The notes beneath the pieces were generated by a model that saw nothing but the letters and a program-made list of their open reading frames with translations, had not been told where the DNA came from and ran no database searches. A stretch of DNA of 64,000 nt, taken from assembly GCA_963575745.1 (NCBI GenBank), contig CAUYUJ010001414.1, positions 293,270-357,269 of the forward strand, written 5' to 3'. This DNA comes from Prorocentrum cordatum. Lineage: Eukaryota > Sar > Dinophyceae > Prorocentrales > Prorocentraceae. Position numbers and translations under genes: made by a program. Positions 1 through 64,000 of this stretch are shown piece after piece (position 1 is the first letter of the stretch; every line of letters starts with the position of its first letter).

Positions 1-4
1 AGAG

Positions 5-130
5 CTTCAACGGGTAACCCTTTGGTCTAGGCCTCCCGCCTGCAGGCTTCGACCGGTAGCCCTTTGGTGCACGCCTCCCGCCTGGAGGTTCCGAGTGGTG
101 ACTCTTCGGTCCAGAACTCCCGCCCGAAGG
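5..130. repeat. Three tandem 42-bp units
   Basis: Three adjoining 42-bp units (about 5-46, 47-88, 89-130) each carry CCTTTGGT or a variant followed by CCTCCCGCCTG or a variant. The unit length is a multiple of three, so a 14-residue repeat appears in translation, but no gene context supports coding. The third unit is the most diverged. Confidence 0.7.
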
Positions 131-234
131 CTCTGGAACAAAAAAAGCTCTCGGCGCGCCTTCGAGCGGCCGCGGCGCCCGAGCTGTCTCTTTCCCACCC
201 AGACCCGTCCGCCCTCGGAGATCCCCGACCTCTC

Positions 235-415
235 TTAGTCGGGGGTGGACAGAACCCCCAACAGTGACACGTCGATTAGTAAATTGTCCGTTTTCGGTTC
301 TCGAGAGGGCGCCGCGGCGGTTATTTTCCAGGCTTGCGCCCGCCAGGTTTGGGCCCGAAGTCGTTTTCACTGAACCACGTTTTACTAAAGGGGGGTCTGT
401 CCATCCCCGACTTAG
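235..415. mobile_element. MITE-like repeat, family A, copy 1
   Basis: Family A is a ~170-180 bp repeat with core GACACGTCGATTAG, then CCGTTTTCGGTT and GAGAGGGCGCCGCGG. The ends are imperfect inverted repeats: GTCGGGGGTGGACAGA on the left and its complement TCTGTCCATCCCCGAC on the right. This copy has diverged from the others near 330-390. Other copies are at 3511, 26104, 50600 and 53239. There is no coding capacity, so it is non-autonomous if mobile. Confidence 0.75.
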
Positions 416-445
416 GGGGCCCCCACCCCAGGCGGTGTGGTGACC

Positions 446-600
446 ATCGTGCGCCACTGCCCGCCAGGCCACCCCAGCCCGACCCGAAGGCCCCCAGTGG
501 TCCTCCATGCCCATGGTAGGGGGGGGGGGGGGGAAGCGTCGGGGAACATTGGCAAAGCACACGTGGAACCCGTGCCCCCCCCCCCAACCCGTCAGACCAC
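446..600. mobile_element. MITE-like repeat, family L, diverged copy
   Basis: The order CCACCCCAGCCCGACCCGAAG, then TCGGGGAACAT, then CCCCCCCAACCCG matches the better preserved copy at 17996-18158. The right terminal repeat is degraded here and a run of about 14 G interrupts the interior. Confidence 0.5.
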
Positions 601-764
601 ACCGCGTGGCGAGTCGGCGGGGAGTCGGGGCCAGCGCGCGGTCTTGAGACCCGGGTCGCCCTCCGAGAGGACGTCCATGGGGCGACCGCGGCGCCTCCGG
701 TCCCGAGGCCCTCGCGGGAGGGGGCCCCAGACATCCGGCTGCTCCCGTTTGTTCGATGCGCGGG

Positions 765-1250
765 CCCTGGAGGTCCGGACCACTTCCCGGGGACCGGTTC
801 TTCGCCCCGAATCGTTCTGTTGACGCTCCCGAGGCCCGGCGAGGGCCCGCGAGGGCCGAGAACTGGCAAAATCCCGCCGCTCCAGTTTTTGTTGGAGCGT
901 CGGACCTCAGGGGCGGGCTGTGCGGCGGCGAGAGGTCTCGCGCGGGGCTTCTTCCGAGGCCTCCGGGAGCGAGCCGCTCTCTCCGGGGGTCCCCGCGCGA
1001 GGAGCTCGCGGGGCATGCCGGAGCGGCCGCGGCGCCCGGAAGCGGTTTGCTCACGGGCCCGTTGGCACCCGGAGTCTTCGGGCGTCGCGTACCCAGACCC
1101 CCTCGAGTCATGAAGAAATCGCGACGGAGGGTTCTTTCTATTTTCGGCCTCGGGGAGCCCTCACCGGGCCCTGGGACCGTCAGAAAACGACTCAGGATGA
1201 GAAGCCCGTCCCAGGGACGGGGTCCAGGCATTTGGGGGTCGACGTTTTGC
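765..1250. mobile_element. Foldback element, family J
   Basis: The arms at about 765-828 and 1185-1250 are inverted, imperfect copies of each other. The left arm reads GGTCCGGACC, GGGGACCGGTTCTTC and CGTTCTGTTGACG; the right arm is the complement, with CGTCAGAAAACGACTCAGGA. Isolated arms recur at 5497-5556, 30318-30460 and 30795-30856. The interior is GC-rich with no supported gene. Confidence 0.6.
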
Positions 1251-1393
1251 AAAAAAACACGACGTCGGGGGTCCGGGTAGTGCGGGGGGGTGATCTGCTT
1301 AAAACGACGCGAAGATCGGGACAAACTCGGATCGGGATAACTCGATATCTCTGAGAATTGGCGGGTTTGGAGGATGTATTGGGCGCCGCGGCC

Positions 1394-1444
1394 GCTCCAG
1401 AGCGTTCCGGAACGCTCTGAGAGCGCTCCAGAACGCTCTGGAGC
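1394..1444. repeat. Nested palindrome
   Basis: AGAGCGTTCCGGAACGCTCT is a perfect 20-bp palindrome. It lies inside a longer inverted pair formed by GCTCCAGAGCGTTC and GAACGCTCTGGAGC. Outside these, CGGGATAA near 1335 pairs with TTATCCCG near 1448, so the whole 1314-1460 segment can fold back. Confidence 0.75.
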
Positions 1445-1509
1445 AATTTATCCCGATCCTAGCCCTGTTTTACTGCTGGGGGTGAAGACATGTACACCTC
1501 TCGTGCACC

Positions 1510-1715
1510 GGAGTCGGGTGCGGACAAGAGGGGGTGTGATGACCTGGTGTGGATCTGTCATGGCCGGGGCCATGATCTGCCGTACCCCTCGGCTTTCACG
1601 GCCCCGCTTCTTGCTCCAATGCGTCCACTCGCCCCTCCCTCGTCCGCGCAAGTGCCTCTGGCCATGATTCGCGGACCCACCTCTTGCATCCCCTCTCGGG
1701 CCCTCCCGACAGAGG
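1510..1715. mobile_element. MITE-like repeat, family F, diverged copy
   Basis: GACAAGAGGGGGTGTGATGAC, then TCATGGC..GGGGCCATGATCTG, and the right-hand CCATGATTCGC..CCTCTTGCATCCCCTCT match the family F copies at 2729 and 31484. Both ends are AAGAGGGGG-type inverted repeats. Confidence 0.5.
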
Positions 1716-1786
1716 GGCCCTCTGGGGTCCTCTTGACGGGCACGAGAAGGGCACGGGCGGTGCGGGTTTTTGTCGCCCCCCCAATC

Positions 1787-2337
1787 CCCCCCCCCCCCCC
1801 CCCCCCCCAGTTTGCCATACACGTTTTGGATCTTCAGGGCGAGAGCGAGCCTCTTCCGCGAAAAGCTCCGCGGGACGCGCACAGCTTTACTTCTTGGCAG
1901 AGAAGGGGCGGGAGCAGGCGGGGCCTCACGCGGCCAGAAGCCGGCGAAGCCCGGGGATCAGGCGGTGCCGAACGGGACGTGCAGGAAACCCAGTTTGCCA
2001 TGCACGTATTGGGGGCAAAGCCGTAATCGTGTCTGTCGCCCCCTGGTTTCTTGCTCCGCCAGTCCCCCGAGCCCCGGAGCCTCTCCAGGCGTTTGCCTTC
2101 GCCGCCCTGCCGCCGATCCCGCCCGGGGGATGCGCCTCTGGGGTGGCACTCTTGAGGGGCAGCGGACGCCTCCTCCTCCCCTGCCTTGCTGCCGTGGAGA
2201 AGACGGCATCGCCCCCCCATTCGGCAACGCCCACGTGTCTCAGGATGTAGCCCCTGGGAGCCTACATTCTGTATCGGCGCCGGTATTTTCGCGGTCGGTG
2301 ACAGGCTTACTCTGGGCTGTTCTGGCTTCTGGCTTCA
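1787..2337. other. No gene seen; C-run and GC-rich sequence
   Basis: A run of about 20 C at 1787-1808 is followed by GC-rich sequence with overlapping open frames on both strands. The motif TTTGCCATACACGTTTTGG at 1811 recurs in diverged form at 1993 (TTTGCCATGCACGTATTGG), about 183 bp on, which suggests an old tandem duplication. I see nothing else. Confidence 0.4.
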
Positions 2338-2543
2338 GGGGCAGCGATAGGGGGGGATAGGCATAGGGGGGGATACATCGACCCCCAATCGCCCCCTGAT
2401 CGCCGATAGGGGCCCGATAGCCCCAACCTGCCCAGGAAGGTGCGGATTCACTATCGCAGGCCTATCGCCGATCTATTGGCGATGTATCGCCGATTCCAGG
2501 TCGATGCATCCCCCCCTATGCCAGCCCCCCCTATCGTTGCCCC
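2338..2543. mobile_element. Foldback element, family D
   Basis: Arms of about 45 bp at 2338-2382 and 2499-2543 are near-complementary. The left has GCAGCGATAGGGGGGGATAGG and ATACATCGACC; the right has GGTCGATGCATCC, CCCCCTATG and CCCCCCTATCGTTGCCCC. The interior is rich in CGATAG/CTATCG. A diverged relative is at about 6276-6445. Confidence 0.75.
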
Positions 2544-2728
2544 TCATGGCTTCATCCCGCTTGAGCCCGCTTATGAGCCAGCCTGACCCGCGAAGCGGCA
2601 CCTCCGTCGGGCTTGATGGCCCTTCGTCGATCCAGCGAAGGCCTCCCAGGAGTTGCCTCCTCCGACCAGTTTGAAACAGATCCCTATCCCTGTGCTTGGC
2701 ATCACCTCACCTCGATGCCGATCTCGAG

Positions 2729-2926
2729 TCGGGGGCGGCAAAGAGGGGGGTGATGACAAGGGGGGGGTGGATATCATGGCGGGGGCCATGATATTTCCCC
2801 AGATTTCATGGCGCCTCTTCTTAGTATTTCATTACGTCCCTGGCCCCCCCGCTGGGCCGGGCGCGTGCCGCCGGTCATGATTTGCACGCCCCCCTCTTGG
2901 ACATCCCCCTCTTGGCCGCTCCCGAT
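2729..2926. mobile_element. MITE-like repeat, family F, copy 2
   Basis: Inverted ends TCGGGGGCGGCAAAGAGGGG and CCCCTCTTGGCCGCTCCCGA bracket the palindromic ATATCATGGC..GCCATGATAT and CATTACGTCCCTGG. The copy at 31484-31682 is highly similar over its whole length. No coding capacity. Confidence 0.8.
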
Positions 2927-3227
2927 TAAGGCTCCCCTCAGTTTCTGAGGGCACATCCCTAAGGTAGTCCTCGCTTTTTGCTCGCCCACCTCAGGGACAG
3001 GGACAAGTTCGAGGCCGGTTCTCCGAACGTGTTCTCTACTGCTTCTCCGCTGGCGTCGCGGGCATCTCCTGCCGGCCGTGTCTCGCCCCGCGCCAGGCGA
3101 GAAGGCTCTGGGGGGCCACAGCCCCCCATGCCCGCCCCTGCCGGTGCAGCGGGGCGGAGGGCGGAGACTTGGCGCAGGTTGCTTGTACGTGGGTGTCCTC
3201 GGCCCTGTCGGCTCGTTGGGCCCCCCC

Positions 3228-3400
3228 TCTGCGATCCTGTCGTCGTCGTCGTCCTGCTCATCCTCCTGCTCCTCCTCCTCCTCCGCCTCCGCCTCCTCCT
3301 CCTCCTCCTCCTCCTCCTCCTCCTCCGCCTCCGCCTCCTCCTCCTCCGCCTCCTCCCCGCTCCTCCGTTTCCGCCTCCCCCTCCTCCTCCTCCGAATCCT
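3228..3400 (+). repeat. (TCC)n/(TCG)n polypyrimidine tract
   Basis: An impure trinucleotide tract. It gives spurious Ser-, Pro- and Leu-rich frames on the plus strand and Arg-, Gly- and Glu-rich frames on the minus strand, none of which I accept as coding. Confidence 0.95.
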
Positions 3401-3510
3401 TGGCTCATTCTCCGGAGCTTTCTCGGGGCGGGCGGTCAGGCGTTGCCGCTGCTGCCGCGCCCTGGCCTCCCCGCCCCCTTGCCCGTCCGCCGCGCGCCGC
3501 CGCCCCTGCT

Positions 3511-3683
3511 CGGAGGTGGATCGATCTCCTGCCCTGACACGTCGATTAAGGAATTGGCCGTTTTCGGTTCGCGAGAGGGCGCCGCGGCCGTCGCTTTTGC
3601 GGGTCAAGGTCCGTCGGTTTCGGTCCCAGGCCGTTTTCGCTGAGGGGAGGTTTACTAAAGGGAGGTTTTTATCCACCGCCGAC
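3511..3683 (+). mobile_element. MITE-like repeat, family A, copy 2
   Basis: A well preserved copy: GGAGGTGGATCGATCTCC at the left end, core GACACGTCGATTAAGGAATTG, and right end GGGAGGTTTTTATCCACC, complementary to the left. Copies 3, 4 and 5 align over the full length. Confidence 0.85.
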
Positions 3684-3796
3684 CTGCCGCCCGCGCCGCC
3701 AGCTCTACATCAACCAGAAGTTTTTCGGCGCGCCGGAGGCCCCGCCTCTGCAACGCGAGCTCGGGGGGGGGGCTGTCCGCGCGCTGCTGGGATGAA

Positions 3797-3949
3797 GTCG
3801 GGCCTGGCCCTCTACAAGAGCGATATTCAAAAATCGTCAAACATGTGCTTGGGGCGATTGGTTTTCTGGTTATTTTGTTTGCTAAGTTCTGGGTTTTTGG
3901 CTATATTTTTAATTTCTCTCCCAAAATCCGGCTGTAGGGGGACAGGCCA
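3797..3949 (+). mobile_element. MITE-like repeat, family K, copy 1
   Basis: Starts GTCGGGCCTGGCCCTCTAC and ends CTGTAGGGGGACAGGCC, which are inverted partners. The interior is AT-richer (TTTTGGCTATATTTTTAATT) than its surroundings. The same ends and spacing occur at 10714, 49186 (left half) and 52689. Confidence 0.8.
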
Positions 3950-4029
3950 GAGCTAATGCTGGGAAGTGCATCAAGCTGGCGCCGGCGGCGCGCATGTCAA
4001 GCAGTGGCGAAGGGTCTCGGCCTGCCTAT

Positions 4030-4242
4030 AGGCCAACCAAAGGATGTCCTGAGAACCTTTTGTGGCTTGCACGACGTGTTCTTGGAACCTTTCTGGCCGA
4101 GACCGTCTTGCTTCAACACGTCGGGTCTATGCTCGAAGAACATTGCTTTTGCTCTTGAGCAGCTTGTGGTTCTGAGAACGTTTCGTGGTGCGACTGCAGA
4201 TATGCCGGGACGGTCGGTCGGTCCCTCCTCAATTCAGGCTCA
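4030..4242. repeat. Dispersed repeat, family I, copy 1
   Basis: Contains TGCTCGAAGAACATTG, TGAGCAGCTTGTGGTTCTGA, CGTGGTGCGACTGCAGA and ATGCCGGGACGGTCGGTCGG. It recurs at 4345-4470 (right half) and 7150-7365 (full length, diverged). It gives a minus-strand frame with short shared stretches, but stops differ between copies, so I treat it as non-coding. Confidence 0.7.
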
Positions 4243-4344
4243 CGGGTCTGGACGCCCGAAATGGGTACTGAAAGAATGGGTACTATGCCCAACAGCGGAT
4301 CTGGTTCATTTTGAACAAGATCCGCATTGTTTATGCGGATCTTG

Positions 4345-4470
4345 TTCGGGTTTATGCTCGAAGAACATTGTTTTTGTTCTTGAGCAGTTTGTGGTTCTAA
4401 CAAACATTTCGTGGTAGGACTGCAGAAATGCCGGGACTGTCGGTCGGTCCCTCCTCAACTCAGGCTCACG
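4345..4470. repeat. Dispersed repeat, family I, partial copy 2
   Basis: Repeats the right half of copy 1, from TTTATGCTCGAAGAACATTG to CCTCCTCAACTCAGGCTCACGG, about 220 bp downstream in the same orientation. The likely origin is a local duplication. Confidence 0.75.
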
Positions 4471-4620
4471 GGGATGCCATCGACCCCCGGCCGCCCCTCC
4501 CATCGCAGAGAGAGGAGCCCGGGGGCCCTCGCCGCCCAGGAGAGCGGGCGGCCTCGCTATATCGGGCGCCCTTGAGGCTGGCTGCCTGGCCCCCGCCCTC
4601 TGCTGTCCCCTCCCCCTTCT

Positions 4621-4812
4621 CGGGCCGGGCGAAAGGGGGGGATTGGGAAAGGGGGGGTTACGGAATTTGCTGCATGCAGCTGGTTTCGGCCTCACCGAGG
4701 GGCCCATTCCTCGATACATGGCCGCCTCCGGCGCTGGGAGGCGCCGGGAAAATCAGCTATGTGAGCTGATTCTCAACCCCGCCCTTTGCTATCCCCCCCT
4801 TTCGCCCGACCC
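4621..4812. mobile_element. MITE-like repeat, family E, copy 1
   Basis: Terminal inverted repeats: GGCCGGGCGAAAGGGGGGGA at 4623-4642 and its near-complement TCCCCCCTTTCGCCCGACC at 4791-4809. The interior carries GCTGCATGCAGC and the palindrome AATCAGCTATGTGAGCTGATT (one central base unpaired). A related, internally duplicated copy is at 31830-32200. Confidence 0.75.
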
Positions 4813-4847
4813 GACCTTTGCTGTCCCCCCCCTTCGTCCATTGGGAA

Positions 4848-5072
4848 CCCCCAAACCGTGTGGTGAGCTACCAGGTGGCGACCTGGAATCCCCAAGAAGG
4901 TCACCGCTGGGTTTGGGGACGCGGGGTCGCCACCGGGTTTTGTGACTCCTGGACCCACCAGTGTCCGGGACATCCTCGGAAAACCGCACGGGTCCCCAAA
5001 CCTGGTGGTGACACCAAATCGCCCGAGACTCACCACCAGGTATTGTCACCACCACGCGCGTTTGGGGACTAC
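4848..5072. mobile_element. Foldback element
   Basis: CCCCCAAACCGTGTGGTGAG near 4849 pairs imperfectly with CACCACGCGCGTTTGGGGAC near 5050-5070. ACCAGGTGGCGACCTGG and GGTGGTGACACC-type motifs are repeated inside in both orientations. Single copy in this window; arm identity is moderate. Confidence 0.45.
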
Positions 5073-5565
5073 CAAGTCCAACCCCACTCTGTCGGGGCCG
5101 TTGGGCATCGGGGCCCAGGTCGGCCCCACCTCGGGCGGATCGGCGAGGAGGCGATGGTGGTCAGGCCAGGCCACGGGCGCGCGAGGGGGCGCCAAGCCCG
5201 CGCTCGCCGCAGAACGAGACGCGGAGTGGTGACGCATGTCCCTTCCCCGCCGCAGGTGAGCCCTTGCCCAGGCCACTCGGGCGCTGTGGCCGGGAAAGGA
5301 TCCAGAGGGGGAGGGGAGGCAGCGGGGATCAGTGATCGAGGATCGCATCCGTGATTCGTTCCTTGGGTGTGGCCCTTCTGGGGCCTCTAGGTGTCTCACG
5401 TTGCCGCGGCCCGGCTCTTCCTCGGAGCTCTCGCCGGGAACGAGGGCGCCAGACCGCCGACATCGTGTTTGTCTGTTGCTTCCTAACGTTGGCCCCCAGA
5501 GGTCTGGACCCTTTCCCCGGGACCGGCTTGTCATCCCGAGCTGTTTGTGTTGACTCAGCCACGCG
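5073..5565. other. No gene seen; GC-rich spacer
   Basis: GC-rich sequence with overlapping frames and no conserved domain. A solo left arm of foldback family J lies at 5497-5556 (GGTCTGGACC...GGGACCGGCTTGTCATCCC...TGTTGAC). Confidence 0.4.
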
Positions 5566-5714
5566 CAGAAGGGGGTGGGGGGAGGGGAGAGGGCTTCTTA
5601 GAAGCACCCCTGCTTCTCAGAAGGCGCGGGCCTTATCTATAGATGTAAGGCCGGCGCCTTCTAAGAAGCAGATTGCTTCTAAGAAGCCCTCCCCCTTCCC
5701 ACCACCCCCTTGTG
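5566..5714. mobile_element. Long foldback MITE
   Basis: Almost the whole segment is self-complementary. CAGAAGGGGGTGG at 5566 pairs with CCACCCCCTTGTG at 5702-5714. GGGCTTCTTAGAAGCA pairs with GCTTCTAAGAAGCCC. TGCTTCTCAGAAGGCGC and GGCCTTA pair across a short loop near 5640. AGAAGC repeats give alternative pairings. No coding capacity. Confidence 0.85.
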
Positions 5715-6075
5715 CACGCCGCCAGTTGACGGTCCTGGGGCCCTGTGAGGGCTCCTCACAGCCCGAAGCATCTCAAAGCCGTCCCGTCGTCAGGAGCGTC
5801 ACGACGCGAGGGGGCCTGGGGGCAGCGAGCGTCGACGGGAGAGAGTCGCATGGCGCGACCAAGAAATTGAGGCGTTCGCGTGCCGGTGGAGTTGTTTTTT
5901 CGGAGTTGGGCGCCCTGGCGCGGACGGCCAGGGACCCTTCAGCGGGACGCCCTGGCCACACGGTCGCCGCCGCAAAAACTGCCCGTTCAAGGCTGGCGCC
6001 GCGCAAAGGAAGCGCCGAACGGAGTGCGGACAGTTGTCCAGAGCCAGGATGTCTGGGCACAGGGATCGGGGTCTC

Positions 6076-6270
6076 GTGCGGCCGACGCCTCGGCCAGCCG
6101 CGCATCGGTGGCCTTGCTCCTCCGCGGCCTTGAAGCACTGCAGGGCGCACATGTTCCCAACTGCAGACGCGGGGGGCCTGTGCGTCCGACATCTCGGCCA
6201 GCCGCGCATCGGTGGCCTTGCTTCTCCCCGGCCTTGAAGCACTGCAGGGTGCACATGTTCCCAACTGCAG
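6076..6270 (+). repeat. Two tandem 91-bp copies, 13-bp spacer
   Basis: 6076-6166 and 6180-6270 share TCGGCCAGCCGCGCATCGG, TGGCCTTGCT, CCTTGAAGCACTGCAGGG and CACATGTTCCCAACTGCAG with few differences. Open frames cross both copies on either strand; no function recognised. Confidence 0.85.
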
Positions 6271-6275
6271 GGGGA

Positions 6276-6445
6276 TCACCTCGGGGGGCACCGCCAATTA
6301 GGGGCGGACAGGCGCAGGGCGGAGCGCGTCGACCCCCCCCCCTGTCGCCCACTCGTCGCTTGACAGGGGCCCGATAGCCCACCCCTCCCATGAGCGTGCG
6401 GACTCGCGATCGGGGGCCTATCGCCAGTCTGTCGGCGATGTCTGT
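6276..6445. repeat. Family D relative, degraded
   Basis: GTCGACCCCCCCCCTGTCGCC, CAGGGGCCCGATAGCCC, GTGCGGACTCGCGATCG and GGCCTATCGCC follow in the same order as in the foldback at 2338-2543. The outer arms are poorly preserved. Confidence 0.55.
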
Positions 6446-6448
6446 GTG

Positions 6449-6484
6449 TCTCTCTCTCTCTCTCTCTCTCTTTCTTTATTTTTT

Positions 6485-6527
<43 letters not shown>

Positions 6528-6530
6528 ATT
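6449..6530 (+). repeat. (CT)n microsatellite
   Basis: About 80 bp of CT dinucleotides with TTTCTTTATTTTTT interruptions. Confidence 0.95.
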
Positions 6531-6539
6531 TGTATAGGT

Positions 6540-7149
6540 GTATACACATGCGCACATGGTACTGTTTCACGGGTCTGTGCTGGTCCGCTCGAGAGTTGAC
6601 GTCTATCGTCTGTAGCATCCCTGGCTCGAGCAAGCCAGCAACGGCGGCCATAAGTCCAGTCGACCCCGCCCGACTGGCAGACTTGGCCTGCATTTCAAAT
6701 GCTGTGGCGTGCTTGCCTGGGCTGAGGGCGAGGACGACCTCGCTCAGGGTGATGTTGTTGTTGTGTGCCCTCGCCTGCAGTGTCGTGTCCGTGCTGCATC
6801 AAGGAAGCGGCGCGTAGGTGGATGCGGAGCTGAATGACTACCTCGGCAGCGGCATGCCTCTCATGGCAGGGTGGGCCACCCTGGCTCGGGTTTGCGACGA
6901 TCGCGGGCAGGCTCAGGGAGCGGAGATGCTCGAGGTCGCGAAGCCGCACCTGCAGGACGATGGCGGCCGGTTCTGCAAAGGTAGCCACATCGGTGCCCGC
7001 AACCCGTACTTCAGCGGGTGCGCTGTTGCCGTGGGGCAACCATGTGGCCGGCCTGCGGGGACCCTCTTCCATCCTTCGTTTCTGTACTTGTGCCCGATCA
7101 TTGTTGAGCACTGGCGCCTGCGGCCAAGCAGAGGCGAAGCGTCCTGGCG
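6540..7149. other. No gene supported
   Basis: A 227-codon minus-strand frame spans 6695-7378, but its upstream part lies inside dispersed repeat family I and the rest shows no domain. I do not accept it as a gene. Confidence 0.35.
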
Positions 7150-7365
7150 CGCTTGTAGTCCAACCAAAAAATTGTGTAAACACCTTATAATATTTCCACG
7201 ACACTTTATCAGAACATTTTTGGTCGGGGCTGTCTTGTTTTATCACATCGGGCTTGTGTTCTAAAACCATTGGTTTTGTTCTTAGAACGCTTGTGGGCTC
7301 TAGGAACAGATCGTGGTAGGACTGCAGGAATGCCGGGGCGGACGGTCCCTGCTCAATGCGGGCGC
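7150..7365. repeat. Dispersed repeat, family I, copy 3
   Basis: Matches the copy at 4030-4242 from the AACCAAAAAATTGTG side through ATCGGGCTTGTGTTCTAAAA, CGTGGTAGGACTGCAGGAATG and CCGGGGCGGACGGTCCCTGC. It is AT-richer and more diverged. Confidence 0.65.
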
Positions 7366-7796
7366 CGCCATCGAGCATTTTGACGAGCGGCAGTTTGCAG
7401 ATTCGCGGGGCGTCGAGCGCGAAAAGGATCAGTTTCGTTGTGTGGTGTTGGGCCCTCGTTTTGACGAGAGCGCCCCACGTATCTCACCTCGCCGCCTCCT
7501 CCCCCTCCCTCCTCCCTCCTGCCACATCGTCTGCGCCCTCCGCGCGAATCTGCTTCGGTACACCCCTCACACGCTTCGCAACCCCTTTATAAGGAGCTCC
7601 ACCGAGGGCCCGTCGGCGCCTGGCGGGCGCGCTGGCCATGGCGCCCCGAGGCTCCACGCACGAGGGTTCCGCACGCCGACCTGCGCCGAGGAGGTGCCCG
7701 TGCAGTCGCCTGCGCCGAGGCCTCGTCGGAAGCGGATTCGGCGGGAGGCCCTTTGGGGTCCGGCGGCGCCCGCCCTGGCCAGGGGGGCGCCTCCTC

Positions 7797-7960
7797 CCTC
7801 CTCCTCCTCCTCCTCCTCCTCCTCCTCCTCCTCCTCCTCCTCCTCCTCCTCCTCCTCCTCCTCCTCCTCCTCCTCCTCCATCCTCCTCCTCCTCCTCCTC
7901 CTCCTCCTCCTCCTCCTCCTCCTCCTCCTCCTCCTCCTCCTCCTCGTCCTCCTCCTCCTT
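7797..7960 (+). repeat. (TCC)n tract
   Basis: About 160 bp of nearly pure TCC with single interruptions near 7880 and 7946. Frames crossing it encode only homopolymeric runs. Confidence 0.97.
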
Positions 7961-7967
7961 CTGTCGT

Positions 7968-8055
7968 CAGCTCCCGAGCGAAGTGAACCCCACCATCGCC
8001 CTCCGAAATCGTGGGGGGGCAGGGGTAGGGTTTGCACGTGGCCCCCTCTAGCGGG
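7968..8055 (+). repeat. Dispersed repeat, family M, copy 1
   Basis: CTCCCGAGCGAAGTGAACC, CCACCATCGCCCT, GGGGGGGCAGGGGTAGGGTT and GCACGTGGCCCCCTC correspond, in reverse orientation, to 16868-16945. Confidence 0.6.
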
Positions 8056-8994
8056 GGAGCCCATCCCGGGCGATGCCGAGCTCGAGGGTCTCGCCGCGGT
8101 CGCAAGTGGCCCCGGCCCGGATCTGCGCGTGGCGGAGCTGGGCGCGAAGCGGCGGGCGAGGGCGCCGGAGCGACAGACGGCCAGAAGCGCCGTGCGGCCG
8201 CCAGGCGAGCTGCAAGAGTCGGAGGGGGACAAAATACCCATACTTCTACCCTTCTTTCGTTTTTCGTTTTTTTCGGTTTCCCGGGAGGACCTCGTCGTCA
8301 CCGCTAGATTCACTTTGAAATCTTTGTCGGGACGCACTCCGGGAAGGTCTGGTGAGTACGTAGCGATATCAGTGATTTCGGGTTTCCCCAAGGGGGGCCT
8401 CGACGACGGCGGAGAGAGCGAGAACGCGTGTTCGGATTGGCGAGAACTTTGCAAGGGTGTCGACAACCGGGTCGCCCGCTGGTAGCCCGCCGGCTGCTTC
8501 GGGACCAGCTTGGCGCACCTGGGGGGTCAGTTCGCGCAGCTCGTCGACCTGCGCGGAGGCGGCCTGCTCGCCTCGGGTGTCGCGCAGCACCGCATCGCCG
8601 CGCTCTTTGTGGCTCGCCCGATTCGGGCCGTCCGCGCGCTTGCCCAGGCGCTCGGCAGCAGCCTCCTGGACAGGATCGCCGAAGCGGCCGGCGTCTTCAT
8701 GCAGCCAGGCGCCGACAGCAGTACTTGCATTGGGTCGAGTCGGACTCCTCCAGCAAGTTCGCCAATCCAGGGGTCGAGCACGGGGGGCCAGGGGCAGTCG
8801 GGCGGGGTGTCCGTCGGCTGCGCGACGCATCATGCCCCGCGCCCAGTTTCGCGAGATTTCGCGAGGTGTTGCTGCTACTGTTTCCCGGCGCCCAGTGCTC
8901 CGAGAAGGTCAGAGCTGTCTGGCAGCTGGGCCCGAAGATTGAGCCGGGCGTGATCGGCAACATTACCGCTCGGGGAGGAGGGGGGGGCAGCTTT
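8056..8994. other. No gene supported; GC-rich spacer
   Basis: Overlapping frames of 150-390 codons occur on both strands, as expected at this GC content. None shows a recognisable domain, initiation context or splice pattern. Confidence 0.35.
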
Positions 8995-9117
8995 CAGGAG
9001 GGGAAAAATACACCGACACAATTAATCGTCGATTCCCCCAAAAATTGGAAAATATGGGAAGCGGGGGAAAGACAAAAACCGATGAAATATGGGAACATAT
9101 GGGGGGATCCTTTGATT

Positions 9118-10334
9118 CGAGAGAGCGTGATCCACCGCCGCTTCACTGTGGAAAATTGCCAACCTTTTCCTCCGGAGCCCGGGGGTCCCCCCCCCCCCCC
9201 TCCGAAAATCCCCCCCCCTGCCGGACCCCCCCCCCCCTTCCCCCCGGCAAAACCCCTCCCCTAACCCCTCCCCCCCCCCTCCCCCTCGAAAGCCGGGGGT
9301 TCGAACCCCTCCTCCCCCCCCCCCCCCCCTCCGGATCCGGAAAACCGGGGGGGTCACTACCGGTTGGAACCCCCCCCCCCCTCGAAAACCGGAGGGGGGT
9401 CACTACCGGTTCGACCCCCCCCCCCCCCCACGCACCGCCAGCAAACGACTCCCGGTCCCTACCACCGCTCGCATCACATCCCCCACTGTTGTTCCCAGCA
9501 CCACTGTCCTCACCACCACTGTCCCCACTGGTTCCACCACCGTCCCTATTGTCCCCACCAATGCCCCCGCCACTGTCGCACTGTCCCCACTGTTCCCACA
9601 ACTGTTCCCACCACGGTTCCACTCTCCCCACTGTCTCCACGGACCCAACCACTGCCTATCCCCGCTGTCCCCACTGTCCCACTGACTCCTCCGCTGTCCC
9701 ACTGAGCTGTCCCACTGTTTCCACCACTGTCCGCATGCACTGTCCCCACCACAGTCCCCACTGTACCTCTGTCCCATTGTCCCACCGCCGTCCTCGCCAC
9801 CGCCTTTACCAGTGTCCCCACCACCATTGCACCCTCCACTGTCCCAGTGTTTCCACCTCATTCCCATTGTCCCCACACCACTGTGTCCCCACACCATTGT
9901 CCCCACCACCACCGTTCCCACCACTGTCCACTGTCCCCCCTGTTCCCACCATTGTCCCCACCACTGTCCCCACCACTACCGTCCCCACCACTGTCCCACT
10001 GTCCCCCCGCTGTCCCCACCACTGTCCCGCTGTCCCCTCACCACTGTCCCCACCAACACCGTCCCCACCACTGTCCGCACCCCCACTCGGTTTTCGAGGG
10101 GGGGGGGGGGTTCGAACCGGTAGTGACCCCCCCCCCTTTTCATGATGAGCTGGGGGGGGGGGGGGAGGGGTTCGAACCGGGTGACCCCCCCCGGTTTTCC
10201 GGAGGGGGGGGGGGGGGGGGTAGTGACCCCCCCCGGAGGGGGTGAGGGGGGTTTTCCGGTTTTCCGGAGCAGGGGTTCGAACCGGTAGTGACCCCCCCCG
10301 GTTTTCCGCCAGCAGCGGTAGAACACGCTCTTTC
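9118..10334. mobile_element. 1.2-kb TIR element carrying a C-rich minisatellite
   Basis: The flanks are TTTGATT at 9111-9117 and 10335-10341. The ends are inverted: GAGAGAGCGTGATCCACCGC at 9119 and GCGGTAGAACACGCTCTTTC at 10315-10334. Inside, each end carries GGTTTTCC/GGTAGTGACCCCCC-type repeats in opposite orientation (9300-9420 versus 10090-10310), around a degenerate CCCCACCACTGT minisatellite. No transposase frame is seen, so it is non-autonomous. Confidence 0.75.
9440..10085 (+). repeat. Degenerate CCCCACCACTGT minisatellite
   Basis: Roughly 645 bp of variants of TGTCCCCACCA, mixing 9- to 12-bp periods. The strand is almost free of G in long stretches. Thr/Pro/His-rich and Gly/Val-rich frames are artefacts of the repeat. 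Confidence 0.9.
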
Positions 10335-10713
10335 TTTGATTTGTGTGTATTTGTTTGTGTGTCCTGGGGCCGGCCCCTTCAGAGGGGAGGGCATTTTGTC
10401 GTGGGCAGCCTCAGTTGCCAGCGCCCGCGGGCCCATGCGGGGTCCCGCTTTCGCTGCGCTCCGAACCGCCACCACCACGTGCCCCGCTAGCGCGTTGCAG
10501 GTTGCGAACCAGATCCGCGAGTACTATGACCAGGATGGCGCTGCCCATCGCGATGCTGGACTGGGGCGTTGACTTCCCCCGAACAATGTCTCCTACAGCG
10601 GGGTGAAGGCGTCGCGGGCGCGCGCGCGCCCTCGCTGGGCACGCACCCCCCGCGCTCGCCCCCCCCCCCAGCCAAGGGAGCGGCTGCGCTGTAGGGGCCA
10701 TGGGCGCCGTTAA

Positions 10714-10864
10714 GTTGGGCTTGTCTTTTTACAGGAGGAATGTCCAACAACAATATAAAGCATAGCCTGGGGACGATCTCTTGATTATGATGAATATGTT
10801 TGATCATGCTTGGGGTATTGTTTCATGTTTCGCCCCAAATCCGCCCGCAGGGGGACGCGCCCGA
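10714..10864 (+). mobile_element. MITE-like repeat, family K, copy 2
   Basis: Starts GTTGGGCTTGTCTTTTTACAG and ends CCGCAGGGGGACGCGCCCGAC. The shared interior motif GGAGGAATGT..CAACAA..TGGGGACGA aligns with the copies at 49186 and 52689. The centre is AT-rich. Confidence 0.8.
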
Positions 10865-13667
10865 CCGAAAGGCGCTGTGGGCGCCCAGGGCTATGGGTGG
10901 GCCTGATCGGACGTTCGCGCTGCCCACCAGGTCGCAGTGGCCGAGGGGGGCCCCGCGCTGCGCAGGTCGCGTCTAAGCGAGAGTGGTCCAGGATCGGCGC
11001 GACGATCGCGAAGCTGAGCTTGGCGATGGCACTTCCCCACGACTGAGCCCTCAAGGCCGGGGGCGGCGAGCTCCCCGCATGCGCCCCCGAGGTGCCTGGC
11101 CGAGGGCGCGCCCAGCGGTTGACTCAGGCTCACCATCGACAGGGCCCTTTTTCGTCAGCTGCCAGCGCAACTTGCAGGGCGGTTTCGACACCTCGGGCGC
11201 GCTGCCCATCCTACGGTCAGACTTTTTGGGGCCCGTCGGATTCGAGCGGCCAGCAGCGCGGCAGCCGCGCGCGGCGCTCGCCGAGGCTGACCTGGCCCTC
11301 GTCGGTGAACGTGGCCAGGGGCTGTAGCTGCAGTGGGCCCAGTCCCGCATCGGCAACTGCGGCCTCGGCGAGTCTGCGCTCGACAGTCGCGCGGGATTTG
11401 GTGGCGCCTCAGCGCGGCGCGAGGCGAGGTTTGGCAGGTCCGCCACGGACGGGAGGCCAGCGCGACTCTCGGCAAGGCCAGGCGAGGGGGGCTCGAGCTC
11501 GCGAAGGCGAGCGCTGGCATCCGCGGCGAGGTGGGCCGCGTCGAGGCGACCGCAGCAGAGCCCCATCTGTCCCCGGCTTTCGCGTTGTGGGGCTCGGGTT
11601 CGAGCGAGCCAAGAGCGGCGGCCAAGGGTGCGGGCAGGCCCACCAGACCGCTGGGACTGGTAAGACCATCTGATACGACACTTTGCTTGCCTGAGCTCAA
11701 TTCGAGGACGCAAGTCTCGCTCGGGAAACCGGTGTCGTCGCGCGCCCGCGCCCCCGGCCTCCCGGCGAGCGCGCCGCCGTCAGGGGGCGTGGTGCAGCAT
11801 GGGCGGGGGGGCGCCCCAGCGGCCCGGCCTTTCCTGCGCGGGGCCAGTGGCGCAATTTTGAGCGGCAATCTCGCCAGCAGGCGGGCCGCCTGCCTCTGGG
11901 CCGATCATTCCGGCGCTGGCGCGCGACCGCGCCAGGCACTCCGCACGGGGCGGAGATGCTCGAGGCCGAGCTGGCGCCCGCGGCCCGCACTTTGGCCAGC
12001 GCGCCATGGCCGACGTGCGACAGGGGCGAAGTCTGGCTTGGATCCCCCTTTCCGCCACCTTTTCCGGCCGTGGCTTTCTGCGCGCCGCCAGGTGGATCAT
12101 CGGGGGCCGCCGTCCTCTCGACGTCGTTTAACTCGAGTGCGCGCCGTAGGCAGCTGCGTAGTTTTGGACCGCCGCCACGTGCAGTCAGCGCGCCAGCCAG
12201 TGCCGGGACGGCAGCCTCAAGCGGGGCGCGACGCGTGAGGGGAGCTGGACTACGTGCCCCAGAGGGGTCGGTGCTCTCATGGGTTTAATCGGCGAAATGT
12301 CCATGGAGGTGCGAGGGCAGCGGAATGTCAGCAGGGCGAGACGTCATCGTCGAGTCTCCCGTTGGTATTGCGTTCCGCGTCCAGGCCATCTTCGCCTTTT
12401 CCGGCTGGCTCCGGCTGGAGCGACATCAGCCGCCGCTTCTGGGCGACGGTGCCTCTGTAACCGCGCCTTTGTCATCGACGGGCGCTGCGGCGTGGTCTTC
12501 GCTGGCTCGACGCCTTGCTTGCAGCGGGCGAGAAGTGTCCGGCCGCTGCTGCGGCGCGGACGAGTGGCCAGCACATGCGCCATCGAGGTGGAGTTTCGGC
12601 AGCTGCCAGAGTCGAGCGATCGTCTGCAAAAGCAGCGGCGCGGCGGGCGGCGGCGCGACGGCGGCCGCTGCGAGCCGATGGCCACCTCTCTCACGCGGAA
12701 GCGCAGCAAGGCGGCAGCCGCGGATGTCTTCGAGTTCTGGGCGGCGACAGCCCGAGACGCCAGCTCAGGTCGATGCCGAGCTGTCTGCCCTTATCGAGGG
12801 CCGCTGGCGGCAGGGCGGCTCGTCGTCCGAGGTGAACGGCAACGCTATCGTCGTCATGTCGCATCAATATTTTCGCCCGCGCGTGCCCTTCTGCGAGCGA
12901 GCAGGTGCCCAGGGCGCGGCCGAGGCAGGGGTCGGCTGATCGCGCGCAGCCCATCAGACCCCTCGCAGTGGCGGCCGGCGCAGGGGCCTTCACGACCTTC
13001 GGTCAGCGGGGGGCAGCGTCGGCGTTGACGGCCGCGCGCGACGCACTCCTCCGCGCAGGTGAGCTGGGCGCGCGGTGGCGAGGCGACGCGCAGCTGCGCC
13101 TTCCCCAGCAGAGTGTCGCGCTGCCGTTTCGAACGATTAAGGGCCAGCATGAGTCGGTCGTTCGCGAATCATTCGCCATGCTCAAGAGCTGCGTCGCCCT
13201 GGGACTTCTCGCCGGCGCCGAAGCTGCAGCGGCGCCAGACAGCGCGCGCCTGGGCATGGAGACGCGTGGCTTCCAGGAGCCGCTCACTTTCAGTGCGCGA
13301 GCAGCCGGGCTTCCAGAACGCCACGCTCACGCACTACAGCTGGAGGTGCTTTGGCCCCTCGAAGGACTCCAAGAGCCACGGCCCCATGGAGCAGACTCTT
13401 CAGCGACGGCGATGGACCTCGGCGAGGACGACGAGGCGGTGCGTCCATGACGCCGCCGCCGAGGCCAAGGCGCTGAATCTGTTAGCGGTTAGCGGTGCAG
13501 ATCCGATAGTGCGAATGGCGCGAAGGATATCTGCGAGCAGAGGCGAGCTCAAACAGTTGTTTCCTCCGTCCGTTTGCTTTCAGCGTTGCCCCGTCTGCAC
13601 CCGCCCTGAATGCGTTTTTTACCTCAAGGTATCGGCTTCGCCGTGGGCGGGCGGTCCGCGGAGAGAG
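10865..13667. other. Very GC-rich region, no gene supported
   Basis: Frames up to 301 codons (11333-12238 +, 11155-11868 -) overlap on all six frames because stop codons are rare at this composition. I find no conserved domain, no leader sequence and no convincing donor/acceptor set. A diverged host gene with introns cannot be excluded. Confidence 0.35.
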
Positions 13668-13697
13668 GGAGAAAGAGAGAGAGAGAGAGAGAAAGAC
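13668..13697 (+). repeat. (GA)n microsatellite
   Basis: A short AGAGAGAG run with two interruptions. Confidence 0.9.
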
Positions 13698-13889
13698 GGT
13701 GCGTGGCAGCAGGCATGCGAGCGTGCAACCCGTCCGTGGTCGCGCAGCTGAGGTATACTTAGCGTGCGCAGAGCACGGGGTCTGTTTCTTTGCGCTCCTG
13801 TTGCCTGGCTGTCTGTCCCAGGACAGCATGGCTAACAGAGATCCGTGGTGGAACGCATTAAAAAACTGTTGCTATTGTTAAACCAGTGC

Positions 13890-13995
13890 AAATATATACA
13901 TACATACATGCATACATGCATACACACAAACATACATACAGGCACACCTATATATAAATGTGTGTAGATAAGCACAAACATATATACATGTGCTT
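13890..13995 (+). repeat. (CATA)n-type AT-rich microsatellite
   Basis: TACATACATACATGCATACA-type repeats with TATATATAAATGTG make an unusual AT-rich patch about 105 bp long. Confidence 0.85.
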
Positions 13996-14479
13996 ATGTC
14001 GATTCCAGGTCGACGCTCCCCCTCCTTAGCTAGGCTCCCCATCCTCACTGCAGCACTGCAGGCTTCGCGTCCTCGGTTGCATGCGTCGCGCTGCCACTGT
14101 CACGAGCGACGCGCACACGGTGGGCCGCCTTTTGCGCGCCGCGTGCGCGCGGTCGTCCCCGCCGCCGCGAGTCCGGAGGCCCCCGACGTCGACCCGGACT
14201 TGTTTCAAGTGCTGAGGACCCCCCGTCAGCTCCTCGATCGCCGCCACTATGCCCAAGCTTATGCAGGCGGGGTGTCAACAAACGGGGTTGCAGCTAAGGG
14301 GCCTCTACGAGCGAGCGCAGGGTGACAGGGCATGTACCTCGCACGAGTGCATGATGAATCGAGACGACAAAGTCGCCGATACATCATCATATCCATGGGC
14401 GGGAAGGATTTCCTCGCACTCGCGCGCCCGTTTACAAACACCCCGTTAACACGGGCTTGGTATGCCTTCCACCATGTCT

Positions 14480-14668
14480 CGAAGAAAAAACACTTACATA
14501 AACATCAATTCCGCGCGGAGTTTGGTGGATCCGCGCTCGACCCCCTTTGGCAGTGTTTCTGGCGCCGCCCCTGGCGCGTTCCGCGCGCCACGGTGGGAGA
14601 TTCAGCGCAGATCGAAGAAACCCGCGCGGAAGCCAATAGTTTATGGTTATTCGGTGGATGGTCCTCTA
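14480..14668. mobile_element. MITE-like repeat, family H, copy 1
   Basis: Left GAAGAAAAAACACTTACATAA with CCGCGCGGAG, and right CGCGCGGAAGCCAATAGTTTATG, are inverted partners. The centre holds TCTGGCGCCGCCCCTGGCGC and TCCGCGCGCCA. The better preserved copy at 33631-33825 defines the ends. Confidence 0.65.
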
Positions 14669-15589
14669 TTGCCAGCGCTGACGCATGACGGCACCACCAA
14701 AGGCCAGTATGTTTTTGTCCGGTGAGGAGGAACCAAAGAACCACCCCGACCCTCATAAGTGGCGTTTGCTAGACAACCCTGCCTTTTCGACCCATTCCCT
14801 GGGCTCGTCTGCTGAGGTTTTGCTTGCCCGGGTGCTCATGGTAACGGTGGTTATCTTGCCCTATGTTGTGAAAGCACCACCCTCGAGAGTTGTCGAGGGG
14901 GTTTCTCTGGTAGGAGGTTCTCCAGACAAATGAGGTCCTGCCCCTCAGCCTCTCCCCGTCTCCGTCTCCCCTCCCATGTACACCCGCATCCACATGTCCT
15001 TTCATCATCCATATCCTTCCTCCCCCCCACCCCAACCTCCGCCCTCCTTCCCCACCATCCTCGCTCCCCACTTCCCCCTGCGCTACGCTTTCCCCTCTCC
15101 TCTCCCCCCCCTGCCCATCCCCACTCCCACCTGCACCCCCCCCTGTTCCTCCCTTGCCGTTGTCTTAGCCCCCCTGCCTCCTCGAATCGTCACGTCCTTC
15201 TCCATCTGCATCTCTCATGCTGCTGCTGCTTGTGCACGTCCTCTCCGTCTGACGGATTGCTGCTGTTGCCGCCGCAGTTGCAGGTGCACTTCCCTCGTGC
15301 ACCCCCCCCCCCTGCTGCCGCTCCTGGTCTTCCTCGTGCCCTCTTCGTTCGCTTGCCCCCACTGCAGTGTCCATTTTGACCCTCCATTCCGATCCCGTCG
15401 TTCCGATGCGACATCGATTCTGGCGGGCTCGATGCTATTCGATTTCGACGCGATCCGATGCGGCCCGGTGCCAGCGCGGCGCAGTTGTGCATTTGGACAC
15501 AGGCCGATCTGGATGCGACACCATGCTGACGCAGCACGATTCGATCTGGTTGCTCGATCGGATGTCGATTGGTCTTGCATAGTTCATCC
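14669..15589. other. No gene supported
   Basis: Mixed C- and CT-rich sequence (14940-15360) continuing into GATC-rich sequence before the GAT tract. A 523-codon plus-strand frame starting at 14976 owes most of its length to the trinucleotide repeat downstream and is rejected. Confidence 0.4.
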
Positions 15590-16324
15590 TGATGATGAGG
15601 AGGATGATGATGATAATGATGATGATTATCATGGTAATGCCGGTGGTGATGGGGATGGGGATGGGGATGGGGACGGTCATGGTGATTATGATGGTGACGA
15701 TGGTGATGATGACGTTGCTTATCATGACGATGATGGTGGTGATGATGATGGTGGTGATGATGCTGATGCGGATGTCGTGGTGGTGATACCGATGACTATG
15801 ATGACGCCGACGACGATCATGATGATGGTGATTATGATGATGTTAATGGTGTTGGCTTTGATGATGATGCTCATGGTTGTGAGGGTGGTGATGGTGATGA
15901 TGATGAGTGATTATAGTGATGATGTTGATGGTGATGATTATGATGATTGTGATGATGGTGATGATGATGGTGATGATGATGATGATGATGTTGATGTTGA
16001 TGATGATGCTAAGGATGCTGATTATAATGTTGATGATGATGATGGTCATGATTATGAGTATGATGATGATGCTGATGATGATGGAGAGGATGGTGGTAAT
16101 GTTGATGGTGATTATGCTGATTATGATGATGATGCTGATGCTGATGCTGATGATGATGATGATGATGATGATGATGCTGATGATGATGATGATGATGATG
16201 CTGATGATGATGATGATGATGATGAGTATGAGTATGAGTATGATGATGATGCTGATGATGATGGAGAGGATGGTGGTAATGTTGATGGTGATGATGCTGA
16301 TTATGATGATGCTGATGCTGATGC

Positions 16325-16371
<47 letters not shown>

Positions 16372-16372
16372 C

Positions 16373-16452
<80 letters not shown>
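15590..16452 (+). repeat. (GAT)n tract ending in (GCA)n
   Basis: About 825 bp of GAT/GGT/GCT triplets followed by about 12 GCA units at 16416-16452. An internal duplication is visible: the segment from GAGTATGATGATGATGCTG through GGAGAGGATGGTGGTAATG occurs at about 16055 and again at 16235. Asp- and Met-polymer frames are artefacts. Confidence 0.95.
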
Positions 16453-16456
<4 letters not shown>

Positions 16457-16659
16457 TCATCAACCCCTAGTCCTTTCTCTTGGTCGCACCAGAGATGGCC
16501 ACGGTTTGCCTTTCGCGGTCGGGCATCGCACAACTGTTCCGCCCTGATTTTGAGAGAGCGCGCGAGAGCGCGAGGTATACCATGGTCGCGACCTCGCACT
16601 GAGCGGAGCGCGAGGTTTGACGACTCTCACCTCGTGCGGCGTCTGGCGCTACTCCTTGC

Positions 16660-16805
16660 GCGCCTTCTTCGATGAACGATCGAAGCCGAACTCCGAGACT
16701 TTCGGGGGCTCCGCGCAGATTTCTCGGATCGGCGCTGGGCCCCGGGCCCCCTGGCGGCGCCCCTGGCGCCGCGCTCCGCGCGCCGGGGGTCGGGGCCCCC
16801 AAACG
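16660..16805. repeat. Family H relative, diverged
   Basis: GATCGAAGCCGAACTCCGAGA, GGCTCCGCGCAGAT, GGCGGCGCCCCTGGCGCCGC and CTCCGCGCGCCGGG match the GC-rich centre of family H. The terminal repeats are not preserved. Confidence 0.5.
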
Positions 16806-16867
16806 GTGTGTGGCGACCTCACCGCTGGGGTGCGTCGTCGGGGATGCGCTGTCGCCGCACGGCCTCC

Positions 16868-16945
16868 TCAGGGGGCCACACGCGAACCCCACCCCTGCCC
16901 CCCACGCTTTTTGAGGGGGTGGGGTTCACTCCGCTCGGGAGCTCC
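16868..16945 (-). repeat. Dispersed repeat, family M, copy 2
   Basis: The reverse complement of this span matches 7968-8055: CTCCCGAGCGGAGTGAACC, CCACCCCCTCA, GGGGGGCAGGGGTGGGG. Confidence 0.6.
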
Positions 16946-16972
16946 CGAGCGGAGTGAGCCCCACCCTCTCCC
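16912..16972. repeat. Near-perfect 60-bp palindrome
   Basis: The arms meet at GGGAG|CTCCC (centre 16941/16942). GGGTGGGGTTCACTCCGCTC pairs with GAGCGGAGTGAGCCCCACCC with one mismatch. It overlaps the end of family M copy 2 and may be a head-to-head junction of two copies. Confidence 0.85.
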
Positions 16973-17995
16973 CCCTCAGACACCGCGGGGGGCCGGGGCG
17001 GGGTCCGCAGGCGGCCCCCTGCTCTTTAAAGAGGGGGCCCCGGGCCGTGACTCCGAGGAGGTCTCTCTCGGGCGGCGGAGGCCTCCGACTCCGAGGAGGG
17101 TCCCACGGCCGAGGTGCGACGGGCCGCGCGCCGGAGGTCCCCGGCGCGCGCCCGTCACCGCGCGGGGGTCATCGAGGTCACCGCGCGGTCTCCGCCGGGG
17201 TGTCGAGGTCCCCGCGCGGGCCGTCGTTGCACGGCGCCCCGGGGCCTGGAGAGGGCAGGCGGGGAGCCGGAGCCAAGCGGTGCGTTTCGTGGTCGTTCTG
17301 TGTTCGTGGTCCCACGTTTCGTCTCCTCGATCCGCCTTTCTTCTGCGCAGAACGAGATCGGAGCGAGAGCGACCCACGCAATCGCCAGAACGCCGTTTCG
17401 GTCCACCCCCGAGGGCAGGGTCCTCCAGCGCCGACGCGATGACTCGGGGCAGATTTTCAGGAGCTGTTGCTCATGCCTGGTGGTTCCCTCTTCTGCCCAG
17501 CTGCCTCCGACAGTTCCCGCCACCGTGCCAGCCCCCAGGGAGACGCCACGGCCGCCCAGGGGCCTCCAGGAGCACGGGTGGTGCACGCAAGGGGGCGCGA
17601 CGTGAGGGGTGGGGGAGTCCCTTAGCATATAGCACAGGCACCCTGCGAGGAAGCATCTGGCAGCCTTCCACGCCTCCACGTGCCAGGAGGCACGGCGGAT
17701 GATTCTCGCGTTGCCGTCGCCCTCTTTTGTCCCGGCCTGCGCAAGCTTCAAGCCGCTCTCGGGGCCAGGCACCCCCCTCCCGTGCGCGAGGAAAACCATA
17801 ATGGGCAGCGACGATATCCTGCTAGCCCTGGTGCCCTGACGCCCGAAGCGCCGTCGTCGTCTTCGTCGTCGTCCTCGTCGTCGTCGTCGTGGTCGTCGTC
17901 GTGGTCGGCCTCGTCGCGCCAGAGGGCCATATGCGGGAGACCATGCTGGAGACCATCCGGTAGAGCACACTTCGAGAACTACAAGTGTCACCGCC
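16973..17995. other. No gene supported
   Basis: GC-rich sequence with overlapping frames on both strands. A (CGT)n patch lies at about 17857-17910. Nothing else recognised. Confidence 0.35.
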
Positions 17996-18158
17996 CACCA
18001 AACCACCCCAACCCAACCCGAAGGCTTCAATTTGCCGTCCATTTCCAGTTGGAGGGGGATCGGGGAACATCGAAAAATTACATGGTCCCCGTACCCCCCC
18101 CAACCCGAAATTCGGGTCAAATTCGTGTCTTCGGGTTGGGTTGGGGTGGTTTGGTAGG
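17996..18158. mobile_element. MITE-like repeat, family L, intact copy
   Basis: About 28-bp terminal inverted repeats, nearly perfect: ACCAAACCACCCCAACCCAA at the left end and TTGGGTTGGGGTGGTTTGGT at the right. The interior keeps TCGGGGAACATCGAAAAATTA and CCCCCCCCAACCCG. Non-coding. Confidence 0.85.
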
Positions 18159-18266
18159 TAGTCAAAGTGCGGGACGACATGCGGCTGGCCACGCGGCAGA
18201 CTACACTGGAGATCTTGGGCCATCGGCTCCGGATGTGGACTCGCTCGCACCTGGCCTTGTGTGGGT

Positions 18267-18427
18267 GAAGGGGCCCTGGGACACACAAATAAGTACACAT
18301 AAATAGAAAGATTCCCTATGTTTTCCTGTATTTCCTGTGTTTTCGTCTTCCCCCCCACTTCCCATATTTTCACATATTTTCTGGGAAATCGACGATTAAT
18401 TGTGTCTGTGTGTTTCTTTCCCTCCTG
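18267..18427 (-). mobile_element. MITE-like repeat, family B, copy 2
   Basis: Reverse orientation. GGGCCCTGGGACACACAAAT at the left and AATTGTGTCTGTGTGTTTC..CCCTCCTG at the right are the two family ends. Full length, about 160 bp. Confidence 0.85.
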
Positions 18428-18690
18428 TATGGGGCCTCACAGGCGAGTTGTTTCGAGGATTCTTCCGCACAGCGGCCGTCACCGACCCCTCCACCCTCTG
18501 GTGGCGCGGCGTTCCGCGCCACCCCCACGGGCCATGGTATCTCAGCCCCACTGGCCCGCCCCGCCAGATGGGGAGATGTCCCGCGAAACCCGAAAGGAAC
18601 AAACAGCGCGCACACCATCCCTGGGGGGTTAATCGGCCAGCGGGGCCAAGGCCCCGCCGCCGAGCGCGGCGGCACTGGCCGCATTTTTGT

Positions 18691-18855
18691 CAGAGCGTGA
18701 ATTACCTACCCCGCTTTCGCTTCCAGGCAAAACCAAGCCATACCACGCGCCTCCTCGTCAAGCGGCCTGACCAGTACAGGCTGCAAGTTGGCGTCGTTTG
18801 GTATCTCTTGGAAGCGAGGGTGGTCAAAAGCGAGGTAGGTTTGTTTTCCCCTTAT
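18691..18855 (+). mobile_element. MITE-like repeat, family C, copy 1
   Basis: Begins AGAGCGTGAATTACC and ends AGCGAGGTAGGTTTG. ACCTACCCCGCTTT near the start pairs imperfectly with AAAGCGAGGTAGGT near the end. Copies at 28154 and 52425 are highly similar along all 165 bp. An open frame crosses this copy and the one at 52425, but the copy at 28154 is broken by length changes. Confidence 0.85.
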
Positions 18856-18973
18856 TTTGGAGAGGGCACCGAACCCCGACCCGTGGACTTGGGCCCCCCG
18901 CGCGCCAGGTCCAAGGATTTGTCGCTGATGTCCGTGGCCGCGCGCCCCCGACGGTCGGCCCCGACTGTGCCTC

Positions 18974-19100
18974 TCCTTCTCCTCCCTCCTCCTCCTCCTC
19001 CTCCTCCTCCTCCTCCTCCTCCTCCTCCTCCTCCTCCCTCCTCCTCCCTCCTCCTCATCCCTCCTCCTCCTCCTCCTCCTCCCTCCTCCTCCTCCCTCCT
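18974..19100 (+). repeat. (TCC)n tract, left half, with 18-bp direct repeat
   Basis: Polypyrimidine tract split by RT1. Its last 18 bases, CTCCTCCTCCTCCCTCCT (19083-19100), recur exactly at 25127-25144 on the far side of RT1. Confidence 0.9.
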
Positions 19101-19121
19101 CCGTAGCCATTTTGGCTCAAG
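19101..19121 (+). other. Dinoflagellate spliced-leader sequence at RT1 5' end
   Basis: An exact match to the 21 invariant bases of the leader that dinoflagellates trans-splice onto nuclear mRNAs. It is directly joined to the RT1 5' UTR with no intron-like donor after it, so it is a retroposed leader and not an SL RNA gene. Confidence 0.95.
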
Positions 19122-19238
19122 CCGTGTCGGGGCCCAGATCTTTCTGCGCCCTTGCTAACGTTCACTTCGACACGGCGCGGCGTTAGCGAGCCAATTTGGT
19201 AGCTCCCGCGTCAAACTCTCAGTATCTCTCGCCCCCGC

Positions 19239-20387
19239 ATGGCGCCGCAGCGCAATGGTGGTGCAGGCAGCCGTCAGCCTGTGGCCACCTGGCGCTGCCA
19301 GTCCTGCGGGTGCAACCGCAACGTGCTCTCCTACTGGTGGTGCAAGCACTGCGGCAAGAAATGGCAGCCGCCCTCGGTCGGCACATATCGTGGGCCCCAA
19401 GGCGCTTGGCAAGATGGGAATGGTCTTCGTCTCTTCGATGCTGATCGTCCTCATCCCCCTCTGCGTCCTGGGCTTGTCACCGCTGGAGTTCCTTCACCAC
19501 CGGGTGCGGCAGCCGAAGGTGGCGGACGTGGCGGTGCAAAGCTTGGCCTCTCCTCGACGGACCTCGCCCTCCTCGTGGACCTCACTGGCCGCGCGGGTGA
19601 CCAGGCGTCGTCCGACAAGTACAAGGAGCAGCTCAACAACCTCACCGCCCGCCCCGCTCCAAACGTGCCGCTGGAGCAGCGGGTGGCCCAGTGTCAGCGT
19701 GAGCGACTCCGACTGGCCAAGAAGTTTCAACATGAGCTTGACAAACTCGACCGCTGGGAGAAGGAGATGGAGAAGCAGCGCACTCACATCTCTTCCATCT
19801 CAGAGCAGCTCTCTCGTCAGGAGGAGTCCTACAGCGAGCTGGTTGGCAGGCTGGCGTCTGAGGTCCGCAAGGAGGCGCCGCCCCCCGAGGCGCCCAAGAT
19901 CAACATCGAGGACCTGGTCGCTGGCAAATTTGATTCGTTCCAGATCGACCTCGGCTCTTCCCTCTCCTTCGACGCTGAAGACGAACTCGAGCTGTCCAAG
20001 GAGGACAAGGAGGAGCTTGACCGTCGGCAGAAGAAGTTGGCTGAAGGTCTATCTAAATTGTCCAAGGAGCTTTTCTCTCAGGCCTTGTCTCAGGCCAAAT
20101 CCATTCGTGAACAACATGCTGAGCATCGCGCCCGCCTTCGCAAGAAGAGGAAGGGTGATGATGGCGACACCGTGCCCGCTGCTGCTGGAGGAGCTGGCCC
20201 TGCTGCAGGCGATCCACCGCGTCCTGAAGCCGGTGCTGCCGCGTCCTCTGGGGCTTCCGCGTCGGCTACGGGTCCTGCGCCGTCTTCCACGTCTGAGCCT
20301 CCTGAGTCCGCCCTTCTCAGTTCTGTCAAGGCCCGCGTGGCCAAGCTTCAGCAACAGGAAGCCCCCCCCTCGCAAGCTTGCGCGTGA
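19239..20387 (+). CDS. RT1 ORF1, zinc-ribbon/coiled-coil protein
   Basis: 382 residues starting at the first ATG after the leader. Residues 20, 23, 35 and 38 are cysteines (C-x2-C-x11-C-x2-C) in a Trp-rich setting, a zinc-ribbon-like knuckle. Residues about 130-220 are a heptad-rich coiled coil, followed by an acidic Glu/Asp/Lys segment and an Ala/Ser/Pro-rich tail. By position it is the likely RNA-binding partner of the element RNP, the usual job of non-LTR ORF1 proteins. RT2 ORF1 has the same layout. It ends TGA 8 nt before the first ATG of ORF2; a C-run just upstream (20362-20369) could allow -1 slippage into the ORF2 frame. Confidence 0.85.
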   Translation: MAPQRNGGAGSRQPVATWRCQSCGCNRNVLSYWWCKHCGKKWQPPSVGTYRGPQGAWQDGNGLRLFDADRPHPPLRPGLVTAGVPSPPGAAAEGGGRGGAKLGLSSTDLALLVDLTGRAGDQASSDKYKEQLNNLTARPAPNVPLEQRVAQCQRERLRLAKKFQHELDKLDRWEKEMEKQRTHISSISEQLSRQEESYSELVGRLASEVRKEAPPPEAPKINIEDLVAGKFDSFQIDLGSSLSFDAEDELELSKEDKEELDRRQKKLAEGLSKLSKELFSQALSQAKSIREQHAEHRARLRKKRKGDDGDTVPAAAGGAGPAAGDPPRPEAGAAASSGASASATGPAPSSTSEPPESALLSSVKARVAKLQQQEAPPSQACA

Positions 20388-20398
20388 GGGGGGGAATG
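20360..20398 (+). promoter_or_regulatory. RT1 ORF1/ORF2 junction: possible -1 frameshift or re-initiation site
   Basis: ORF1 reads GAA GCC CCC CCC TCG and stops at 20385-20387. ORF2 lies in the -1 frame, is already open across the C-run, and has an ATG eight bases after the stop (TGAGGGGGGGAATG). Either -1 slippage on the eight C or termination-reinitiation would express ORF2. RT2 has a similar GAGGCCCCC at its junction. Confidence 0.5.
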
Positions 20399-23300
20399 CT
20401 TCGCTCTCAGTACACGTCCATCCAGGGGGCCCCGACCCCCCCCCCTCAAGAACTTCTATATCTCAAGGTCATCACGGTTAATGGAAATGCTTGGTCTTCT
20501 GTGAAAGACTGGCTTCCATCAACCAACGCTCATATTATACTAATCCAGGAGCATAGGCTCCCCGCGGGAGACCCCGTCGACCAGGCCTCTGCGTGGTGCC
20601 TCTCTAACGGTTTCAAGTCCCTCTGGGCCCCAGGCTCCGTGGGCCCTCGAGGAGGCCTCTCTAGTGGTGTGGCGATTCTTGCTAGGTCTTGGCTAGGTAT
20701 TCACTCTCCGTCTGACGGGGGAATTTTGTGGCCTCACCGAGCTCTCGCAGCAGTCGTTCACCCCCCAGGGGGCCAGTCCCTCCTCGTCTCATCACTTTAC
20801 TTGCGTGACTGTGAAGGGCTCTCGGACGCGAACCTCGAAATATTATCTGCTGTGGGTTCCTACATGGCTATCTCGGGGCTTCCCTTTATCTTGGGTGGAG
20901 ATTTCAACATGGAGCCGTCCAGCCTCCAGCAGGCTGAATTTCCTCAGAATCTTCGCGGCCAAGTCGTTGCCACCACTAGCCCTACGTGTCATGGTGCTGG
21001 TGGGCCACGACTCTATGATTACTTTGTGCTGTCTGGAGGCCTATCTCAGGCTGTTAGCTCGGTTGCCTTGATCGATGCGCCTTTCCATCCGCACACGCCG
21101 CCCCAGATCACCTTTCACGCTGGTCTGGCCGATCTGCACGTTCTGGCTTTTCGGAAACCTCCCCCGATCCCCTTCGAGGCCCCTATCGGTCCGTGCCCGT
21201 GCCCCCCCACGTATAAGCAATGCTCGGCCCTCCTCGGGAAAGCCTTGCAGCGGGCTCGTGCTGGCCAGACCGATGTTCTCGACTCTCTTCTGACTAAGGC
21301 CTACAAGTGTTGGGCCAACACTGCAGAGCTTGAACTCTGCTCGATCATGGGTATAGCACTCCCATACCGTGGGGCGAGGGGCAGGGGACCTGAAACGTGG
21401 TGGCGGCCCGTTCTGGGCCGTGATCGCGGGTCGGTCCGCTACCCCGAGCTCCACAGTATGCGATGGTTATCCTCGGTGTTCCAGGCTTTTGTGTCTTCGT
21501 ATATGGAGTTTCTGGAGGACTCCCCTTCTTTGCTCAGCGAGCTCGACCGACGAGCTCGACTTCTGGCGCAGCCACCTGATTTCATCAAGCATCACCAAGG
21601 TGAGTTTTCGGATACGTTCCAGGTTGCCGCTGATGTTGGCACGCTTTGGCTGGCAGCTGCATGTGCGGCTGACGTTTCTTGTGCTGGACCTGCTCCAGGG
21701 CCTGTTCTCGACCCTGCTCTCGTTGATGATGCTCGTCTGGCTATTTCTCAGGCTTTGGCTAAGTGTAATGACAAGTATAAGCAGCAGTCTCGGAAAGACT
21801 GGGCGTCTTGGTTGAACGAAGGGATAAATCAAGGTGCCATGCGTGTCCACCAAGTCACCCGTGACCCTGCTGCGTGGCGTCCCACGTCCACCCTCAGCCG
21901 TTTCGGGAATATTGTTTCGGACCCGCAGGAGCTTTTGAGAGCTGAATCCAATCGATTTGGCTCCTTGTGGAATGCGTCCCCTTGCCCTCCCAGACACGTG
22001 ACTAAAGTTTTGGATCCCCTTCCCCTTGCTAGCATTGATCAAATTCGAACCTTATCCAGGAGCTACTCTCGTCGTTCTGCCGTCGCGTTGGACGGCTTTC
22101 ACATGCGCCACTATCAATACCTCTCCGACGAGGCCCTGGAGTGTTTCGCCCCCCTCTTGCATGTGATCGAAGTCAGCGCGATGCTTCCCCAGCAATTGAG
22201 AGCCTTCATCGTGGCCCTGATCCCCAAGAAGGTCCCTGGCTTCCGACCCATCGGTGTTTTCTCCTCTCCCTTTAGGCTTTGGGGAAAACTTCGCCGTCCC
22301 TGGGCCCTGGAGTGGGAAAGACAGAATGATCGGCCCTACTGGGCCGCGGGGAAGCATCGGTCCGCCACCGACATTGTGTGGCGCCAGAGTTTTCGCGCGG
22401 AGGCCAGCACTTCGGCTGGCCAGCATGCAGCTTCGATATTTTGGGACCTTTTGAAGTTCTATGAGCTGATCCCGCTGCACATCCTTGAGGCGAGGTGTCA
22501 TCGGCTCAGCTTTCACCCGACTCTGATCGGGGTGTGTCTCGCCGCTTATCGATCGAGCAGGTATCTCGTTCTCAGTGGTGTCGTCGCTCCTGGGGTCTTC
22601 GCCGACACCGGGCTGGTCGCTGGGTGTTCTATGGCCACGACCCTCATTCGGGTCTTCGGTTTGGAGGCTTTCGACAGCCTCTCGCTCCCCCCCGCTGTCA
22701 CCCTCGATGTGTACATCGATGACACCAGCCTCGACGGAGTTGGCAAGCTGGAGCCGTTGGTTGCTGACATGCGCTGCGCGGCCAGTCAGCTTGAGTTTGC
22801 GATTTCTCACTCCATGAAGGCTCACATTGCTCTTGACAAAGTTGGCATGGTTACCAGCAGTAAGGTTATATCCAGTAGGCTCCAGGAGGCCTTCGGAGAT
22901 CTCGTGGGCCCCCCCCTCGAGTCGGCTGTCAATCTCGGTCATGACCATACTGCTGGTACCTCTAGGCGCGTCCGTGGACGCAATTCAAAGACTAAGGCCC
23001 GCCTGCTGTCTGCCACGCGCCGTGCGCGGAGGCTCGCCCGTCAGCGAGGAGTCATCGGCAGACGTGCAACTAAGGTTTTCTGCGCAGGTGCTCTCCCAGC
23101 ACTGCAATACGGTGCTGACGTGCATGGCATGTCGGACGCCGAGCTGTTGCGAGTACGACGTCTAGCAGCTTCCACGATGAAGCCATCCTGCGGCGGCCGC
23201 TCTCTATGTATCCTCACTCGCGTTGAAGGCGATCCTGCCTGGTATGGGTCAGTCGCTCCTCTCCTCCACTACCATAGAGAGCTATGGCTGCTGCGCACGA

Positions 23301-25069
23301 GGATGACGGATTATACTCTTTCTTGGAGTCAGATCAGATTGGGTTGGGAAAGCGTTTGGAACAATCCCCCGCGTACCTGGAGATCTGTCAAAGGCCCTTT
23401 GGGGGCCATGTACTTATCTATTGCTAGATTGGGATGGACCATGAGTTCCCCATACACCCTGACCGACGACCGCGGAGTGGATATCCCTCTCCTCCTCATC
23501 TCTCCTGCCCTCCTCAAACGGCTTTGTAAGTCTGCGATTTTCAAAGCTCTTGAATGTGAGGCTGGTGACAAATATGGTCAGGGTTCTAGGCTTTGTTTTG
23601 ACGTGCTGTGTACCTCTTTGAATTCGAAGAAGTACACTCCCAAGCAGAAGGGAATCATTAGAACGCTTTCGTGTCAAGGCTTTTGGCCTTTTAGTCGAGC
23701 CAAGGCCCTGGGATGCCAAGTTGAGGACAAGTGCCCTCTCTGTCAGGCCGAGGGCGACACGATGATCCACCGCCCCTGGTATTGCCCCTCTTGCGAGGCC
23801 GAGCGTTCTGAGCATATCAAGCCCCAGTTGTTGAGCCGCGTACGCCAGGAGCTTGAGGCTGGCGTCAACCCTGGTTTTAAGGTGCTTTGTGAAACTGGGC
23901 TCTTCACTCACCCTTCCTCTGAGGCTCCCCTCCCTCAGTCGGCCCAGGAATCTCAGGACTCGGTTGTTTATGAGTATTTTCCTGATGCTTTTGAGGAGGC
24001 TGGTCTGCCTCTTCCTCCTGAGGGGCGAAGGGAGTTTCGGGGCAAAGTTTTCCTGGATGGATCGTGTTTTAGGCACCCCGTGCGTGAACTTTCCCGCTCT
24101 GGATGGGGCGCGGTCTGGCTGAATGACCAAGGTCAGATTCTCGTCCGCACTTATGGCACAGTCTGTAATGTATATCCTCAGACGAGTGTGGCAGCTGAAT
24201 TCGTCGCTCCTGCTGCCGCCTCGTGCCTGATTGAACACTCGGCTGAATTTCTGTCTGACTGTAAGGCGGTGGTCGACCATTTTGCCCTGCCCTCAGACCA
24301 GCAGCTCTCGCCTGCCAGGCCTTACAGTGGTCTAGTCATGCAGTGCCTGGCGAATGCTGACGGCAAACTCGAGGGTGTCTCCAAAGTGAAGGCGCACCTC
24401 ACAGAAGATCCCAGCCTCCCCTGGGAAGAGATTTTCAACATTCGTGGCAACAACTTTGCTGATGAGGCGGCGAAGGCAGGAGCGAACCTTCACCAGCCTC
24501 TTGATGATAGCCTCAATGACAGTCTGTCCTTTTTGGTCTCTGTTTCCAAGGCTGTCGCCAACCTTGCCGCCCATCTCCTGGATCTTTGGCCCAGGACCAA
24601 CCTGGACGGGGTCTCTTGGGAGCGCCCTCTGGCTCCTGGTCCTCCCAGGGTTCAGGGTCCTGGTCACTCCTGGGGTTGGGCTGGCAAATTCTGGCAATGC
24701 AACGAGTGCCTCAAGTGCTCTCGTTCTCTCTCGAGACCTCCGCCTGGGAGGTGCTCTCAGCAGCTTAAGGTTTCGCCCCAGTCTCTGAGAGATTTGGGCC
24801 ACCGCTGCATCATTGTCGACTGCAGCGATGGAAGTTTTGTGGCTTTCTGCCAGCTGTGTTTCTTCTACACATGTGGAGGGCAGCTTCGCGGGTTGGGGGA
24901 CCCCTGTCCAGCGAATCCCTCCCACCCTCTGGTCGCGCGAGGACACGCGGACAAGCTTTGGTCCGCCCACAAATCCCGCAGAAGAGATCTTCGGTCCAAA
25001 CTCAGCAGAGGGCTCCATCCGAAACGGAATGGGGTCACAGTTGATTTGGACGGCATTGGAGTTTTATAA
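20396..25069 (+). CDS. RT1 ORF2, endonuclease-reverse transcriptase-RNase H
   Basis: The frame is open from before 20378; the first ATG is 20396, giving 1557 residues. Positions below count from 20378. Endonuclease (EEP fold): VNGNAW near 30, IQEHR near 56, GGDFN near 173, LYDYF near 210. Reverse transcriptase: ALDGFHMRHY near 570, motif A in FWDLLKFYELI near 687, TGLVAGCS near 746, catalytic VYIDDTSL near 778. A Cys/His knuckle (CPLCQAEGD...HR) lies near 1118. RNase H acidic residues sit in FLDGSC (~1224), AAEF (~1272), SDCKAVV (~1293) and FADEAAK (~1361). A Cys-rich tail (CNECLKC, CQLCFFYTC) is at 1441-1500. All catalytic motifs are present and no stop interrupts it, so it may be active. 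It would nick target DNA and copy the element RNA in place. Confidence 0.92.
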   Translation: MLRSQYTSIQGAPTPPPQELLYLKVITVNGNAWSSVKDWLPSTNAHIILIQEHRLPAGDPVDQASAWCLSNGFKSLWAPGSVGPRGGLSSGVAILARSWLGIHSPSDGGILWPHRALAAVVHPPGGQSLLVSSLYLRDCEGLSDANLEILSAVGSYMAISGLPFILGGDFNMEPSSLQQAEFPQNLRGQVVATTSPTCHGAGGPRLYDYFVLSGGLSQAVSSVALIDAPFHPHTPPQITFHAGLADLHVLAFRKPPPIPFEAPIGPCPCPPTYKQCSALLGKALQRARAGQTDVLDSLLTKAYKCWANTAELELCSIMGIALPYRGARGRGPETWWRPVLGRDRGSVRYPELHSMRWLSSVFQAFVSSYMEFLEDSPSLLSELDRRARLLAQPPDFIKHHQGEFSDTFQVAADVGTLWLAAACAADVSCAGPAPGPVLDPALVDDARLAISQALAKCNDKYKQQSRKDWASWLNEGINQGAMRVHQVTRDPAAWRPTSTLSRFGNIVSDPQELLRAESNRFGSLWNASPCPPRHVTKVLDPLPLASIDQIRTLSRSYSRRSAVALDGFHMRHYQYLSDEALECFAPLLHVIEVSAMLPQQLRAFIVALIPKKVPGFRPIGVFSSPFRLWGKLRRPWALEWERQNDRPYWAAGKHRSATDIVWRQSFRAEASTSAGQHAASIFWDLLKFYELIPLHILEARCHRLSFHPTLIGVCLAAYRSSRYLVLSGVVAPGVFADTGLVAGCSMATTLIRVFGLEAFDSLSLPPAVTLDVYIDDTSLDGVGKLEPLVADMRCAASQLEFAISHSMKAHIALDKVGMVTSSKVISSRLQEAFGDLVGPPLESAVNLGHDHTAGTSRRVRGRNSKTKARLLSATRRARRLARQRGVIGRRATKVFCAGALPALQYGADVHGMSDAELLRVRRLAASTMKPSCGGRSLCILTRVEGDPAWYGSVAPLLHYHRELWLLRTRMTDYTLSWSQIRLGWESVWNNPPRTWRSVKGPLGAMYLSIARLGWTMSSPYTLTDDRGVDIPLLLISPALLKRLCKSAIFKALECEAGDKYGQGSRLCFDVLCTSLNSKKYTPKQKGIIRTLSCQGFWPFSRAKALGCQVEDKCPLCQAEGDTMIHRPWYCPSCEAERSEHIKPQLLSRVRQELEAGVNPGFKVLCETGLFTHPSSEAPLPQSAQESQDSVVYEYFPDAFEEAGLPLPPEGRREFRGKVFLDGSCFRHPVRELSRSGWGAVWLNDQGQILVRTYGTVCNVYPQTSVAAEFVAPAAASCLIEHSAEFLSDCKAVVDHFALPSDQQLSPARPYSGLVMQCLANADGKLEGVSKVKAHLTEDPSLPWEEIFNIRGNNFADEAAKAGANLHQPLDDSLNDSLSFLVSVSKAVANLAAHLLDLWPRTNLDGVSWERPLAPGPPRVQGPGHSWGWAGKFWQCNECLKCSRSLSRPPPGRCSQQLKVSPQSLRDLGHRCIIVDCSDGSFVAFCQLCFFYTCGGQLRGLGDPCPANPSHPLVARGHADKLWSAHKSRRRDLRSKLSRGLHPKRNGVTVDLDGIGVL

Positions 25070-25126
25070 CAATAATCTCTCTAATGCACTTTTCCCGCAC
25101 TGCGGGTCTTTGATCGTGGATGTCAA
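25070..25126 (+). other. RT1 3' UTR
   Basis: A short 3' end with TAACAATAATC and the hairpin CCCGCACTGCGGG, finishing GATGTCAA directly before the repeated 18-bp flank. No poly(A) and no simple tail. Confidence 0.7.
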
Positions 25127-25335
25127 CTCCTCCTCCTCCCTCCTCCTCCTCCGCCTCCTCCTCCTCCTCCTCCTCCTCCCTCATCTCCTCCTCCCTCATC
25201 TCCTCCTCCTCCGCCTCCCTCCTCCTCCTCCGCCGCCTCCTCCTCCTCCTCCTCCTCCTCCTCCTCCTCCTCCTCCTCCTCCTCCTCCCAATCCTCCTCC
25301 TCCTCCTCCTCCTCCTCCTCCTTCTCCTCCTCCTC
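25127..25335 (+). repeat. (TCC)n tract, right half
   Basis: Continuation of the tract interrupted by RT1. It opens with the second copy of CTCCTCCTCCTCCCTCCT and carries CCG and TCA interruptions. Confidence 0.95.
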
Positions 25336-25986
25336 CGCCCCGCCGGAGGTACTCGCCCTCGGGACCCTGGTCGTCTACGGCATCTTCAGCATCACGCTGC
25401 GCGTCATGGGGGGCTGAGAGGGCTGCAACGGTGGAGAAGAGACAGCGGGACATGTTCGAGGCGGGAGGAGGGAGGAAGGAGGAGGAGGAGGAGACGAGGG
25501 GGGAGGAGGGAGGAAGGGAGGGAGGAGGATCCTCCTTGCCCGTGGCGCCGACGTGCAGATCCCTCAGCTTCGCCATCAGCTTCTCGTTCCTCTCTCGGAG
25601 TTGGAGCCGCCTCTCCGCGGCCCGCCCGGCCCGAGGGTGGCCGCGCGCCCGGCGCGGGGCGCCAAGGGCCCCTCGCGGTGGCCTTATGATTTCAAGGGGC
25701 CAGCCCGCCCCGCTCGCCCTCCCCGCTCCTCTCCCCTCCCTCCCTCCCTCCCTCCCTCCCTCCCTCCCCCTCTCCCCTGTCTGCCCTCCCTCTCTGCCGC
25801 CCCCCCCCCCGCTCCTGGGGCTCCTGCCTCCTCCCCCTCGCCGCTCCGCCGTCGCCGCCGCCGCCGCCGTCGCCGTCGCCGTCGCCGTCGCCGCCGCCGC
25901 CGCCGTCGTCGCGGGCCCGCCCCCGCCCATCCCCGCCCTCTCCTCCTGCCGCGCGTGCTCCGGCGTCCCGAGGGTGGCGGAGGCAT
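25336..25986. other. No gene supported; (TCCC)n and (GCC/GTC)n patches
   Basis: GC-rich sequence with (TCCC)n at about 25735-25770 and GCC/GTC triplets at about 25848-25915. Long frames on both strands come from composition. Confidence 0.5.
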
Positions 25987-26103
25987 GGCATCGCTTGGAC
26001 GTGTGCATTTTTCCTTCGGCGAGGACCGTCGAGGAGCATTTGGCGAAAAAGCCACGCACGAAACCGAACAATAACACAGGGAATGGACGTCCGAGCGATG
26101 GCC
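25987..26103 (+). mobile_element. MITE-like repeat, family G, copy 1
   Basis: Terminal inverted repeats GGCATCGCTTGGACGT and ACGTCCGAGCGATGGCC. The interior has TTCGGCGAGGACCGTCGAGG, AGCCACGCACGAAACCG and AACACAGGGAATGG. It directly abuts family A copy 3. Other copies: 30998-31124 and 33584-33910 (interrupted). Confidence 0.85.
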
Positions 26104-26275
26104 AGGAGGTGGATAGACCTCCTGCCCTGACGCGTCGATTAGCGAAGTGGCCGCTTTCGGTTGGCGAGGGAGCGCCGCGGCTGTCATTGTTGCGGGTCCA
26201 TTGTCGTCGGTTTCGGCCCCAGGTCGTTTTCATCGAAGGGAGGTTTGCGAAAGGGAGGTCTGTCCACCGCCGAGG
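26104..26275 (+). mobile_element. MITE-like repeat, family A, copy 3
   Basis: GGAGGTGGATAGACCTCC at the left, core CTGACGCGTCGATTAGCG, right end GGTCTGTCCACCGCCGA. Immediately downstream of family G copy 1. Confidence 0.85.
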
Positions 26276-26410
26276 GCCGAGGGTGGTCCCAGGCAGGTCC
26301 TTTCCCCCTTTCGGTCGGCGGCGCGGGCGCGCGCGACGGGGCGCGGCACTGGCCGTGCAGGCCGTCGGGGCTCCCATGCTGTTGCTCTGCCTGCGAGCGG
26401 CCCACGCCGG

Positions 26411-26497
26411 TGCCGACGCCGATGCTGACGCAAACGCCGACGACGACGCCGACGACGCCGACGCCGACGCCGACGCCGACGACGACGACGACGACGA

Positions 26498-26538
<41 letters not shown>

Positions 26539-26545
26539 CTGGCGG
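26411..26545 (+). repeat. (GAC/GCC)n trinucleotide tract
   Basis: About 135 bp of GAC, GCC and GGC triplets in changing order. Confidence 0.93.
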
Positions 26546-26712
26546 CCTCCGCCCTCGGCTCCTGGTTCACCGGCCTGAAGCACATGCCTATACCTTTGCT
26601 TGGCGCCGCCCCCTCTCTATTTGCCAGTCTTGGGGCTTCTCCTCCAGTTTCCCCGAGGGCGCATCCCCGAGGTCCTCGTCGCTTCTTGGCTCGTCGATCT
26701 CGGGGATGGGTT

Positions 26713-26872
26713 AGGAGGGGAAAAAACACACAGACACAATTAATCGTCGGTTCCCCAGAAAATATGGGAAATATGGAAGTGGGGGGGAAGACAGAAACCC
26801 GGAAAATATGGGAAAATATGGGGGATTTGGTTACTTGTGCACATTTATTTGTGTGTCCCAGTTCCCCTTCAG
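26713..26872 (+). mobile_element. MITE-like repeat, family B, copy 3
   Basis: Full-length copy: AGGAGGGGAAAAAACACACA at the start, GACACAATTAATCGTCGG, then AATATGGG repeats, CACATTTATTTGTGTGTCCC and CCCCTTC at the end. AGGA flanks both ends. Confidence 0.85.
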
Positions 26873-27313
26873 GATGGGGATCGGCTCGATGATGCTTGCC
26901 TGCACCTCCCGAGGCTGCGGCCCTCCCGCCGCCGCCTCGCAGGCGCAGCCTCCTCCCGGCTCGTCCTCCCCGCGCCTGCGCACGGCGCGGGAGGTGGCCT
27001 GCCCGCGCCGCGCGGGGAGGGGGAAGTGGCTGCGCACCGAAAGGCCCAGCGATCGGCTCCTCCATCCCCCCCTCGTCCTTCCCTCCCTCTCCCTCCGTCC
27101 CTCCCTCTCCCGGGTCGCCCTCCGCCCTCCCTGCCCCCCTCGTGCTTCCCCCCCTCGTCTTTCTCTCCAGCTCCCTCCGTCCCTCCCTCTCCCGGGTCGC
27201 CCTCCGCCCTCCCGGTTGCTCCCTGGTCCCTCCCTGCCTTCCTTCCTTCCTCTTGCCTGCCCCTGCGACCCCTGTCTTCTCCCGGTGCTCCGCTCCTCCC
27301 TTCCTCCTAATCT
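26873..27313. other. No gene supported; CT-rich with an internal duplication
   Basis: CTCCCTCCGTCCCTCCCTCT with the following GGGTCGCCCTCC occurs at about 27089 and again at 27171. The frames are low-complexity Pro/Ser/Leu. Confidence 0.5.
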
Positions 27314-27475
27314 CAAAAGGGGAAGTAACACACAGACACAATTAATCTTCGATTCCCTAGAAAATATGGGAAAATATGGGAAGTGGGGGGGAAGACAAAA
27401 ACCCAGAACATACTGGAAAATATGGGGTATACGTTGATTTGTGTGTGTTTATTTGTGTGTCCCAGGGCCCCTTCA
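27314..27475 (+). mobile_element. MITE-like repeat, family B, copy 4
   Basis: AAGGGGAAGTAACACACAGA, CAATTAATCTTCGATTCCC, duplicated AAAATATGGG, and TTTATTTGTGTGTCCCAGGG at the right end. Full length. Confidence 0.85.
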
Positions 27476-27876
27476 TAATCATCGTCGTCCTCATCCATCC
27501 TCCTTCTCTAGAAACTCTTCCTCGTCACACCACCAGACGTGCCCGCAGGTCGGACAGGGCGTATCGCATTCGCTGCTTCCACGAGATGTGATGTCTGACC
27601 CTCGGGAGTCCAGACTGCTGGACGAATTGAGGGCAGGCCGTTCTCAAGCTGTGGTTCTCATCTCAGCGACACGCGCACTCGCATCTGAATCCCCCAACAC
27701 GGGTGGTGGTGATACTGTTTTCAGGAACTGTGTATTTCGCTTCCGTGTTGCGCTGATTCGCCCACCGACCCGCCGAACATCCGCCCGCGACCCATCCACA
27801 CTGCTTTGGTAATTAGCAACATCGGCGCCTACGGCGGGCTCGTGGCGCAGTTTTTCAAGATCCGGATCGGTGCCTG
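27476..27876. other. No gene supported
   Basis: Moderate-GC spacer with short overlapping frames only. Confidence 0.4.
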
Positions 27877-27998
27877 CGGAGGAGGAGGAGGAGGAGGAGG
27901 AGGAGGAGGAGGAGGAGGAGGAGCTGGAAGGGGAGGAGGAAGAGGAGGAGGAGGAGGAAGAGGAGGAGGAGAAGGAGGAGGAGGAGGAGGAGCAGGAG
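27877..27998 (+). repeat. (GGA)n tract
   Basis: About 120 bp of GGA with GCA/AGA interruptions, the purine strand upward here. Confidence 0.95.
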
Positions 27999-28153
27999 GG
28001 GTGGGTCTTGTTCCGGCCGGAGCCGGGCGCAGGGATCCGATCTCGATGCGGTTCGTGGCGGTTCGTGTGCGATCCAACCCGCTTCCGATCCGAGCCGATG
28101 TCGCGATGCAGTCGTCCCGAGGGCGCGAAGAGATTGAGACATTGCCAAATATC

Positions 28154-28316
28154 GGAGCGTGAATTACCTACCCCGCTTTCGCTTCCAGGCAAAACCAAGT
28201 CATACCACGCGCCTCCTCGTCAAGCGGCCTGACCAGTACAGGCCGTAGTTTGGCATCGTTTGGTATCTCTTGGAAGCGAGGGTGGTCAAAAGCGAGGTAG
28301 GTTTGTTTCCCCCTTA
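28154..28316 (+). mobile_element. MITE-like repeat, family C, copy 2
   Basis: GGAGCGTGAATTACCTACC to GAGGTAGGTTTGTTT, nearly identical to copy 1, with small length changes near 28248. Confidence 0.88.
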
Positions 28317-28419
28317 AAATAGCACCACCAGAGCCCCAGACTTATTAAGTCGCGCCTGCCCATATACAGGAGGACTAGGAGGAGGAGGGAGAGCAGAAAG
28401 GCCAGAGGCCTTTTTGGGA

Positions 28420-28690
28420 TGCCTCTCGGAGTCTCTTCGGACGTCTCTTGATATCCTCTTCGAGGCCTCTTGGTGCGTCTTGGGGGTCTCTTGGCGGTCG
28501 CGGGGCCCTGTTGGGAGCGTCTTGGATGGCTCGGGGAAGCCTCTTAGGGCCTCTTGGGGGTCTCGTGGGAGCCTCTTGGGGACCTCTTCGGGGGGCCTCT
28601 CGCGGCCTCCTGAGCGCCTCTTCGGACCCTATCGGGGGACACTTGATCGCCTCGGAGGTCATCTTGATACCATCTTGGGGGCGTTCGATC
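28420..28690 (+). repeat. Degenerate CCTCTTGGGGG minisatellite
   Basis: About 270 bp of variants of GGCCTCTTGGGGGTCTC with a loose 12-20 bp period. Followed at 28827-28855 by the hairpin-forming GGGGAGGGGTAAACCCCTCC. Confidence 0.7.
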
Positions 28691-29042
28691 GAAGAAGGGG
28701 GCGTACTTTCTCAGGGGCCCAATCCTCAGTACAATCGGTAACACCAATGATTTTGGCCTTCTCGCTGAGGCCGTCTTGGACGCTCCAACTAACTCTCCGT
28801 CCAGATACAGGGGGAGGGGGTAATGAGGGGGAGGGGTAAACCCCTCCCCGAAGGGGAGGAAAGGGGGTTGGAAGAGCAAACGTTCTAAACCACTCACGTC
28901 CTAAAGGGCTGGTGGGATTGAGACGCCAGGTTCCCCAGACCTGCGACGCCATGGGTTCTTCCAGCCTCTGGTGTTGTGTCCCCGTTTTGAAGAGTCAGTG
29001 TCCCGCGTTCCTCTCCTCTCCTTTCCTCCTCCCCTCCTCTCT

Positions 29043-29043
29043 G

Positions 29044-29091
<48 letters not shown>

Positions 29092-29575
29092 GATCACCAT
29101 CAACAGCAGCACCATCAACCATCAGCACCAGCATCGTCAACAGCACCATCGACATTATGCTTATCATGTGCCATTATCATCATCACCATCATCACCATCA
29201 CCTTCAACTTCCCCGGTATCCATCATCACCATCACCATCGCCAGCATCCTCATCATCATCCTCACCATCATCCTCGCCATCGTCATCGTCATCGTCCTCC
29301 TACTCCTCCTTCTCATTAGCATCAACATCAGCATCAACATCAGTAGTATCATCATCAGTATCATCATAACCATCACCAGGACCATGATCATCCTCATCCT
29401 CCTCATCATCATCACCACTACCATCGTCGTTATCATCATCAGCATAATCATCATCATCATCAGCATCATCATCATCACAGCAATCAGCATCACCATCATC
29501 ACCATCATCAGCATCATCATCATCATCGTCATCATTGTCATCGTCATCGATTTCATCATCATCGCCATCATCTTC
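29043..29575 (+). repeat. (CAT)n tract
   Basis: About 530 bp of ATC/CAT triplets with CAC and GCA variants. In composition it is the reverse complement of the GAT tract at 15590. Ile-, Ser- and His-polymer frames are artefacts. Confidence 0.95.
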
Positions 29576-29586
29576 GTCACACCCCT

Positions 29587-29744
29587 CACACGGTTCGTGG
29601 CCCCATTGGGAGGGAGCTCCACGAAGGCCCAAGTGGAAGGGTTCGTTTGGCGGCCCCACCCCATTTCGGCACACTTCTCACACTTTTTGTGGCCCCATGG
29701 GGAGCTCCACCAAAGGCCCCAGTGGCAGGGTTCGCACGGCGGCC
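29587..29744 (+). repeat. Two diverged tandem copies (~68 bp)
   Basis: 29587-29655 and 29678-29744 share GTGGCCCCAT, GGGAGCTCCACNAAGGCCC, AGTGG and AGGGTTCG..GGCGGCC. A weaker relative with AAGGAGCTCCACCGAGGGCCC is at 7590. Confidence 0.75.
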
Positions 29745-30003
29745 TTCCCGACAGCTGCATTCATAATGCGGTACCCACAATTGAATATGGTTGGGCCCTT
29801 TGCCGGGATACTTGGACAGTCCCGAGGCCTGGTAAGGGCCCCAGAAAGCCGGAAACAGCCAATCACTTCGCTCCATGCTTTCTTCACGAGTCGAGGGGAT
29901 GTGAAAAAGCACCCCCCTCGCGCTGGCCACTTGTGCGCGACGCCGAGGGAAGCCCATTTCGACGATGCTATAGGGCGCGTGTTGTGTACTACTCGGCGTA
30001 ACT

Positions 30004-30164
30004 CAGGAGGGAAAACGGCACACAGACACAATGAATCGTCGATCCCCCAAAAGACGTAGGAACATATGGGAAGTGGGGGGGAAGACGAACACCCAGAAGG
30101 TGTGGACAAAATAGGGGGAGCCTGAGCTTTGTGTGTATTTCTTTGTGTGTCCTTGGGCCCCATG
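30004..30164 (+). mobile_element. MITE-like repeat, family B, copy 5
   Basis: CAGGAGGGAAAACGGCACAC, CAATGAATCGTCGATCCCC, AAGTGGGGGGGAAGACGAAC, TTTGTGTGTATTTCTTTG and TGTCCTTGGGCCCC. Confidence 0.85.
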
Positions 30165-30997
30165 CAGTAACGGCCGTGTCCAGGCCTGGCCGACGCCCCC
30201 GCTCACGCCGCGGCAGCGCCGCCAGCCCCCCCTGGCGCGCCGGCCGGGCCCGCCCCGCCAGGCGTTCCGACAGCCTGGAGCACAGCCCCCTCCCTAGAGG
30301 GCTGGCATCCCCTGACCCAGACCCCCTCGCGTCGTGGACAAATCGCGACGCGAAGTAATCACCAGGCCCCGCGGGGCCGTCAAGAAACGACTCGGAATGA
30401 AGAACCGGTCCCAGGGAAGAGGTCCAGACTTCTCGGGGTCGACGTCGTGAAACAATCATGTCGTCGCGGGTCTGGGGAGATCCTGGCGCTGCATTGTTGT
30501 TGCTTCACGATCAGCGTTTTGTCGCTCAGTGCCAGGCCCAGGGACCCTCGCAAATCGATCCGGCGTGAAAAATGCCACAGGAAGGTGGGGTCCAGACTTC
30601 CGGGTGTTTTTTACGACGTTTTTCTACGGCGAGGTCGGATCTCAGGGTCGCCTTATCCCAATACCGATATTTGAAGGATTCCATCAGGCAGTGAGGGCGC
30701 ATCCCTAAGATTGCCTTCGCCTCTAGGCTTGTCAGTGCTAGGCCTCGGGATGATCCCAGATTTGCGACGACCCGATTTGTCCCACAACGGGCCCCCCAGA
30801 AGTCTCACCCGTCCCCCGGGACCGGTCTGCCATCCCGAGCCGTTCCGTGACGGCCCCGGAGCCCCTGGGAGGCCGAAGTCGGCGCAGGCCGCCGACCCGG
30901 CTGCTGCCCAAAACGCTGGAGCTGCAGACCCCCCCGACGGCATGACTGAGCCACGACGTCGACCCCCAGAGAAGCTGGACCTCCTCCCCGGGACCTT
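30165..30997. other. No gene supported; remnants of foldback family J
   Basis: 30318-30460 and 30795-30856 carry J-type arms (AAACGACTCGGAATGAAGAA, GGGGTCGACGTCGTG; CGGGACCGGTCTGCCATCCC). The rest is GC-rich with overlapping frames only. Confidence 0.45.
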
Positions 30998-31124
30998 GGC
31001 ATCGCTCGGACGTGTGCATTGTTCTTTCGGCGAGGACCATCGAGGAGCATCCTTGATCATTTGGCGAAAAAACCACGCACGAAACCACAAAAAAACACAG
31101 GGAATGGACGTCCGAGCGGTGGCC
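30998..31124 (+). mobile_element. MITE-like repeat, family G, copy 2
   Basis: GGCATCGCTCGGACGTGTGC at the left; ACGTCCGAGCGGTGGCC at the right. The interior matches copy 1, with an 8-bp longer CATCCTTGATCATTTGG segment. Confidence 0.88.
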
Positions 31125-31159
31125 AGGGACCCGTTTGTCATCATGAGTCGCCCCGTTGA

Positions 31160-31320
31160 TGGCCCCCGCGGGGGCCCCCCGCGGGGGCCGAGCGCAGCGA
31201 CAGCCCTCCCGCCGCGCTGTCCTCCACGGCCCCCGCGGGGCCCCGTGGGGGGCTCCCCGCGGGGGCCGAGCGCAGCGACAGCCCTCCCGCCGCGCTGTGT
31301 CCTCCACGGCGCGAGAGCCG
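31160..31320 (+). repeat. Two direct GC-rich copies
   Basis: GGGGGCCGAGCGCAGCGACA, GCCCTCCCGCCGCGCTGT and CCTCCACGGC occur at about 31182 and again at 31262. Confidence 0.85.
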
Positions 31321-31452
31321 CCGCGGCCCGGCCCCCCGCGGCCGGCCGCGCGGGGGCCGCGCACCGCCGGGGCCGGGATGCGGCTGCGGCTGCGCGTGCG
31401 CCGCTCGCCCTCGTCGGCGCGCGTCCCCCGGGGGGTCAGGGATCGACTAGAC

Positions 31453-31816
31453 GTGAGAGTGACCTTTCGCCGGAGTGACCTCTGGTTTGGGGGCGGAAAA
31501 GAGGGGGGTGATGACTAGGGGGGGGGTGGATATCATGGCGGGGGCCATGATTTTTCCCCAGATCTCACGGCGCATCTTCTTATTTCATTACGTCCCTGGA
31601 CCCCCCGCTGGGCCGCGCACATGCCGCCGCTCATGATTTGCACCCCCCCCTCTTGGACAAACCCCTTCTTGGCCGCTCCCGACTGGTGCGGGCACAGATG
31701 AGTCCCCAGATAGCTGAAACGAAGCAGTAGCAGCTGGTTGCGCGACCAGGTTTGGCCCCCCGCGGCCCCCGAAAAGCCGCGCACCAAAGGTCACTTTTAC
31801 CCAGGGTCACTCTTGC
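31453..31816. mobile_element. Outer TIR element containing family F copy 3
   Basis: The ends are inverted: AGAGTGACCTTTCGCCGGAGTGACCTCTGG-type at 31456-31486 and the complement of CCAAAGGTCACTTTTACCCAGGGTCACTCTT at 31784-31814 (each shown in part: AGTGACC and GGTCACT doubled). Family F copy 3 lies immediately inside. Non-coding. Confidence 0.6.
31484..31682. mobile_element. MITE-like repeat, family F, copy 3
   Basis: GGGGGCGGAAAAGAGGGGGG to CTCTTGGACAAACC and TTGGCCGCTCCC. Very similar to copy 2, including ATATCATGGC..GCCATGAT and TTTCATTACGTCCCTGGACC. Confidence 0.85.
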
Positions 31817-31829
31817 GTATAGCCGAAGG

Positions 31830-32200
31830 GATTGCCCAGGCCGTGGCCAGGCCTGGAGGGCCCTCTCACGGGCCGGACCGAAAGGGGGAGGGGGATGGGG
31901 CAGGGGGGGGTCACGAAATCTGCTGCGTGCAGCTGGTGTCGGCCCCGCCGCGTCAGGGAGTGCCCAGGCCGTGGCCAGACCTGGAGGGCCTCCCTCGGGC
32001 CGGACCGAAAGGGTGGGGAGGGGGAGGGGGCAAGGGGGGGGCGGTCACGAAGTCTGCTGCGTGCAGCTGGTGTCGGCCCCGCCGCCGAGCCCAGTCCTCG
32101 ATGCGTGGGCGCCTCCCGTCGCCAGGAGGCGCTGGGAAGATCAGCTACGTGAGCTGATTCTCTACCCTACCATTTGCTATCCCCCCCTTTCGTTCCCCTG
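31830..32200. mobile_element. Family E copy 2 with an internal tandem duplication
   Basis: The left ~130 bp (CCCAGGCCGTGGCCAG, GGCCGGACCGAAAGGG, AATCTGCTGCGTGCAGC) occurs twice, at about 31838 and 31969. Then follow CAGCTACGTGAGCTGATT and the right end TATCCCCCCCTTTCG. Only one right end is present. Confidence 0.75.
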
Positions 32201-32217
32201 GGCGACCCGTTCTCCTC

Positions 32218-32430
32218 CTTCTCCTTCTCCTCCTCCTCCTCATCCTCCTCCTCCTCCTCCTCCTCCTCCTCCTCGCTCCTCCTCCTCCTCCTCCTCCTCC
32301 TCCTCCTCCTCCTCCTCCTCCTCCTCCCTCCCTCCCTCCCTCCCTCCTTCCTTCCTTCCCTCCCTCCTCCTCCCTCCTTCCTCCTCCTCCATCTCCTCCT
32401 CCCCCTCCCCCTCCCCCCCTCTTCCTCCGC
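32218..32430 (+). repeat. (TCC)n/(TCCC)n tract
   Basis: About 210 bp of TCC with CTCG and TCCCTCCC segments. Confidence 0.95.
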
Positions 32431-32648
32431 ACCCCCCTGGTCAGGGAATGCCTCGGTATCGTTTAACCAATCTCCATCCCCATCCCCATCCCCTTCGAGA
32501 CCCCCACCAATTTACCTCCCCAGTTGGGGATATAGACCCCTCGAAACCCGCAGGGAATGACCTACATCCCCATCTAGGGGGGTAAATCGGCCAGTGGGGC
32601 TCAGGCCACGCTGCTGGGGATGGGGATCGGCTAAACGATACTCGGTGC

Positions 32649-33151
32649 CCAGACCGTGCCCAGACCTCCTCGCGCGCTGGCAAAAATCACGACTGCAGGT
32701 TTTACGCTATGTCCGGGTTGGACGCGGGGGTCAGCCAGAGCGCCGGATCTTGCAGGATCCTGCAGGGCCAGGTTCGCATTTTCTCGGGCTTGGGCGCAGG
32801 AGCTTCCAGGATCTTGCAGGATCCTCCGCATTGACCCGGGTTTGGGTGCAGGATCTTGCAGGATTTTGCAAGGCCTGATTGACCCGGGTCTGGATTGGCC
32901 CGGGTCAGCAGATCCCTGATCAGTGAGTGCCCAGACCATGCCCAGACCCCCTGGCGCGCTGACAAAATCACGACAGGAGGGTATGCGTCATAGTTTCTGT
33001 TTGTGAGCGGGGGGCAGCCAGGGCGCCGGATCTTGCAGGATCCTGCAGAGCCAGGGGTGCATTGACCCAGGGTTGGGTGCAGGATCCGGCAGGATCCGGC
33101 AGGATCCTGCAAAGCCTGACTCACCGGGGTTTGGATTGACCCGGGGCAGTA
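32649..33151 (+). repeat. Tandem duplication of a TGCAGGATC-rich unit
   Basis: Unit 1 (~32649-32933) and unit 2 (~32934-33151) both start at GTGCCCAGACC, continue with GCGCTG.CAAAAATCACGAC and CGCCGGATCTTGCAGGATCC, and end in GATTGACCCGGG. GATCTTGCAGGATCCTGCAG and variants are repeated within each unit; GGATCC palindromes are frequent. Confidence 0.8.
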
Positions 33152-33207
33152 GAAGCCCTATTGAGGTGAATACACATAAAAAGAGGCCAATCTAGATTTC
33201 CATGGAA

Positions 33208-33450
33208 ATGCTCGAGGCCTCCTAGATGGGGTCGCAGGATCGCGCTGCATCGGCGATTCATCGGCGATGCATCGGCGATGCATCGGCAACGCATCGGGGA
33301 TGCACCCGCAACGTATCGGCGACGTCGGCGATTCATCGGCGACGTCGGCGTTGGGAAACACGGGCTCCATCCACATCGAGCTGCATCGTCGCCGCATCGG
33401 CGATGCGGCGCGATCCTCCGACCCCATGTACTCCGACCCCATCTAGGAGG
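33208..33450. mobile_element. Foldback with GCATCGGCGAT minisatellite core
   Basis: GGCCTCCTAGATGGGGTCG near 33212 pairs with CGACCCCATCTAGGAGG near 33430, and AGGATCGCGCTGCATCGGCG with CATCGGCGATGCGGCGCGAT. About nine GCATCGGCGAT/ACGTCGGCG units lie at 33245-33350. CGACCCCATCTAGG has an extra partial copy, CGACCCCATGTACT. Confidence 0.7.
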
Positions 33451-33583
33451 TCTAGAATGTGCGTCACCCCCGCGAGCCTCGGGCCGCTGGGGGACACCTC
33501 GAGGCAGTCGGCGTGGGTGGAGCGACAGCAGCAGAAGTCAGGCGCCCTTGCAGCGAGGGCAGGGCAGAAAGCCTGCTGTGCGA

Positions 33584-33910
33584 AGCGCTCGGACGTGTGC
33601 AGTTCTTCTTCGGCGAGGACCAGCGATCGAAGAACAAAAAACGCCGTAAACATTATCTTTTGGCGCTCCGCGCGGCTTTCTTTCATCCGCGCTGAGGCGC
33701 CCTGGCAGCGCCTCTGGCGCCGCCCCTGGCGCGCTCCGCGCGCCAGGGAGCGGAGCCCAGCGCAGATCCTAGAATTCCGTTCGGAGCGCCCAACGGTTTA
33801 TGTTTATGGCGGCGTTTTTTTTCCAATCGAGGATCTTGGATCATCTTGCGATACAGCAGACGCACGAGATTGAAGCATGCACGTGGTGATAGTCGTCCGA
33901 GCGGTGGCGA
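33584..33910 (+). mobile_element. MITE-like repeat, family G, copy 3, interrupted
   Basis: Left end GCGCTCGGACGTGTGCAG, TTCGGCGAGGACCAG; right part CGAGGATCTTGGATCATCTT, ACGCACGAGA, GTCGTCCGAGCGGTGGC. The family H element at 33631-33825 splits it exactly where the intact copies read GACCATCGAGGA. Confidence 0.8.
33631..33825. mobile_element. MITE-like repeat, family H, copy 3, with 5-bp TSD
   Basis: ATCGA flanks both ends (33626-33630, 33826-33830). Long terminal inverted repeats: AGAACAAAAAACGCCGTAAA with CATTATCTTTTGGCGCTCCG, and CGGAGCGCCCAACGGTTTAT with CATAAACC-type sequence then GGCGGCGTTTTTTTTCCA. The centre has GGCGCCGCCCCTGGCGC and GCTCCGCGCGCC. It was inserted into family G copy 3. 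Confidence 0.88.
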
Positions 33911-34048
33911 GCCCCCTCGAGCGAAACTGGCCGAGGGCCGCCGGTGCCGCGGCACCCGCGGCCGCGCCGGCGCCCGCGGCGTGGTGGTGGCGGTGCCCGC
34001 GGCGCTGCGAGGCGGCCGCGCGGACGGGGCGCTTCGAGGCAGCAACAA

Positions 34049-34241
34049 GTAGGGGGAGGAGGAGGAGGAGGAGGAGGAGGAGCAGGAGGAGGAGGGAGGA
34101 AGAGGAGAGGAGAAGGAGGAGAAGAGGAGGAGGAGGAGGAGGAGGAGGAGGAGAAGAAGAAGGAGGAGGGAGGAGGGGAGGAGTGGAGGAGGAGGAGGAG
34201 GAGGAGGAGGAGGAGGAGGAGGAGGAGGAGGAGGAGGAGGA
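34049..34241 (+). repeat. (GGA)n tract
   Basis: About 190 bp of GGA/GAA with few interruptions. Confidence 0.95.
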
Positions 34242-34348
34242 GAGCACACGAGCGACGTATAACAACGGGGTCGTCTGCGCCGACATTGGCGCGTAAGCTG
34301 TCCACGTAAGGTCGCGAGTACGCGCCCTGGTTGCCGATGTAGCGTGCC

Positions 34349-34497
34349 AACGAGTATCAATGTCACGCCGCCGCGGAGGCCCGCAGGGCCCCATCGGCGT
34401 GTTATTCCCTCGTTGCTCGCCCAGACAACGCACATCGACAGTAACACGCCGATGGGACCCTGGGCCCCCCCGCGGCGGCGTGACATTGGCACTCGTT
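34349..34497. mobile_element. Foldback element, ~50-bp arms
   Basis: AACGAGTATCAATGTCACGC with CGCCGCGG pairs with CCGCGGCGGCGTGACATTGG with CACTCGTT (two mismatches). The inner part GGGCCCCATCGGCGTGTTA pairs with TAACACGCCGATGGGACCC. The loop is about 50 nt. Confidence 0.85.
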
Positions 34498-34885
34498 CGC
34501 CTCCCCGAACAAGCGCCTGGTAGTCGATGGCGCGCTCAGGTTTCGCGTCGACCTGGCGTCGAGTGGCGTCTGATCGCAAAGTGCCAACAAGGCGGTATGG
34601 GGAGGCCCCCGAGAGGTGCCGCAGAGGGAGGCTTGTGGCTGCTTTCGGCTTCCATTCGCAAAAAACCTCTCGGGATGAAGAGCTGTCCCTGGGGAGAGGA
34701 GTTGGAATTCCGAGGGGCCCGTATTGAAACAATTAAGACATCGGATATGTTTGGGTACGGCAGGTTCCCGTCGAGTCGACCGGCGGTGACCCCGCTGCCG
34801 GCGTTCAAGGTAGCACGCCGCCGGCTACCCAGGATCGGTGGATGTTGAGCGATCTGGCGTTTCGAAAAGGGCCGATCGTTCAAGT

Positions 34886-34988
34886 CAGGAGGGGAAAAAG
34901 CACACAGACACAATTAATCGTCGATTCCCAAGAAAATATAGGAAAATATGGGAAGTGTCTATTCACTTGTGTGTCGCAGGGCCCTTCA
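34886..34988 (+). mobile_element. MITE-like repeat, family B, copy 6, internally deleted
   Basis: CAGGAGGGGAAAAAGCACAC, GACACAATTAATCGTCGATT and GGAAAATATGGGAAGTG are followed directly by CACTTGTGTGTCGCAGGGCCC. About 55 bp of the interior is missing. Confidence 0.85.
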
Positions 34989-35177
34989 TCAAGGTGGAAC
35001 GATCCCCGCGGTGTCAGCATCCAACGCCGGAGCCAGCACCTTGGCCTCGCTCGGACGCGTGCAGTGGTGTTCTCGGCGAGGCCGGCGCCGGGACGCCCAG
35101 ACCATCCCGAGAGCACCAGGCACGCGCGCGAAGCCACACAGTGCACTGAGCGTGGTGATCGGCGCGGGCTCCAAAAC

Positions 35178-35241
35178 CCTCTCCTCCTCCCTCTCCTCCT
35201 CCTCCTCCTCCTCCTCCTCCTCCTCCTCCTCCTCCTCCTCC
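35178..35241 (+). repeat. (TCC)n tract
   Basis: About 60 bp of TCC followed by three TACGTTTC units. Confidence 0.95.
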
Positions 35242-35564
35242 TACGTTTCTACGTTTCTACGTTTCTCGCTATGCAGCGTCTTGTCGCGCGCCCCGCGGGC
35301 GCGGAGCGCTCTGCAGCGGCCCTCCAGGGCCGTGCGGGCACTCAGACAGCGGCCCCGGGAACCCGACCCCGAGGAAAGCAGGGAGCCAGGGACCAAATAA
35401 TCACAGAGAAGGGAGAAGGGGGGCCGGGTTTCAGCAAAACTAAAAAGATGAGGGCCCGTCTGGGCCCTCAGCGGGCGCCGCGCTCGCCCGTGCCAGCTCA
35501 GCCAGCTCGGCGCGCAGCCAGGCCTTCGGCCTCTTTGTGGGCGGTCGGCCTCTTGTGTGGCGGC

Positions 35565-35785
35565 TGGGCTCCCTTCGGCGCCTCGCGCTGAGCCCAGCCG
35601 CCAGATCATCAGATGGATGGCCGCCTTCTCTGCGGCGGCCCCCACCCTTCGGCGCTTAGCGCTGTGGAGGCCCGCCGAGCCTCTCTTGGACTCCGGCGGC
35701 TCTGCAGCAATCTCCTCGCCTGCCACGCGAGGGCGGTGGGGAGACACCCTTCGGCGCCAGGCGCTGTGTCTCCCTCACCGCGGGG
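35565..35785 (+). repeat. Three CCTTCGGCGC..GCGCTG hairpins
   Basis: CTCCCTTCGGCGCCTCGCGCTGAG-type motifs recur at about 35568, 35645 and 35748, about 77-103 bp apart. Each can form GGGCTC..GAGCCC or AGACAC..GTGTCT outer stems with a GGCGC/GCGCT inner pair. Function unknown. Confidence 0.6.
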
Positions 35786-36586
35786 CAGGCTGCCCCTTCT
35801 GGTCGAGTACTCCATGGCTTGTAATTCTCCATGGTGACTGACGCTGTATACTTCCAGTGCTGCCTGACGTTGCAGAGCTGCTCCATGTAGAGCTTGCGCT
35901 TGTAGGGCTCCATGTAGAGCTGCGGTGCTGCCGTCGTCAGTCATGACCCCCCTGCTTTTGAGGTGCAGGGGGGTGCTGATCACGGATGTTGTAGATGTCG
36001 ATGTATGGGGGCTGAGTGCAAGATGTGGAGCGAGTTGGACGGTCGTTGGGGGTCGGTTCGTTGCTGGTGTTGTGTTGGTTGTGGGCTCCCAAGGCCTCCA
36101 TGCACCGACTTCAAGTGGGGGTCCTTACTGTCCCACCTCGTCCCGCTATGGCTAGGGGTCACAGTGCCCTCGGTGGGGGCGAACCCCAGGCCTGGTACTT
36201 GTTATCGTCGGAGTGGGGTGTCTCGGCTGTCCAGCTTCGCCCTCGGGCGATCGGGTAGCTCCTCCTTCTCCATGGGAATGGTGGGGGTGGCGAGCTAGGG
36301 CGGACCGCGGGGGCGCAGGTAGTGGCCGTCCTACCCCCCCCCCTGCCCCTCACCATCCCCGCTGGCGGGCGCGGGAAGTACTCGTCCTTCCCCCCCAGCC
36401 CTTCGAGCCCGTCTCGAAGTTTGATCCTCACCAGGACAGCGTTGACTTGGCAGGAGTTGTGTGGGGTCGTGCTGGGTATGCTGTCGATGTCGGTCGGTGG
36501 TACGCTGGCGGCCAATGGGCCGCCCGCTGCCAGCCAGCTGGCGCCATCCAAATTGTAGATATCCAGTCGCCGCCGGGGTACACAAC
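35786..36586. other. No gene supported; possible distal 3' region of RT3
   Basis: A minus-strand frame (36159-36776) overlaps the tandem hairpins below but has no recognisable domain. TCCATGTAGAGCT occurs twice at 35882-35925. I cannot place the true 3' end of RT3. Confidence 0.35.
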
Positions 36587-36718
36587 AAAACGTGGCGACT
36601 TGTGCCTGGGGTGTTCCCTCGCATTCGGGGCTTCCCCAGGACTTGCGTTCTAACCATAGCAAAACTTGGCGACGCTGCCTGAGGTCTTCCCACGCATTCG
36701 GGGCTTCCTCAGGACTTA
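36587..36718 (-). ncRNA. Two tandem structured repeats with a compensatory stem change
   Basis: Read on the minus strand, each ~58-nt unit has CCTG-GG, then GAAGCCCCGAATGCG, then a GGGAA segment, then CC-CAGG and GTCGCCA.GTTTTG. One copy has the stem CCTGAGG/CCTCAGG, the other CCTGGGG/CCCCAGG. The change keeps pairing (A-T versus G-C). An inner CCC/GGG stem is shared. They lie 450-580 nt beyond the RT3 stop, so they may be part of its 3' UTR. No known RNA class recognised. Confidence 0.5.
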
Positions 36719-36806
36719 AGCAGCACACCGTAATGCCTTGTCCAGGGCGCAAGCTAATCATAGAAATAAATGCCAATGTTCGGAAAGTCGCTAAATCCAG
36801 AAAGTG

Positions 36807-36885
36807 CTCGAGGGGGGGGCACGCTCCGTCGCCATTGAGGGATCGTGCCCACCCGTATGGGCGCTACGGGTCCCCCCCCCCTCGA
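36807..36885. repeat. Inverted repeat CTCGAGGGGGGGG
   Basis: CTCGAGGGGGGGG (36807-36819) and CCCCCCCCTCGAG (36873-36885) are perfect inverted partners. Inside them GGGCACG pairs with CGTGCCC. Possibly a small foldback insertion downstream of RT3. Confidence 0.8.
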
Positions 36886-37167
36886 GTGTGGCACGCAATC
36901 GTTGTCCAGGTCGCAGCCGTGCCAGTAACCCAGTAGCAACGGGGTATTGGGCCATGCAGTAGGTGCGCTGATGCTGACACGTCTGCTGCCAATCTGAAAT
37001 ACTCTGTATACAATATTGTAATGCCAGCTGCCCTCAAATCTGTAGCAGGCCGGTGGCCTGCGCCAAACTGCAGACCAATGTTCCCTTCAGGGGCTGAAGT
37101 ATATAATACAGAACGCTTGACTCGACTAACTGCACCAAATAATGTAGTGCCGCTGCAGTGCCAGCTG

Positions 37168-39972
37168 CTAGCGCCGATGGTTGCCCCATGCCCTGTGACA
37201 GTCATGGCCGAGCTGCTCTGGCTCAATGTAGTAATCCAAGGGGGCGTAGAACCTGTGGTAGCATTCATCCGTTTCGGCCCACATTGCCTCTTCGTCAGCA
37301 AGCTGCCCCCAGTGGGCTGCGAAAGCGGTAGCCATTGCCTTGCACAGCCTTGATGGATACTCTTTGAGGGGGGCGGTCCTCCAGCCGCCTTGGCCGTCTC
37401 GTCCGTAAGCTCTGGCATGTCCCGTATGTCGGCATAGCTGTCCCCCAGGTACCGCCCTTAGCTCCTGTGCGAGTTCACCGAGGTGTGCCGCCATCAGACA
37501 TGTTGGTTTTCTCGCAGCCTGCCCAAACTGGCACTGGTCTATGTAGTGAAGTTCGACGCCCGTCTGCTCCAGGAGCCAGAGTGTCTCTGCTCGCTGCCAG
37601 CTGCTAGGCGCTTGAGGGCACCAGGTGGCTGGGGCGGGATGCTCGAGTACGGCTGAAACGTTGTACTGCAGGCCCGTGGTGATGAGTAGTAAAGCTGTCC
37701 TGTATAGCTCGTTGGCTAGTGCGATCTGTTGATGCTCCGCTTGACTAGCTGCTTGTATGCCCCAGGGGGATTCATGTGTACGTAGTGGTCGTGGTGCATT
37801 CCCCTCGGCGGCATGCCAGCGCGATGAGCACCACGTCTCGCAGGGCGGGCCCGCCACAATACCAAATATTTTGCCCTGTCGTATCGCTGCGCACCAAAAC
37901 TCGACGACGTCTGGCTTCGTCAGGTCTCCTTTGTCGGGGTCTATCTGCACGTCGATCGATAGTACTACCAAGTTACATTCCCGAATGTTCATCGCGAAAT
38001 GGCACTGGAAATCCTCGATTCGACGTCTGCCCGAGAAAAGGTGCAGCAAGAACATAGCCGTAGTAATCATGGGCCTGCACGGTGAGAATACGTTTGCAGG
38101 TGGTGTCGCTGTTTGGACGTCCGCTGCTGCAGGCGGGGCCGGCGAGAGTTGGAGCTGATGCTGCTCTATGTAGTCGGCCAGCTTGAGCTGTATGACCTGT
38201 TGGGCGGGCACCAGCGCCTTTGTAGCTCCATGCCCCATTGCCTTCCTCGCCGCCACAGCTTCTCGTTCTTCTTCTCGGCGTTCGGCTCCCTCCTGCAAAT
38301 CCATTGGGACTTCGATTGCTTGGAGGACCGCCAGGCATTTGGGGCACCTTCTCAGGTGCTTGAGTATGCGCGATCTCGTTATGAAGTTCTTCCCGCACCC
38401 AGGGCAGGTAGTCGAACGGGCAAGCAATTCGGGAAGGTCGTAGCCGATGTGTTCCATGGTGCGATGGCGCTTCCATGCTCCCCGAGTTTTTAATATCTTG
38501 CCACACTCATAGCATATGTTGCCACAGTGCTGTGCAGGCGGCAGCCCCTCGAAGTTGGGCGTGGTCATTCCAAACTCTTGCGCTAGACGGTGTAGCTGCC
38601 TTTGCCATACTCGATGACGGTATATGTCGTGCTGCCATGCTTTGTACCTGAGCCACGCACGGGTGATCGTGGCTTGTGCGGCTCGCGCATGCTGTGTGCG
38701 TAGCCATCGTATCAAGCCCCTGATGTCGCTGCCAATGTCCTCGTCGTCTAGTAGGAAACTTCTTATCCAGTCCAGATCTTCGACGATAGGAGCATTCCAG
38801 GCCTTCTCATCCTCCCAAAGTTCGTCGATGAGGCGGTGGAGGAAGGGCGCGTCTGCATGCGCCATTCTGGCCAAGTACATCAGGCGCCGTCGGCGCAGGT
38901 ACATATGGATCGGTACTTCGTCACACATCAAGTATATTTCGTCATCCAAGGTATGTACATGTCCCGCGCTGTGTCGCTGTTGTCTTGCGGCGGCCCGCGG
39001 GCTCGCCATGTGTCTGCTCTGCAGCATCTGCTTCTGCTGTACTGTAAGTGGTCCCCATACTTCGCAGTCGTAGGTCAGCTTGCTTTGCGCCAGTGCCGTG
39101 AGATACAACAGCTTGGCCTTGAGGTCGATGTGTGGCAGGCGGAAGATGGACTTCTTCAAGGGGCCCTCTGCGGATCTGTGGTCTATGATGCGTCTCATAA
39201 GGTTCGGCCCCTCCCCGCCATCACTTGTCGCAATATTGCCCAATGTGAGTCCCTGGGTCGTGACCTCCGCCGTTGTAACTTCAGTGCTGGTTGGCGGCTG
39301 ACCATCCTCGCGCAGCAGCGTGATGGGATTTGTCTTGAAAATCTTCGCCTTGATATGCTGTTTGGCGTGCCCATCAATATGCAGCAACGCTTTGGTCTTC
39401 TTGGGGTGTAGGTCATGCCCAAAGATCTTGAGTCTCCTTGCAATGATGGACAATATGTCGAAGATGCTGCTCTCGATTTTCGTGTTGTCGTTAAGTACGC
39501 ACAGGAATGTCGCGTCGTCCATGAAGGATACTTCTGGCAGGGTCCCCTCCAGCCCTTGGAGCTGGCCTGACGTGGCAATGGCTTGTTCGCCCGCCGGTGG
39601 TAGTCGTAGTAAGTACCCTCCTGAATGTAGCTTCTGCTCCAGCGGGCCCAGGGCGTGCGCGAAGCTGATGTTGAAGATGAGGTCGGCCAGGCCGTTGCCT
39701 GGGCGTGTGCCCTTGCGGCTCTCCGCGCAAAGCTCCTCTCCCCGCACTTGGAAGAATGTCGTGTCGTGTGCTTCTTCTAGCTGGAATCGCAGGTTCTCGT
39801 CTACATCGTTGAGTGCTAAGTAGCCTGGTGACGCGATCAGCTGCTGGATGGCCGGCATGAGCCATTCGGGTGGGGCGCCTCCTGCCATCACCTTTAGGGG
39901 CCAAGGCTTCTCCCCTTCCCGTCCCAGCACAAATTCTCGAATAACCGAATAAAAGGCCTGTCGTAGATCCAA
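37168..39972 (-). pseudogene. RT3 ORF3, third part: RT core, C2H2 fingers, C5-methyltransferase-like domain
   Basis: 934 codons, open to a stop at 37168. RT motif A is LLDLRQAFYSV at the very start, motif B GTRPGNGLADLIFN near 88, and catalytic FMDDATFL near 149. A thumb-like segment (DCEVWGPL) follows. Two C2H2-type fingers: CYECGKILKTRGAWKRH near 490 and CPGCGKNFITRSRILKH near 525. From about 637 a separate domain begins HLFSGRRRIEDF, then VVLSIDVQ and VAGPPCETWCSSRW near 707. These recall motif I, an acidic SAM-binding strand and the PPC motif IV of cytosine-C5 methyltransferases. LEHPAPATW may stand for motif VI. It is reading-frame intact itself but needs an upstream shift to join the RT fingers. 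Confidence 0.8.
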
Positions 39973-41119
39973 CAGGACGCCGACTGCGCTGAGACGTCTC
40001 CGCCTGCAGATCCTGAAGAACGCTTTGATCGTATGGGTGGAGTACGCGCCTGACTTCTTCGGGATTCCGCCATGCTGGGTGACTCAGCAGGCTGCCGCAG
40101 ACCCTCAACGTAGTTGCGCGGAGCCACTTGTGGTAGTGCTTGGCCACGGTGTTGTTGAGGAGGATCGACCTGTAATATTCCAGGAGGGCCCTCGTGCCGC
40201 TACCCTTGTACAGCTTCACTGCAACACCTGCTTTAAATTGGATCGGTTCTCGGCCTCGCAGTATCGTCTTCAAGACGACTGGGTACCAGTGGCGGGCCGT
40301 CTCCTCGGGTGCGAGTTTGAGGATGTCGTCCAAATTGCCGTCGGGTCCTCCTGCTCGGCCCTTCTTGCCGTCCGCAAAGCTCTCCACCAGATCGTTGAGT
40401 GTCATGTGCAGGTGCTGTGAAACCTCGTCGGGTGGCGATCTGTGGGTACGGCTGACATTGTAGCGGTCCGCAAGGTCGTACCTGTCCCTGATGTCGGCTG
40501 ACTCGATCTTGGCGAAGTGCTGCAGGGTGGCGCGGCTGATCTCGCCCTGGCTGCCCATGACGGTGCCGTCGGGCTGCTGCGTAGTGGGCAGCGCGCTAAC
40601 ATATTTTGGTTTGCGGCCGCCATGGATCAGAATCTTCTTTGTCAGCTGCCAGTCGGTCCTGGCGTCTCCTGCTGTTCTGCGATCCGCCAATTTGCTGCCA
40701 AGCTCGTGAAAGTACTGGTTGCGGTCGGTACTCAGCTGGTGTCTGAACCTGTCCTTGGTGTGGGCGATGAAGAGCCTCGCAGCGTCATGCGCGATGCCGA
40801 GGCAGTCGGCGGTGTGGCTGAGCTGGCACGCTCCAGCAAGGGCTGCCACAGAGCAATACCAGCTATCTTCCACACGGGCATAGACAGGCGCCTCGTGGCA
40901 GAGCCTCTTGCGGAAAACTTCTAGAGGTGCTGGGTCCCCGTTGTTCGTGTAGGTCCGCGTGGAGCTCTCAGCGTATCTGCGCAGCCTCAATAGGCGCATG
41001 CTGGCCTCTGAGATTGTGACGTTGCAAGGGGTAAGCGGGTCCCGTCCGAAATGCTGCTTCGTCTTCTCGACAAGAGTCCCGCTGTCTCGTGGTAATGGTC
41101 GTTGACGTCTGCCTTCCAC
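39491..41119 (-). pseudogene. RT3 ORF3, middle part: linker and RT fingers
   Basis: 542 codons in a different frame from both neighbours. GRAGGPDGNLDDILK is RT motif 2-like, then KAGVAVKLYKGSG and the HKWLRATTLRV region before motif A. The homologous reading leaves this frame near 40000 and continues in the 39972-37168 frame; the rest of this frame to 39491 is a shadow. Upstream it overlaps the end of the endonuclease frame; the change of frame lies near 41075. Confidence 0.75.
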
Positions 41120-44100
41120 GGTGGTAAGCTGATGTTGTTCAGGTCCTGCTTGAATGCTGTGATGCGCTCTGGGTTCTTGAGTTTGTTAGTATCCAGTAGC
41201 CCGTTCCCCTTCGAACTTCGGTGGCGCCCGATGATTTCGCCCACAACTTCAACTAGCACGGGCATGTGGTCTGTGGTCGTGTCGTAGCCGTTCTGGGCGT
41301 AGTTCCTCCTCTGCTTGTTGTGCTCGTTCTTCTTTTTGGCGGTTGGCTTTTGAAAGTCTCTCAAGACAGTGCAAGCCGCGACGCACTTGAACAGGCAGGG
41401 AGCCATGGCGACGTAGTCGATGCGGTTGGAGATCCCGTCCTTGTGGTATGTGTAATCGTCGCTGCTCCCGTAGTATGTGTTGACGACGTGCAGGTGGCAG
41501 CTGGCGACAGACTCGTGGAATTCGTGTCCATTCTTGTCTGTCAGCTGATTTGGACCTTTCTGGCCCAACCATTGAGTGTCCTCTCCGTCCTTGTGGCTTA
41601 GCTTGGCGTTCGCGTCGATGAGCAGGATCTCTGGTTTCCACGTGTCACGCATCTCCCTGAAGTGTTCCCACCAGCCGTTGATGTCCTTGGCCTTCTGGTA
41701 CGGGGCGTGAGCAACGGCGATGACGTGATGGAACAAAGGAGCCTGCACGCGGACAAAGAGAATCCTGGCTGACGAGTACAGTTTTGTAAGCTGGGGCTGC
41801 TTGAAGTACAGGTCTTTCCCTTTGAGCTGCCCGTGCGGTAACTCGACGTTGAGTAGTAGTGCACATCCCCAGTTGCCGTCCTGCGCATCGCTCTGGATGT
41901 TGATAAAACCTTGTCCTGTCCATATGGCCTCTCTACAGCGTGTCTCCTGCAGCCCCGCGACGTGGACATGGTGGTCCAAAAGCTGGGCTCTGACTAGAGC
42001 CCCTTTACTGGATATGTCCAGGTGCAGGTCTGTGGAGGTGAAGTCGCCCACCATGGACTGAGCGTTGTACTGCGCGATGTTGAGCTTCAGCGTGCCCTTG
42101 TTGTAGCTATCTGCGGTGAGGTCGAGGATGTGGTCTGCGTCAGCCAGCTGGGGCGAGACGTGCTCCTCGAGCTGTCCATGCCTCCACGGTGGGTACGCAT
42201 GTAGGTCCTTGCCCGCAGGGTTAGCCATCCAAGCCCATTCGAGTGTGCTGGTATACCGTACTATATCGACTAGCTCTTCCGCAGGTGGTGGTGGCGCTGG
42301 TTGGAGTGCTGCATATTTTGATAGAATATCTGCTGCTTCATTCCAGGGTGCGTCTCGATGCGCATGAGTGTGCTCGAAGCTAATGTCCTTTGTGAGCTGT
42401 AATTGCTGGAATAATATGCGTGTAAACCTCGCAAGAGGGCGGTTCCTACACGATCTGATCCGCGATGTTCCAGCTGCCGCTCCCAAAGCCGCGGTGTTGT
42501 CGCCGATAATGACGATTTCCTGCTCATCGTCCTCCTGTGTACATGCGATGCCTGCCCAGAGTAGCGCTCCCAATTCGGGGCTGGTGCTGGAGGTGATGTT
42601 GTTGGCCATCTCCTCGCTGACAGACAGGGCGTGGTTGGAGTACATGTGCCTGTAGTAGGCAATGCCCTGGTCGTCTTCTCTCAGGTGTACCACTGCCCAT
42701 GCTGATGTACCAGGTGCTTTGGCATGGTAGGACGCGTCGGTGAAGTAGTAGTGCCGCTTCACAGCCGACGAAGGTCTCGAGGGAGCAAGGTGCTTCACCG
42801 CCAGCCTGGTATGCTCGTGCAGGTCGTGCTCTTCGAGGTCATAATGCCTTGTCAGCTTCTGGATGTGTTGCTGAAATTGCGTCGGTAGGAACTGTGGGGA
42901 TCCAATGTTGAGAAAGCGTCGCTGCGTGCTGTTGCTGTCTCTGCGCTGGTCGGTTTTGTGCGCTTGCCCGTGTGTTGCTGGTCTAGTTCTTTGTCGTCGT
43001 CTCCTTCTGCGCTCGCAGCGCCGGTAGTCGTCGCTGTACTCGCTGTCAGTGCTGGTGTGTTGGCTAGTGCGTTGGTTGTCTCGGGCGTCTTCCGCCGTTG
43101 TGCTCCGCCTGGTTGGAATACGGAAGGGGTGCATGGCTGAGGTTGTACGTCGTTGTGGTGCAGAGATGGATTGTTGCCGCCCCGTCGGCTGCCCGCTAGC
43201 TCCGTGGTAGCTCCTGAACGGCAGCATTGCTCGTCGGTGATGTACGTCCCTCTGGGGCTGGGGGTGCTGTCTGGCATTAGTCGTTGTGTCTGGGAGTGGT
43301 TGCTCGGTCTCCAAGTAGTCGGTAGGCTTGTAGGGCTTGGTCCCCGTCCGCGTCGTGCTCCTTTCCCGTGGGGACGGCGGCTTTTGGCAGCACTTCTCAT
43401 CGGCGTTCAAGTTGTCCGATCCAGCCCGCACGGCCTGACTGAACAGGAGCTCGTGTGATTGGGCCTGGAGCATGCTGTCACGTAGGCGATGAGATATGCC
43501 GCCAGGAGGGTCGGTTGGGTTCGGTGGTGGAAGGATAGGTAGTGCTGGCTCTGCGCGCTGCTCTTGAGGGTCTAAGTTTGGTTTGGCTGGTGTCGGTGGC
43601 GGGAGTGTAGATGGTTGCTCGTCGTTGGACCTGGTTGAGCGCCCCAGCACGACATCGCTGACACGAGAGCAAGGCATCGGCCACCCTCCCGTCGGAGGCA
43701 TGCTCTCGCGTCTTCGCACCTGCAAGGGGGAGTCAACCCGCAGCTGCTCGGGGAGAGCAGGTCCGTCCGTCGACGGCCTTGCAGAGTGAGGCGACCCCGC
43801 GCTGACACGCCAACGCAGATAGGTCCTGGTCGGTACGTTGTGTTGTTTGGTCTCGTCAGAGCATAGAGTCTGCTCTGCTGATGTGTACCGAGGCGCTGAC
43901 CTCCAAGTAGTACGCGACCTCGGACAGCTGCTGCGCTCTCGACTCGGGCACTCGCTGGCGGAGTCCAAGTCCTGCTCTTCAGGGTGTTCCGCTCCAGGGG
44001 GCTGAGTGCTATCTGGCCGTGCTTCGTCCTCGCAGATGCTGCTGTCCGCAAGCGCCTCGAAGGAGTTCTTGGTCAGCGTCACTCCAATGTCTGGTCGCAT

Positions 44101-44835
44101 CTCCACCCTGAGCGCCTGTCTTAGTAATCTTTTGCGCCTCGCCACTCTTCTTTCTCTTGCAACAGCTGTGGCGTCGTTGAGGTGCGGTTCTGCTGATGTT
44201 GGGCTGCAGCTTTTGCTGTCAAGGTATGTGTCCTGTATTTGCTCTAGCTCGTAGGCTTGTATGGGTCCATGCTGTATCTGTCGATTGTAGTCAGTGCTTG
44301 GTTGTGTCGTAGTATCTGCATTTAATTTGGCTGACGCTGGTGGCCTAGCCAGCCCTCTAGGGGTCTTTGTGCTTGCCATGTGGTCTGCTTGCGAGCCCAG
44401 GTGGCTGGAGTCGAGAGGTTGGTGGGAAAGCCAGGCTCCGTCGACTGCAAGCGTGGGGTGCTCCTCGAGTACCCGGCGCTGGGAGACCTCCAGATGTGAT
44501 AGATCTGGTAGTCTCGACCTGCTGCCTGGGTCCTCCTTCGCATGGCTGTGCTGCCTGGGCTGCGACGCCGCATAGGCCGCCGCGGCTCCCGCGAAGTGGG
44601 ATGTCGAACCAGGCGTGGCCAAGGGGTGTCGCCTTGGTCCACGCTGTTGGCACTGCGTCGGACTGCTCGAGTAGCTCTCCCACTCTTGTTGCAGTCTCAC
44701 CCTGTCGCGGTGCTGGTTGCTTGTCTGAACCCCGCTGGCAGTGGGGCTCGCGGCCTGAGGGAGTCGCTCAGGTCCGCGCTTGAAGCGCTCAGACTTGATG
44801 TCGCCGTTCTGTGGGTGGTCCCCACCCTTGCCCAC
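40987..44835 (-). pseudogene. RT3 ORF3, first part: disordered region, RNase H, endonuclease
   Basis: Open from a TAG near 44850; the first ATG is near residue 153 and no start is certain. Residues 1-690 are Ser/Pro/Thr/Arg-rich and probably disordered. RNase H at about 690-845: YYFTDASYH, SPELGALLWA, VIIGDNTAAL and HRDAPWNEAADIL give all four expected acidic positions. EEP endonuclease at about 915-1200: IAQYNAQSM, GLQETRC, LLIDANAKL, NRIDYVAM and TTDHMPV. RNase H in front of the endonuclease is the reverse of the usual EN-RT-RNase H order. The frame is lost near 41075. Confidence 0.8.
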
Positions 44836-45155
44836 AGACGCGGCGTCTAGGGAGCTGGTAATGCAGGTAGTTCGTCTGCTACGTCTTTTGAGTCGGGGCT
44901 CCCTAGTAGAGCGGTGGTGGTTTGAAACGGATGCGGCATCCCCCAGGCTCGCATCGGCTTGGACATAGCTATGTAGTGTGATGGAGGCTAGGTGCGATCG
45001 TGTGCGTGTGGCCGAAGGCCATGGGTGTGGGTCGTTGGGCGTAGGCTCGTCACCGCACGGGTCTCTGAGTCTGGGCCCGATATCCCCGATATCTTCTGGT
45101 GTAGCTGTCTGGACGCAGGTCTGGGCCAGTTGCCCCCCAGCCTGCGTGCTCCGTA

Positions 45156-46091
45156 TCAGTTTTTTGACATTCGACCCCCGTCGAGGTCGCTCTCGCCGCT
45201 CTCGATGAAGGATGCCACTCTGTCTCCTGGGTCCGCGAAGCCATCGTCCGCGTCGCAGATCCTGACCTTTTTCGGCTGGCTCCTCGCCCTCCTGGGTTCC
45301 CTTGGTTGCTTCAGGTTACCTCTGCATGGAGGTGCCGAGCTCGTCCTCTCTGGCGTGCCCAAGTGGAACCGCGGTGGTGGCAGCCGTGGCTCGTGCGGCT
45401 CGGTGGGCGTGATGTCCTCAATCGGCATCCGTGGAGGCGTGCTGGGGCAAGCCTCCTCGTCGCGGCTGAGGTCGATGAACAGCGTCGTCCTGGGAGTCTT
45501 GGCTGGCTGTGAACGCTGTTGTGGGGTCTTGTTTGGCGTGAGAGGTTTGACGGGCGGAAAAAGTATGTGTCTTGGCGTGGGCTGTTCCGTCGGGATGGGT
45601 GAGTCGGCTGGTATCGTTGGTGAGAGTGAGGCGAGGTCTGTCGGGGCTTCGTCCTCCTTCTCCTTGCGCAGGCCTTGGCGGTTCTTCATCTCTTCGTCCA
45701 GCAGGTCAGCGTCGTCGGATTCGCCAATTGGGATGCAGTCGCTGCTCGCCCGTACCTCGAGCATCCCTGAGTGCGAAAAGGAGCCGACACTGTTGTACTC
45801 CTCGATGTGCGGGCGCTTCTGAGGTGGTGGTGGAGGTAGCGGATACACTTCGGCGGATGTCCTCGGCACAAAGCTTTGGTTCTGGAAGTTGAGGCCGTCG
45901 CTCGACGAGAGGGTAGGCTCCTCTGGCGTTGGCATAGACGATGTATGGGACCTCTCTCCAAATCCCACCTCGGCCAGCTCCTCGAGGTACGGCGGTAGTT
46001 CTGGATGTGGAAGTTCGTACTGGCTAGGTAGCAGCCGAAGTACGTCTGCCTCAAGTTGCTCCCTCTGGTACGCGCCCTCCTGGTCCGCCAT
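45156..46091 (-). CDS. RT3 ORF2, Ser/Pro-rich protein of unknown function
   Basis: 311 codons, ATG start 30 bases after the stop of the coiled-coil ORF. Acidic and Pro-rich, with PPPPPQKRP near 125 and repeated TPxxP-type segments; no domain recognised. Its position suggests an accessory protein, or a former N-terminal extension of the multidomain ORF, since the 300 bp after it are poorly conserved. Confidence 0.55.
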   Translation of the reverse strand: MADQEGAYQREQLEADVLRLLPSQYELPHPELPPYLEELAEVGFGERSHTSSMPTPEEPTLSSSDGLNFQNQSFVPRTSAEVYPLPPPPPQKRPHIEEYNSVGSFSHSGMLEVRASSDCIPIGESDDADLLDEEMKNRQGLRKEKEDEAPTDLASLSPTIPADSPIPTEQPTPRHILFPPVKPLTPNKTPQQRSQPAKTPRTTLFIDLSRDEEACPSTPPRMPIEDITPTEPHEPRLPPPRFHLGTPERTSSAPPCRGNLKQPREPRRARSQPKKVRICDADDGFADPGDRVASFIESGESDLDGGRMSKN

Positions 46092-46121
46092 GCCTTGGTC
46101 GCGCTCGCTCGTGGCTGTGTC

Positions 46122-47768
46122 TCACATGAGGTCGTCCGTCATGTCGATTAGCAGGTCCTCGTCCACTCGTCCTCCTGCTCCCCAGGCATCCCGTAGTGCA
46201 GTCTGGAGTCCTGCCGTTTGCAAATCATGTGCACGTTGGAGGTATTGTAATTGCTGCTGCCTCTGTGCTTCGTTCATATGATGGTTGTGGGCGTAGTGCT
46301 GCGCCATGGCCTGCATCTCCTGCTGGTGCTGGTGCTGCAGTGTGCTGTGGTACTGATGCGCCGCTTGGTTCTCCATCTCCTGCTGCTGCTGTAGTGCCTG
46401 GAGTTCGCTTGTGGCTGCTGCTTGTCGCTGCAGTGCCACCTCCTCCATCCTTCGGGCTTTGTCCACCGCCTCCTGGTGCTCCCCGACGCGCTCCAGATAC
46501 CTTTCCTGCTCGTGCTGCATCTCGTATGCCTTCGCCTGGATGGCTGCATGCTCCAGGTTCAGGACGACCCGCATCGCTTCGCGCTTGTTGGCTTCATCCT
46601 GATGCTCGTGGGCCATCTGCTGATAGTTCACTGCGATCCGCAGCTCCTCCTCCTTATAAGCGCTGTGACGGGCGCATCTCTCCTGGTACTCCGCCTCCAC
46701 CATCTCCTGCGTCGCCTTCTCGTTGTGCCCCTGCGCCATCTTGTACCACTGGGCCTCCTGGGTTGCCATCTCTCTCACAGCTTGCTCTTCCTGCCTGGCC
46801 TTCTGGACCTGCTGCGTGTAGATGGCTGCTCTTCTCTGGTCTTCCTTGTGCATCTCCTCGCGCAAAGTCTTCTTTTCCAACTCAATATGCATTTGCAGGT
46901 CTGCGAGCATCCCTTTGGCCCTTTCCTCCTGTGTCCTCTGGGTGCCTCTTTGTGCTTCGTATGCTTTTGCTTCCTCCTCCTCCAGCTTGGCGTTGTGGTG
47001 CCGCTTGAGTGCGTTGACCTCCCATATGTGCCACTCCTCCTGCTTGGCCAACTGCGCTTCGGTCGTGTGGTACATCTTTTGCGCGATGGTCTGCTCGTAG
47101 GCCTTCAGCTCGCTTTTGTGCTTGAACTCTGCTTGTGCTAGTAGGTCGCTTTGCTGCTGTTCTTTTTTCTGCTGCGAATCAAGCCTCTCGGTCAATCTCC
47201 TGATGGCATCTTTGATCTCGTCTGATGCTGCTGGGACTGGTCGGGGCTGCTGGGCTGGGGCTGGCTGAGCTGTGGCTGGCTGGGCCGTGGCCGGTGCCAC
47301 TGGAGCTGCCGAAGGGTCGCGCCTTCTCCTCGCGGCCGGGTGTGGCGCGCGTCCTCTGGTGGGATCATGGCTCCCATCTTCCTCAGACGATTCGTCCTTT
47401 ACTCCCGCCGACTTGGCCATTTGATCTCTGGTTTCCCTCATCAGGGTCTTGTAGACCCTGATGGTTCTGGCGGCCGTCGCCTCCTGGTCCAGCATCTTGC
47501 TGAGCCGCTTCTCCATCTCGGCATGCTCCTCCTCCAGCTTTTCCAGCGTGGCCCTGAGCTGCTTCATGCGTTCTTTGTGGGGCAGAACGAAGGAGATGTT
47601 CGTGGCGGTGATCGCCGCTTCCTGCTCGAGGCTGGTTGTGCACAAGCCGGCCAGCCTAGCACCTGCGATGTTCTCGGAGAGACGACCCAGCCTGTGGCAC
47701 TTGGTCTTGTACCACACGAACCTCATCTCTTCGTCATCTGGTGGTGCGGACCAGCTCTCGTGCTCCAT
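46122..47768 (-). CDS. RT3 ORF1, long coiled-coil protein
   Basis: 548 codons from an ATG; the frame stays open about 70 codons further upstream (SPQQKAVLDS is in frame), so the start may lie earlier. Residues 65-125 and 195-530 are nearly continuous coiled coil, rich in Gln, Glu, Ala and His, with QQQ and HQ runs. A Pro/Ala-rich hinge is at about 145-195. This fits an ORF1-type multimerising protein of a non-LTR element. No zinc knuckle is visible, unlike RT1 and RT2. Confidence 0.7.
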   Translation of the reverse strand: MEHESWSAPPDDEEMRFVWYKTKCHRLGRLSENIAGARLAGLCTTSLEQEAAITATNISFVLPHKERMKQLRATLEKLEEEHAEMEKRLSKMLDQEATAARTIRVYKTLMRETRDQMAKSAGVKDESSEEDGSHDPTRGRAPHPAARRRRDPSAAPVAPATAQPATAQPAPAQQPRPVPAASDEIKDAIRRLTERLDSQQKKEQQQSDLLAQAEFKHKSELKAYEQTIAQKMYHTTEAQLAKQEEWHIWEVNALKRHHNAKLEEEEAKAYEAQRGTQRTQEERAKGMLADLQMHIELEKKTLREEMHKEDQRRAAIYTQQVQKARQEEQAVREMATQEAQWYKMAQGHNEKATQEMVEAEYQERCARHSAYKEEELRIAVNYQQMAHEHQDEANKREAMRVVLNLEHAAIQAKAYEMQHEQERYLERVGEHQEAVDKARRMEEVALQRQAAATSELQALQQQQEMENQAAHQYHSTLQHQHQQEMQAMAQHYAHNHHMNEAQRQQQLQYLQRAHDLQTAGLQTALRDAWGAGGRVDEDLLIDMTDDLM

Positions 47769-47990
47769 CGCGACGGCGAAGGAGACTGGCGTGATGCTGT
47801 CCAGGACTGCCTTCTGCTGGGGGCTGTACTGGTAGCTGCCGATGTGGGCTGCGGCAGGCGTGTCGAGCTGGTCCCTTCTTCTGCGCCTGCCGCTTCTCCT
47901 TCTGGCTGAGGCGCTCCTCCAGGGCGCACTGTGCTTCCAGTGCTGGTCGCTGTCGCTTTGCTGCTGGTGCTTGTGGGTCTGTGGCTGCTG

Positions 47991-48455
47991 CTACTGCTGG
48001 TGGTGGCGCTTGTGGGTCTGAGGCTGCTGCTGCTGCTGCTGCTGACTATGCTGCTGCCACTCCCAGGGCCGCCCACCAATGGCTCCGTAGTCGCCAGTCC
48101 AGTCTGCGCTGCGCTGGCGCTTCGCCTGGGCTGTGGACCCTGCTCCTGGCCACCTTTTCCCAGGGCCGCGCCGCGACGCCTCGAGGTGTGTGGTCCCTGC
48201 TCCTGACCACCTTTCCCTCGAGGCGTCGCGCTGCTGATTCCAGTTCTGCTTCATGACGTGCTGCTGGTGGCGCTGGGGTTGCTGCGCGCTGTGGTGGTTG
48301 CTGAGGATGTGCGCAGCGTCCAGCACGCGGAAGAGGGTCCTGGCGTTGGCCCTCTTTTCCCGCTGGCGCCTGTGCCAGGCGGGCTCGCCCTCTCGGGGCG
48401 TGGCGGCTCTGCGCCGCCGCGGCTGCGGCGCCGATGGCGCGCTGCGCGCGGCCAC
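47991..48455 (-). pseudogene. RT3 ORF1 N-terminal fragment
   Basis: Same frame as the 47768-46122 ORF but ended by a stop at 47991. WHRRQREKRANARTLFRVLD followed by AAHILSNHH reads as a basic helix, then Gln-rich sequence. A poly-Gln/CAGCAG region (48010-48060) is a likely place for length changes; between 47990 and about 47850 another frame is open. Confidence 0.5.
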
Positions 48456-48506
48456 GAGCGGCGGGGGCGACCGACGAGACGACGGCCCCGCCCCTCCTCA
48501 GCCCGT

Positions 48507-48590
48507 GGCTCCTCCTCCTCCTCCTCCTCCTCCTCCTCCTCCTTCTCCTCCTCCTCCTCCTCCTCCTCCTCCTCCTCCTCCTCCTCCCCC
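48507..48590 (+). repeat. (TCC)n tract
   Basis: About 85 bp of TCC just outside the 5' side of RT3. Confidence 0.95.
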
Positions 48591-48617
48591 CCTTTGGAGT
48601 AGGTCTTGCCTGTTTTC

Positions 48618-48640
48618 TGCTGTGGGAGGACACGCCCGAC
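48618..48640 (+). repeat. Family K right-end remnant
   Basis: CTGCTGTGGGAGGACACGCC with CGAC matches the right terminal repeat of family K; the left part is missing. Confidence 0.5.
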
Positions 48641-49185
48641 CGAAGCTCAGGGTGGATGCCTCGACCCCAATCGCGCGCGCAGCGCCAGCAGGGGGCCCGA
48701 TGGCCCACCCCGCCCAGGAGCGCACGCTTTGGCTATGTGGTCGTTTCCTTATTCATTATTTTGCCGATCGGCGCGGGCCCCAAAACCCCGCCTCCCCCCC
48801 CCGTGGAGCAGGTCTTGTCTGTCTTTTGGCGCCTGTTTCGAGCGGGTGGGGTCTCCCCCTCGATGGACACACGGCCCAACAACAGCCGCACTGGGCAGAG
48901 GTCCGGAGCCAGACCTCCCCTCCCCCTCCCCCGTTCCGCCCAATGTCGGACCGCCGAATCAGAAAACCGCTCACCATGTGGATCCGAGCGGCGGCAAGAC
49001 CCCCGATGAGTGCCGCTGCCCTGCCCTCGTTCTCGCCTTGGTGGGGCCTTGGAAGAGAGAGGCCCTCGTCGCCACGGGTCGGGTTCGCCCCGAGATGCTG
49101 AGCCGAGCGCATCCCGCGAGAGAGGTCCCGGGAGAGGAGGGGCATCGTGAGGGGCAGCCTTAGGGCCCGATGGGCTCGGGGTTAA
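48641..49185. other. No gene seen
   Basis: GC-rich spacer. GGAGCAGGTCTTGTCTGTCTTT near 48804 echoes GGAGTAGGTCTTGCCTGTTTTC at 48596, so a duplication of about 210 bp is possible. Confidence 0.4.
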
Positions 49186-49290
49186 GTCGGGCGTGTCCCT
49201 CTGCAGGAGGAAGATTCAAAGATAGTCCAAAACTGGTCTGGGGACGATTTTCCCTGTATTGTTTTGTCCTTTTTTGTTGTTCGTGTCGGC
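49186..49290 (+). mobile_element. Family K, left half only
   Basis: GTCGGGCGTGTCCCTCTGCAG and GGTCTGGGGACGATTTTCC followed by a T-rich centre; no right end is found before the G/C runs begin. Confidence 0.65.
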
Positions 49291-49339
49291 CTCTGGAGGG
49301 CGGGCTTCGTCGGGGGCGGCCCACAGGGGAGTGAGGACG

Positions 49340-49550
49340 GGGGGGGGGTTTATGTGGGGGAGGGGGGGGGGCGGGTCCGGACCCCCCCCTTCAAGGGGGG
49401 GGGGAGGACGGACGGGGGGGTCGGACCCCCCCCCCTGAAGGGGGGGGGTCGGACGGGGAGGGGGGGGGAGGGGTCGAAAATCTCACCCCCCCCTTTACAT
49501 GGGGGGAGGGGGGGGTGTTCTGCGAGCACCCCCCCCTTTTCAATTACAGG
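49340..49550. repeat. Poly-G/poly-C inverted-repeat cluster
   Basis: Alternating G-runs and C-runs of 8-11, such as GGGTCCGGACCCCCCCCTTC and CCCCCTGAAGGGGGGG, give several overlapping hairpins and possible G-quadruplexes. Sequence accuracy here may be low. Confidence 0.8.
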
Positions 49551-50599
49551 GTGATTCAGTGGCGCGCTTTCCTTCTCAGGTTCCCCCCCCCCTCTCGCGC
49601 CAGCCCTTCGTGTGCGCCGCCAACACTGGCCTCTTCGGCTGCCCTGGCTGGCTGACGACGCCTCCGCCGGGTCCCGAGAATATGCACCACCACCACCACC
49701 ACCACCACCTCCATTCCCCCTCCCTCCTCTACCCTCCTCCTCCCCTCCTTTTCGGTGCTGGTGTATATTTGTTGGCCCCGCAATTATATTTACGCAGGAC
49801 GAAAGATTTTCCCTCGAGGTGCACATGGCGATGATGAAGTGAAAGTTAATAACCGAACCCCCTTCCCCCGTAGAATCTCAACGCGGGTGGGCTCCAGGGT
49901 CCGCGGATCCGATTTCTTCCGGTTCCCCCTTTTTCGAATACTACAGATTTAAATAAAATGGGTAGCAATCGGATCCGCCGTAAAAAAAGAAATAAGACCG
50001 AACACGGATCCAGCAAATCTGAAATCGGATCCGCACGGACGGAAATCGGATCCGCCGAGACAGACGCCAAGCCAAAGCCACACTTGGCTCCGCGCGAACT
50101 GCATGGGAACCGACGGCGATCATCTCATACGCGTCTGCTCAAGACTTCAAGCCGTCGTTCCGGGCCCAAGCGGAAAGACTCTTCGTCCTGGGGATGTACA
50201 GTGAAAACGTATAGTAAGGACGGGTGATAAGGACTCGAGACCCTTGGAGGCCGAGGTTTGGATTTGTTGGGCGGCGGCCTGAGAGGCTGGCCAGGGGAAA
50301 CGGCAAAGGACGTGGCCGCAGAGGCAAGGACACAAGGGCACCCTAGAAAAGGCGCGCGCCCTCACTGTGCGCGCTGACTGTATCTCCCAAGGCTCCACGG
50401 CGCCGTTCCTTGCTTCAATAACCTCCCCCAGCCTCCCCGCCTGCGGGCGCCCCCGACCCGCGGGCCTCGGGGCCCTCGCGGACGCGCCCCGGGGGCGGAA
50501 CAATGGCCTGGCCGCGGATGGAAGAAGCCACGGGCCCGAGGGCCGAGGGCCGAGGGCCGGAAAGGGGCGATGGTCGGGGGAAACAATTCCGGAGCTCTC
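49551..50599. other. No gene supported
   Basis: Mixed-composition spacer. At 49900-50060 GGATCCG/CGGATCC-type words recur about seven times (GCGGATCCGATTT, ATCGGATCCGCCG, ATCGGATCCGCAC) in both orientations. Only short frames. Confidence 0.45.
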
Positions 50600-50761
50600 G
50601 GAGGTGGATAGACCTCCTGCCCTGACACGTCGATTAGTGAATTGGCCGTTTTCGGTTCGCGAGAGGGCGTCGCGGCCGTCATTTTGCGGGTCCACGTCCG
50701 TCGGTTTCGGTCCTAGGCCGTTTTCACTAAAGGGAAGTTAAGGGAGGTTTGTCCACCGCTG
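50600..50761 (+). mobile_element. MITE-like repeat, family A, copy 4
   Basis: GGAGGTGGATAGACCTCC, GACACGTCGATTAGTGAATT, CGTCGGTTTCGGTCC, and GGAGGTTTGTCCACCGCTGA at the right. About 12 bp shorter inside than copy 2. Confidence 0.88.
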
Positions 50762-50960
50762 AAGCACCCCCCCTCCCCCCAACCTCAATGTTGGCACGCG
50801 CGGGGGAGACTGCGGCCGAAGTGCATCTCATCAGACCCACCGCCAACTTTGAACACTGGGGGGGGGGAGCCGTTGGCAGATGGATGTGGCATCATGAGTG
50901 TTCGCTAATGTGTTCCGAGGCCTGAATGGTCGGGGCAGTCATCCTGCACACTAGGCACCA

Positions 50961-51062
50961 CGGCGTCACCCCCGAGGAGGTGAGCGACAGCTACCACGCC
51001 ACACGGCACAGCGGCGTCACCCCAGAGGAGGTGATCGACAGCTACGATACCGCATGGCACAG
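50961..51062 (+). repeat. Two tandem 51-bp units
   Basis: CGGCGTCACCCCCGAGGAGG and CGGCGTCACCCCAGAGGAGG head units of 51 bp (50961-51011, 51012-51062). In the open frame each encodes GVTPEEVxDSY. The unit is a multiple of three, but the frame is only 65 codons. Confidence 0.8.
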
Positions 51063-51711
51063 GGCCCCGGGATCCTCGCAGATCGATCGGGGTCGAGACA
51101 GCTTTGGGCACGCGCCAGCATGAGGGCTGGCACATCGTGCCTGGATCATCCACACGACTCGGCATGCCAACTATCTATATGCTAGGAGGATTGAGGCTGG
51201 AGGGGCGAGGTTCGAGCTTCCACGTTGGATTGTCGAGGTGCTCATCATCGTTAGACTTGCTGCAGGATGGCGATTCGCACACGTGCTGGGGCGGGGGGGG
51301 GCAGCGTCGCGCAGTGACGAATATCATACATGGGTTGCAGGCTTGCTCAGGGGCGCCGCCGTCGTCAGCGAGACTCGTGGATCGTCCTCTCCCGAGAGCT
51401 GCCCCTGGAGGCCGAAGCAGAGGTGATGGGCCTAGGACGAGGAGGAGGAGGAGGAGGACGAGGAGGAGGAGGAGGAGGAGGAGGAGGACCCCCTCCCCCT
51501 CTTACTTCTGGTGGTGGTGGTGGTGGTGGAAGACAAGCCCATCAAGAGGGGCGCGCGAGGCGCCTCACTGCGGCCCGCGCCCCGTCGCCCGCCCCCCCCC
51601 CCCTGGCACAGGCCCAGGCCGCCGCGGGCCAGACGGGTCCCGAGGAGAGTGGGCCCCAGGCCCTAGGCTCTCCCCCGGGGTCAATCCTTCACGCCCTCCT
51701 CCTCGCTCCTC
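51063..51711. other. No gene supported
   Basis: Moderate-GC then GC-rich sequence. (GGA)n at about 51438-51487 and (GGT)n at about 51508-51530. Frames crossing these are low complexity. Confidence 0.45.
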
Positions 51712-51995
51712 TTTGCTCCCCCTCCTCCTCCTCCTCCTCCTCCTCCTCCTCCTCCTCCTCCTCCTCCTCCTGCTCCTACTCCTCCTACTCTTACTCCTCC
51801 TCCTTCTCCTCCTCCTCCTCCTCCTCCTCGCTCCTCCTCCTCCTCGCTCCTCCTCGCTCCTCGCTCCTCCTCCTCCTCGCTCCTCCCCCTCCTCCTCCTC
51901 GCTCCTCCTCGCTCCTCGCTCCTCCTCCTCGCTCCTCCTCGCCCCATTGGTCCTCCTCGCCTCCTCGCTACTCCTCGCTCATCCTCGCTCCCCCT
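51712..51995 (+). repeat. (TCC)n tract with CTCGCTCCTCC variants
   Basis: A pure TCC start (51718-51770) changes to a compound CTCCTCGCTCCTC higher-order repeat. Confidence 0.95.
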
Positions 51996-52424
51996 CGTCC
52001 TTGACGTGGGTGCTTCGCGCAATGAATTACGGGTGCTTCTCCTGCCCTCCAGCTCGGAGGCCTGAGAGGCGACGCCACCACCTCCAGCGGGGCCACCGCC
52101 AGCGAGCGGGGTCCAGGATGCCTCCCCGAGCTATGGAGAGAGTCAGGGGTGGTCTCCAGCGAGAGTAGGAGGGACCACAGCGCCAGGACGTAGTTGGCCC
52201 CAGAGTCGGCATGGCCGTGTTTGCACGGTTTTCGAGAAGGTGTCTTGAAAGTGGGAACGGGGTAAAGAGCACGGCGACCAGAAAGGCAAGACACGGCTCC
52301 AGGATGGGAACCGGAACCGGAAGCGGCAAACACCAAGTCGAGACGGAACCGACACGCAATCGGCGACGGGACCGGCAACAACAAGGGCAACACGGAACCG
52401 GTAAACAGCGGCGCTGTCGTTTCT

Positions 52425-52590
52425 CAGAGCGTGAATTACCTATCCCGCTTTCGCTTCCAGGCAAGACCAAGCCATACCACGCGCCTCCTCGTCAAGCGGC
52501 CTGATCAGTACAGGCCGCAGTTTGGCATCGTTTGGTATCTCTTGGAAGCGAGGGTGGTCAAAAGCGAGGGAGGTTTGTTTTCCCCCTATT
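52425..52590 (+). mobile_element. MITE-like repeat, family C, copy 3
   Basis: TCAGAGCGTGAATTACCTATC to AGCGAGGGAGGTTTGTTTTC; CCAGGCAAGACCAAGCCATA and AAGCGGCCTGATCAGTACAG show single-base differences from copies 1 and 2. Confidence 0.88.
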
Positions 52591-52688
52591 CCAGGGCCCA
52601 CTCAGCGCCAGGATGACCGTCTTTGGCGCCTCGACCCGGCCAGGGCCAGCGCGACCCCCCGCACGCTGGCCAGCAGCCCTCGCGTCAA

Positions 52689-52853
52689 GTCGGGCCCGTG
52701 TCCCTCCACAGGAGGAATGTTCGAAGTATCCAGAAATAGTCTGGGGACGAGTGTTTGACTATGTTTGGATATTTTGTTTGTATGTTGGCCGTTTTGTTTT
52801 TCAGTTTTTAAAGGAGCTCGTCCAAAATCCGCCTGTAGGGGGACATGCCCGAC
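52689..52853 (+). mobile_element. MITE-like repeat, family K, copy 4
   Basis: The best preserved copy: GTCGGGCCCGTGTCCCTCCA at the left, CTGTAGGGGGACATGCCCGAC at the right (near-perfect inverted ends). AT-rich centre with GTCTGGGGACGA and TTTGTTTTTCAG. Confidence 0.9.
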
Positions 52854-52884
52854 CTAGCCCTCGCGGCCTCTGGTGCGTGCAAGA

Positions 52885-53010
52885 CTCATATCCATATCCA
52901 GTGCCTCTTGGACTTTTTTGGAAGCGGCGCCACAAGGCCGAGGCGCACTGGATATGGATAAAAATCGAGCCTCTAGGGGGCAAATGTATCCATATCCAGT
53001 GCGCCTCGGG
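52885..53010. repeat. Three copies of TATCCATATCCAGTGC, one inverted
   Basis: ATCCATATCCAGTGCCTC (52890), its complement GCACTGGATATGGAT (52947-52961) and TATCCATATCCAGTGCGCCT (52987). The first two make a foldback; TGGATACAG at 53047 is a fourth fragment. Confidence 0.75.
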
Positions 53011-53238
53011 TTTCTTGGGAAGGGAGCCCGAAACTCCATACTGCAGTGGATACAGACAGAAGTATTGCCCGCATCTGGCTCCCCCGGGAGGGTACGCGGG
53101 CGCGCCGGGAGGGCCGCAGCTCCCGCTCGCATGCGGGCGGAGGCGTGCAGGGCTCGCGCCGCGATCCGCGGGCCCGCGCCGCCTCCACACTTGCCCGCTG
53201 TGCGTCGCTTGCTGTCGGCGCGCGTGCCTTGTGCTCGC

Positions 53239-53617
53239 AGGTTGGTAGACCTCCTGCCCTCAGAAGGCGAAAACTCACCCCCACCCCCAGTCCCGACGCC
53301 CATCCCCTCACCGGCGATTCAAGGGGCCGGGACTGGGCGCGGGGGTGGGTTTTCTCCATTCTTGGACCCCGAAAACCCACCCCCACCCCCAGTCCCGACT
53401 CCTTGAATCGCAGGTTCGGGGGTGGAGTCGGGACTGGGGGTGGGGGTAGGTTTTCGCTTTCTCATACCCTGACACGTCGATTAGCGAATTGGCCGTTTTC
53501 GGTTTGCGAGAGGGCGTCGCGGCCGTCATTTTTGCGGGTCCAGGTCCGTCGGTTTCGGTCCTGGGCCGCTTTCAATAGAAAGGGTGGTTTACGAAAGGGA
53601 GGTTTGTCCACCGCCGA
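53239..53617 (+). mobile_element. MITE-like repeat, family A, copy 5, split by an insertion
   Basis: Left end GTTGGTAGACCTCCTGCCCT stops at 53260. The family resumes at 53467 with CCCTGACACGTCGATTAGCG and runs to GGTTTGTCCACCGCCGA. The intervening 206 bp is a separate TIR element. Confidence 0.9.
53261..53466. mobile_element. 206-bp TIR element nested in family A
   Basis: CCCT flanks both sides (53257-53260, 53467-53470). The ~37-bp ends are inverted with four mismatches: CAGAAGGCGAAAACTCACCC, CCACCCCCAGTCCCGAC versus GTCGGGACTGGGGGTGGGGG, TAGGTTTTCGCTTTCTC. An inner pair, GGGGGTGGGTTTTC and GAAAACCCACCCCC, is also inverted. Non-coding. Confidence 0.92.
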
Positions 53618-53754
53618 TATGCGATCTGGCGCCGGCCAGGCATGCAAGCAGCAGGCCGGCATGCCATGCACGTCCGAGGTGGTGAGACAAGGCGTGGCTG
53701 CCATCCAGGGAGGCGCTCCGCGCAGCAAGCACTGTACGTCACAACGACACAAGA

Positions 53755-54355
53755 AGGAGGAGGAGGAGGCGGAGGAGGAGGAGGAGGCGGAGGAGGAGGA
53801 GGAGGCGGAGGAGGAGGAGGAGGAAGAGGAGGAGAAGGAGGAGGAGGACGAGGAGGACTGTGCCGCCCAAGCGTGCGTTACTCCTCGCCCCAAAGAGGGT
53901 TTGTAAATCTTCGTGGAGGCCGAGCGCTTACGGGCACCGCCGCCGGCCCCCGCCGGCAGGCGGCTGCGTGGGCGACCTGGCGCGGTGGCTGGGCCGAGGC
54001 TGGCCTGTTCTTCGTCGGCGTTGTCGTCGTCGGCGTCGTCGTCAGTGGAGGAGGAGGACGCGGAGGAGGAGGAGGAGGAAGAGGAGCAGGAGGGATTTTG
54101 ATGCTGTTGGTGATGATGATGGGTGGCGGGTGATGGGCGGAGATGATCGTGATCACGATGATGCTGCTGATGATGATGGTGATTGTGATGATGAGGAGGA
54201 GGCGGCGGCGGAGGCAAAGGCAAGGGGAGGAGGAGGAGGAGGAGGAGGAGGAGGAGGAGGAGGAGGAGGAGGAGGATGGGTGACGACGTTGCTGATGATG
54301 ATGTGGAGGAGAACTGGGATTGGGAGGAAGAAGAGGGAGAACTGAGTAACTTCAA
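53755..54355 (+). repeat. (GGA)n and (GAT)n compound tracts
   Basis: GGA/GGC at 53755-53855, GGA at 54043-54090, GAT at 54108-54195, GGA at 54225-54275. Spacers between have no supported gene. Confidence 0.9.
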
Positions 54356-54466
54356 CATGTGTCAACGATGATGCTGCACCGCACCCTCCTGTCCCGAGTC
54401 TTATCCTCAGAAGTCCCTACAAGCCTACCTGGCGAGATCCCCGTTTTGAGAGGAACTGCACTGCAA

Positions 54467-54770
54467 CAGGAGGAGGAGGAAGAGGAGGAGGAGGAGGAGG
54501 AGGAGGAGGAGGAGGAGGAGGAGGGGATGAGGAGAGGGAGGAGGAGGAGGGGGAGGCGCAGGAGGAGGAGGAGGAGGAGGAGGAGCAGGAGGAGGAGGAG
54601 GAGGAGGAAGAGGAGGAGGAGGAGGAGGAGGAGGAGAGGAGGAGGAGGAGGAGGAGGGAGGAAGAGGAGGAGGGAGGAGGAGGAGGAGGAGGAGGAGGAG
54701 GAGGAGGAGAGGAGGAGGAGGAAGAGGAGGAGAGGAGGAGGAGGAGGAGGAGGAGGAGGGAGGAGGAGGA
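54467..54770 (+). repeat. (GGA)n tract
   Basis: About 300 bp of GGA with GCA and GGGA variants. Confidence 0.96.
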
Positions 54771-54976
54771 GTTCCCGCCAATTCGACATGAGCCTGCAGC
54801 GAGCTGGCCCTGGAGATGGGTGTCCGCTGACCCCCCCTTACGGTGCCCGACGGCGGGCGGCTCCCCCTCGGCCCGCACGCCGATCCACCTCCGCCCCCCT
54901 GCGAGGGGCAGCTCCGGAGGTGGACGGGAGGCTGGGCCGGCGGTGCGGGACGACGGGGGGCGGGAGGCGGGAAGCA

Positions 54977-55145
54977 GAAGAGGAGGAGGAGGAGGAGGAG
55001 GAGGAGGAGGAGGAGGAGGAGGAGGAGGCGGAGAGGGAGGAGGAGGAGCAGGAGAGGAGGAGGAGGAGGAGGAGGAAGAGGAGGAGGAGGAGGAGGAGGA
55101 GGAGGAGGAGGAGGAGGAGGAGGAGGAGGAGGAGGAGCAGGAGAG
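54977..55145 (+). repeat. (GGA)n tract upstream of the host exon
   Basis: About 170 bp of GGA ending about 90 bp before the exon's ATG. The coding frame stays open through it, but I place the start after it. Confidence 0.95.
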
Positions 55146-55236
55146 GAAGCCCCTGTGGCTCAGGCGTCTGCCTGAGGAGGGGCCATTCGCTTGCACTTGC
55201 GAGCCGCTGTTCTCCCCCCTTGCCCCCCGCGCCGCC

Positions 55237-56171
55237 ATGGTCTCAGCAGCCAGGCTCCATTGGATCATCCAGGAGCTAGCGAATGGCCGCCAAGGTGCTG
55301 TCAAACTGCGCAGCCACAGCGACAAGCTGATCATGCAGATCTGCCTGTTCCCCGTCTGGGAGCCGACTATGCGGAACAGCCTCATGATAAGTTTGCTCCA
55401 CATGGTGCAGCTGGACATCGACAGCGCTAGTATCGTGGACCACGGGCACAAAAACTCCAAAGGCGAGTCCCACATCCGTCTTGTCGTGAAGCCCCTTCCG
55501 GTTTTCTTCGGAGGCTTCTCTGATACGCCGCCGGACATTTCTGCGGCGCAGGAGGGCTCCGAGCGCCAGACGCACGCCGAGTCCATCGGGCCAGTCCTGG
55601 CGCACGAGAAGGATGAGTCGTCCAGCGTGCAGCTTCCTGGTGAAGGTGGCGCGACTGGCTCGGGCTCTGCGGCGATGGAGAGCGAACCCTGTGCCAAGGC
55701 GGAGATTGATATCGATGTGGTGAGGCCCCAGCGGCACGGAAAGGCCATTGTTCTTCAGCAGCACGGCGAGAAGCACACATTCGTTCCAGGCATGGCCGCG
55801 CGCCTTGTTGGCCTCGAGGCTAGGCCGCTGCTAAATGGTCGCGAAGGCACCCTGAGCTTCTACGATGGCGCTGCTGACCGCTGGGCCTTTAAGACTGGTG
55901 CGGAGGCCATTCGTGTCAAGGCATCTTGTCTTGAGCCTATCGGCTCCCATGCGAAAAAGTCTCTCGGCATGGCGTTCCAAAAGGCCGCCTTCGAGTGCCA
56001 ACATGTGGACCCAGTTGCTAACGACCAGGTGTTCCAGATATTGCACGACCTCGCTGCTCAAGAAGGGCAGCCTGGGGTGGCCGCTGTCTTCCCATCGTTG
56101 CTCAGCGACAAGACAGCCTTCGACAAGATGTACTGCCACGCGGCCGCCAGGAGCCCTGAGACCGTCTACCA
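55237..56171 (+). CDS. Probable host gene, first coding exon (unknown function)
   Basis: 311 codons from an ATG in a strong context (GCCGCCATGG). The frame ends at a TGA that overlaps a consensus donor (CCA|GTGAGT, donor from 56172), so the exon probably continues by splicing. Mixed-composition, non-repetitive protein: an N-terminal half with IIQELANGRQGAVKLR and LLHMVQLDIDSASIVDHG, an acidic linker, then GLEARPLLNGREGTLSFYD near 190. That last motif is a short beta-rich pattern I associate with many dinoflagellate proteins. No catalytic motif seen. Codon use is balanced, unlike the repeats around it. No spliced leader or promoter is visible upstream. Confidence 0.6.
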
Positions 56172-56517
56172 GTGAGTGGCGCTTAGCTGCATTCTTGGTG
56201 CGCCCAGTGCATCCGTTCTTATGCCCCCATGCGCCATTCCTTGCGCCCCGCGTCGTCCGTTGGGTTGCGCTTCTCGTCATGGCTGCTGGCGCCCCCATGT
56301 ATGTTGGGGTTGCGCTTCCCGTCTAAGGTCCTGGTTTCATGTGCCACTCGATCCTTCGGGCGAGTGCAGTGTTGCCAGGTCTTGCGGGCGAGATTCGGCT
56401 GCGTCTCTCGTGCGCGTCGCTGCTCTCCTCGTCCCCCGCTACACTTGCCGCCATTCTCACCGCTGACGCATGCATGCGTGGACACCTCAGACGTTAACCC
56501 TCAGGGCTGTGGGAAGA
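56172..56517 (+). other. Probable intron start
   Basis: Begins GTGAGTGGCG. GGGTTGCGCTTCTCGTC (56262) and GGGTTGCGCTTCCCGTC (56308) are tandem. A possible acceptor, CCCTCAG|GGCTGTGGG, is at 56505, just before the RT2 insertion site. A downstream acceptor beyond RT2 is equally possible. Confidence 0.4.
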
Positions 56518-56533
56518 AGCAGGAGAGGAGGAG

Positions 56534-56597
56534 TAATTCTAATTCTAATTCTATCTGAAGCGTCATCCTCCTCTAGGGAGGTCGCTTAAACACCAAC
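56534..56597 (-). other. RT2 3' UTR and tail
   Basis: On the minus strand: AAGCG, CCTCC, loop CTAGA, GGAGG, CGCTT (a two-part hairpin), then AGATA and GAATTAGAATTAGAATTA. Short-repeat tails are typical of several non-LTR families and replace poly(A). Confidence 0.8.
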
Positions 56598-57410
56598 TCA
56601 CACATCAGGGAAACGGGTGCCCGACTTCGGGGGAAGCCCGCGGGAGATCCTCGACAAAACCTCCTTCCCAGTGGACGAGGGCCGATCACAAGCCCTGCTC
56701 AGAATGCGAGGGGGGTTCACTGTGCAAAAACCACCGCATGCCTCGCAAAACAAAACCCCTCGAAACGCGGCCAACCGATGCGTGGGCGAACAAAACTCCG
56801 ACATTGGGTGGTCCAGGGGTGTTCCACACCCCTGAACAGCAGCCAGATCATCAGGCGGCGGATCTTCCACCCCTGAGGCCTGGGCGACGCGAGGAGGAAG
56901 ACGCGGAATCCGCTGCTGCAGTTCACAGCGAGGCTTGCAGGGATCAGGCCAAAAATCCGCCAGCTTGCCCTTCAAAGGGAAGCCCCGCGCACATCGAGAA
57001 CACTTGAGAGACGCCGAACGCACCTCGGGAGAGTGACCACTATCGCGCAAGCGACACAACCTCTCAGCGCAACTGGTCTGTTGTCCGCGCTGCCGCCTAG
57101 GAACCCGTCCCGAAGTCTCACGACCTCCCGAGAAAAGCACCTCACGCTGGACCGCCAACAACCGCGACAAAACATCAAACGCAAGTTCGTCGGCCCGACG
57201 GGCTCGGTCAACAAAATCCTCGGGGATCTGGGCCCTGTCAGCAGCAGCATCGGCAAAGAAATCAGCAGCCTTGTTCAAATACACTTCTACATCACTCATG
57301 AACATATTTTGGCGTTGGGCCTGGGTCGAATGCGATTTCGTCCACAACACTTGGATAGATACCCCTCTAGCGAACATGACATCATGAAATTGCACCCAAA
57401 GATCCAGCAT
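56598..57410 (-). pseudogene. RT2 ORF2 fragment: end of RNase H and Cys-rich tail
   Basis: 270 codons in the same frame as the fragment upstream, separated only by a TAA at 57423-57425. LNKAADFFADAAA carries the last RNase H acidic position. CSRCARGF and FCEACGGFC are Cys pairs like those at the end of RT1 ORF2. Ends at the natural TGA. Confidence 0.8.
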
Positions 57411-57422
57411 CGAAGACCCACG

Positions 57423-58658
57423 TTAGTCACGCAAGGGGCGACGTGACCCTGGAACTACCCGCAAATAATCACAGTACACGCGACAATGCCCCGTAGTACG
57501 ACGTGCCAGCATAATGAGAGCAAACAACTCCGCACAAGGAGAGGGCTGCTTCTTGGTAGGGAGGGTGCCCATGAGGAGGGAGTCGAAGAGGCCAGATGAA
57601 CCTAAGTGGACACACGCCCAGCCACAGCGGCGAAGCCGCCAGTCCTTAGTGAACTTCCCCCCAGATCCATCTATTCCCCACACTCCTCCATCGATCACAC
57701 CTCCTCCGATCAGTCGGCCCCACTCCCACACCTGCGAAACAGGCGGAGGCAAATGGCCACACGTGAGGGCCTTCGGGACCAAGCCTCGAAACCACAAACA
57801 CGAAAGCTCAGGCTCCGCTAAAACCCGATCGCGCAAACAATCGGTGCGATCCAAGACCGCATCAGGCACAGGCCGATTGCAGGAGCAGTCCCAAAAGCGA
57901 TGGAAAGGGGTCTCTGCTGAGGCCCCGCAGCGTGCACAGGTTCCACCTGAACTCGAGCGGTATCCCGCATCGTAAAGTCTGGACTCCGTCCAGTAGCCAC
58001 CAGCGACAAGATTACGCACCATTCCTGCAGCCTCCGCCTCACCATTCCTTTCCTGATGACGTAACATACGATACAGCACAGTAAAATCAACTCCTCCTTC
58101 CACCCCTGTACCCATATAATGACCCGCTGCCGCTTGCCACGAAAGCGACTGGCATGCATCAAACAAAAGGTCCCAAAGATGGGCAGGGAAATCTGCATCA
58201 GTCACCCGCAATGTAACTGTACCAACACGCCAGCAGACTGGAGGAACAGGATCCCATCGCAAATCAAGTAGCACCGCAAGCGTAGCCGCAATCGGACCTC
58301 GCACGACTTGCCAACGGTACTGAGTGCACTCGAATTTAGCCAACACCTGCTTCCACACACGGGCCACACGCATACGTTGTTTATGTTCCATCCCACTCCA
58401 CGCTGACGCAAAGGCATTGAGTTGTTCGTACCGCAACCTAAACTGGGGGTCATCCTTAGCAGGGCTAACCAAACTCAGAACGGTAGTCGTACAGGACCCA
58501 GGACGCCACCAACCAGAACACGTAGCGGCCTGACTCTTCATGCTTTGGACCTGCGACGGCGAAAGACCCAAAACTTCATGGCCCCAGGATCCAACCGCCA
58601 ACACCGCAGGCTTATAGAGCTTCCTAGCTCTGCCGACTAAACGAGTCAGACACCTCAC
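57423..58658 (-). pseudogene. RT2 ORF2 fragment: RT connection, zinc knuckle, start of RNase H
   Basis: 411 codons. CARCGASAETPFHRFWDC is the zinc knuckle between RT and RNase H, as in RT1. RNase H residues appear in GIDGSGGKF, CAELFALIML and VYCDYLRVV. It is joined to the RT fragment by a frame change near 58656. Confidence 0.8.
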
Positions 58659-59704
58659 TTCGCAGCTTTCTTATACGCAACGGCACGTCGCTGTCTCAAC
58701 TTACTCACACAACGTCGACGCCCTGCAGTAGTCATGACCCCCAGGTCGCGCACCGCTTCCCCAACTCGAATAGGAAGCTGTGCAGCGCGGAAACAACCCT
58801 CAAGATGATCTTGCAAAGCTCGATCTGAACACACGAAAGTACTCTTACTGGAAATTGTAGTGCCAGCTTGCTCAAGCTGATGACTCAAATGAACTGCGGC
58901 TGGCACGATGCGCGAGACAATATCACTCCAAGAACCCTGCTGCGTCTGGGTAATGTCATCGACGTACGCCAGAGTGACAACAGGAACATACTGGGCGTGT
59001 GCGAAATCCAACAGATCGTACAAGTAGATTTTAACCCAAGGCATAGATTGCACACACCCAGGAAGCACCCCACAACCAGTGGGCATCACGTCGGACACGA
59101 AGCCGTTGACCTCCAAAATACGCGGGGCCTCATGCATCAAGATACCTAAATACAGCAAGTGAACGGGATAAGACATCTGCAAGGCGAATCCAGCCAGGCG
59201 GAGAGGGTCCACCGTATCAAAAAACTTACTGAGGCCCCAGTACAGCCCAACCGAAAGCTCCCCAAGATATCTAGCAGTCTCATGGCCGATCTCTCGCAAC
59301 AGCGCGGCCTGCAACGCCGAAGAGCCCCTAGCCGCGGTACCCCAAAAGTTTTCACGCTCCCGAGACCACTCATCAATGTCACGGCCTCGCGCACGACAAT
59401 AGACCCGATGCAACGACGGGCATTTGCAAACAGGGCGCTCCGCATCAGCCGCCTTAGGTAACAGAGCGATGATACCCATCATCACCTGCGTGGGCCACAT
59501 CATACAAGATTCGCACTGATTGAGGAGATCCGCGTAGGCCCCAACAGCAGCCCCAGGGAGGGACGCCACAATCCGCGGAGGCCAACAGTCAATGCCCACA
59601 GCAGTGTCAGCCTTGAACATCCGCGCAGCTCTGGACACCGCGCAGGGGGTCAACGGCTCGAGATCACCAACGGCCGCCAGAGCCATACGGCGAACCACAT
59701 CCAA
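58655..59704 (-). pseudogene. RT2 ORF2 fragment: reverse transcriptase
   Basis: 349 codons. TAVGIDCWPPRI is the fingers motif, LSKFFDTVDPLRL motif A with the catalytic Asp, TGCGVLPGCVQS motif B, and LAYVDDITQ the catalytic YVDD. All residues needed for polymerisation are present, but the frame is separated from the endonuclease. Confidence 0.88.
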
Positions 59705-59720
59705 AACTCCCGAGAGGGCC

Positions 59721-60326
59721 TCACGCTGCTCCAGGAGCAGTCCAAAATGCGCTCCAAAAGTCCTGCCGATACTGCATCATTTCCTCGGGCAATTGCTTCA
59801 CCTTCGAGGGAGTAACCAAATGCTCGAGGTCAGCCCCCTGATCATATTTGAGCCAAGAGTGAACCCTCTTGGCACCACGCGGCAAGGCCTTAAGAAGCCA
59901 CTGCTTCATCTTCTCCTTAGACAGAGCGCGAGCCTCATTCCAAGCCTGGCCGACCGCGTGAGCGACCGCATCACTAAGAATATTCAGTCCATCGACCGAC
60001 GACGGGACGGCGGCCAGCTGAGCTATCCACCACTCGACGGGGCGCACAAGCCCAGGGAGGCAATGCGCGTGGACTTGACCCGACAAAACGTGCAACACAC
60101 GACCAGCCCAATGCATATTATCCCAAGACTTCCGAGCCTTACACAGACGATACCCCCACAAGGTCTGAGAAACATGAGCCCAGAAACACAGCGTAGGGGA
60201 TTGGAAACTCTGACCACAGAAACCTCTACGTCCAATCTTGGCACGTCGAAAACTCGGGTAACCTCCACGCACACTACTCTCGCAAGGCAACAACTGCATC
60301 GCACAAGCGCGAGAGAGAAACATCAA
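59721..60326 (-). pseudogene. RT2 ORF2 fragment: endonuclease-RT linker
   Basis: 201 codons bridging the endonuclease and RT fragments, in another frame from both. No domain of its own; Trp/Ala-rich helices as in the equivalent region of RT1. Frame changes near 60325 and 59735. Confidence 0.7.
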
Positions 60327-61282
60327 TTCGGTAGCTCGGCTCCAAATACGGTGCTGACGAGAGAGAGAGCAGGAGAAATATGATCATGAACACGGGGTAA
60401 GAAGTTATCTTCAAAATAAAACGGAACCTCCAAGTCACCATCGTCTGACACCTGCGCCAACCAAACTTCCCAGGGTAAATCAGGACCAGCACAATCAGGA
60501 AAAGGAGGAGGTTTGACACGCTTCCACAACGTCTGTTCAACCGCCCCATGGTCCAACGAAACCTTCAAACACGCATGTGTCTTAAATGGTGACGGTGTAT
60601 ACTTAGATACTCGCACGTAGCTGGCAATATCCTCCGAAGCGACCACGTAATCGATCAGGGAGCCGCGCCCCTGCGTGCAGGTGAACTCCACCAGCGACGG
60701 GACCAGCACTCGCCCTCGCGCAAGTCGTGGGAAGCCCGAAAGATCGAGATCACCAGCTGAGACATTGAAATCGCCCATCAAAATCCACGGAACCGACGAC
60801 GTTCCCAGAAACTCCGAGACACCTCGCAATCTGTTCACATTCTCTCCACAGACTCCCAGGCCCGACACCAAATAAACAACGCCCACAGCGATCACCGCTT
60901 TTTTGGTGCGTAACTCAAGGAACATCCAATGGCTTCCAGAGCCATGGTCCTGCACTGGACCGTCTAAATGCAAAAAACGTTGAAACGACAATCCCCGAGA
61001 CACTACGGCCCCCACCCCACCATGGGTTCCACCCCCTGGGGAGGGCGTAGCAGGAATGAAATGGGGTCGCCATTTCAGCTGGTGCGCTCGCCTCTTCGCC
61101 AGTTTCACCCGATCACAATCCAGGTGATGCTCGGCGAAGAAGAAACCGTCACAACTGGCTCGCACGCTGGAAGCGAACGAGACGGCAACCTCGTTCCACG
61201 AGGTGATATTACAGAAAAGGAAATCGATACTGGTGGCCGCCTCGCGACCACCAGTGTGCCTGTTAAAAACGGGCTTGCGCAA
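60323..61282 (-). pseudogene. RT2 ORF2 fragment: EEP endonuclease
   Basis: 319 codons; the reading begins at a TTG with a TGA four codons ahead and has no ATG before the endonuclease, so expression would need a -1 shift from ORF1. FCNITSWN, FFAEHHLD, LMGDFNVS, SLIDYVVAS and CLKVSLDHG match the order of EEP motifs of non-LTR endonucleases. Ends in a TGA overlapping the next fragment. Confidence 0.85.
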
Positions 61283-62601
61283 CAGGGGGCCTCACCATCA
61301 GCAGCCGCCGCCGCCTCACGTAGTCCGTCGTCGACACCATCTGCAGGGACAGGGACTTGGGCCACGCCGCCGGCAGGGACCGCCTGCTGAAGCACTCTGC
61401 CAAAACTCGAGGCCGTGTCCTCGCGGATAGTTCGCAGCCGCTTGACCGCTTTGCAATTGGCGGACTTGACCAAGAGCTTCTCCATGCGATCCTGCTGTGT
61501 AGCTTCGAGGGGCCCTTCACGTGCCCGCTTGCGCAGAGACTCCAACTCATCACGCTGAGCATCACCATACTCTGAAGCCATCTCGGAATCGGCGTCGTCC
61601 TCCTTGACCGCGCTGACGTAGATCCGCTGGAGCTCCTGCCAGAACTCCAGCCGCTGACGATGCTCCGCACACCAGCGCGCCAGACCCTCTTCATCAAGCT
61701 GAGCCAGATTAGGAGGCTGAAGCACCGCCTGCGGCGCACCCGCGCCAGCCGCCACGCCGCCATCCACGCCAGCGGCACGGGCGCCCACGGGGGCAGCAGG
61801 CGCAGCGCCTCCTCGACCGCCGCCGCCTGCGACAGGAGGAGCGCCCGCCGCGCCGCCAGCGCCACCGCCAGGAGCAACCCCAGCGCCGCCAGCAGCACCA
61901 GCGCCACGCGCCGCGCCAGCCGCCATAGCCGCCTGCGCTTCGTACAGAGCGCGAGCGGCCTCGCCTCGAACACGGTCCTCCCCCTCACGCTGTAGGCGTC
62001 GGAAGTCAGCCTCCACGAAGCCATCCTTCGCCAACGTAGCCTCACGCAGCAGGACCTGTTTGGCTTGCAGCACCTGCAGCGCCTCACGATGTTGCGTCTC
62101 AGCAGCATGAAGAGCTTCCCGATGGCGAACCACAGCCGCCAGCCGAGCTTCCACGTCGCCCTGAGCAATTCGTTCAGCTCGCGACTGCACCTCGACCTCC
62201 TTCGCCAGGGCAGTACGCTTCGCAGCCACGAGCTTCTCCATCTCGTTCTCAGTGGCAGGTTCAGGCGGGGGAGCAGGTGGCGCGCGCGGCTCCGCCGCGG
62301 CCGCCGCGCCAAGCTCCCCGAGCGCCCCTGCCAAGTGCGGGTACTTGGCCGCCAGCCACTCGAGATCGCCAGCAGCATCACGGCCACCAGCGTCCTTAGC
62401 AGCAGGCTCTCCGACGTCAAGATAGCAGCCGCCGCACTTACTGCAACTCCAGTTGCCATACTTGTCGAACTCCCAGTGCCCACAGGCACCGCACACTGAG
62501 TAGGTATCTCGACGCTGGGCTTCACGACCCCATGCGCCGCCGTAGCCACGCTTGCGACCTCCGCGCCCTTGGTGCCAGGGGGCACGCGACCGCCACGACA
62601 T
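61105..62601 (-). CDS. RT2 ORF1, zinc-ribbon/coiled-coil protein
   Basis: 498 codons from an ATG 183 nt after the leader. Cysteines at 37, 40, 53 and 56 (C-x2-C-x12-C-x2-C) match the RT1 knuckle. Residues about 115-215 are coiled coil, 215-290 Ala/Gly-rich, and 300-400 helical and charged. The last ~60 codons overlap the endonuclease in another frame and are probably not original: the natural end or shift point is at GAGGCCCCC (61293-61285). No internal stop. Confidence 0.8.
   Translation of the reverse strand: MSWRSRAPWHQGRGGRKRGYGGAWGREAQRRDTYSVCGACGHWEFDKYGNWSCSKCGGCYLDVGEPAAKDAGGRDAAGDLEWLAAKYPHLAGALGELGAAAAAEPRAPPAPPPEPATENEMEKLVAAKRTALAKEVEVQSRAERIAQGDVEARLAAVVRHREALHAAETQHREALQVLQAKQVLLREATLAKDGFVEADFRRLQREGEDRVRGEAARALYEAQAAMAAGAARGAGAAGGAGVAPGGGAGGAAGAPPVAGGGGRGGAAPAAPVGARAAGVDGGVAAGAGAPQAVLQPPNLAQLDEEGLARWCAEHRQRLEFWQELQRIYVSAVKEDDADSEMASEYGDAQRDELESLRKRAREGPLEATQQDRMEKLLVKSANCKAVKRLRTIREDTASSFGRVLQQAVPAGGVAQVPVPADGVDDGLREAAAAADGEAPCCASPFLTGTLVVARRPPVSISFSVISPRGTRLPSRSLPACEPVVTVSSSPSITWIVIG
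61283..61296 (-). promoter_or_regulatory. RT2 ORF1/ORF2 junction, possible -1 frameshift site
   Basis: ORF1 reads GAG GCC CCC TGT; the -1 frame reads CCC CTG TTG CGC and leads straight into the endonuclease. It resembles the GAAGCCCCCCCC junction of RT1. Confidence 0.45.
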
Positions 62602-62615
62602 GACCTGCTAGCGGG

Positions 62616-62725
62616 GGCCCAACTCCCGCAGTGAAGGCCAACACACACTGAAGCGGGGGCCCAACTCCCGCGGATGAGGCCAGAAACAGGTGCAGGCGCC
62701 CAACTCCTGCAGTGAAGGCGAAGAA
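62616..62725 (-). repeat. Three repeats in the RT2 5' UTR
   Basis: CCCAACTCCCGCAGTGAAGG-type units at about 62618, 62660 and 62702 on the plus strand (GGAGTTGGGC on the element's sense strand), about 42 bp apart. Confidence 0.85.
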
Positions 62726-62783
62726 CTCCGAGATCTGGCCGCGGACTAGCGGTATCCGTTTTGGCCCCAAGGGAACCAGGCAT

Positions 62784-62804
62784 CTTGAGCCAAAATGGCT
62801 ACGG
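62784..62804 (-). other. Dinoflagellate spliced-leader sequence at RT2 5' end
   Basis: Exact leader match on the minus strand, beginning at the base after the 16-bp repeat. Directly followed by ATGCCTGG, an ATG in a different frame from ORF1 that opens a 506-codon frame. Confidence 0.95.
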
Positions 62805-62820
62805 AGCAGGAGAGGAGGAG

Positions 62821-63790
62821 GAGGAGGAGGAGGAGGAGGAGGAGCGGAGGAGGAGGAGGAGGAGGAGGAGGAGGAGGAGGAGGAGGAGGAGGAGGAGAGG
62901 AGGAGGAGGGGAGGAGGAGGAGGAGGAGGAGGAGGAGGAGGAGGAGGAGGAGGAGGAGGAGGGGAGGAGGAGGAGGAGGAGGAGAGGAGGAGGAGAGGAG
63001 GAGGAGGAGGAGGAGGAGGAGGAGGAGGAGGAGGAGGAGGAGGAGGAGGAGGAGGAGGAGGAGGAGGAGAGGAGGAGGAGGAGGAGGAGGAGGAGGAGGA
63101 GGAGGAGGAGGAGGAGGAGGAGGAGGAGGAGGAGGAGGAGGAGGAGGAGGAGGAGGAGGAGGAGGAGGAGAGGAGGAGGAGGAGGCGGAGGAGGAGAGGA
63201 GGAGGAGGAGGCAGGAGGAGGAGGAGGAGGAGGAGGAGGAGGAGGAGGAGGAGGAGGAGGAGGAGGAGGAGGAGGAGGAGGAGGAGGAGGAGGAGGAGGA
63301 GGAGGAGGAGGAGGAGGAGGAGGAGGAGGAGGAGGAGGAGGAGGAGGAGGAGGAGGAGGAGGAGGGAGGAGGAGGAGGAGGAGGAGGAGGAGGAGGAGGA
63401 GGAGGAGGAGGCGGAGGAGGAGAGGAGGAGGAGGAGGAGGAGGAGGAGGAGAGGAGGAGGAGGAGGAGGAGGAGGAGGAGGAGGAGGAGGAGGAGGGAGG
63501 AGGAGGAGGAGGAGGAGGAGGAGGAGGAGAGGAGGAGGAGAGGAGGAGGAGGAGGAGGGGAGGAGGAGGAGGAGGAGGAGGAGGAGGAGGAGGAGGAGGG
63601 AGGAGGAGGAGGAGGAGGAGGAGGAGGAGGAGGAGGAGGAGGAGGAGAGGGAGAGGGAGGAGGAGGAGGAGGAGGAGGAGCAGGAGAAACGCAACAAGCT
63701 CGGCCTGACTATCTGACCAACGTAAAATGGAGGAGGAGGAGGAAGAGGAGGAGGAGGAGGAAGAGGAAGAGGAAGAGGAAGAGGAGGAGG
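62821..63790 (+). repeat. ~970-bp (AGG)n tract
   Basis: Nearly pure AGG to 63685 with occasional AGAGG, GCGG and GGGAGG shifts, a 40-bp unique break (63686-63725), then AGG/AAG to 63790. Long Gly/Arg/Glu or Pro/Leu/Ser frames in it are artefacts. Confidence 0.97.
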
Positions 63791-64000
63791 TTAGAGGGGA
63801 AGAACGTGGAGCAGCACAGGGAGGAATTTGATGGGTCCACATTGAAGCGCGTGACTCGCGCTTCTTTGCGCAGGCGATTTCTGTTCAGGATTGTGCGTCA
63901 TGTACCCGCTGGCTGCTTGAGTCTCACTCGTGTACCAAGCGCAGGGGATTGCAGCTCGCAACCCTTCTATAATCATGCCAATCTGCCTGCGCCGGAGGCT
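63791..64000. other. Window end; possible exon, unproven
   Basis: Mixed-composition sequence. CTTCTTTGCGCAG|GCG at 63868-63883 resembles a splice acceptor and could serve the host exon at 55237, but the following frame is short. Confidence 0.25.

Follow-up and report, generated by a model that had tools for sequence, protein, structure and literature searches.

Leader-headed LINEs in the dinoflagellate Prorocentrum cordatum and the probable renewal of their spliced leader by trans-splicing

A LINE of the endonuclease/reverse-transcriptase type, RT1, begins exactly with the spliced leader in the dinoflagellate Prorocentrum cordatum. It was found in a window of 64,000 nucleotides (the whole stretch of DNA that was analysed), which also holds E2, a LINE of a different family with the same design. 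It is very likely, with a probability of roughly 0.9, that trans-spliced, leader-bearing RNA of these LINEs is copied in full length and integrated, and that it would receive a fresh leader in each round. This view is based on three direct observations, namely the leader at the exact 5' boundary, target duplications abutting the leader, and leader renewal. A preceding sequence-only reading had proposed that RT1 RNA was trans-spliced and then copied in full length by its own reverse transcriptase. The core of that proposal, trans-splicing followed by full-length copying and integration, is strongly supported by the relatives of RT1; that trans-splicing is the source of the leader, and that the elements mobilise themselves rather than depend on the enzyme of another LINE, is what we infer.

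Architecture and target duplications of RT1 and E2

On the forward strand, RT1 is preceded by a 17-bp target site duplication (positions 19083-19099; 18 bp when T19100 is counted) within a (CCT)n tract. The 22-nt leader, TCCGTAGCCATTTTGGCTCAAG, forms the 5' end of the element (19100-19121) and is followed by a 5' module (19122-19205), ORF1 (19239-20387), ORF2 (20396-25069 from its first ATG), a 3' UTR (25070-25126) with the terminal sequence GGATGTCAA, and the second copy of the 17-bp repeat (25127-25143). Both ORFs had been described as intact, and this was confirmed: ORF1 is open and encodes 382 amino acids, and the frame of ORF2 is open from 20378 to 25069. The N-terminal cysteines of ORF1 are zinc-ribbon-like by eye, and no Pfam family matched ORF1 at an E-value of 0.001. 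The endonuclease of ORF2 matches PF03372 above the cut-off (E-value 1.8e-10), as expected for the apurinic-type endonuclease of LINEs. The reverse transcriptase, likewise expected of a LINE, has the YIDD motif and an RVT_1 match that lies below Pfam's cut-off (E-value 4e-4; 20.6 versus 29.6 bits); five relatives of this region were found, and RVT_1 is listed for three of them. An RNase H-like stretch in ORF2 was recognised by eye only and has no Pfam match, and a PDB sequence search with ORF2 returned zero matches.

E2 lies on the reverse strand (56534-62805) and consists of a 22-nt leader at its 5' end (62784-62805), ORF1, an endonuclease stretch, a reverse transcriptase and a tail of GAATTA repeats. 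It is flanked by a 15-bp duplication, CTCCTCCTCTCCTGC on the 5' side (62806-62820) and its counterpart on the 3' side (56519-56533), both read on the reverse strand. The endonuclease stretch shows matches to its counterparts in other LINEs of the sample, the reverse transcriptase reached an E-value of 1.7e-48 against a profile built in this analysis, and the ORF2 region is broken across several frames. Direct repeats of at least 40 bp (seed 14) are absent from both RT1 and E2, and neither has long terminal repeats. The A run or simple repeat that marks the 3' end of LINEs was found in both families. The RT1 copy in the window has no added bases after GTCAA, and this absence of poly(A) had been held to speak against mRNA retroposition. 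That argument fails, since 2-7 A stand between GTCAA and the duplication in eight of nine RT1 relatives and ACAAA in L011, and E2 ends in its GAATTA repeats.

The 21-mer of the leader is exact at 19101-19121, as had been read (0 mismatches), with 0 occurrences in 100 shuffles of the window. T19100 is most likely part of the leader as well, because L012, L013 and L090 carry a T between the duplication and the 21-mer that is not duplicated, and because DinoSL begins with D (DCCGUAGCC..., D being U, A or G, as quoted in PMC6050394). The base preceding the 21-mer is T at 26 of 28 sampled sites, A at one and C at one. The repeat CTCCTCCTCCTCCCTCCT is present at both 19083-19100 and 25127-25144, so that the proposed duplication of 18 bp ending at the leader holds as a repeat on both sides, with a length that is probably 17 bp, or 18 if the T is shared. 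The duplication in the window was rejected as proof of insertion on its own, because a (CCT)n tract readily gives chance matches. When ends were paired within the two tracts, 2693 of 24420 combinations agreed over at least 17 bases. The proof therefore rests on copies in unique sequence.

Both ends were read for 11 copies (6 with the leader, 5 with the AG end described below), and 10 of these have exact duplications of 13-17 bp, at variable sites as is typical of LINEs, that abut the 5' end and the tail; among mismatched pairings, 10 bp was reached in only 1 of 110. This test left out two of 11 placed RT1 3' ends, L054 (of the 5'-truncated L022) and L053 (of L029; matched to base 513 of 527 only). 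In the E2 family, duplications of at least 15 bp were detected in 7 of 12 copies versus 2 of 132 mismatched pairings. The other five had none in the automatic test, although in L077 a duplication can be recognised by eye beyond some eight additional T. Only L076, L077 and L090 among the E2 copies lie outside pure pyrimidine tracts. Many targets of these insertions are simple repeats.

Two 5' ends of RT1

The 5' ends of RT1 relatives had been set beforehand as the test that could overturn the sequence-only reading. Among 26 RT1-type 5' ends, 9 have the full leader and 2 a partial or decayed one, in keeping with that reading, but 15 have AG alone. In these leaderless copies, which begin AG/CCGTG, the AG stands at the position of the last two bases of the leader (19120-19121). 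AG was ruled out as part of the target, since all five copies tested have it outside their duplication. Because these five have exact ends with flanking target duplications, AG is a second defined 5' end of RT1 and not an unrelated one. Among the 15 leaderless copies, the fetched 3' stretches of L010, L014, L023, L032 and L035 contained no match, and L020, L111-L113 and L157 are those for which no 3' stretch was fetched.

Directly after this AG begins a conserved pseudoknot with covariation (P1, 19122-19129/19168-19175; P2, 19154-19160/19181-19187), with a hairpin (19130-19151) inside its first loop. In 16 diverged copies, 92.4% of the cells are paired and 12 cells show changes on both sides, and neither value was attained in any of 500 shuffles; the number of pairs with both-side changes is 5, which was reached by 40 of 500 shuffles. 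By eye, the order of the pseudoknot presumably does not fit the HDV fold. HDV families were unmatched in 19000-19400 at E-values up to 5 in a sequence search, giving no indication of an HDV-like ribozyme, and an Rfam scan of the 5' region for self-cleaving ribozymes gave a sub-threshold SECIS_3 match only.

The odds are about even that, as a supplement to trans-splicing with full-length copying, two RT1 RNAs exist that are both reverse transcribed. One would bear the leader as a result of read-through and trans-splicing; the other would be leaderless and start at AG, with this start fixed by the 5' module, which would serve as an internal promoter comparable to Pr77 in trypanosome L1Tc or else direct RNA processing. 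The exact AG ends, the position of the pseudoknot and the finding that near neighbours in the tree differ in their 5' end (L009 with the leader and L010 with AG; L012 with the leader and L014 with AG) favour this idea. However, the same end would result if reverse transcription stopped two bases inside the leader or if the 5' end were trimmed back to the pseudoknot, and the Rfam result lends the module no further support. Moreover, among the 41 E2 matches listed (40 of 856 candidates scored) there is not one that begins at the end of the leader, so that the AG end may be specific to RT1.

Both RT1 and the trypanosomatid L1Tc/ingi are LINEs in genomes with leader trans-splicing, and the unspliced, leaderless L1Tc transcripts described in PMC4748587 resemble the AG ends. 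According to the same source, Pr77 is a 77-nt 5' hallmark common to several element types. The RT1 module is similar in size and also occurs beside other sequence. A census by 16 of its bases gave 28 places, 13 RT1-like and 15 unrelated. The two systems differ in that Pr77 transcripts are reported there as unspliced, whereas RT1 copies carry the leader, and in that Pr77 RNA has HDV-like ribozyme activity (PMC4748587).

Source and renewal of the leader

It is unlikely that these insertions are passive processed copies of LINE mRNA moved by the enzyme of another LINE, as may hold for host retrogenes. Dinoflagellate host mRNAs are indeed recycled with leader relics (PMC3229502, PMC6050394), and the short A tails of RT1 relatives would suit such an origin, but the open ORFs of the window copy, the closeness of RT1 copies (97-99% over 700 bases) and the repeated rounds recorded in L012 fit self-mobilisation. 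L012 carries a leader and two truncated relics stacked on a single RT1 copy.

The leader had also been taken for part of the mobile unit. A leader fixed in the DNA of the element and passed from copy to copy, without trans-splicing, would explain why it sits at a constant position among the copies fetched for a family, but is very improbable. Between two E2 subfamilies the body diverges by 31.7% and the leader by 6.5%, whereas within eight old copies of a subfamily both decay alike (leader 12.1%, body 13.4%). In L091, the leader is joined to an internal AG (GTCCGCAG/CCGTGCGG) of the 5' UTR of L087-L090, at a pyrimidine tract site and with a duplication abutting the leader. An exact CCATTTTGGCTCAAG relic, cut at the leader's own AG, follows 1,202 of the 14,218 exact leaders in the assembly. 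The subfamily contrast, the L091 junction and the relics all indicate that the leader is renewed in each round and not inherited. The existence of leaderless RT1 copies and the sharing of one leader by different 5' UTRs at an exact boundary likewise speak against a fixed leader. In the E2 family, 33 copies were fetched, 31 of them with distinct flanks, and every one has the leader within 4 edits; for 11 of the 33, the match in the search had started only downstream of the leader.

LINEs of the SLACS/CZAR/CRE group insert into leader RNA genes and thus also lie beside leader sequence. That RT1 is such a site-specific element can be dismissed as extremely improbable, since the inserted copy itself carries the leader, at its 5' end and inside the duplications. 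The flanking DNA that was read consists of CCT tracts or of other sequence, and on the 3' side it shows no remnant of the leader.

Under renewal by trans-splicing, the RT1 transcript would be handled like a host mRNA, with the 22-nt leader trans-spliced at the AG where the 5' UTR of the element starts; the expected junctions are CCGTGTCG for RT1 and ATGCCTGG for E2. Target-primed reverse transcription, presumably by the element's own machinery, would proceed to the first nucleotide of the RNA, and insertion, often into a pyrimidine-rich target, would duplicate some 13-17 bp of the target. The new copy would start with leader DNA, which would then decay neutrally. Upon the next transcription, a new leader would be added by splicing either at CAAG, which would replace the old one, or at CCGTAG, which would leave 15 nt of it as a relic.

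Leader-headed LINEs and mRNA recycling

Of the 28 leader sites sampled in this one genome, 12 head a LINE domain and another 8 are linked to other such sites by shared sequence (20 of 28 together); the remaining 8 have no LINE assignment. Two bases before the 21-mer stand 12 pyrimidines in 4,296 of the 14,218 cases and 12 purines in 1,498; a pyrimidine-tract target was therefore rejected as a universal rule. When viral contigs were scanned for the leader, a single contig, L158, contained it, in two copies, and the LINE profiles built here did not match this contig.

Recycling of dinoflagellate mRNAs with relict leaders was described by Slamovits and Keeling in 2008 (cited in PMC3229502 and PMC6050394). 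Like the LINE copies here, the recycled copies have leader DNA at their 5' end and stacked relics cut at the leader's AG. The difference is that they are host genes, whereas here the cargo codes for an endonuclease and a reverse transcriptase of its own and shows duplications of the LINE type. In one review the mediator of recycling is called unknown and an LTR element is favoured (PMC6050394); LINEs have been argued to be the agent for viral insertions (PMC10235124). Transposon transcripts of Hydra also receive the host leader, as shown at the RNA level (PMC12220107), and for Schistosoma mansoni SL-containing transposable elements are reported, 6 with leader sequence in the genome, for which the authors could not exclude chimeric assembly (PMC5832876). 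As far as these two accounts go, they give neither duplications nor repeated rounds.

A broader model, which we put forward as tentative, is that these LINEs have ceded the 5' end of their RNA to the host. Pyrimidine-rich landing sites and the leader-borne AG would rebuild a trans-splice acceptor, so that read-through could yield capped, leader-bearing RNA from many loci, with RT1 keeping a second, leaderless end marked by the pseudoknot. Most leader-tagged DNA in this genome would then stem from such LINEs, not from LTR elements, and the same LINEs would drive mRNA recycling in dinoflagellates.

Leader DNA upstream of dinoflagellate genes has been treated as a retrogene tag (PMC6050394). Since 12 of the 28 leader copies sampled, or 20 with the sequence-linked sites, head LINE domains, retrogene counts that rely on the leader should be filtered for LINEs, and the same figures make LINEs the leading candidate for the recycling machinery. 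As all insertions of this kind start from an identical 22-nt sequence, mismatches in the leader may act as a built-in insertion clock, and the number of stacked relics would count the rounds. With its two 5' ends, RT1 would allow tests of how LINE RNA is started and capped in a trans-splicing organism.

RT1 copies and their target site duplications

The genome searched was the 4.128-Gb assembly of 21,875 contigs; the Prorocentrum cordatum CCMP1329 genome is given, in the partial text of its description, as 4.15 Gb in 22,724 scaffolds with a GC content of 59.7% (PMC10666404), and the GC content of the window is 61.7%. The RT1 element (19100-25126, plus strand) encodes ORF1 and ORF2, with endonuclease and reverse transcriptase, and is enclosed by a 17-bp duplication. 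It starts with an exact match to the leader 21-mer (19101-19121, plus strand), which becomes the 22-nt dinoflagellate spliced leader (DinoSL) once the preceding T is added. The sequence-only reading had placed an exact leader at this position, and a chance match can be dismissed: 0 of 100 window shuffles contained the 21-mer, and its genome count was 14,218 versus 0 for the reversed pattern. Elsewhere in the window, a C2H2 zinc-finger match lies in a long open frame (37168-39972, minus strand).

The same reading had held that flanking repeats abut the leader. Taken alone, the duplication of the window copy is weak evidence for this, because its target is a CCT tract. A genome search with the first 700 bases of RT1 listed 41 matches (40 of 56 candidates scored). 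Thirty loci were read and 16 predicted 3' regions fetched, in 11 of which the 3' end could be placed. The test set of 11 copies comprised nine relatives with a placed 3' end, the window RT1 copy and E2, a second LINE in the window. Exact duplications of 13-17 bp abutting the 5' end and the tail were found in 10 of these 11 copies, and in the eleventh, L011, the two halves differ, as judged by eye, by a small insertion or deletion. Mismatched pairings, used as a control, reached at least 10 bp in only 1 of 110 cases. Some duplications lie in unique sequence, for example CCGACTTGAGCCTGCC (L013) and TCCAGCGCAGTGAAC (L012). The duplications of the relatives settle what the CCT-tract duplication of the window copy could not.

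A literature search, largely of open-access papers and with partial listings, found no LINE copies with a spliced leader inside duplications. The nearest known cases, as far as the partial texts of the sources go, are leader-bearing transposon RNA in Hydra (PMC12220107), six possible leader-bearing elements in Schistosoma, for which the authors allowed that chimeric assembly might be the cause (PMC5832876), and the unspliced L1Tc transcripts of Trypanosoma cruzi (PMC4748587). For Symbiodiniaceae, LINEs have been proposed, in a source likewise seen in part, as carriers of leader-tagged viral insertions (PMC10235124).

E2 and the renewal of the leader

E2 (62805-56534, minus strand) is headed by a leader at 62784-62804 (minus strand) and belongs to another family than RT1, with another 5' UTR, a tail of GAATTA repeats and the duplication CTCCTCCTCTCCTGC. 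A search with its first 600 bases listed 41 matches (40 of 856 candidates scored). All 33 E2-type 5' ends fetched (L075-L107, L078 being partly masked) carried the leader within 4 edits, 31 of them with distinct flanks. Eleven had matched from query base 113 or 158, which leaves the leader outside the match, yet their own 5' ends were leader-bearing. On the 3' side, the junction was readable in 12 of 15 regions fetched. An automatic test found a match of at least 15 bp adjoining leader and tail in 7 of these 12 (L076, L079, L081, L087, L090, L091 and L092) versus 2 of 132 mismatched pairings. The duplication of L077 was seen by eye only, behind about 8 extra T, and in L080, L085, L088 and L089 none was seen. 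The test sites are pyrimidine tracts except in L076, L077 and L090, the last with its duplication in unique sequence (GCCATCGGAGAGCACC).

Several peculiarities of these copies should be mentioned. L076 has an extra GA between duplication and leader, the G before D = A being perhaps copied from the cap, and in L077 about eight T occupy this position. The copies L075-L107 show that LINE families have exchanged 5' modules: one E2-type body, matching from query base 113 or 158 onwards, follows differing leader-adjoining modules, and the initial 116 bases of E2 also precede other sequence.

The view that the leader is a DNA-inherited part of the RT1 mobile unit was not borne out. Pairwise differences in leader and adjoining body were 12.1% and 13.4% among old E2-type copies (n=8), and 1.6% and 1.8% among young ones (n=6). 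Compared with the window E2 copy, the old copies differ by 31.7% in the body and by 6.5% in the leader. This argues that the leader is renewed and not passed on as DNA, because a DNA-inherited leader should diverge along with the body. Two kinds of junction bear on the same point. Firstly, the E2-type copies L087-L090 are laid out as leader-TTCGAAACC...GTCCGCAG-CCGTGCGGCAGG, and L091 as leader-CCGTGCGGCAGG with the duplication abutting the leader, so that L091 looks like the fossil of a single splicing event. Secondly, older truncated leaders (relics) are stacked behind newer ones: the RT1 copy L012 reads leader-relic-relic-GTGTAG-body, and an exact 15-nt relic lies directly behind 1,202 leaders genome-wide. 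This is the truncation that would be expected if the leader's own CCGTAG acts as acceptor, and the same truncation has been described in this way for host mRNAs with relict leaders, in the part of that source seen (PMC3229502). In the RT1 5' UTR, GCGAGCCAATTTGGTAGCTC (window 19187-19206; AGCCATTTTGGCAAG in the relative L029) resembles a decayed leader. It is possibly an ancient relic, the first 65 bases then having been gained later.

Two 5' ends of RT1

Of the 41 listed RT1 matches, 37 were fetched. Ten of the first 30 loci were dropped as lacking the 5' module at the match, being truncated, having a different 5' sequence or forming part of another counted copy. In the RT1 clade, 26 5' ends were readable, with L026 and L027, whose flanks are shared, entered as one and the ambiguous L114 excluded. 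Nine have a full leader or close match (L009, L011, L012, L013, L018, L029, L108-L110), two a partial or decayed one (L026, L038), and in the other 15 the body is preceded by AG alone (L010, L014-L017, L019-L021, L023, L032, L035, L111-L113, L157), although the AAG of L113 might be a longer remnant. In all five leaderless copies for which both ends could be read, the AG lies outside the duplication and is therefore part of the inserted copy. End type can vary between close relatives, L009 and L012 having the leader versus AG in L010 and L014, respectively. The first 16 body bases have 28 exact matches in the genome; AG precedes all 13 of these that are RT1-like and none of the 15 unrelated ones. 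RT1 thus has two exact 5' ends. Set against the possibility that most RT1 relatives have unrelated 5' ends, the result is mixed: the leader is absent from 15 of 26, but the AG ends are exact.

Directly after the AG starts a pseudoknot of the conserved module. Covariation was assessed in 16 of 19 module sequences, three near-copies of L009 being left out. In the pseudoknot, 92.4% of cells were paired, and both-side changes occurred in 12 cells versus a shuffled mean of 3.0; neither value was reached in 500 shuffles. Sliding the partner gave 33-47% pairing. On two weaker measures, 40 and 16 of 500 shuffles did as well, and it should be noted that the structure was drawn from the same sequences used to test it. 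A second RNA start, set by the conserved module, would most likely explain the AG ends. Alternatively, they may result from a reverse-transcription stop or from trimming of the 5' end as far as the pseudoknot.

Leader sites in the genome and their targets

To judge how general such elements are, 28 leader sites were sampled (8 earlier loci and 20 picked from a list of 100), non-randomly and with unequal reading depth. A LINE domain was found at 12 of the 28. Eight of these match our endonuclease profile (L001, L058, L059, L066, L069, L070, L071, L073), L060 did so after 2.9 kb more had been read (11 sites were extended), and the Pfam matches of L067, L068 and L074, to endonuclease or reverse transcriptase, score under the curated cut-off. 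Eight others are linked only by stretches, in part short, that recur at other sites (L003, L006, L007, L055, L057, L061, L063, L064); the link of L057 was made by eye from 122 bases, and L063 and L064 are a good match to each other but match the rest over 35 bases only. The remaining eight fall outside both groups (L002, L004, L005, L008, L056, L062, L065, L072). The 7157-base IMG/VR contig IMGVR_UViG_3300045993_001077 also has a pair of exact DinoSL copies on its minus strand, with a spacing of 147 bases (L158:2746-2913).

The leader-headed family GCTAAACGT... (L057, L067, L068) lies downstream of purine-rich (GGA) tracts, not pyrimidine tracts, and target choice may differ by family. Of the 14,218 leaders genome-wide, 4,296 are preceded by twelve pyrimidines and 1,498 by twelve purines, in both cases two bases ahead of the 21-mer. 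The duplications are often pyrimidine-rich, with L012 (47%) and L090 (44%) as exceptions. An attractive inference is that the polypyrimidine tract of the next acceptor could come from the target.
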